Shown here piece by piece: positions 1-32,525 of a DNA stretch of 32,525 nucleotides. Each line of letters begins with the position of its first letter. Positions within the stretch are counted from its first letter, which is position 1. The position numbers and the translations under genes are program-made. Source of the stretch: Chromatiales bacterium. GTDB lineage: Bacteria; Pseudomonadota; Gammaproteobacteria; SZUA-140. The stretch spans positions 1 to 32,525 of the forward strand of contig JAITWN010000165.1 of the NCBI GenBank assembly GCA_031285245.1, read 5' to 3'. Under the pieces are notes generated by a model that worked only from the letters and a program-made list of their open reading frames with translations, had not been told where the DNA came from and did no database searches.

Positions 1-595
1 CAAAGATATGGCGGGTAGTTGGACCACCGGGGGTATGAAAAACGGTATCTCGGTGTTCTTCGACAGTATCCGCGACGCCATGCAGATTGTTTCGCGCCAG
101 TCTGATGAAACCTTCAAGCTGGTACAGTCGATTTATAAGCGCTTTCACGATGATTACGGACTGCGCGTCACGCCACCGCGTATGTTTCCGGCGAAGAAGT
201 TCAGTGAAGAGCTCGATTTGCTTTATCTGAAGGCTGAAGAATTCCGCAACAGCCCAAGCACAACCATGACGGAACAGAGCTTCGTGGTGAAAAAATTCTT
301 CATTTCACTGGTAAGCCATGCCCGTAATATCTTCATCCAGGCGAACAAGGAAGCCGATGCTTGGCTGAAGGAACTGGTCAACCCATTGGTCGGCCAGATT
401 CAGGAAATGCTCAGCAGCACCGAACGGCACATGAAGACCCTGAGCAAAATAAGGGAGTCCAAGGACAATCTGGAAGCTCAGCTCAATGAGCTCCTAACTA
501 TCAGAGATACCGTGACCCAGCAGACCGCCAGCCTGCAGCAGATTCGATGGGCGCTGGAAAAGTGCACACCACCGTCCCAGCAGTCCTCAAACTAA
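1..595 (+). CDS. C-terminal part of a larger protein, possibly dynamin-family GTPase (5' end outside window)
   Basis: Frame is open to the window edge. Helical C-terminus 'VVKKFFISLVSHARNIFIQANKEADAWLKELVNPL' resembles C-terminal regions of proteobacterial dynamin-like proteins. No GTPase domain is visible. Confidence 0.45.
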   Translation, partial: KDMAGSWTTGGMKNGISVFFDSIRDAMQIVSRQSDETFKLVQSIYKRFHDDYGLRVTPPRMFPAKKFSEELDLLYLKAEEFRNSPSTTMTEQSFVVKKFFISLVSHARNIFIQANKEADAWLKELVNPLVGQIQEMLSSTERHMKTLSKIRESKDNLEAQLNELLTIRDTVTQQTASLQQIRWALEKCTPPSQQSSN

Positions 596-760
596 AGACT
601 TAAGCCGCCCGTTAGCCTTTGTTTCTTTGGAATTCTTTCACCCTAAGGCCAAGCGCCGCGCCCGACACCGGCGGCTTGCGCCTGCTGGGTTGATCCATTA
701 CACTAGTCCGCAATTCTTTTGATTGATCGCAGTTTAGAAACTAGAGGGAGGGCTCGTTTC

Positions 761-868
761 ATGTTCCCAGGTCTTTTGGTACCGATTGTTATCTTCTTTG
801 GCCTAGCTGTTTTTCTGTCGAGCTCTATCGCTGGGCGCGCACTGCAGAACGTCAAGAAGAAGTCTTAA
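761..868 (+). CDS. 35-aa single-TM small protein MFPGLLVPIVIFFGLAVFLSSSIAGRALQNVKKKS
   Basis: ATG preceded by SD-like GAGGGAGGG, hydrophobic helix plus basic tail, TAA stop, strong terminator 20 nt downstream. Below the ORF-track size cutoff. Confidence 0.6.
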   Translation: MFPGLLVPIVIFFGLAVFLSSSIAGRALQNVKKKS

Positions 869-888
869 AATACCGCTTGCGTCAGAAA

Positions 889-918
889 AACCCGGCCTCT
901 GAATGCCGGGTTTTTTTT
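889..918 (+). terminator. Rho-independent terminator
   Basis: AACCCGGC-CTCTGAAT-GCCGGGTT followed by a T run. Confidence 0.9.
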
Positions 919-964
919 GGCGTTTTTCCGATTACTCTTCCCCACTCTCGCTCATGTTGTGGTC

Positions 965-1504
965 ATGCCTCAGGAAACTCCCGCACAGGATCTGCGTAAA
1001 CTCATCAAGTTCCTGATCGCCTCGGCGTTCTACTTTTTTGTTGGAACTGTCCATGGCGTCGCTCAGGTTATTCCTTCAGTGCGTATCTGGCTCGATTCGA
1101 TTGGCAGCCCCTACGGCGGCCCCGGTCACATGATCGATCCCTTAGCCCACGCCCATATCAACGTCGTCGGTGGTGTCGTGCTCTTGTGCATGGCAGTCAC
1201 TTATTACATGCTCACCACGCTGTCGAGGCGACCGATCTGGTCCATGCGGCTGGTCGATCATTCCTTCTGGTGGACCGCGCTCGGCGTTGCCGGCTTCTAT
1301 TCCACGCTGATGACCTTCGGCATTGTCGAAGGCAATATGCTGCTGCGTGGTGAAACCGAGGCTATCTATAAATTACACCGCTTCTACGGCCCCTTCATCG
1401 CTATCATCTCGACCGGGATGGGCGTGGGTTTTTGGCTGTTTTTTGCCAATATTTTCATGACAGCTAAATCCATTTACTCTACCCCCTCGTCCAAAACCGC
1501 ATGA
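965..1504 (+). CDS. Short heme-copper oxidase subunit I-like membrane protein (C-terminal CcoN-like)
   Basis: 'LAHAHINVVGG...YYMLTTLSRRPIWSMRLVDHSFWWTALGVAGFYSTLMTFGIVEG' parallels CcoN helices X-XI ('GHVHSGALGW...[25 protein letters not shown]'). The tracked TTG start at 917 lies in the terminator, so ATG 965 is preferred. Confidence 0.7.
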   Translation: MPQETPAQDLRKLIKFLIASAFYFFVGTVHGVAQVIPSVRIWLDSIGSPYGGPGHMIDPLAHAHINVVGGVVLLCMAVTYYMLTTLSRRPIWSMRLVDHSFWWTALGVAGFYSTLMTFGIVEGNMLLRGETEAIYKLHRFYGPFIAIISTGMGVGFWLFFANIFMTAKSIYSTPSSKTA

Positions 1505-2034
1505 TACTCGAGTGCGGATGCCCGTCGACTTATCCAGACTGGCACCAGCAAGATGTTGATCTGGGCGGACGCTGCATACACCAGGTTTCGGTTCCTATGC
1601 TGCTGCATATGCCGATTGGCTACGATGCACAGCTACGCCGGCAACAGGACAATATCGATCGGCTTGGACTTGAGGAGACCTGGCCCGGTCTAGCGCTGGT
1701 CCGGACCGGCATGCTGCGCGGCAATATCACCCGACTGCTGGAAAACACGGAATCGCCCTCCCATCACGTTTCCTGGCTGCCGCGCCCTTATCAGGTCTAC
1801 GCTCATTTGCATCATGGTGGGCTTGGCAGCGTACGCCCTGCACTGCGCGATATGCAGGCTCGGCTGCTCGATACCGGACGCATGCCTGGAGAATTACTGT
1901 TGGGACACTTGACCTGCACACGATGTGCAGATCAGCGCGGTGGGGAAAAGATACTTCTGCTCAGGCAGTGGCGCGAAAGCGCCGTATTACGCAAACGCAG
2001 AGAAAAAACAACCGGCGCTAGCGTGAAACGCTGA
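1501..2034 (+). CDS. Hypothetical protein with Cys/His-rich N-terminus and C-terminal CTRC motif
   Basis: ATGA overlap with the upstream CcoN-like gene. Contains CGC, GGRCIH and CTRC motifs. Confidence 0.65.
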   Translation: MILECGCPSTYPDWHQQDVDLGGRCIHQVSVPMLLHMPIGYDAQLRRQQDNIDRLGLEETWPGLALVRTGMLRGNITRLLENTESPSHHVSWLPRPYQVYAHLHHGGLGSVRPALRDMQARLLDTGRMPGELLLGHLTCTRCADQRGGEKILLLRQWRESAVLRKRREKTTGASVKR

Positions 2035-2392
2035 CCGGAAACTCCAGCACTCGCTCTTCAAGCCGATCACGCAGATACACATAGAGCGTCTGATCGCCAG
2101 AATCCAGCCGTACTGCCCGCCGATATACACCGATGTTGCCATCCTGAATCGCTTGCTGCCAGGGCGCATCGGGCTTGCTACGCAGAGACACCACCAAATC
2201 TTTGGCCGGTAAGTGATCTGAATTAGTGGCCACGATCATGAATTCATTCATTCCTTGTCGCAGAGGAATCGGGCGAAATTCGATCGTGATATTGATATCA
2301 CCCCATTGCTGAGACGGCAATCTCGACTGATCTCCATCATTACCGCAAGCAAGCAACATCAGCATCACCAGCATGACGACGAAAATCCTCAT
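2018..2392 (-). CDS. Lipoprotein, FixH/CcoH-like
   Basis: Internal ATG 2392 overlaps the upstream stop (ATGA) and gives a lipoprotein signal (MRIFVVMLVMLMLLAC). 'IQDGNIGVYRRAVRLDSGDQTLYVYL' is FixH/YtkA-like. Confidence 0.6.
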   Translation of the reverse strand: MRIFVVMLVMLMLLACGNDGDQSRLPSQQWGDINITIEFRPIPLRQGMNEFMIVATNSDHLPAKDLVVSLRSKPDAPWQQAIQDGNIGVYRRAVRLDSGDQTLYVYLRDRLEERVLEFPVSVSR

Positions 2393-2703
2393 GCTGGATC
2401 TCTCGCATCCGCAGCATTGTGCTGGAGATAATCTAGGATCATGCGTAACTGCTCGGGCGGAATCGGCCCAATGCGGGTCGCAATCCTGCGTTGTTGCATA
2501 CGCGAAACGATCGCTGGCCACTCCGACGCAACGCGGCTACCCGACTGAGGCGCCGCGTGGCAACCACCACAATAATAGAGATACGCCTTCTGTGGCTCAT
2601 GCGGCGCATAATTTTCCTGCGCCGACGGAGGAGGTCCTTCAGAGGTACATGCCGCGAGCATCAGCGCACCAACAATTCCGACAACCGCTCTAGCCTGCAT
2701 CAT
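2389..2703 (-). CDS. Monoheme c-type cytochrome lipoprotein
   Basis: Lipobox 'LMLAAC'; heme motif CGGCH. Confidence 0.8.
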   Translation of the reverse strand: MMQARAVVGIVGALMLAACTSEGPPPSAQENYAPHEPQKAYLYYCGGCHAAPQSGSRVASEWPAIVSRMQQRRIATRIGPIPPEQLRMILDYLQHNAADARDPA

Positions 2704-3161
2704 GGTTTGCCAGAAGCATCCTGCTTCGATTCGCTGCTCTCATCGCTTCTAGACTGCTTGTCGCTATCGAGTCTGCCCGCGATGTTGCTACCGTAGAACT
2801 GAACCATAAAATAAACAAAAGCACCGAAAACCAAGATATACGCGATCGCGGCACCAAAACCCCAATTGACCCACTCGCGCTCATATCCCGGGCGATCGCC
2901 CCAGAACGGAAAACTCAGACCTATCGCCACCAGAAACACCATGACGATAATCGCGATGAACCAGACTGGGACATTGCGCTGCGACTCAGGGATTCGGTCT
3001 ACCAGCTCCCAATCCTCAAGACCGCGCTTGGCGAGGCGCTCTTCATCCGAAGCATAACCAAAGTGATCATCCGGCTGCGCGCCCCACTCACTGTGCACCG
3101 GATCCAGATTGGGAGCGGGCTTCCCGCTTTCATCCTGAGATTGTTTCTCTTCGTCGCTCAT
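2700..3161 (-). CDS. Membrane protein, weak CcoP N-terminal (FixP_N)-like, no heme motif
   Basis: 'NVPVWFIAIIVMVFLVAIGLSFPFWGDRPGYEREW' resembles the FixP_N pattern 'NPLPKWWF...YLVLYPGLG...GLLPGYE'. No CXXCH. Confidence 0.55.
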   Translation of the reverse strand: MSDEEKQSQDESGKPAPNLDPVHSEWGAQPDDHFGYASDEERLAKRGLEDWELVDRIPESQRNVPVWFIAIIVMVFLVAIGLSFPFWGDRPGYEREWVNWGFGAAIAYILVFGAFVYFMVQFYGSNIAGRLDSDKQSRSDESSESKQDASGKP

Positions 3162-4501
3162 GCGCCTCCCTCAACCAGATGATGGACGCGGAAACTACGA
3201 CGCTCGCCATCTGGCGCGTTGAGATAAACCAAGAAAGGATGTAGCCCAGGCGCAAGACCAGCATTGATACGCAGATGGATATCCTTGCGACCGGCGCTCA
3301 AAAATTCGGCGTGATCCGCCTCTAACTGATAAGAACCCTCAGGCAGACCTTCGACGCTGACACTAATATCAACTGGCTGATAGAGCTTGCTCGCGATATT
3401 GATGCGGTAATCCCACTCGGCAGCATGCGCAGTCTCCGCGCGGTAAACCGTGTGTCGATAGGCATCATAAGACCACAAGCCCCAAGTGAACAACGCCACG
3501 CCAAACGCTGTCAGCATCGCTGCCCAAGGCGCACGCAACATCACCGAACCAACGTTGCCGCGTCGAGACGTCTGCGCGCCACTCTGCTCTCCGAACCCGA
3601 AACGCAGAAGACTATTGCCGGTCTTGCGCGCGCCGCGCACGGTGCTGCACGCAGTAATGCATTCACCACAGTTGATGCAGGCGTCATAAACCACCGTCTG
3701 CCGCGGATCAATGCCGATGAAGCAGGAGGTTTCGCAGAAATTACAACGCGCGCATTCATCCTGGTGGCTATTGTCATAGGCGATACGCAAGGTCTCACGT
3801 GTCTTAAAAGAATGCTGCCAAACACGATAGACACACATGAATCTGCACCAGAAGTGGCGCACAAACGCGATGTTGACGAACAGTATCAACACGAAGATGG
3901 TGTATATCCAATGCAGAGAGCCCGCGAGACGCTCATCGTGTTGGAACGTTACGAAATGCCACAGTTGTTCTGGAGAATAGAAATAGAACATCGGCACAAA
4001 CGCCGTCACCATTGCCGCGAGGAGAAAAACGCTACCGAGGATCGTCCAGTTGATCCACTTGTTTTTGCCAGAGGAAACTTTAATCGGCTTGCCATCCAGA
4101 CTGACCTCCGCGCGCTTACCAAGCAAGCGGTGCGTCATGTGATTAGCCCACTCAGCGAGCGTATTCTGCGGGCAGGACCAACCACAAAATGCTGTACCAA
4201 CTAGCGAATAAGTCATCACCAGCAGACTGGATAGCGCCAGCCATAAACCAATCACGATGTAGAAATCAGAAAACCAGATCTGCCGATCAAGGACAACGAA
4301 CGCACCATCCACCGGATCAATACGGAACAATCCGGAAACGGGGATCAGGATCGCAAGCAGAACTGTACCGATTTGGACTGCGCGGCGCCGGCTGTGCAAC
4401 TTGCGACCAGCCTTGGCATCCGCGCTGACAATGGGGATTTGCGACAGTGCCTTCGAGTAGTGCATGCCGCAAATACTAGCACGCGACGCATCATCTTTCA
4501 C
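3158..4501 (-). CDS. ccoG: Cytochrome c oxidase accessory protein CcoG (4Fe-4S ferredoxin-like membrane protein)
   Basis: TM segments, GWSCPQ motif, CARCNFCETSCFIGIDPRQ and CINCGECITACS clusters, C-terminal Ig-like domain. Confidence 0.93.
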   Translation of the reverse strand: MKDDASRASICGMHYSKALSQIPIVSADAKAGRKLHSRRRAVQIGTVLLAILIPVSGLFRIDPVDGAFVVLDRQIWFSDFYIVIGLWLALSSLLVMTYSLVGTAFCGWSCPQNTLAEWANHMTHRLLGKRAEVSLDGKPIKVSSGKNKWINWTILGSVFLLAAMVTAFVPMFYFYSPEQLWHFVTFQHDERLAGSLHWIYTIFVLILFVNIAFVRHFWCRFMCVYRVWQHSFKTRETLRIAYDNSHQDECARCNFCETSCFIGIDPRQTVVYDACINCGECITACSTVRGARKTGNSLLRFGFGEQSGAQTSRRGNVGSVMLRAPWAAMLTAFGVALFTWGLWSYDAYRHTVYRAETAHAAEWDYRINIASKLYQPVDISVSVEGLPEGSYQLEADHAEFLSAGRKDIHLRINAGLAPGLHPFLVYLNAPDGERRSFRVHHLVEGGA

Positions 4502-7131
4502 GAACCGGGCACGCTACGCACAGCATCGCCAAGCTGGGTTGCAGTGCGCACTTCACGGTCGAGCGGATTGACCGCAGAAAGCCGGGAAAGATACTGCGCA
4601 GCGAGCTCAGCATCACCGGTATCACGCGCCATTTGCCACAACATCCGCAGCGTATCGGCATGATCAGGGCGTGCGCGTAACAATGCCTCAAGCACCTGAC
4701 GGCGCTGTACAAATGGAACGCCACCGAGACTCGAAAGAACATTGTCTGCCAGAGCGAACCCCACCCAGCGGTCTTGCGGGTTCACCTCGAAAGCCGAGCG
4801 AATGAGCCGCTGTGCATCCGGCATATCGCTATTGATGCTTGCCAACCATGCGCGCAAGGCCAAAGCAGAGCCACTATACCCGCGCTCAAAATGACGCTCG
4901 TCCGCCGCATCAACACCAAGCTCTTTCATAGCGCTAGCTAGCGATGGGCGCTGCTGCAACAGCCACGACAACACCACATCGAGCTCGATACCGCCACCAT
5001 AACGCGCATGGGGCAAGCCGAACTCGATACGCGGCCACCATTCATCCTGCATGGGCCCCTCTGCGATCACCACTCGGCCGCAGTAGCGGCCGAGCCAGGT
5101 CCACAGACCTTCGCCACCGGTTTGATCAGCGCTCTGCGCCGAGCTCTCAGCGGATATTCTTTCCTGGACTGCACGCAGTCGTTCACGTGCATCAACACCA
5201 GACAAGCCGCCGACCATGGCGATGCGAAATCCATCCATGAACATCGCCGCATCTGGGAACACGTGCTCAAAGCTGCGCAAAACCGTTTGCAACGATTCAA
5301 TATCGAATTGATTCAGTGCCAGCCACTGCACAAAAACACCGCCCGGCGCGAGACGTGCGCGAGCACGCTCGAACTGCTGCACGGAAAGCAGCGCACTGCG
5401 CCCCACCAGATCAGGATGAAAAACATCGCCGACGATGACATCAAAGCGAGCGCTACTGACGCTGAGATAACGCCGCGCGTCATCACGCACAATCGTCGCA
5501 TAATCGCCCACATTGCCATTCACCGGCTTAAACCATAAGCGCGCAGCTTCGATCGCCCCTGCGGACAGCTCAACCGCGACACGGTCGAGAGCCGGATACC
5601 CGAGAGAACCCGCTGCCGAGACACCGGTTCCAAGTCCGAGGAAAAGTATCGAGTGTGGATCTGGGTGCAGTAACAATGGCAAGCGTGCCTGATTTTTCTG
5701 CAACTCCACCGCGGCCTGCTCGCTAGACGCATCCATACGCTGCAAATCACTCAGCAGAAGACGCTGCCCATCAGACTGCTCGATCACATGAGTAATCGCC
5801 ATAGCATCTTCATAGCGATAGAGATCATGACTTTCTTGCTGAGCAGGCATAAGTTTGGAAACCGGGGGGAAAACAGCAACTGGCGAGGCGAGCACAAGAA
5901 CAACTGGTAGCGCGAGCCACGTTACTCGTGAAGCCCACACCATTGCAGCTACCAACAGCGCCACCGCACCGACCACTATCGTCGCTGGCGTCCCAATCGT
6001 CGGCACCAGCAACAGCCCTGCAACCAATGCACCCAGCGCCGCACCAATCGAATTGATTCCATACAACAAAGGACCATGCGCACTGCCGCCATAGCGCTGA
6101 CTTAATAACGGCAGCCAGGAACCGAGCACAAAGGTCGCTGGTAGCGTAACAACAGCGAGTATTATTCCCTCGCTCCACAACGCTGCGGCAAGCGTGGAAA
6201 ACTCCTGGCGCTGAGCCCATGAGGAAATCCAAGGCAACGCATAAAGACTTGCGATACCAGTAGCCGCAGCCAGCATTGGCAGTACAGACAACCAATGCGA
6301 ACTCCTCATATGGCGCGCCAACAAACTACCAAGGCCGATGCCAAACAGATAAACCGCAAGGATCACTGCCATCACATATTCGGTGCGCAGCAACACCATA
6401 CCGTAGAGGCGAGTCCAGCCAACTTCGAGCAGAATCGCTGCAGCGCCAACTACGCCATATGCAAATAGCGCCAGCAGTGGTAGCGATAGCGCATCCGCGC
6501 TAGAAAGTGCAGAAGTATGTTCAGTACGCGCCCCACTCCAAGCCAGCAACGCTGCACCTCCCGCGACCAGAAGTCCTAGTGCTGCAATCCAACCGATCGA
6601 TGCCGTCCAACCGAACGCAGGCAGCAGCCACAATGGCAACAAGGCTCCAATCGCTGCGCCACAAGCATTGAACCCATAGAGCCGACCCAGCGCATGCTCG
6701 TCATCCGCGCCCATCGCGCGCAAGATCATGGGGAAGCCTGCCCCCATGGCAATCGCTGGCAATAGCATGAGGAATAGTAGTGCGCCCCCCTGCAAGAACA
6801 ACCAGGCGCTGAGCGACACATCAGGAGCAAAAACAGTCAGCGCTTTTTCCGCGTACCCAAGCAGCCAGGGCAGCACCAAAGCATAGAGCGCGATGGAGCC
6901 TTCGATGAAGGAAAATATCAGTAGCGGCTGCCGGCGACGTCCTAGCCAGCGTATGGCGAGCAAGCTGCCAAGACCAAGGCCCGCCATGAAAGCCGCAATA
7001 GTAACAACCACGCCGAAGATGCTGACTCCAAACTGCATCGACAGCATGCGCGCCCACAACACTTCAAACGCCAGACTAGTCGCACCAGAACCAGCATAGA
7101 GTACCGGAAGCAAGCGTCTCACCATGCTCAC
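4498..7131 (-). CDS. Multi-TM protein fused to a spermidine synthase/methyltransferase-like domain and C-terminal TPR-like region
   Basis: At least 12 hydrophobic segments, then Rossmann motif 'ILFLGLGTGVSAAG...VAVELSAGAIEAA...FDVIVGDVFHPDLVGRSALLSVQQFERARARLAPGGVFVQW', then TPR-like repeats. Confidence 0.85.
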   Translation of the reverse strand: MSMVRRLLPVLYAGSGATSLAFEVLWARMLSMQFGVSIFGVVVTIAAFMAGLGLGSLLAIRWLGRRRQPLLIFSFIEGSIALYALVLPWLLGYAEKALTVFAPDVSLSAWLFLQGGALLFLMLLPAIAMGAGFPMILRAMGADDEHALGRLYGFNACGAAIGALLPLWLLPAFGWTASIGWIAALGLLVAGGAALLAWSGARTEHTSALSSADALSLPLLALFAYGVVGAAAILLEVGWTRLYGMVLLRTEYVMAVILAVYLFGIGLGSLLARHMRSSHWLSVLPMLAAATGIASLYALPWISSWAQRQEFSTLAAALWSEGIILAVVTLPATFVLGSWLPLLSQRYGGSAHGPLLYGINSIGAALGALVAGLLLVPTIGTPATIVVGAVALLVAAMVWASRVTWLALPVVLVLASPVAVFPPVSKLMPAQQESHDLYRYEDAMAITHVIEQSDGQRLLLSDLQRMDASSEQAAVELQKNQARLPLLLHPDPHSILFLGLGTGVSAAGSLGYPALDRVAVELSAGAIEAARLWFKPVNGNVGDYATIVRDDARRYLSVSSARFDVIVGDVFHPDLVGRSALLSVQQFERARARLAPGGVFVQWLALNQFDIESLQTVLRSFEHVFPDAAMFMDGFRIAMVGGLSGVDARERLRAVQERISAESSAQSADQTGGEGLWTWLGRYCGRVVIAEGPMQDEWWPRIEFGLPHARYGGGIELDVVLSWLLQQRPSLASAMKELGVDAADERHFERGYSGSALALRAWLASINSDMPDAQRLIRSAFEVNPQDRWVGFALADNVLSSLGGVPFVQRRQVLEALLRARPDHADTLRMLWQMARDTGDAELAAQYLSRLSAVNPLDREVRTATQLGDAVRSVPGS

Positions 7132-7199
7132 GCGCGAAGCCCGCTCAGCGCATCACATCTCTCACACCACTTCGCATTGGGAAAAACGCGCACGACAAC

Positions 7200-7574
7200 T
7201 CAGAAGGGAAAAAACCAGACAATTGCCACCACAGCATGAACAATGGCAAGCGTCACGCTGAAGCCAGCAAAGATCGTATGGGCGACAAAGACCTTCTTGC
7301 CATAGATTGCCATTGCAACACCAAGCCCTGCCGCCGTCAGCAAACATATGAGCAGAGCAATCCCCATGACAAAAAGAATGAGATGTTTGCGCTGATCAGG
7401 AATCGCATTGCGCAATTCCGCCGCACGCTGCGCCTCGGTGAATGCTCTGATCACTTGCCCATCGCCGGAAGATTCTGCCGCGAGAACAGTTGCACCAGAG
7501 AAAGAGAAAAATAAAGGCATCATCACCAACACAAGGGTGATACAGCAAAATCTGAGCTGTGCCAAAAAACGCAT
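7200..7574 (-). CDS. Small membrane protein with signal-like N-terminus
   Basis: Hydrophobic N-terminus followed by two TM segments. The last carries His-x13-His. Confidence 0.65.
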   Translation of the reverse strand: MRFLAQLRFCCITLVLVMMPLFFSFSGATVLAAESSGDGQVIRAFTEAQRAAELRNAIPDQRKHLILFVMGIALLICLLTAAGLGVAMAIYGKKVFVAHTIFAGFSVTLAIVHAVVAIVWFFPF

Positions 7575-7584
7575 GATGCTGTGC

Positions 7585-7842
7585 TTATCGCTGCTCGGCT
7601 TCGGGGTTCACTTGTTCTTGAGCCCCCTTTTCACTCTCAGGATGACGCAGCGTCCACCAATAAAGCACCGCCATCAAAATAAATGGCACCATCAATATCA
7701 GTAACAGGAAAATGAAGATATACCAGATGGTATCAATGGTGACATGCAGATAGCGGTAGCTATCGAATGCAAAAGCCGGCGCTGGTAATAAAGCCAATAG
7801 AACGAGCGGCCAACGTGACAGGAACTTCAACAACATGATCAT
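7585..7842 (-). CDS. Small membrane protein
   Basis: Signal-like N-terminus plus one long TM. ATGA overlap with the upstream gene. Confidence 0.65.
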   Translation of the reverse strand: MIMLLKFLSRWPLVLLALLPAPAFAFDSYRYLHVTIDTIWYIFIFLLLILMVPFILMAVLYWWTLRHPESEKGAQEQVNPEAEQR

Positions 7843-8921
7843 TGCTGTTTAGTACTCCGCTCCAGATCGGCCGCGATTCGAAAACCGAAAAAATCCGACG
7901 CATACTGCGGCCAAGAATAATTACGGTGATAATTCGCTGTGGAAAATGGGTCACTCTTCCATGAACCACCGCGCAATACTTTGTAGCTTCCCTCTACTGG
8001 CACCAAATCGACAACTTTCATCGCTTCATCAAGCGGCGTGGTTGCCTTGGCGACATGTCCTTGGAAATATTCCGGCGATGCATCGTTACCGGGATAAGGC
8101 TGAAAACTGTCAGCCGTCCACTCACTGACATTTCCAGCCATATCCATGACACCAAACGGGCTGCCGCCTTCAGGGAACTTGGTCACTTCACTCGTCGCAC
8201 CGACGGTATAGTAAGTATTGAGGCGAGCAGTATCCATCTCATCGCCCCAAGGCCAGCGACGACCATCGGTGCCGCGGGCGGCTTTTTCCCATTCAGCCTC
8301 TCGCGGCAAACGCCCGCCTGCCCAAGCAGCATAGGCACCAGCGTCATGCCAGGAAACCATCGTGACGGGATGCAGCGCCTGCCCCTGGCGAAACTTCCCG
8401 CCATCCCAATTGAGTGGAGGACGGTGCCCAGTGGCAGCGACAAACCGTGCATATTGTGCATTGGTCACTGGATACTTGCTGATCTCGAACGCCGCGAGCG
8501 AAACGCGATGCTGCGGAGTGTCTTGTACAGCGCTGCGAGAACGATCGGTACCCATCAGAAACTCGCCAGCGGGAATGGTAATGAGCGTATCAATTTCAGC
8601 CCATTGCTCCGCGCTCAAAAGCGCTTCTGCCTCAGCCACCGTATAAGAGTTATACGCAGCAGTGGGGTGCTCATGCTTTTCATGACGAGACAGTTCTTCT
8701 CCGGAGGCGCGTAGGCGCGAGCCCACTTCAGAGAGATCATAGCCCGCTTTCGAGCGCATCTCGTCCATACGCTTGGAGCCGATCTGCAGAATGTGGAGGC
8801 TTCCCCCCACCATAGCCAATGAAATGCAGGTAATGATCGTCGCAGCCAGATAACGCTTACGGCGTTGACGCACACTCTCATCGTTCACGCTTGAAACCCC
8901 GGGCGGATAACTCACACTCAT
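7839..8921 (-). CDS. Membrane-anchored formylglycine-generating enzyme (SUMF1/FGE-fold) family protein
   Basis: N-terminal TM. 'IPAGEFLMGTDRSRSAVQDTPQHRVSLAAFEISKYPVTNAQYARFVAATG', 'PVTMVSWHDAGAYAAWAGGRLPREAEWEKAARG', 'VLRGGSW...FGFRIA'. Confidence 0.92.
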   Translation of the reverse strand: MSVSYPPGVSSVNDESVRQRRKRYLAATIITCISLAMVGGSLHILQIGSKRMDEMRSKAGYDLSEVGSRLRASGEELSRHEKHEHPTAAYNSYTVAEAEALLSAEQWAEIDTLITIPAGEFLMGTDRSRSAVQDTPQHRVSLAAFEISKYPVTNAQYARFVAATGHRPPLNWDGGKFRQGQALHPVTMVSWHDAGAYAAWAGGRLPREAEWEKAARGTDGRRWPWGDEMDTARLNTYYTVGATSEVTKFPEGGSPFGVMDMAGNVSEWTADSFQPYPGNDASPEYFQGHVAKATTPLDEAMKVVDLVPVEGSYKVLRGGSWKSDPFSTANYHRNYSWPQYASDFFGFRIAADLERSTKQQ

Positions 8922-9385
8922 CCGCTTTTTTCCCCAGAATCAGGATGATCAGATTTACTGCGATAGACCTCTTCTCGCGGCAACCGCCCATAGGTACGTT
9001 TGATAATAATTTCACCAAAGACGCCACCGAAAGCTGCCGCCTCAACCGCCAAGATCACAAACATTATCCAGAAAGGGAAATACAGAAGCTGAGTACCAAA
9101 TGGGGGTTCAGTAAAATAGAGATAGTTGGCATAGCCGATGCTGCGCACGATCAACGGCGGAAAATAGCATAACCATTTTCCACCCAGACCAAAAATCATT
9201 GCTACTACGACGCCAGAAATCAGCGGGACAACAAATATATTGACCATCCACAGCGCTGAAAAAGTATCAAGACCTCGCCACAGTTCAATATTCACTCCAA
9301 GTAAAATATCGCCAAGGTAATTGACAGCACAGCCAGCAAGCAGTGCGATAAAACCTGTGAGATTACGCTTGAATTGCTTGTTCAT
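8918..9385 (-). CDS. Four-TM membrane protein of unknown function
   Basis: Start MNKQFKRNL overlaps the stop of the upstream cytochrome gene (TAATG). Several TM segments. Confidence 0.65.
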   Translation of the reverse strand: MNKQFKRNLTGFIALLAGCAVNYLGDILLGVNIELWRGLDTFSALWMVNIFVVPLISGVVVAMIFGLGGKWLCYFPPLIVRSIGYANYLYFTEPPFGTQLLYFPFWIMFVILAVEAAAFGGVFGEIIIKRTYGRLPREEVYRSKSDHPDSGEKSG

Positions 9386-9873
9386 TAGCAGTCGTTCTCG
9401 CTTCCTGTCAGTTTGGCGCAACGCGCACGGCGAACTTCATCCAGATCCCAATCGCGAACCTTGAGACTGGCCATATACGCCGCAAGTGTGCGTCGCTCAC
9501 TCTCAGGAAGGTGGGCAAAAGAAGGCATTTGATATTCTTCTTTCAATCGCGAAGGAAGAATTTGCTGGGGATTCTGCGCGGAGAAATATTCAAAAAACCA
9601 TTCCTCACTGTGGATGGATCCCATGCCATCCAATGCGGGCGCTGGCACAGCTTGCATAAGGTTGCGCACTGTCCATAGCGTGTGGCATTCCTTGCAGTTC
9701 TGCTGCCGGTAAATTTCCCCAGCCTCGTGAAGTAAAGCAGCGGACGCCGTCGTGTAAAAAGGAATTTCACGATCGTGTTCGCTGCTCTCCCGCTGACGCA
9801 GAAAGTTCCAGAGCATTGCCCCCAGAACAACTACTGCGATGAGGAGATAAATCCTCTTCTCACCTGTCCTCAT
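9385..9873 (-). CDS. Membrane-anchored monoheme c-type cytochrome
   Basis: N-terminal TM; CKECH motif; 'EEYQMPSFAHLPESERRTLAAYMASLK' cytochrome c fold. Confidence 0.85.
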   Translation of the reverse strand: MRTGEKRIYLLIAVVVLGAMLWNFLRQRESSEHDREIPFYTTASAALLHEAGEIYRQQNCKECHTLWTVRNLMQAVPAPALDGMGSIHSEEWFFEYFSAQNPQQILPSRLKEEYQMPSFAHLPESERRTLAAYMASLKVRDWDLDEVRRARCAKLTGSENDC

Positions 9874-10153
9874 GCTGCTTCGCGTGCTGCGCCTTCTCCT
9901 GCGCCTTCTCGCGCAGAAATTCTTCGCGGCGCTTAACCTGCTGTGCTAATACCTCACGGCTTTTGGCATACTCCTCAGGAGACATTTTGTCCTTGTCGTT
10001 CTCATCGAAGACCAGGTATTTGATGTCTTCATCAAACTGCTCATTCTTATAAGCCCAGCGCAAACCGTACATGGCAGCAAAAATAATTAACCCACCAGCG
10101 ACCAGCCATATATAAATGGTCCATCCGTCTGGAAGTGATTGTAAGAAATTCAT
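9860..10153 (-). CDS. CcoS-like small membrane protein with charged C-terminal extension
   Basis: 'LRWAYKNEQFDEDIKYLVFDEND' resembles the CcoS signature 'WAVRSGQFDDLxGxxxRILxDD'. Confidence 0.5.
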   Translation of the reverse strand: MNFLQSLPDGWTIYIWLVAGGLIIFAAMYGLRWAYKNEQFDEDIKYLVFDENDKDKMSPEEYAKSREVLAQQVKRREEFLREKAQEKAQHAKQHEDR

Positions 10154-10165
10154 GATTGCCTCCTC

Positions 10166-10498
10166 CTAGAAAAGTCGGCCATATAACAATTGTAAAGCAC
10201 CAAACCCAACCGCAACAAACATACCGGCGACTATCATGAGAAATAATAGCTTCTCTCCAAACTTCAACCCGCCGCTCGCTTTGGAACTGAGGAAAAAACG
10301 AAACACGATAGCCGCGAAAACCGTAACCCCAATTAACATGAAGAAAAAGATGCCAATGCTGAATCGGTAACTTTCCATACCCTCGATCGTCCAATAGGAC
10401 GACGGGCCGCTCGCTTGCGCTTGTTGCTGTACCGTAATTACCGCGGAGTCCAATCGCGCCAGCAGTGACTGAAGAGGTTCGAACAGAGCCAATTTCAT
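10166..10498 (-). CDS. Two-TM membrane protein of unknown function
   Basis: Intact ORF in the gene string, two hydrophobic segments. Confidence 0.6.
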   Translation of the reverse strand: MKLALFEPLQSLLARLDSAVITVQQQAQASGPSSYWTIEGMESYRFSIGIFFFMLIGVTVFAAIVFRFFLSSKASGGLKFGEKLLFLMIVAGMFVAVGFGALQLLYGRLF

Positions 10499-10548
10499 GG
10501 TGAGAAAGGAAACCAGAAAAGAAGAAATAAACCTTCAGGGGTATATAA

Positions 10549-10582
10549 AAAAACGATGCCGCTTTTTCAAGCGGCATCGTCT
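10549..10582 (-). terminator. Rho-independent terminator inside the gene cluster
   Basis: Minus strand: ACGATGCCGCTT-GAAA-AAGCGGCATCGT followed by TTTTTT. Confidence 0.85.
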
Positions 10583-10610
10583 TGGTTCACACAGGAAACG
10601 CTAACCAACC

Positions 10611-10742
10611 TTACTCGTTGTCCCGGATGTGCGGAGCGCCTTTGTCATATTTATCTACAAAAAAGCTGTAAATAAAAGGCACAATGAACACAACAATAAT
10701 CGGGAGCAAGAGCACAAGCGGAGGATTATCGACATCAATCAT
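10611..10742 (-). CDS. 43-aa single-TM protein MIDVDNPPLVLLLPIIVVFIVPFIYSFFVDKYDKGAPHIRDNE
   Basis: SD GGAGAG upstream, TM helix, lies between the CcoP-like gene and the terminator. Absent from the ORF track because of size. Confidence 0.7.
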   Translation of the reverse strand: MIDVDNPPLVLLLPIIVVFIVPFIYSFFVDKYDKGAPHIRDNE

Positions 10743-10769
10743 GACTGTTAACTCTCCAGGTTATATTAA

Positions 10770-11405
10770 TCAATGACCATGATGAACTGGCTGCCAACGA
10801 TAGTTGGGCAGGCGCTTCACCGCAATCATTACTGCCAGACAAAAGTAGGTTACGTAGAAGATATCGATGGTGTAGCCTTTGTCCCACCAGGGCTGCTTAC
10901 GCTCACGCGTACCATCCGCCTTCCAGTTACCCTCGAAGTTCGCCAGCAATACTTTGTAGCCGACGATGGTGTACTCTTCGAGATCCACCCGCGAGTTTTG
11001 CAACTCAATGATCTGATCTTTGACCAGGCGCAATTCGTTCATCGACAATGGATGGCGAACCTGCAGGGCTTCATACTTCGATTGGCCTTCACGAACAATC
11101 CTTACGATCTCAGCCATTGCTGCCTGATCACCGCCCGCTGCCTGCGCAGCTTGAACACGAGGACTATCCATCGCCGCCACATATTCAGCGTAAATTGCGG
11201 CCTGCGGACGTTGGCCCCAGAGCGGGAATGTCATCAGAAACGCGCTGATGATAGTCAGTCCCAGCAGCCATACCACAGGACGCGGCAGACGATTGTTGTC
11301 TTCGGTAATGCCGCCAAGCCCTTCAGCCTCCCACAGCTTGCGGGCCTTATCATTTTGCTCCTCATCAGAAAGACTGAAGAGCGGGTTGTCAAATTTCCAG
11401 GCCAT
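10770..11405 (-). CDS. Heme-free CcoP/FixP_N-like membrane subunit
   Basis: 'GLGGITEDNNRLPRPVVWLLGLTIISAFLMTFPLWGQRP' parallels CcoP '[36 protein letters not shown]'. No CXXCH. Second TM near the C-terminus. Confidence 0.6.
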   Translation of the reverse strand: MAWKFDNPLFSLSDEEQNDKARKLWEAEGLGGITEDNNRLPRPVVWLLGLTIISAFLMTFPLWGQRPQAAIYAEYVAAMDSPRVQAAQAAGGDQAAMAEIVRIVREGQSKYEALQVRHPLSMNELRLVKDQIIELQNSRVDLEEYTIVGYKVLLANFEGNWKADGTRERKQPWWDKGYTIDIFYVTYFCLAVMIAVKRLPNYRWQPVHHGH

Positions 11406-11420
11406 GTCTTCCCCCTCTCC

Positions 11421-12371
11421 TTATTTCAGACTCAGAACAAAGTCAATCAGGTAACGCGCATCGCTCTTAGAAGCGGGCTCAGGCACTTCCGGCGGATAAA
11501 TCCGCTTGCCGGAGGCAAAGTCGCTATAGTCAGCGCGCCACTGGTTGTAGTTGATGACATTGCCACTCGCATCCTTCTCACCCCACAGATAGTCATAGCG
11601 GGGCATGATGGAGTGCGGTTGCACCAAGCGCGGATTGAAGAAGTGCATCATCATCCATTCGCGTGAAGAGTTACGTGAACCGACATGCAACAGATCAGGC
11701 GCTTTACGATCCGAACCAAACGCAGTTGGTGATTCGCTGTTGAAGTCACCGAGACGTGGCGGCGCACCAAACGACTGCCAGTCCTGGGTCTGCTCAGGCA
11801 ACAGCGTGTGGCACCACCAGCAGCCTTCGCGCACGAACATAATCTTGCCCGAGCCGACGTGCTGCGTGTCTTTATCGCTGACCGCCTTCAGAACCATATC
11901 CGGCGTCCAACCATGGGTCGCGGTGGCGTTTTCGATGTAATGAATGGGCTCACCATTCCACCGCCCCTCAGTCACCACAAAAACCGCACCTTGAGCTTGA
12001 TTAGCTTGACCAATCTTGCCTTTATCCAAGCTCAGATCTTCAACCCCCTTACCCATGATTCGGGGATGCCGGATCGAACTGGTGAAAGGTACGCCTGCGT
12101 CGTAAACATAGGCATAGGTCTCGTCGATCGGCGCGCCGGTTTTTGGATCGTTCCGGAGTACAACCGTCAGAGGCTTGTTATCTCCATGCAGGAACGGATC
12201 TTCAACCGAGAAACCACCCACACGACCATACATCAAGCCTTTTCTCAGACCCATTTCGGTTGAGGACACCTGCACAATGTCCAGGCTGGGCATGTACAGT
12301 GTGATCATCATTGATCCACCGAGCGCGATACCGAACAATCTCGCGCCAACTTTATATTCGCGGAATGCCAC
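11421..12371 (-). CDS. ccoO: CcoO-like monoheme cytochrome c subunit of cbb3-type oxidase with N-terminal insertion
   Basis: 'GSGKIMFVREGCWWCHTLLPEQ...APDLLHVGSRNSSREWMMMHFFNPRLVQPHSIMPRYDYLW' matches the CcoO core ('GREVYVREGCYNCHSQ...GPDLARVGGRYS..W...[20 protein letters not shown]'). Confidence 0.88.
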   Translation of the reverse strand: MAFREYKVGARLFGIALGGSMMITLYMPSLDIVQVSSTEMGLRKGLMYGRVGGFSVEDPFLHGDNKPLTVVLRNDPKTGAPIDETYAYVYDAGVPFTSSIRHPRIMGKGVEDLSLDKGKIGQANQAQGAVFVVTEGRWNGEPIHYIENATATHGWTPDMVLKAVSDKDTQHVGSGKIMFVREGCWWCHTLLPEQTQDWQSFGAPPRLGDFNSESPTAFGSDRKAPDLLHVGSRNSSREWMMMHFFNPRLVQPHSIMPRYDYLWGEKDASGNVINYNQWRADYSDFASGKRIYPPEVPEPASKSDARYLIDFVLSLK

Positions 12372-12412
12372 GTCTGATTCCTCCCCTAAATATTATGCTT
12401 GCGGATATCCGA

Positions 12413-13819
12413 TTAGCGCTCGTACGCAATCTCGTGGGGCAGACGGCCCGCCGGGATTACAGTACCTTCGCGCGCAGTCATCCACATGTTGTAGAGCCAG
12501 ACGAGATTTCCGGTGAAAACCATGGTGCCGCCCACCCAACGCGCGATCATATACGGATGCTCCGCAATCACGACGTCAATGTAAGGAACCTCATAGATCT
12601 TACCTGCGCCCTGGATCAAACCTGCAATGGTCATCGAGATCCAGTAGATCGTGAAACCGATCAGCAGGAACCAGAAATGGAAGTTGGCCAGTGCGAGCGA
12701 ATACAACTTGCGGCGCATGATGGTCTGCAAGCCGTAGTAAACTGCAGCTGCTTCCAAGAAGGTGGAGAAGCCAAGCAGCGCAAGGTGAGCATGCGCCACG
12801 ATCCAGCCAGTACCATGGATATACCAGTTGATCGCACGGGTCTGCTGGAAACCACCCTGCATGTTGAGCGGAATCGCCATCAGCACGCCGGTGATGGTGA
12901 ATTTGATCTCAACGTTGTCGACAAAGAAACGCCACTTGCCCGTCATGGTGAGCAGCAGGTTCGACACGAAAGCGATTGCCGGCACCAGAATCAACACACC
13001 TTCCACTGAAGCGAATGACTTGAGCCACTCCGGCAACGGAGAAGACATCAAATGATGCGCAGCAGGCGTGGAGTAGAACACCACCACTGACCAGAAGTGC
13101 AAGTGACCGATACGGTGTGAATAGAGCGGATTACCCGTAATCTTCGGCACTGTATAGTAAGCAATAGCTGCAGCAACTGGTGTAATCCACAAACCGAGCA
13201 CATTGTGTGCGAACCACCAAGTCAGATACGCCTCGGTGAGCCCGGTGAGCTGGAAGTACTCCGGCAGGTTACCTACGAACAGCACGATGAACAGCATAAA
13301 GACCGCAGAAGCGAAGAACCAGTTGGTAGTGTAGATACCCTGAGTACGACGCTTGATAACCGTCATCCAAACGTTGATGCCGAGCGGCACAATGACACCA
13401 AACAGGATGATGAGGTCAATGAACCAAGGGAAGTCGGAGTATTCACGGCCAGAACTCATACCCGACCAAAGACACGTCAATGCTATCGACAAACCTGCAT
13501 TCCAGACGAAACAGTTCCAAACACCGAGTTTTTCAGACCAGAGCTTGGTATTACCGAGGGCTGGCGTGATGTACATCATTGCCATCGCGAAAGCCATCGA
13601 AATCCAGCCGAAAATCACGGCCATCACATGCACCTGACGCATGTGCCCAAACGAGAACAGTTCCGAACCAGTAACAAAGTCAGGGAACGCAAGCTTGGCG
13701 GCATTGAACGAGCCAAGACCCGTCCCAATAACAAACCAAACGATGGAAGAAATGCCAAAATATACGGCGGATGAACCCCTTGGGATATCCTCGGTTTTGG
13801 CGAACAGGTACTTGAACAT
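12413..13819 (-). CDS. ccoN: cbb3-type cytochrome c oxidase subunit I (divergent)
   Basis: Helix II 'MRQVHVMAVIF', helix VI 'WWFAHNVLGLW', 'LHFWSVVVFYSTPAAHH', 'GTGWIVAHAHLALLGF', strong SD GGGGGGAGG. Confidence 0.93.
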   Translation of the reverse strand: MFKYLFAKTEDIPRGSSAVYFGISSIVWFVIGTGLGSFNAAKLAFPDFVTGSELFSFGHMRQVHVMAVIFGWISMAFAMAMMYITPALGNTKLWSEKLGVWNCFVWNAGLSIALTCLWSGMSSGREYSDFPWFIDLIILFGVIVPLGINVWMTVIKRRTQGIYTTNWFFASAVFMLFIVLFVGNLPEYFQLTGLTEAYLTWWFAHNVLGLWITPVAAAIAYYTVPKITGNPLYSHRIGHLHFWSVVVFYSTPAAHHLMSSPLPEWLKSFASVEGVLILVPAIAFVSNLLLTMTGKWRFFVDNVEIKFTITGVLMAIPLNMQGGFQQTRAINWYIHGTGWIVAHAHLALLGFSTFLEAAAVYYGLQTIMRRKLYSLALANFHFWFLLIGFTIYWISMTIAGLIQGAGKIYEVPYIDVVIAEHPYMIARWVGGTMVFTGNLVWLYNMWMTAREGTVIPAGRLPHEIAYER

Positions 13820-13912
13820 CGGACTTACCTCCCCCCTAAAGCGCTATTTTCGTAATCCCTGCCTGCATTTTCCGTGGCCTAAATATATAGAGCCCGCGGA
13901 AGCAATGCTTAA

Positions 13913-14008
13913 TCAGGAATGATCGCCCGGCATCAGCAAATACCAAGCAAACCACATGCTCGAAAACGCGAGCATAATACAACTGATTGCTGCAATCATA
14001 GCCAACAT
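13913..14008 (-). CDS. 31-aa single-TM small protein MLAMIAAISCIMLAFSSMWFAWYLLMPGDHS
   Basis: SD GAGGAGG 7 nt upstream of ATG; hydrophobic helix; directly upstream of ccoN. Confidence 0.65.
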   Translation of the reverse strand: MLAMIAAISCIMLAFSSMWFAWYLLMPGDHS

Positions 14009-14068
14009 TGCTACCGCCTCCTCGGATACTGGTGAACTCGCGGACAGACCCGAATACTGAACTCGGAA

Positions 14069-14344
14069 TTAATGGGCCGACTTTTCGAGTTCGCCGTGGC
14101 GCTTGAGCGCGAGCATCACGATAATCGTGAATGCCACGCCGAACACGATCATGCACCAGTTCATGAAGCCCTGGAACGTGACCACGTTATAGGCATCGAG
14201 CCCTATGCCACCCCAATCATCGAAAGGACCGCGGCCCAGCGCGCACATAAGTGCCGCACCGAACACGCTGCCATTGCCCATGCCGGTGAGACCGCCACCG
14301 ATGACGGCTACCCAGAAGGTTTTACTGTAGGTGAGACGATTCAT
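14069..14344 (-). CDS. Two-TM membrane protein of unknown function, first gene of the ccoN-like operon
   Basis: Intact ORF after a long upstream non-coding region, co-oriented with ccoN. Confidence 0.65.
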   Translation of the reverse strand: MNRLTYSKTFWVAVIGGGLTGMGNGSVFGAALMCALGRGPFDDWGGIGLDAYNVVTFQGFMNWCMIVFGVAFTIIVMLALKRHGELEKSAH

Positions 14345-14534
14345 TAACTCCCCTCCGCAGGACTCTGAAATCCGGACATCCTTTCGGCACGCGTGATGTT
14401 ATGACTTATCGCGCCGGTATTCTGGCTTGCTCGATTAACAACTCGAGATAGTGCCAGATGACTACAAAGACGACCTTACTATATTTGTGGCTACAGATGC
14501 TTGCATAGCGATTTCCCCTCGTCAAGCCTGGATA

Positions 14535-14548
14535 TTGATACTTCTCAA
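14535..14548. promoter_or_regulatory. Candidate FNR/ANR-type box
   Basis: TTGAT-ACTT-CTCAA, 9/10 match to TTGAT-N4-ATCAA, in the divergent intergenic region 14345-14713. Confidence 0.5.
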
Positions 14549-14713
14549 TGCAGACTTAATTTTAAAGAAAATCTGATGCCACTAATAATTTTGCACTGCA
14601 GAGAATATCAACCCTGCTGGCCGTCTGCAAGTGTTGAACAGCATGATTATTGAATATTGCAAGCGCATCTATCATGCTTTGATCTTCAGGCTCGAAGTGA
14701 TGTTGGAGAACAC

Positions 14714-14911
14714 GTGAAAGAACTAATTTTTTATGGAATCGTCGGCGTATCCGCGCTTTTCATCCTGGGATTTTCGATACACATGCTGATTGGCGGACTG
14801 GTTGCGCCTGAAACCGAGCAACTCATCATTGTCGCAGCTTGTGTAAGCGGTATAGGCGCCATGGCCTATATGGTGTGGGATGTGCGCAAACGGCGGCGGC
14901 AGCCGCATTGA
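14714..14911 (+). CDS. Small two-TM membrane protein
   Basis: GTG start with SD GGAG at 14705-14708; preferred over the tracked TTG at 14657. Ends with basic tail KRRRQPH. Confidence 0.55.
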   Translation: MKELIFYGIVGVSALFILGFSIHMLIGGLVAPETEQLIIVAACVSGIGAMAYMVWDVRKRRRQPH

Positions 14912-14912
14912 T

Positions 14913-15368
14913 TCACTTGAAGACGCTCAGCTTACCCAAGATTTCCTGATACATCTTCAGATCGCCAAATTGTCCGCGGTGGAAAACATACTGACGACGC
15001 TGTCCGGATAAATCCATTCCACTCAAACCAAATGACTTTCCAGCGTAGTCCGGGAAAAAACGCACGTCTTTTACTAGTTCGACACGATCGCCGCTGCGCA
15101 AACCGACAGTCACTCGCTCTCGGTCACAACTGAGCGATAACGGCGAAGAAGGCAGTAGCATCAATCGACCAGACAGCACTCGATTAGCGCCGGCAAAGGT
15201 GAAGAAGAATCCCATGAAGAAAAGCAGGTAAGCCCAACTCTGAGAGGAGCTGAACCAAAGCTTGGCGCCAGTTGCGAGTAGGAAAATCACGGTGGGGACA
15301 TATAACAACAAGTCCCACACCATTCCTCTTTTATCCTGAGACAGGAGATAAGGCAAAGGCTCTTGCAT
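14913..15368 (-). CDS. Membrane protein of unknown function, PH-like C-terminal half possible
   Basis: Two TM segments then beta-rich region. Convergent with the 14714 gene, 1 nt apart. Confidence 0.6.
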   Translation of the reverse strand: MQEPLPYLLSQDKRGMVWDLLLYVPTVIFLLATGAKLWFSSSQSWAYLLFFMGFFFTFAGANRVLSGRLMLLPSSPLSLSCDRERVTVGLRSGDRVELVKDVRFFPDYAGKSFGLSGMDLSGQRRQYVFHRGQFGDLKMYQEILGKLSVFK

Positions 15369-15372
15369 AAGA

Positions 15373-15900
15373 TCAACCGACCTGCTGCCCCCGATCTTCC
15401 TGCCGCAATTGCACCGACATCACTCGTGTGAGCGTGGCATCCAGCTCATCGTAAAGCAATCTGCCCGCACGCTTGAATTGCACGACTTGGTTGCGATCGA
15501 TGACAAAAGTCCAAGGGTCCCCCATAACCTGGAAGGCTGTAAACGCCTCGGGATTGCGATATTGGTCCATGTGCAGGAAGAGTACATCATTCTGGTACTT
15601 TTCCATGATGCCCTTGAGCATTTGCAACTGCACATCGCAGACTGTGCAATGGCCTGGCGTTGCGAATTCAAGTACGACAGGCTTACCTGCCGCCAGCGCT
15701 TTATCAAGAGAGTACTGGTACATCCTTTCGTCAGGATAACGATAGGTCGTGATGAGACTGAAATCACCGCCAACATCAGCGAGAGTCTTGGTAGTTAGGG
15801 AAGGCGCGACAGAGCCTACGGTGACGGACTTTTGTACATCACACGCTGTCAGTGAGAACACCGCCAGGATACCCGCTAACGTCAAAAAACGTTTGCTCAT
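15373..15900 (-). CDS. Thioredoxin-like lipoprotein (CTVC redox motif)
   Basis: Lipobox 'FSLTAC'; 'PVVLEFATPGHCTVCDVQLQMLKGIMEKYQNDVLFLHMD...GDPWTFVIDRNQVV'; ATGA overlap with upstream gene. Confidence 0.8.
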   Translation of the reverse strand: MSKRFLTLAGILAVFSLTACDVQKSVTVGSVAPSLTTKTLADVGGDFSLITTYRYPDERMYQYSLDKALAAGKPVVLEFATPGHCTVCDVQLQMLKGIMEKYQNDVLFLHMDQYRNPEAFTAFQVMGDPWTFVIDRNQVVQFKRAGRLLYDELDATLTRVMSVQLRQEDRGQQVG

Positions 15901-16445
15901 CCCTTGCGCCCCCACCCTGGATCTTTTTCCCAACCCATGCAGGTACGAAAAATATTGTAGCCCCAGATCATATTAGCCAGCAGAACCAGAGATCCGAAAA
16001 TACCCAGCGCCCCCATTAGTGGACGGATCATTTTTTCCACTTCATCCGGCGCGTGCAACAAACTCTGCGTTCCGCTGATTATTCCAGCCGTAGTAAACAT
16101 GATTACCATTCCAAGCAAGCCTGTGTTGTGAATCCAAAAATGGACTTTCACCAGACGCAGGCTATGAATTTCGCGTCTTACTAGGCGCGGAATGAAATAA
16201 TACACAGCACCAAAAATCGCCATCTCCACCCAACCCAGCAAGTTGACGTGAGTGTGAGCGCGCACGATCAACTCTCCGCCCATTCCTGCGCGCCCATGAA
16301 CAAATTGGCGAATCTCTGGAATACCGCCCATCAGCGCGCCCCAGGAAAAACCGATGATGCTATATATGATGCAGGCATAGACAAACAGCAGCGTATAACG
16401 TGTGTATTCCTTGTCGATCGCCCAGGGTTCATTGACGCTGCTCAT
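15897..16445 (-). CDS. Short heme-copper oxidase subunit I-like membrane protein (C-terminal CcoN-like)
   Basis: 'VRAHTHVNLLGWVEMAIFGAVYYFIPRL...LRLVKVHFWIHNTGLLGMVIMFTTAGIISG' matches CcoN helices X-XI. Start MSSVNEP has SD-like GGAGCGG. Confidence 0.78.
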   Translation of the reverse strand: MSSVNEPWAIDKEYTRYTLLFVYACIIYSIIGFSWGALMGGIPEIRQFVHGRAGMGGELIVRAHTHVNLLGWVEMAIFGAVYYFIPRLVRREIHSLRLVKVHFWIHNTGLLGMVIMFTTAGIISGTQSLLHAPDEVEKMIRPLMGALGIFGSLVLLANMIWGYNIFRTCMGWEKDPGWGRKG

Positions 16446-16502
16446 TTCCGCTCCTGTCTTGCTACACACTTAAATCAAAGTTACAAACCATAATCAAAAA
16501 TT

Positions 16503-17096
16503 TCACTCGCTCGGCGCATTGCCTTTTTCTTGCGGCACTTCTTTCTCGCGTACATCACTGTACTTTTCTTTCCAGGACTCCGGAGCAAAATTTTTCAGCA
16601 TATTATCCACGAACGCCGATTCGCCCTTGGGCGGGGCAGGCGCCGACGGAGAGCCTTGATCTGATTTGAGCTCTGAGAGGAAAATCGAGATTAATCGCAA
16701 TTCTTCAGAAGGTAGCAAAGACACAGAGGCGGCCTCTTTGGGAGGATAGCCATGATCAAATGTCTTTGCGCCATAAACTGCCTCTGGGTCACGCAGGAAG
16801 TTGTAGATCCATTCCTGAGTCCGACGCGAACCTAGGCCATCGAGTGACAAGCCCATGTTGGTGCCGTTGCGCATCGCTCGATGGCAAGCAGTACAACGAT
16901 GGGTGCGGAAAAGTTCTGACCCGCGTTGACCATCTGCGGAAAGATCGAAGTGAGTGGTGACCTCAAACACTGCCCCGCTGGCACGCAAGCGGTAGGCTTC
17001 TAAAGCGAGGTATGCAAGCACCGCAAAGCCAATGAAAGCTATAGCGATACCGAACAGGATCTTTTCTCCCTGCTTTAATGACTGTCCGCCGGCCAT
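16503..17096 (-). CDS. Membrane-anchored monoheme c-type cytochrome
   Basis: N-terminal TM then 'GSELFRTHRCTACHRAMRNG...GLGSRRTQEWIYNFLRDPE'. Confidence 0.85.
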   Translation of the reverse strand: MAGGQSLKQGEKILFGIAIAFIGFAVLAYLALEAYRLRASGAVFEVTTHFDLSADGQRGSELFRTHRCTACHRAMRNGTNMGLSLDGLGSRRTQEWIYNFLRDPEAVYGAKTFDHGYPPKEAASVSLLPSEELRLISIFLSELKSDQGSPSAPAPPKGESAFVDNMLKNFAPESWKEKYSDVREKEVPQEKGNAPSE

Positions 17097-17152
17097 GGCG
17101 CGATTATCCAGTAATAGCAGCCTTGATGCAAATTAAGGCACTGATGAGAAAA

Positions 17153-17177
17153 CAAAAAAGGGCGGGTAACCCCGCCC
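17153..17177 (-). terminator. Rho-independent terminator
   Basis: Minus strand GGGCGGG-GTTA-CCCGCCC-TTTTTT downstream of the diheme cytochrome gene. Confidence 0.88.
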
Positions 17178-17239
17178 TCTTGATCAGCCACCACATTGCC
17201 GGCTATCGACACCGGCAGCGTGGGGCTTATTTCATGTAC

Positions 17240-18013
17240 TTACTTCCCCCGGACGGAGACGTGACGCTCCGGGCGACGATAATTGCCCAACGTATACGGC
17301 GAAGCACCCGTCAAGAACGCCGCAGCATTATGGATGTCCTCATCGGTCATCTTGCGCGCTACTTTCTGCATCTGCTCAAGCGGGTCGTTGTTGCGACTGC
17401 CATCGCGCCAGTTGGTCAACTGGTTAACGAGGTAAACGTACTTCTGCTGACCGATCATGGGATAAATCGGCTCAACACCACGGCCATTGTAATCATGGCA
17501 AGAACGGCAGGCAGGAATATCACGCTCCGACACACCAAAGCTGACGATTCTCAAACCTTGAGCAGGATCACCAACGGTAACGCCTGCTTCTCTCAACGCT
17601 TTGAGATTGGAAGAACCCGTAGCTGATATCTTAGGGTCATGAGCCAAGCTGCTCACGTAGGCAGCCACATCGCGGCGATCTTCACTAGTCAGCTGCTTGG
17701 CGAAGATAGGCATCACCACACCCGCGCCGATACCAGCACGCCGATCTGTCGCAAAATCCTCTAACTGCTTGACTATAAATTCCACAACTTGACCGGCAAG
17801 ACGGGGAGTTCCCAGATTATCATTCCCCATTGCGTCCTCTTCGTGGCAAGACATACAAGCTGGCACATCGCCCTTGCCGTTTCTGAAGATGGACTGACCG
17901 TTCTCCAAACTGGCCGTTACGAAGCCGCCCCCCGCGGCCTGGACCTGCGCTACCGCGCTGACGGCGATAATCGCACCGGTGAGCATCGAAGCCAGGGTCG
18001 TTAAGCGTCGCAT
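17240..18013 (-). CDS. Diheme cytochrome c4-like protein
   Basis: Signal peptide; CMSCH and CRSCH motifs in two repeated cytochrome c domains. Confidence 0.9.
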   Translation of the reverse strand: MRRLTTLASMLTGAIIAVSAVAQVQAAGGGFVTASLENGQSIFRNGKGDVPACMSCHEEDAMGNDNLGTPRLAGQVVEFIVKQLEDFATDRRAGIGAGVVMPIFAKQLTSEDRRDVAAYVSSLAHDPKISATGSSNLKALREAGVTVGDPAQGLRIVSFGVSERDIPACRSCHDYNGRGVEPIYPMIGQQKYVYLVNQLTNWRDGSRNNDPLEQMQKVARKMTDEDIHNAAAFLTGASPYTLGNYRRPERHVSVRGK

Positions 18014-18175
18014 TGGATCCCTCTCAAGAAGTTTTCTTATGTACGTTCAAGCAGCAGATGGCGCATGATACGTACGTGAATATGAAGCGTCAAATCGTTT
18101 GTCGCGCCGCCGCAGCAATTCCGCATGCATCCATACCCCAGGAGAAAGCCTCCTTGAGCAGGGTAAATGCGGTAC

Positions 18176-18265
18176 TCAGGAATTCTTCTTCAGCAGGAAA
18201 GCTGCGAAGCCCAGAGCGAGCGGGAACCAAACGGCATAAATGATAAGTACCTGGCCTGTCGACAT
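18176..18265 (-). CDS. 29-aa single-TM small protein MSTGQVLIIYAVWFPLALGFAAFLLKKNS
   Basis: SD AAAGGGGGT upstream; TM helix with basic end; upstream of the diheme cytochrome gene. Confidence 0.6.
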   Translation of the reverse strand: MSTGQVLIIYAVWFPLALGFAAFLLKKNS

Positions 18266-18480
18266 CGCTACCCCCCTTTAACATATATCTTTAACGACAT
18301 CTCGGTGGCTGCATGGTTTGCTTGCGCAGCCCCGACTTTTATTCTGAGCGGTCTGTATATCATGGGATATTTTTCATTGCAAGCCCGCAATAACTCTGTC
18401 GTCATGCCGCTGCACAAAGATGATCTCCCGCGACACACGCGCTAGAATCCAGCGCGTTTTCTAAATCAGCAGAGATACGA

Positions 18481-19914
18481 ATGAGCTTCATCGCACGCAG
18501 CAAAGACTGGCTCTCTCAAGCCTCGGCAAGGTACTGGGGCGTAATTGCACTCGCTTTGTGGGGGGCAGCGGTTTTTGCCTTCGGGCTGCTGCGTCTCGAC
18601 ACCCACGGCGCTGAAGAAGCCGGCGCGCGCGCGCTGCTCTTGGTGTGGTCCGTTGGTGAGCGCATCGCCAGCACGGTGGTTATTCTCGGACTGCCGGATC
18701 TACGCGCACTATTGCAAATTCCGCTCGGCGCCTACTGGCCCGGCAGTATGGTGGCCGCAAAAGTATACGCGCTGCTCATCACCGCCATTGCCGCCGCCAT
18801 GCTGTATCGCTGGAGTCGGCGCGAACATGGCCCGGAAACCGCACTCATCGCCACCGGGCTGCTGTTGATCACCCCCATCACGATCGCCCAGGTAGACGCC
18901 CTCGGCGCCGGCCCCTATCTCCTGCTCGTCTTCGCAGTCGGCGCATGGCTCGACCGCACCTACCGCCGCGTACAACGCCCGCTGGGCGGCTGGTTTTTCC
19001 TGCAACTGCTATGGATCATGATCGCAGTCAGCATTCACCCTGCTGCCATTGCTTATCCACTCGCGCTGCTGTGGCAATGGAAAATAGACCCGATAGATGG
19101 GCGTCATCAACGCCATCAATACATCGGCATCACCCTGGCACTGATCTTCGTGCTGGTGCTGCGCAAGGGATGGCCAGCATTGCACTGGCTAGGCAACCCT
19201 CTGACCGCGCTTTCAAGCGCCGTGCTCGGGCAGGAATTCCAGGGTGAAACGCTGCCATTGCTGGTGGGAATCACCGTTGTCGCATTTCTGGTCTACCTGC
19301 TGATCGCCGAAAGAAAGCGCCTGACCACAGAACCGCTAACACGCATGCTCCTGATCGGCATGCTCATCGGCACCCTCTGCGCTGATGGCCCATGGGCCAT
19401 GCTGTGTCTCGCCGTCGCCCTCTACTTCGGCATCGCACGCCTCATCGCATTCAATCAAGCGTTTGGCAGTACGGGCTTGAGCGGTCAACGCGGCATCGTG
19501 CTGCTCGCCATATTTGTCGCATCCACATTATTCATGCAGGCGCAGAAGGCTCACCACCAGGCCATTGTGCAAAATCTGCTACCGCCAGTGGACCAGCTCA
19601 TTCTTACCTTCAGCGTAGAAATCGAGGACACCGATGCAGACGCCGCTCACATCGTGACAATGAGCCAATGGCCGGGCAAAACCATGCTTGCCACCCGACG
19701 CCCAGCGCTGCCATTACCACCGCCCTTCGCAGACAGTCAGACGCTATTGGGAAAAATCAGCGGAGTAAGCTATCTGCTCTTCAATCCGAAGCAACCCGCG
19801 AACACGGCCCTAGCAGCTCAGCTCGCCGAGCTTACCGGCGTTACAGAAACCTTATTGCTGGAAGAAGGCGGCGCAGTCGTGCATTTCAGGCAGTCACCCA
19901 CCGAATCGCCCTAG
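18481..19914 (+). CDS. Polytopic membrane protein, possible glycosyltransferase family 39/PMT-like
   Basis: Many TM segments; 'LDTHGAEEAGARALLL' and 'YRWSRREHGPETALIATGLLLITP' resemble the PMT/ArnT layout. Confidence 0.6.
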   Translation: MSFIARSKDWLSQASARYWGVIALALWGAAVFAFGLLRLDTHGAEEAGARALLLVWSVGERIASTVVILGLPDLRALLQIPLGAYWPGSMVAAKVYALLITAIAAAMLYRWSRREHGPETALIATGLLLITPITIAQVDALGAGPYLLLVFAVGAWLDRTYRRVQRPLGGWFFLQLLWIMIAVSIHPAAIAYPLALLWQWKIDPIDGRHQRHQYIGITLALIFVLVLRKGWPALHWLGNPLTALSSAVLGQEFQGETLPLLVGITVVAFLVYLLIAERKRLTTEPLTRMLLIGMLIGTLCADGPWAMLCLAVALYFGIARLIAFNQAFGSTGLSGQRGIVLLAIFVASTLFMQAQKAHHQAIVQNLLPPVDQLILTFSVEIEDTDADAAHIVTMSQWPGKTMLATRRPALPLPPPFADSQTLLGKISGVSYLLFNPKQPANTALAAQLAELTGVTETLLLEEGGAVVHFRQSPTESP

Positions 19915-19965
19915 CTTCATCGCGCTGACCAGCGGATAAATCTGACGCTACAACCAGAGCCGGAT

Positions 19966-20430
19966 TTATCCGCCACCCTCTGTATCCGCCTTGATGCCAC
20001 GCTGATAGACCATAATCGAGCCGATGCGCAGCGCGGTCAGCACCAACAGCAGCGCACTCATGGCATAGATATCCACAGGCGAGATCTGATGCTCGAACAA
20101 CTGAATCATCACCTCCCGCAGCACGAATACGATCGCCGCATCGACGATAAACGTCATGCGTAGACGAGCGGAATTGAAATATTCAACGAGCGAGCGCGAA
20201 AGCTCGATGAGAATGAACAACGTCAATACGTCGGAAATGATGCGCTGAAAATCACTGGCGAGTTCGCGCTGCACAAACAGATCGCCCACCGTCATGAACA
20301 TGCGCACCATGCCAATGATGATGCTGAAGGTCAAAAACGCGATCATGACACTGAAAACGATATTGAGCGTCCAATTGAAAATCGCCTTGACACGATTCGC
20401 GCCTACTAACCCGCCGATCAATTTCACCAT
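19966..20430 (-). CDS. PsiE-family phosphate-starvation-inducible membrane protein
   Basis: Four TM; 'DVLTLFILIELSRSLVEYFNSARLRMTFIVDAAIVFVLREVMIQLF' is PsiE-like. Confidence 0.78.
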   Translation of the reverse strand: MVKLIGGLVGANRVKAIFNWTLNIVFSVMIAFLTFSIIIGMVRMFMTVGDLFVQRELASDFQRIISDVLTLFILIELSRSLVEYFNSARLRMTFIVDAAIVFVLREVMIQLFEHQISPVDIYAMSALLLVLTALRIGSIMVYQRGIKADTEGGG

Positions 20431-20495
20431 TGCGCTGATTCCTTACTGACGCCTGCTGGATAGTTTGCCAATATCGCGACTCTGATTGTCGCCGC

Positions 20496-21314
20496 TCAGC
20501 TCTGACAGCTGGAACAGAAATACGAAGAGCGCTGCGCCTGGCGAATGGAGCGGATCGGCGCGCCACAGCTCAGGCATGGTTCGCCCTCGCGACCATACAC
20601 CGCGAGACGCTGCGCGAAATAGCCCGGACGACCATCACCGCCGCTAAAGTCGCGCAGCGTAGTGCCGCCCTGACGAATCGCTTCACGCAAGACTATCTGG
20701 ATCTGCTGTGCAAGCCGTTCATAACGCGCCATCGAAATACGGCCAGCCGCGCGCTGCGGATGAATGCCAGCTTGAAAAAGCGCTTCGCTCGCATAGATGT
20801 TGCCCACGCCGACCACGACATGCGCATCCATGATGAACGTTTTCACCGCAGAGCGCCGGCCACACGACAACGCGTACAGATGAGCACCATTAAACCCTTC
20901 TTCCAACGGCTCGGGGCCAAGCTTGGCGAGTAACACATGGGAGTAAGGATCTTCCCGCGTCCATAACGCGAGCCCAAAACGACGCGGGTCGCGCAAACGC
21001 ACGATGACTTCGTCATCAAAAACAAGATCCAAATGATCGTGAACGCCGGGCGCAGGCGCATCCGCACCAAGTACGCGCAAACTCCCCGACATGCCAAGAT
21101 GCATGATCAAAGTGCCGGCAGCGCTACGCAGCAGCAGATACTTACCGCGCCGCACGACATCATCTACCACCTGTCCGGTGAAATCACTCTCAAGCGCACT
21201 TGAAATCGGCTGACGTAAACGCCTCTCCCGCACTCTCACCGCCGTCACCCGCCGCTCACACACATGCGGCATGATCCCACGGCAAGTGGTTTCGACTTCG
21301 GGCAGTTCAGGCAT
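20496..21314 (-). CDS. mutM: Formamidopyrimidine-DNA glycosylase
   Basis: N-terminal MPELPEVETTCRGI, C-terminal zinc finger CLSCG...YFCSSCQ. Confidence 0.96.
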   Translation of the reverse strand: MPELPEVETTCRGIMPHVCERRVTAVRVRERRLRQPISSALESDFTGQVVDDVVRRGKYLLLRSAAGTLIMHLGMSGSLRVLGADAPAPGVHDHLDLVFDDEVIVRLRDPRRFGLALWTREDPYSHVLLAKLGPEPLEEGFNGAHLYALSCGRRSAVKTFIMDAHVVVGVGNIYASEALFQAGIHPQRAAGRISMARYERLAQQIQIVLREAIRQGGTTLRDFSGGDGRPGYFAQRLAVYGREGEPCLSCGAPIRSIRQAQRSSYFCSSCQS

Positions 21315-21322
21315 AGGAAAAA

Positions 21323-22201
21323 TTACTGTGCATCATCAAGGGGAGGAACATTGCTGTTTTGCAGCATGGGCAATAGCTGCCTCGCCTGCTCTTCCGTCAA
21401 CACGTAGCAGATACCAAGATCAGCCCGCACCAGCAGCAAGTCCGCATCGCGCTCACGCACTTCGAAACGAATATCTTCGCCCGCTTCAAAACCAATCCGC
21501 ACCGCGCCGATACCAACCGCGCTCGCATCCGCCGGCTCCACCGCCAGCGCCTGCGCATTGCGCCATTCATCAACCAGCTCATTAATCGCATCAGGCGTGA
21601 AACCATCAGCAGGAGACGCCGTCCATCTTCCACCCTCACCATGAGTCAGCGCGAGACCAGGTAATTCAATCATCACTGGATGACTGTTTGGCGACAGCAA
21701 CTGCGTCGACACAAACGACGTATAGTCGGTTTGAAGCCGGAACAGGTAGAGATCATCAGTCAGGTGAATGGTATCTCCCACCTGGATATAACGCCGATGA
21801 TCGAGAGGTTCGCTACCACCAAAAGCGATACGTAAATCGTCGGCTTCAAGCACCGCGCTCGGCGGATCGAGTCCATACTCGCGCAAATCACGCCCGATAG
21901 CGCCAAAGTGCGCTTGACTCGCTGTTTCCAGCACGCGCAACAACGCGTCGATACGAAATTCATTGGCATACACGTGCAGCGGTGCATCCATCCGCCACAT
22001 ACCCTGGCTCTTATCGAGACTGACCGGGGCGCGATTGGAAGCTGGCCACTCTATGATAAGCCGCGTAACTTCATTGGCATGAAGCGGCGTAAGCGGCTGC
22101 GCTTTGACAGACGGCACATCCCCTGGCTGCTTCCACACCAAAGCAGCCAGCGCGAGAACGATCAACAGCAGAACGAAATTGAGTACCAGCCTACGATTCA
22201 T
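21323..22201 (-). CDS. DUF4340-type membrane-anchored protein
   Basis: N-terminal anchor, repeated beta-domain pattern, and position downstream of a GldG-like gene. Confidence 0.7.
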   Translation of the reverse strand: MNRRLVLNFVLLLIVLALAALVWKQPGDVPSVKAQPLTPLHANEVTRLIIEWPASNRAPVSLDKSQGMWRMDAPLHVYANEFRIDALLRVLETASQAHFGAIGRDLREYGLDPPSAVLEADDLRIAFGGSEPLDHRRYIQVGDTIHLTDDLYLFRLQTDYTSFVSTQLLSPNSHPVMIELPGLALTHGEGGRWTASPADGFTPDAINELVDEWRNAQALAVEPADASAVGIGAVRIGFEAGEDIRFEVRERDADLLLVRADLGICYVLTEEQARQLLPMLQNSNVPPLDDAQ

Positions 22202-22219
22202 CGCACCAGCATCCTGTCA

Positions 22220-23599
22220 TCAGCGACGGCGACGTCCGAACCAGATGATGAACCCGCTGACCAGGAACAGTAGCGGCAACACCATGAGAAAACCAAAACC
22301 AATCGCTCCCATCGCAATCGGCGAAAGTTGCAGCGTCGCATCCGGCGTGATGCGCGCCGGAATAGCGATGAGATGATCATCCCCGCTCAACCAGTTGGCC
22401 ATATTGAGACCAAGCTGAAGATTACCCGCAAGACCAAGAAAGCTGTTAGAAAGAAAGTCGCCATCTGCAACCAGCAACACGCGCTGCACGGCGCTTCCAC
22501 CGCCCTCGGCTTGCGTCACATTGCGCGTCAGCGCCGCACCAATCACGAGCGGCCCGGGAAGATCCTGACCTTCATCGTAGCTGATCGTCCCTTGCGTTTC
22601 GTTGCGCTCCAGCCAGGCACTGGAAAGTGAATTGAGCAGCGCGGTTGCGGTCCATTCATCAGAACGCTCATAACTGATCGCACCGGCAACAGGGAACAGC
22701 GTGTTGTAATCGAAGTCGCGGGTAATCTCATGCGCGGGATAACTTGCGACCAGCGCCATGCGTGGATCGTTGGTACCGAACAGCATCATGCCGACCTGCG
22801 ATACCGCTGGATCAACGATGACACCAGACTCCCACGTCACGCCCAAGCGATGCGCCAGCGCATCGAGCCCCGGCGACGCATCAGGATCACGCAACCACAG
22901 CAATCTACCGCCACCATCGACATACTTGACGATGCGTTCAACCTCCGCTGGCAACAATGGGATCTGCGCAGATGCAATGACGAGCACCGCATCTTTTGGC
23001 AACGCACGCCCAGCCTGCTCCAATAAATTGAAGCGCTCGACTTCAATGCCCTGTGCTTGCAGCTGCTTGGCCCAGGACGAAAGATCATAACTGGCACTGC
23101 CTTCAGGATCACGCTCGCCGTGCCCCGCGAGAAACAGCAAACGATGCTTCCCACCACGCGCAACGCGCTGTAGCGCATTACTCAGCGCGCTCTCGGAAAG
23201 TTCGCGCAAACGCTCAGACCTATCCTGATACTCGATCACCATCTCGCCATCCATGGTGATGCCGAGTTCGCGCACGCGCTGTGGCTCGACATCGGGATCA
23301 ACGAAAGTCAGATGCAGATCGGGTTTATGACGCTGATAGCGTTCCACCAAACCAGAGATACGCTTGCGCAACAACGGCTCTTCGCGCGCATATGCCACGA
23401 TCGTCAAATCGCCATGCAGTTCCTCAAGCAGCTTGACGCTTGCCTCCGACAGCGTGTTACGCCCGCTCGCGGTCCAGTCAGACTCATGAGCATAGTGGGT
23501 AGCAAGCCATCCGAGCAGGCCAACAGCGGCAGCAAGCAGCAGAGCGAACAGCACATCGTGCAGACGCAAGGCGAATTTCGTACCGCGAGTAACTTTCAT
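22220..23599 (-). CDS. GldG-like ABC-type auxiliary transport protein
   Basis: 'LSEASVKLLEELHGDLTIVAYARE', 'LLFLAGHGERDPEG', 'LLWLRDPDAS', N- and C-terminal TMs. Confidence 0.85.
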   Translation of the reverse strand: MKVTRGTKFALRLHDVLFALLLAAAVGLLGWLATHYAHESDWTASGRNTLSEASVKLLEELHGDLTIVAYAREEPLLRKRISGLVERYQRHKPDLHLTFVDPDVEPQRVRELGITMDGEMVIEYQDRSERLRELSESALSNALQRVARGGKHRLLFLAGHGERDPEGSASYDLSSWAKQLQAQGIEVERFNLLEQAGRALPKDAVLVIASAQIPLLPAEVERIVKYVDGGGRLLWLRDPDASPGLDALAHRLGVTWESGVIVDPAVSQVGMMLFGTNDPRMALVASYPAHEITRDFDYNTLFPVAGAISYERSDEWTATALLNSLSSAWLERNETQGTISYDEGQDLPGPLVIGAALTRNVTQAEGGGSAVQRVLLVADGDFLSNSFLGLAGNLQLGLNMANWLSGDDHLIAIPARITPDATLQLSPIAMGAIGFGFLMVLPLLFLVSGFIIWFGRRRR

Positions 23600-23605
23600 G
23601 CGAAA

Positions 23606-24346
23606 TCAGTGCTGCAAACGGTAGGAATCAAGGCGGCGCACGCTGAGCGCGAGGAAAGCGAAGATGACGATCAGATAGTACGCGATATCCCGCGTACTGA
23701 CGATGCCACGTAATAGCGGTTCGTAATGGCGGACTATCGACAACGCAGCAAATACCTTGCTATCGCCATTCCAATCCACGATCCACAGCATCAGCAATGC
23801 GCCAAAAGTGGCGATCGCCGCAACGACAGGTTGCGCAGTCAATGCAGACATGAACAAGCCGATCGCAGCAAACGCTGCCAACATCAAAAAAAGCCCGAAC
23901 AGCCCAGAGAAGAGTAAACCGAAATCGAGCGCGCCACCACTTAGCAACGACAGTGGCATCAGCGCGATCAACACCATCATCACCGCGATGAAGCCAAGCG
24001 TACCGAGATATTTCCCCAACACGATTTCGGTCATCGACACTGGCGCCGAGAACAACAAACTGAGCGTGCGATTACGTAGCTCATCGGAAATCAGACGCAT
24101 GGTCAGCAGCGGCACGATCAAGAGCAGCACCAGCGCTGCATTGCCAAAGAACGGCCCAACCACAATTTCAGTCACACCAGGTGCATCGGCAGTTACCGCC
24201 AGACGCGGCTGCAACTGCAGAAAAAAGTCCACCTGAGTCGTAAACATATAACCGAGGATGATCTGAATCACTGCAAGCAGCACCCAGGCCAGCGGCGACA
24301 AAAAAAGGCTGCGCAGTTCGCGCCCCGCAATCGCCAGCACCATCAT
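23606..24346 (-). CDS. ABC-2 type transporter permease, GldF-like
   Basis: Six TM; 'LLTMRLISDELRNRTLSLLFSAPVSMTEIVLGKYLG'. Confidence 0.88.
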   Translation of the reverse strand: MMVLAIAGRELRSLFLSPLAWVLLAVIQIILGYMFTTQVDFFLQLQPRLAVTADAPGVTEIVVGPFFGNAALVLLLIVPLLTMRLISDELRNRTLSLLFSAPVSMTEIVLGKYLGTLGFIAVMMVLIALMPLSLLSGGALDFGLLFSGLFGLFLMLAAFAAIGLFMSALTAQPVVAAIATFGALLMLWIVDWNGDSKVFAALSIVRHYEPLLRGIVSTRDIAYYLIVIFAFLALSVRRLDSYRLQH

Positions 24347-25320
24347 GCTGCTTCCTCGCGTGGCGAAGTATCCGTTGACGTATCGCTGGTGGTGATGTCA
24401 ACAAAAATCTCTTCGAGCGAGCGCCGTTCGCGACTGAGTTCATAAAGCTTCCAACCTTCAGTCGCCGCGCGCAGCGCCAGCCGCTCGGCGAACTCACCAC
24501 CTTCCGGCGCATGCCGTAACCGGACACGGCCACCACCGAGATCTTCGATCTGCGTTACTCCATCGAGCCCACTCAGCACGGCAATCGGCGGCGGATTGCG
24601 CAAACCCACTACAAGCCAGGACATCTGCGCACGCTGCTGCATTTCGGCAAGTGTATCGTCGAATACAAGGCGGCCACGATGCATGATCAGCACGCGATCA
24701 CACACCGCTTGCACCTCCGGGAGAATATGCGTTGAGAGAATGACGCTGTGCTCACCGCCAAGCTCTCGGATCAATCCACGGATTTCACGAATCTGAATGG
24801 GATCAAGACCAACAGTAGGCTCATCGAGAATAACGACTGCGGGCGCATGCACGATCGCCTGCGCAAGGCCAACACGCTGCTGATATCCCTTCGACAGATT
24901 ACCGATGAGACGACGACCGACTGCGCCGAGTCCGCAGCGCTCTTTGGTGCGCGCGATCGCTCCAGCACGGTGCTCGCGCGCTATACGATGTATGCGCGCG
25001 CAGTACGAGAGGTACTCATCGACCGTCAGATCGTGATAGAGCGGCGGTTGCTCAGGAAGAAAGCCGAGCTCTGCTTTTGCAGCGCGTGGCTCATCGAGGA
25101 TATCAACGCCATTGACGAAAACACGTCCCGCGCTCGGCGCGAGATTGCCGCTGATGACCTGCATGGTGGTGGATTTACCTGCGCCATTTGGCCCAAGAAA
25201 ACCCAGCACCTCACCGCGATGCACTTCGAAACTGATATCGGCAACCGCGCAGAGCGAACCGTAACTGCGCTCGAGATGCTCAACTTGAACCAAACTGGAA
25301 AACTGACGGTCGGTAGTCAT
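24343..25320 (-). CDS. ABC transporter ATP-binding protein, GldA-like
   Basis: Walker A GPNGAGKST, signature LSKGYQQRVGLAQA, Walker B VVILDEPT. Confidence 0.95.
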   Translation of the reverse strand: MTTDRQFSSLVQVEHLERSYGSLCAVADISFEVHRGEVLGFLGPNGAGKSTTMQVISGNLAPSAGRVFVNGVDILDEPRAAKAELGFLPEQPPLYHDLTVDEYLSYCARIHRIAREHRAGAIARTKERCGLGAVGRRLIGNLSKGYQQRVGLAQAIVHAPAVVILDEPTVGLDPIQIREIRGLIRELGGEHSVILSTHILPEVQAVCDRVLIMHRGRLVFDDTLAEMQQRAQMSWLVVGLRNPPPIAVLSGLDGVTQIEDLGGGRVRLRHAPEGGEFAERLALRAATEGWKLYELSRERRSLEEIFVDITTSDTSTDTSPREEAA

Positions 25321-25379
25321 GGCGGGGCATTATACCGAGCTTTGTGCGTTTACACTCTCTCGCCATTGATCACCGCACT

Positions 25380-27128
25380 TCAGAAACTTCTCTGCATCGA
25401 CGCCACCAGATGATCGACCGCCGCGCCGATCTCGGCACGCGAGCCCAAACGCAGAATGCGCCTGACTTTCGGCGTAAGCAGCGCGATATCGCTATCGACG
25501 ATGGCGCGCTTGATTTCAAGCAACGAGCCCGGCGCAACGCTGAAATCACGCAAACCCATACCAAGGAGTAACCATGTGTAAAAAGGGTCGCCCGCCATCT
25601 CCCCACACATCGATACTGGAATGCCCGCCCGCCGCCCGGCGGCGATAGTCATGTGGATGAGTTTGAGCACCGCAGGATGCAGCGGATCGTAGAGGTAGTT
25701 GACCTCCTCATCCATACGATCGACAGCGAGCGCGTACTGAATGAGATCGTTGGTGCCAAGGGACAGAAAATCGATACAACGAGCAAAACTCGCCGCCGAT
25801 AGCGCCGCCGCCGGCACCTCAATCATCGCGCCCACATGAATGTCAGCATCGAAATCCACACCCGCGGCACAGAGCGCCGATTTCTCCGCTGACAGCAAGG
25901 CGAGCGCCTGATGCAGCTCGCTCTCGGCGCAAAGCATGGGAAACATGATGCGCACCGGGCCATAAGCCGAGGCACGCAAAATCGCGCGCAACTGCGTCGA
26001 AAACATGGTGGGATCTTGCAGACACCAGCGAATAGCGCGCAAACCCATGGCGGGGTTGCCACCATCAGCCGGTGGACGCATCCCAGCCAGCCATTTGTCC
26101 ATACCGAGATCGAGCGTGCGAATAGTGACCGGCGCCCCCTTCATCGCCTGCACGATACGCACATAGGTATCGAACTGCTCAGCCTCATTGGGTAGATCTC
26201 GCTGCCCCAGAAAAAGCATCTCGGTGCGAAAAAGCCCAATACCGGCGGCACCCGCCTCGCGCGCGGCGCGCGCGTCCTCGCGCATCTCGGCCATCGCCAT
26301 CAACACGATGGTTTGCCCATCACGCGAGATCACTGGCCGCCGCTTGAGCTTGCCGAGCAAGGCGCGGTAATGCCGCTCTTCTTGCTGGCAATGGCGGAAA
26401 TAATCCATTTCCAGCAGGCTCGGCGCGACCACCACCATGCCGTGACGCCCTTCGATAGCGACATCATCGTCATGATGGATATAGCAGCGCGCATGATGCA
26501 CACCGAGTACCGCCGGCACACCCAAACTGCGCGCAAGAATCGCAGTATGTGAATTAAGACCACCGCACTCGGTGACGAAAGCCGCAACACCATGCTTGTA
26601 CATCAGCATGATCTCAGCCGGCGCCAGATCGTCAGCAACCACCACCGCGCCGCGCGCGCGATGATCAAACATATCGCTCGGGAAGCCTTCATCTCCCTGC
26701 AGATTCTGCTGAATGCGATTGATGACGTGTTCGATGTCATCTTTGCGCGCACGCAGATAGGGATCATCCATCTCCTCGAACACCTGCATCAGCAGATCGC
26801 GTTGCAGCTTGAGCGCCCATTCGGCATTACATCGTCTGCTGCAAATGATTTCTACTGGACCTTCACGCAGCGTGTGATCGTCGAACATGACGATGTGGGT
26901 ATCGAGCAGCGCGGCTGCTTCGCTGGGGGCATCGGGGGAAATATCGTCGCGCACTGCGCGCAACTGGCGCTTCGCTTTTCGCAGTGCACTGCGAAAGCGC
27001 ACTACTTCATCTTCAATCAGTGATTCGGGGATGGAATATTCACGAATATCGAGCGTTCCACGACGCAGCACCGCCGCTTTCCCGATGGCGATTCCTTTCG
27101 ATATGCTGATGCCGCTCAGTGCCATCAT
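25380..27128 (-). CDS. ptsI: PEP-protein phosphotransferase enzyme I
   Basis: 'GGLNSHTAILARSLGVPAVLG', 'GIGLFRTEMLFL', 'MCGEMAGDP'. Confidence 0.96.
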   Translation of the reverse strand: MMALSGISISKGIAIGKAAVLRRGTLDIREYSIPESLIEDEVVRFRSALRKAKRQLRAVRDDISPDAPSEAAALLDTHIVMFDDHTLREGPVEIICSRRCNAEWALKLQRDLLMQVFEEMDDPYLRARKDDIEHVINRIQQNLQGDEGFPSDMFDHRARGAVVVADDLAPAEIMLMYKHGVAAFVTECGGLNSHTAILARSLGVPAVLGVHHARCYIHHDDDVAIEGRHGMVVVAPSLLEMDYFRHCQQEERHYRALLGKLKRRPVISRDGQTIVLMAMAEMREDARAAREAGAAGIGLFRTEMLFLGQRDLPNEAEQFDTYVRIVQAMKGAPVTIRTLDLGMDKWLAGMRPPADGGNPAMGLRAIRWCLQDPTMFSTQLRAILRASAYGPVRIMFPMLCAESELHQALALLSAEKSALCAAGVDFDADIHVGAMIEVPAAALSAASFARCIDFLSLGTNDLIQYALAVDRMDEEVNYLYDPLHPAVLKLIHMTIAAGRRAGIPVSMCGEMAGDPFYTWLLLGMGLRDFSVAPGSLLEIKRAIVDSDIALLTPKVRRILRLGSRAEIGAAVDHLVASMQRSF

Positions 27129-27190
27129 GACACGGGTCCGCTGCAGTGGGCGGCAGACCCGTGCTATTTCAAGCCACGGTTACCGCCCTT

Positions 27191-27466
27191 TTAGAATTCC
27201 TCGCCGAAACGGCGCTGGATGAGATCGATGATCGCCGTCACTGCGCGCTCCTCACCATCACCTTCGGCGATGATGTCGATCATCGTGCCCTGCCCCGCGG
27301 CTAGCATCATGACGCCCATGATGCTTTTGCCATTCACGCGTTTGCTGCCGCGCTGAATATGTACATCGCACTTGAACTGCGATGCGAGGGTCACCAAACG
27401 CGCTGCCGCCCGCGCATGCAGGCCGAGCCGGTTGATGATCTGCGCTTCGCGCTGTACCGCCATCAT
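27191..27466 (-). CDS. ptsH: HPr phosphocarrier
   Basis: GLHARAAARLV (His15 site) and GKSIMGVMMLAA (Ser46 site). Confidence 0.95.
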   Translation of the reverse strand: MMAVQREAQIINRLGLHARAAARLVTLASQFKCDVHIQRGSKRVNGKSIMGVMMLAAGQGTMIDIIAEGDGEERAVTAIIDLIQRRFGEEF

Positions 27467-27480
27467 TCCCCCTAAAAATA

Positions 27481-27894
27481 TCAGACTTCGCTGTTACCGC
27501 AACAACGAAAGATACCTTCGACACCGCCGCTCACCGCTTTTTCCGCGAGCTGCGCAAGCTCAAGCCCTGGATAATTGAGCAGGCGAACGAGCATAGGCAG
27601 ATTGAGTCCTGCAACGACTGCCACTTCGATGCCTTGACCACTGAGCGCCGCTGCGATATTGGACGGCGTCGAGCCGAACATATCAGTGAGCACGATCACG
27701 CCATCACCTTCATCGAGATCGCGCACGGCCTGGAGTGCTTGGCACAGCAGCGCTTCGGCATCGGCAGGATCGCAGGCGGAAATTACCGGGATCGCCGTCA
27801 CCGGCAACGGACAACGTCCCAGCATCGACACCGCAGCTGCGAGAATCGTGCTACCAATGTGATCGTGAGTAACCAAACAAAGTCCAACGCTCAT
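27481..27894 (-). CDS. PTS mannose-family EIIA component
   Basis: 'THDHIGSTILAAA', 'VIVLTDMFGSTPSNIA'. Confidence 0.93.
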   Translation of the reverse strand: MSVGLCLVTHDHIGSTILAAAVSMLGRCPLPVTAIPVISACDPADAEALLCQALQAVRDLDEGDGVIVLTDMFGSTPSNIAAALSGQGIEVAVVAGLNLPMLVRLLNYPGLELAQLAEKAVSGGVEGIFRCCGNSEV

Positions 27895-28751
27895 CGCAGC
27901 TCCCGATGACGCACCATGATATTGCCACGCATTCGGCGAAAATGGGCCGCCAGCGCTTCAGCCATATATACCGACCGATGCTGCCCACCCGTGCAGCCGA
28001 TCGCCACACACATATAATTGCGATCATCGGCTTCGCAGACCGCAATCCAGCGCTCGAGAAAAATTTTGATGTCCTCGAACATCGCTGTGACACTCGGCTG
28101 CTGCTCAAGAAAGCCGATGACCTGCGGATCTGTGCCGCGATACGCGCGTAGCTGCGGATCCCAATGCGGATTAGGCAGGCAGCGCATATCAAATACATAA
28201 TCGGCGTCTGAAGGGATGCCGTGTTTGTAACCGAAGGAAACGAAGAGCAAAGACAGCGTTGAATCGTGACGCTGCGCGATGCGCTCGCCAATCAGTACGC
28301 GCAACTGATGGACGTTGAAGGCGCTGGTGTCGATATGCAGATCAACGCTTGCAACGATCGCACCGAGCAGTTCGCGCTCTTCCGCGATCGCCTCGGTGAG
28401 AGAAACATTCGGCCTAGTCAGCGGGTGCTTGCGGCGCGTTTCGCTGAAACGCTTGATGAGCACATTGTCAGCGGCGGTGAGAAAGATCACCTCGCAATCA
28501 ACACCAAGCTCACGCACTTCGCGCACGATATCGCCGAAGCGACCAAGATCACGCACGAGATTACGCGCATCGATACCGACAGCAACATTATCGATACGAC
28601 GCGCGGCCTGCGGGTCCATGATCTGCGCGGCAAAACTCGTCAACAAACCAAGCGGCAGATTATCGATGCAATAGTAGTCGTGATCTTCCAACGATTGCAG
28701 CACGACGCTCTTGCCCGAACCGGACAAACCGCTGACGATCAACATCTTCAT
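27891..28751 (-). CDS. rapZ: RNase adapter protein RapZ
   Basis: GLSGSGKSVVLQSLEDHDYYCIDNLP; CTGGQHRSVY. Confidence 0.97.
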   Translation of the reverse strand: MKMLIVSGLSGSGKSVVLQSLEDHDYYCIDNLPLGLLTSFAAQIMDPQAARRIDNVAVGIDARNLVRDLGRFGDIVREVRELGVDCEVIFLTAADNVLIKRFSETRRKHPLTRPNVSLTEAIAEERELLGAIVASVDLHIDTSAFNVHQLRVLIGERIAQRHDSTLSLLFVSFGYKHGIPSDADYVFDMRCLPNPHWDPQLRAYRGTDPQVIGFLEQQPSVTAMFEDIKIFLERWIAVCEADDRNYMCVAIGCTGGQHRSVYMAEALAAHFRRMRGNIMVRHRELR

Positions 28752-29725
28752 GACATACCATCCAGGATTACACGCTGCTGGCGCTCGATGAACACACGCG
28801 CAGCATCGTAGCCATTCATCAGTAACATTTGATTATTGATCGCGCTCTCCACCAACACCGCAAGATTACGGCCCGGAATCACAGGTATGATCAATTGCGT
28901 GACCGGCACCCCGAGCACCGCGCGCTCCTGCCTGCTGCCTTTGAGACGATCGAGAGCCCCCAACTCATCCCCGCTCATACGCTTGAGCTCGATAATCAAG
29001 CGCAGCACCTTATTCAGGTTGATCGCGGAATCTCCAAACATGGAGCGGATATCGAGCACGCCGAGGCCCCGCACTTCAAGAAAACCACTCAGCTCTGGCA
29101 CAGCGCAGCAACCACTAACGATATCCGGCGCGATGCGATGAAACTCCGGTGCATCATCTGCAATCAAGCGATGACCACGGCTGATCAGCTCGAGCGCTAC
29201 TTCACTCTTGCCAATGCCGCTCTCACCGGTGAGCAGCACGCCAATGCCATACACCGCCATGAAAACACCGTGCAGCGTCATACGCTCTGCCAGCACGTCG
29301 GCAAGATAGTACTGCAACTTACCTATGACTTCGTAGCCGGGAGCATCGCAGCGAAAAAGTGGCGTGGCAGTGGCATCACACATCGAGATCAACTCGGGAG
29401 GCGCCTGTTCACCATCAGACACCACGATGAATGCTGGCCTTGCCTCAAATAGGCGGGAAAAAAGCTCGGCACGCTCATCAGCGCCAAGCGCAAAAAGATG
29501 CGCGGTCTCTGCTCGGCCAACCACCTGCACACAATGCGGACTCACTACGTTCAAATAACCCACCCAACCGACCAGAGGAAACCCCAGCGCTCCCGGAGCC
29601 GCTCCAGCACACGAGGGGCTAGAAAGGATGACGCGCACCGCGCCAGCACTCCCCGCCACCCAGACCAACCCCAAGCCCTGCTGATGCTTCTCGAATAGGG
29701 CTGCGGGTGTGATGCTATTTTTCAT
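28748..29725 (-). CDS. hprK: HPr kinase/phosphorylase
   Basis: Walker A GESGIGKSEVALELI; 'LEVRGLGVLDIRSMFG'. Confidence 0.97.
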   Translation of the reverse strand: MKNSITPAALFEKHQQGLGLVWVAGSAGAVRVILSSPSCAGAAPGALGFPLVGWVGYLNVVSPHCVQVVGRAETAHLFALGADERAELFSRLFEARPAFIVVSDGEQAPPELISMCDATATPLFRCDAPGYEVIGKLQYYLADVLAERMTLHGVFMAVYGIGVLLTGESGIGKSEVALELISRGHRLIADDAPEFHRIAPDIVSGCCAVPELSGFLEVRGLGVLDIRSMFGDSAINLNKVLRLIIELKRMSGDELGALDRLKGSRQERAVLGVPVTQLIIPVIPGRNLAVLVESAINNQMLLMNGYDAARVFIERQQRVILDGMS

Positions 29726-29730
29726 ACGAA

Positions 29731-30309
29731 CTAGGCGGACGACCCCGTCGCCTTCTCTGCCTTTTCTAAGCTAGCTGCGTCGGCAGCAGGCCGCCATGAA
29801 ACCAGCAGATCGTAGATTTCTTTTCCAGTCCTTGCCTCGTGAATGCGTGCGCAGAAACGCGAATCGCTAAACATCTCAGCGAGCAGCGCGAGAATATTCA
29901 AATGCTCAGTGGTGGACTGCTGGGGAACGAGCAAACCGCAGATCATATTCACCGGCTTGCCGTCACTTGCTTCGTATGCAACGCCCTGGCCGATCTTGAG
30001 GAAAGCACATACCGCATGATCCAAGCCCTTCAAGCGACCATGAGGAATAGCGGCGCCATGACCAAGACCTGTACTGCCAAGACGTTCGCGCTCGATCAGA
30101 CTGGCAAACACTTCACTCGCGCTAAGGCCGATATCTTCTGAGACCATCAATTCGCTGATCAGCTCCAGCGCACGCTTCTTACTACTCACCGTCCCGCAAT
30201 AGCTGACTCTGCCCGGGCTCAATAGATCTGCGAGTTGATTCATATCTTGCGATCTGTTCCGGTCCATCCCGTCCAGATCAAACCTCCGTGCGTACAAAGC
30301 CGCCTTCAT
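29731..30309 (-). CDS. ptsN: PTS nitrogen regulatory IIA protein (true start may be internal, MNQLADLL)
   Basis: '[24 protein letters not shown]' phosphorylation site; sits next to rpoN. Confidence 0.93.
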
Positions 30310-31913
30310 ACCAGGCGCTTGCGCTCGCTGGATGCGGGAATAGAAAGCGCCTCACGATACTTCGCAATCGTGCGGCGCGCAACGTTGATGCCCTGTTCCT
30401 TGTTGAGGATCTGCGCGATCTTGCTGTCACTGAGCGGCTTGCCGTGATCTTCTGCTGCCACCAGTTTCTTGATGAGCGCGCGAATCGCTGTCGCCGAGCA
30501 TTCTCCGCCCTCGTCGGTACTTACGTGGCTGGAGAAAAAATACTTGAGTTCGAAGATACCACGCGGGGTATGCATATATTTCTGCGTGGTCACGCGCGAA
30601 ATCGTCGACTCATGCATTTCAACTACGGTAGCCACGTCATGCAAGACCAGCGCTTTCATCGCCTCTTCACCGTGTTCCAGAAAACCACGCTGACGCTCAA
30701 CGATGCAGCTTGCAACCTTGAGCAGAGTTTCGTTTCGACTTTGCAGGCTCTTCACGAACCAGCGCGCCTCCTGCAACTGATTGCGCATATAAGCATTGTC
30801 ACTGCTGCTATCAGCGCGGCGTACGAGCCCGGCATAGCCAGCATTGATACGCACTCGCGGCACCGCATCAGGGTTGAGCTCCACGCGCCACGTATTTTTA
30901 TCTTTGGTGACGATGACATCAGGAACGACGTATTCCGCGCGTCCATCGGCAATCTGATGCCCAGGGTGCGGATTCACTGACTGAATCAGCATCAGCACTT
31001 CCTGCAACTCGGGCTGCGAACACTTCAGCCGTCGCATGAGCTGGTTGTACTCGCGATCGGCAAGCAATTGCAGATGTTCGCCAACCAGCTCCTTGGCCTT
31101 CTCCAGCCAAGGCGTATCAGGCGGCAGCAACTGCAACTGGATGAGAATGCATTCGCGCAGATCGCGCGCGCCGACGCCGATCGGATCAAAGTTCTGAATC
31201 TGGCGCAGCACCGCCTCGACCTCCTGCAAATCGAGATCGAGCAGTTCACGAGCCAAGCCCTCACGGATGTCTTCGAGCTGCACCGCGAGGTAACCGCGGT
31301 CATTGATGCTGTCGATGATCGCGTGGGCAATTTCGACATCGCGCGCGCTGAAATTCGTCATGTGCATCTGCCAGGTCAGATGGTCGCGCAGCGTTTCCGA
31401 TGCGCAGTCCTGGCTTTCAAACTCGCGCCCTTCGGCATCACCACCCTGGCTGTGATGCGACAACGCGCTGTCGTAAATGTCTTCCCATACGCTGTCAACG
31501 GGCAGATCATCGCTCAGCGTCCTGAGTTCAGGGCCATCGGTAATGTCGCTCTGCAAACCCGCTGACATTTCCGGTGATTCATCAAAACTGCCGGCGCTGC
31601 TATCGGAATGATCATCCGCCAGATGATTATTGAGCGCGCTGTCCGCATGGCTATCGCCATACATCGGCGCTTCGCCGAACTCCACCGCGGCGCTATCTTG
31701 CTGCGCCACTGCATCGCTATCGCGAGCTTCGCCAGAACTTTCCCCGCCACCCTCTTCGCCGTCAGACAACTCCAGCATCGGGTTGGAATCAAGCGCTTCC
31801 TGGATTTCTTCGCGCAAATCGAGCGCGGACAATTGCAGCAAGCGAATTGCCTGCTGCAACTGAGGAGTCATGGCCAGATGCTGGCCGATACGAATTTGCA
31901 GGGTTTGTTTCAT
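30306..31913 (-). CDS. rpoN: RNA polymerase sigma-54 factor
   Basis: N-terminal [27 protein letters not shown]; RpoN box [10 protein letters not shown]. Confidence 0.98.
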
Positions 31914-32035
31914 TGATCGCAGATCATCTGACGCCGCGCAGGGGCATCGCTCGGCTAATTCTAATGCAAAACATCCGGCATAGCTCTCCGATCACCACGC
32001 GCAATAGTCGCTCGCCACTTGCATGCACGCATGGC

Positions 32036-32525
32036 TCATAGCCGGAAATCCGCGCCCAAATAAACTTCTCTCACCTGCTCGTTAGCCAGCAGCTCCATGG
32101 GCGGACCTTGCGCAAGCAGAGTACCGCCACTCAGGATATAAGCGCGCTGACAAATGCCAAGTGTTTCGCGAACGTTGTGATCGGTGATCAGAACGCCGAT
32201 CCCCTTATCCCGCAGGTGGTTGATTATGCGCTGAATATCCAGAACGGACATGGGGTCGACGCCAGCGAAGGGCTCATCGAGCAGGACATAACGTGGTTGC
32301 ATAGCGAGCGTGCGTGCAATTTCAACGCGACGACGCTCACCGCCCGATAAACTCATACCGAGCGCATCACGCAGATGTTCAACGTGAAATTCCTCGAGCA
32401 ATTCGGCGATTCGCCGTTCCTGAGCAGCACGATCGAGATCACGGCGCGTCTGCAAAACCGCACGCAGATTGTCAGCAACCGATAGCCTGCGAAACACCGA
32501 AGCTTCTTGCGGCAGATAACCGATA
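32036..32525 (-). CDS. lptB: LPS export ABC transporter ATP-binding protein LptB (5' end outside window)
   Basis: Frame reads through the window edge as '..[20 protein letters not shown]'; [29 protein letters not shown]. Confidence 0.95.

Follow-up and report, generated by a model that had tools for sequence, protein, structure and literature searches.

The oxidase locus

The window, i.e., the whole stretch of 32,525 nucleotides analysed from contig JAITWN010000165.1 of a Chromatiales bacterium, contains on its minus strand an open reading frame for a CcoN-like protein of 468 amino acids, together with genes encoding putative accessory subunits, cytochromes c and an assembly protein. The segment 12857-13135, to which the original prediction referred, corresponds on the minus strand to residues 229-321 of this protein; read on the plus strand, the same segment is interrupted by stops in the frame tested. 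The main genes are listed below with the number of loci possessing full flanks in which each was found. In these locus counts, the matches to short COX1 pieces and to one of the cytochromes consist partly of cross-matches to ccoN or to the other cytochrome.

12413-13819, minus strand: ccoN-like catalytic subunit I (PF00115, 262 bits; TIGR00780, 225 bits; Pseudomonas stutzeri CcoN 3mk7, E 1.1e-61)
11421-12371, minus strand: ccoO-like monoheme cytochrome c, 316 aa, FixO domain at residues 174-266 (PF02433, 65 bits; 38/38 loci)
10770-11405, minus strand: heme-less CcoP-like subunit, 211 aa, two predicted transmembrane helices (42-62 and 178-198)
10166-10498, minus strand: small membrane protein, 110 aa (37/38 loci)
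9860-10153, minus strand: small membrane protein, 97 aa, conserved motif DGWTIYxW...RWxxNxQFxEDIKY (38/38 loci)
9385-9873, minus strand: anchored monoheme cytochrome c, 162 aa (PF00034; 38/38 loci; CXXCH in 74/74)
14069-14344, minus strand: membrane protein, 91 aa, GNGSVF motif, upstream of ccoN (121 distinct sequences; 38/38 loci)
3158-4501, minus strand: CcoG-like polyferredoxin (oxidase assembly), Fer4 domains (34/38 loci)

The CcoN-like protein belongs to the heme-copper oxidase superfamily, its score for the Pfam COX1 family standing against a curated cut-off of 34.8 bits, and the six metal-ligand histidines are found at positions 64, 205, 255, 256, 343 and 345. The score for the canonical CcoN equivalog TIGR00780 lies well under the cut-off of 583 bits, as do those of relatives from Nitrotoga, Ferrovum and Sideroxydans (224-234 bits). 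All the top solved structures are nevertheless CcoN subunits, and the phmmer alignment with 3mk7 runs without a gap from the helix VI CuB histidine to the heme histidine pair, the spacings between anchor residues being equal in both proteins (50 residues from 205 to 255, 87 from 256 to 343). The helix VII tyrosine, Y249, occurs six residues ahead of the CuB histidine pair. Similarity to the nitric oxide reductase subunit NorB (4xyd) is weak (E 2.8e-8). An AlphaFold model built on a 12-row alignment was poor (pLDDT 49), and its Foldseek matches were CcoN subunits of cbb3 oxidases. The best explanation of these sequence data is that the gene encodes subunit I of a C-family heme-copper oxidase, which would reduce O2.

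In all 38 loci with full flanks, ccoN, ccoO, the heme-less ccoP, the genes for the 91-aa and 97-aa proteins and that for the anchored monoheme cytochrome occur together. The CcoO-like protein scores below the TIGR00781 cut-off but possesses the CXXCH motif of a monoheme CcoO in 122/122 homologs. Throughout these 122 homologs, the part of the protein (11421-12371, minus strand) ahead of the heme domain is about 120 residues longer than the canonical N-terminal part. With respect to the CcoP-like protein, none of the 119 distinct sequences contains CXXCH, at variance with a diheme CcoP. The FixP_N family was weakly matched in 13 of 18 members, the protein of the window remaining under the Pfam cut-off, and E35, present in 115/119 sequences, aligns with the Glu preceding the NNPxP motif of canonical CcoP, which we take to be the entrance of the proton channel. 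A structural search with the AlphaFold model (pLDDT 75.8) gave no match, and searches of the PDB with the single sequence or the profile did not retrieve a CcoP, so that kinship with CcoP is suggested by the FixP_N matches and the motif alignment. As judged from these, the heme-less subunit keeps the N-terminal helix and the Glu. The 91-aa GNGSVF protein, for which Pfam gave no match, is possibly a new small subunit.

Other genes of the window deserve mention. Two short, stand-alone COX1 pieces of about 190-195 aa, located at 15897-16469 (minus strand) and 917-1504 (plus strand), match the last quarter of COX1 only, including the HxH heme-ligand motif. In the named genomes searched, the full oxidase is likewise joined by two such pieces. 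A cassette at 14913-18013 (minus strand) comprises a diheme cytochrome, separate from the oxidase subunits (17240-18013), a monoheme cytochrome, a short COX1 piece, a thioredoxin-like protein and a 151-aa protein. It changes place as a unit, being mostly located upstream of ccoN and, in some loci (L068, L071 and L081), downstream. A protein resembling the formylglycine-generating enzyme and provided with a membrane helix (7839-8921, minus strand) is encoded next to the oxidase in 35 of the 38 loci with full flanks, and no sulfatase was seen near its gene.

The clade and its conserved substitutions

The nearest orthologs of the CcoN-like protein, 78-93% identical, are distributed throughout the family of the source organism and in other families, while orthologs at 75-79% identity occur in additional families of the same phylum. 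Named matches among the GTDB contigs include Gallionella, Sideroxydans, Ferrovum, Ca. Nitrotoga, Nitrosomonadales and many gammaproteobacterial MAGs, the named relatives being mainly iron oxidisers (Gallionella, Sideroxydans, Ferrovum) along with the nitrite oxidiser Ca. Nitrotoga. A search for close relatives borne on plasmids found none, the best match being about 33%. In an unrooted tree of 71 proteins built by a quick method, the clade forms one side of a fully supported and long branch, of about 2.5 changes per column. The clade and the other proteins with Gln at position 323 share one side of the deepest branch, a union which is unsure because long branches meet there.

The conservation of individual residues was assessed in 126 distinct members of the clade and 47 other C-family proteins. 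Parsimony on the tree requires a single change between Glu and Gln and a single change between Tyr and His, so that the figure of 126 counts sequences and not events, the changes tracing to one ancestor. For the residues listed here, the number in the window protein equals the P. stutzeri number minus 2 (H235 thus corresponds to Y237).

13205-13207, minus strand: H205, CuB ligand (H207 in P. stutzeri), codon CAC; 126/126 clade, 47/47 others
13115-13117, minus strand: H235, codon CAC, replacing Y237; His in 126/126 clade, Tyr in 47/47 others
13106-13108, minus strand: G238, codon GGT, replacing S240; Gly in 126/126 clade, Ser in 46/47 others
13103-13105, minus strand: H239, a new His replacing Ile, Val or Leu 241; 126/126 clade, 0/47 others
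13073-13075, minus strand: Y249, codon TAC, cross-link Tyr position (Y251); 126/126 clade, 47/47 others
13052-13057, minus strand: H255-H256, codons CAT CAT, CuB His pair (H257/H258); 126/126 clade, 47/47 others
12959-12961, minus strand: N287 (N289), polar residue of helix VIII, kept; 126/126 clade, 47/47 others
12947-12949, minus strand: T291 (T293), polar residue of helix VIII, kept; 126/126 clade, 47/47 others
12875-12877, minus strand: A315, replacing Y317; Ala in 126/126 clade, Tyr in 47/47 others
12857-12859, minus strand: Q321, codon CAG, replacing E323; Gln in 126/126 clade, Glu in 40 and Gln in 7 of the others
12785-12793, minus strand: H343-A-H345, ligands of heme b3 and heme b; both His in 126/126 clade

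The metal-binding site is thus of the standard type, all six histidines and Y249 being present in every member of the clade, as the original prediction had stated from the sequence of the window. The same prediction held that the K-channel analogue was altered, and the gapless alignment with 3mk7, which does not restore Tyr, Ser or Glu at the positions concerned, agrees with it for Y237 and S240. It quoted the canonical segment as ALIYLYIW, which reads ALITVYIW in 3mk7, a slight difference without consequence for the residue assignments. We take Y237, S240 and Y317 (Y241, S244 and Y321 in V. cholerae numbering) to be residues of the K-channel analogue; in their place, the clade has His, Gly and Ala throughout. 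N289, T293 and Y251, which together with the entrance Glu of CcoP presumably belong to the polar residues of the C-family K-channel, are all retained, as is E35 in most CcoP-like proteins, and T213 (T215) and H241 (H243) are unchanged in 126/126 members. The list of channel residues reportedly goes back to Hemp et al. in 2007 and Buschmann et al. in 2010.

Only nine columns that are invariant in the 47 other proteins carry a different but equally invariant residue in the clade, namely E125D, H156G, L219A, Y237H, S240G, G255A, S276G, Y317A and F423Y. In addition, the stretch leading from the Tyr to the CuB His pair, YIWAGPHH, has become YSTPA(A/S)HH. This rebuilt segment, Y317A, I241H and the heme-less CcoP-like subunit all go beyond what had been predicted. 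The replacement of E323 by Gln was correctly read as far as the residue is concerned; it does not form part of a channel change specific to the clade and is no mark of it, because seven other C-family proteins carry Gln as well. As E323 is presumably located near the heme b3 proximal His, outside the uptake channel, E323Q is treated apart from the channel question. Two further clade-specific residues, Glu273 (13001-13003, minus strand), apparently in helix VIII, and Glu304 (12908-12910, minus strand), at the start of helix IX, each occur in 125/126 members at positions mostly hydrophobic elsewhere, and are further candidates for a role in proton handling.

H235, G238, H239 and Q321 persist even in members that are only 58% identical to the protein of the window. 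The possibility that the substitutions are strain-specific noise, raised along with the prediction, is excluded because they are fixed in 126/126 members over several families, from the Gallionellaceae, Ferrovum and Nitrotoga to gammaproteobacterial MAGs and additional families within the phylum. The substitutions along the expected proton route are consistent across the clade.

Probable oxygen reduction and the proposed proton route

Heme-copper oxidases were searched for in ten named genomes, including seven draft assemblies of Ca. Nitrotoga. In each of the seven, the single full-length heme-copper oxidase is a member of the clade, accompanied by two short pieces, and cytochrome bd was not found in six of the seven; this sole-oxidase finding covers the heme-copper and bd types, in draft assemblies that can miss genes. 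Ca. Nitrotoga fabula is presented as nitrite-oxidising and aerobic, its kinetics having been followed by O2 uptake and its cbb3 oxidase being predicted to pump protons (PMC6050957); the ZN8 assembly of this species used here (L108) may differ from the characterised isolate. Since the clade enzyme is the sole candidate O2 reductase found in six assemblies, it may be argued that the clade reduces O2. It would conserve energy as well, since the proton-motive force that drives reverse electron flow would depend on this oxidase. Chemistry with O2 and not NO is thus likely, as proposed on the basis of the retained Tyr, the strongest evidence now coming from the Ca. Nitrotoga genomes in which no other O2 reductase was found.

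The situation differs in the source organism. Its draft genome contains no second full-length heme-copper oxidase but holds a cytochrome bd gene on another contig, so that the clade enzyme is not its sole O2 reductase. Unlike the autotrophic named relatives, this genome (88% complete) gave no match to RuBisCO, and the lifestyle of the source organism should not be assumed to equal that of these relatives.

The preferred reading, to which a probability of about 0.68 may be assigned, is that of an O2-reducing C-family oxidase with a re-lined single K-channel analogue and with electrons delivered via CcoO and probably the anchored cytochromes. Because the CcoP-like subunit is devoid of heme, the entry point for electrons would be the monoheme CcoO, probably together with the operon's anchored monoheme cytochromes, and O2 would be reduced at the standard heme b3-CuB-Tyr site. 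Protons would still use one K-channel analogue, with the entrance Glu on the CcoP-like helix. The route retains T215, H243, N289, T293, Y251 and the Glu of CcoP, so that the channel seems to have been re-lined and not abolished, the replacement of Y237, S240 and Y317 by His, Gly and Ala and the extra His at 241 possibly lining it with imidazoles. The rerouted proton path or altered pumping originally suggested may be understood in this sense; pumping itself may be unchanged, reduced or absent, the sequence being compatible with all three.

It is conceivable, if rather unlikely, that pumping is weakened or lost through the changes in the channel, leaving chemical protons only or fewer protons pumped per electron, for the reason that nitrite and low-pH Fe(II) as donors offer a small driving force towards O2. 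The clade has indeed lost three polar residues of the channel that are invariant among the other sampled C-family proteins, and Fe(II) or nitrite are the donors of the named relatives. However, the oxidase of Ca. Nitrotoga would have to support nearly all of the proton-motive force, including that for reverse electron flow, the entrance Glu and other polar residues are kept, and the argument from donor potentials is a poor fit to neutral-pH iron oxidisers.

Still more tentatively, the clade might represent a separate C-family class with a His-lined channel and an altered pumping stoichiometry, in which the YSTPA segment and the change from Glu to Gln permit work at millimolar nitrite, a prospect that we regard as doubtful. 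Ordinary cbb3 oxidases are nitrite-sensitive. Heme-copper oxidases are named as primary targets of nitrite in PMC8780969, and Ca. Nitrotoga is described as oxidising nitrite at up to 30 mM in PMC6050957. As Ca. Nitrotoga appears to respire by the clade oxidase alone, the enzyme may be hypothesised to tolerate nitrite.

Neutral drift or misalignment, which would deprive the substituted positions of functional meaning, seems improbable. On a branch of about 2.5 changes per column, with 67 of the 131 fixed columns of canonical CcoN altered or no longer fixed in the clade, a few channel changes could be expected; but there is no gap between the anchors, all 126 members, down to 58% identity, share the new residues, and the two new histidines, 235 and 239, are spaced by one helical turn. 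That the enzyme is a nitric oxide reductase which arose from a C-family oxidase is very improbable indeed. In favour of this view, the proton route and the Glu are altered, NorB shows weak similarity and the C family has nitric oxide reductases as its nearest outgroup; on the other hand, the Tyr absent from those enzymes is kept in 126/126 members, the nearest solved structures are cbb3 CcoN subunits, and the enzyme is the sole candidate O2 reductase found in six assemblies of an aerobic genus.

For the re-lined oxidase thus preferred, the consequences extend to bioenergetics. Calculations of the energy balance of iron and nitrite oxidisers start from a canonical cbb3 oxidase that pumps protons; if the proton route and the electron entry of the enzyme in use differ, such calculations, and the models of reverse electron flow with them, call for new measurements. 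Moreover, because three channel residues have been replaced together in an enzyme still in service in organisms without any apparent other O2 reductase, the clade offers a natural experiment on the essential residues of the single C-family channel. Whether and how the clade enzyme pumps protons is a testable question.

Relation to known oxidases

The cNOR subunit NorB has the superfamily fold in common with the clade but, unlike the clade, is not known to possess the active-site Tyr. A second group of C-family proteins (L025, L143-L145, L152, L170 and L181) resembles the clade by its Gln323 and its position on the same side of the deepest branch. It differs by the retention of Y237, Y317 and mostly S240, and by an identity of 25-31%, the grouping being unsure owing to long branches.

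The canonical cbb3 oxidase (CcoNOQP, P. stutzeri 3mk7 and 5djq) shares with the clade the fold, the six His ligands, the helix VII Tyr, N289, T293 and a monoheme CcoO. At about 30% identity, the clade is distinguished by Y237H, S240G, I241H, Y317A, E323Q and YSTPA(A/S)HH, by a CcoP-like subunit without hemes and by extra conserved small proteins.

The enzymes of the clade are already known from iron and nitrite oxidisers, where they are annotated as cbb3 oxidases. In PMC4725956, PMC6050957, PMC8788666 and PMC7029218, the enzyme is handled as an ordinary cbb3 oxidase, in part explicitly as a proton-pumping one, and no description of the channel substitutions or of a heme-less CcoP was found in the portions consulted of the open-licence literature on these oxidases. 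For Ferrovum JA12, PMC4725956 reports subunits I and II without subunit III (ccoP), with co-localised cytochromes in place of III, a report which fits the heme-less CcoP-like subunit found here. For Sideroxydans ES-1 and the Zetaproteobacteria, two types of cbb3 oxidase, proximal and distal, are distinguished in PMC8788666 and PMC7029218, the two types of Sideroxydans ES-1 differing in their response to Fe(II) versus thiosulfate (PMC8788666). The "cbb3-type oxidases" of iron and nitrite oxidisers very probably correspond to the clade enzymes, assemblies of Ferrovum, Nitrotoga and Sideroxydans being represented in the clade.
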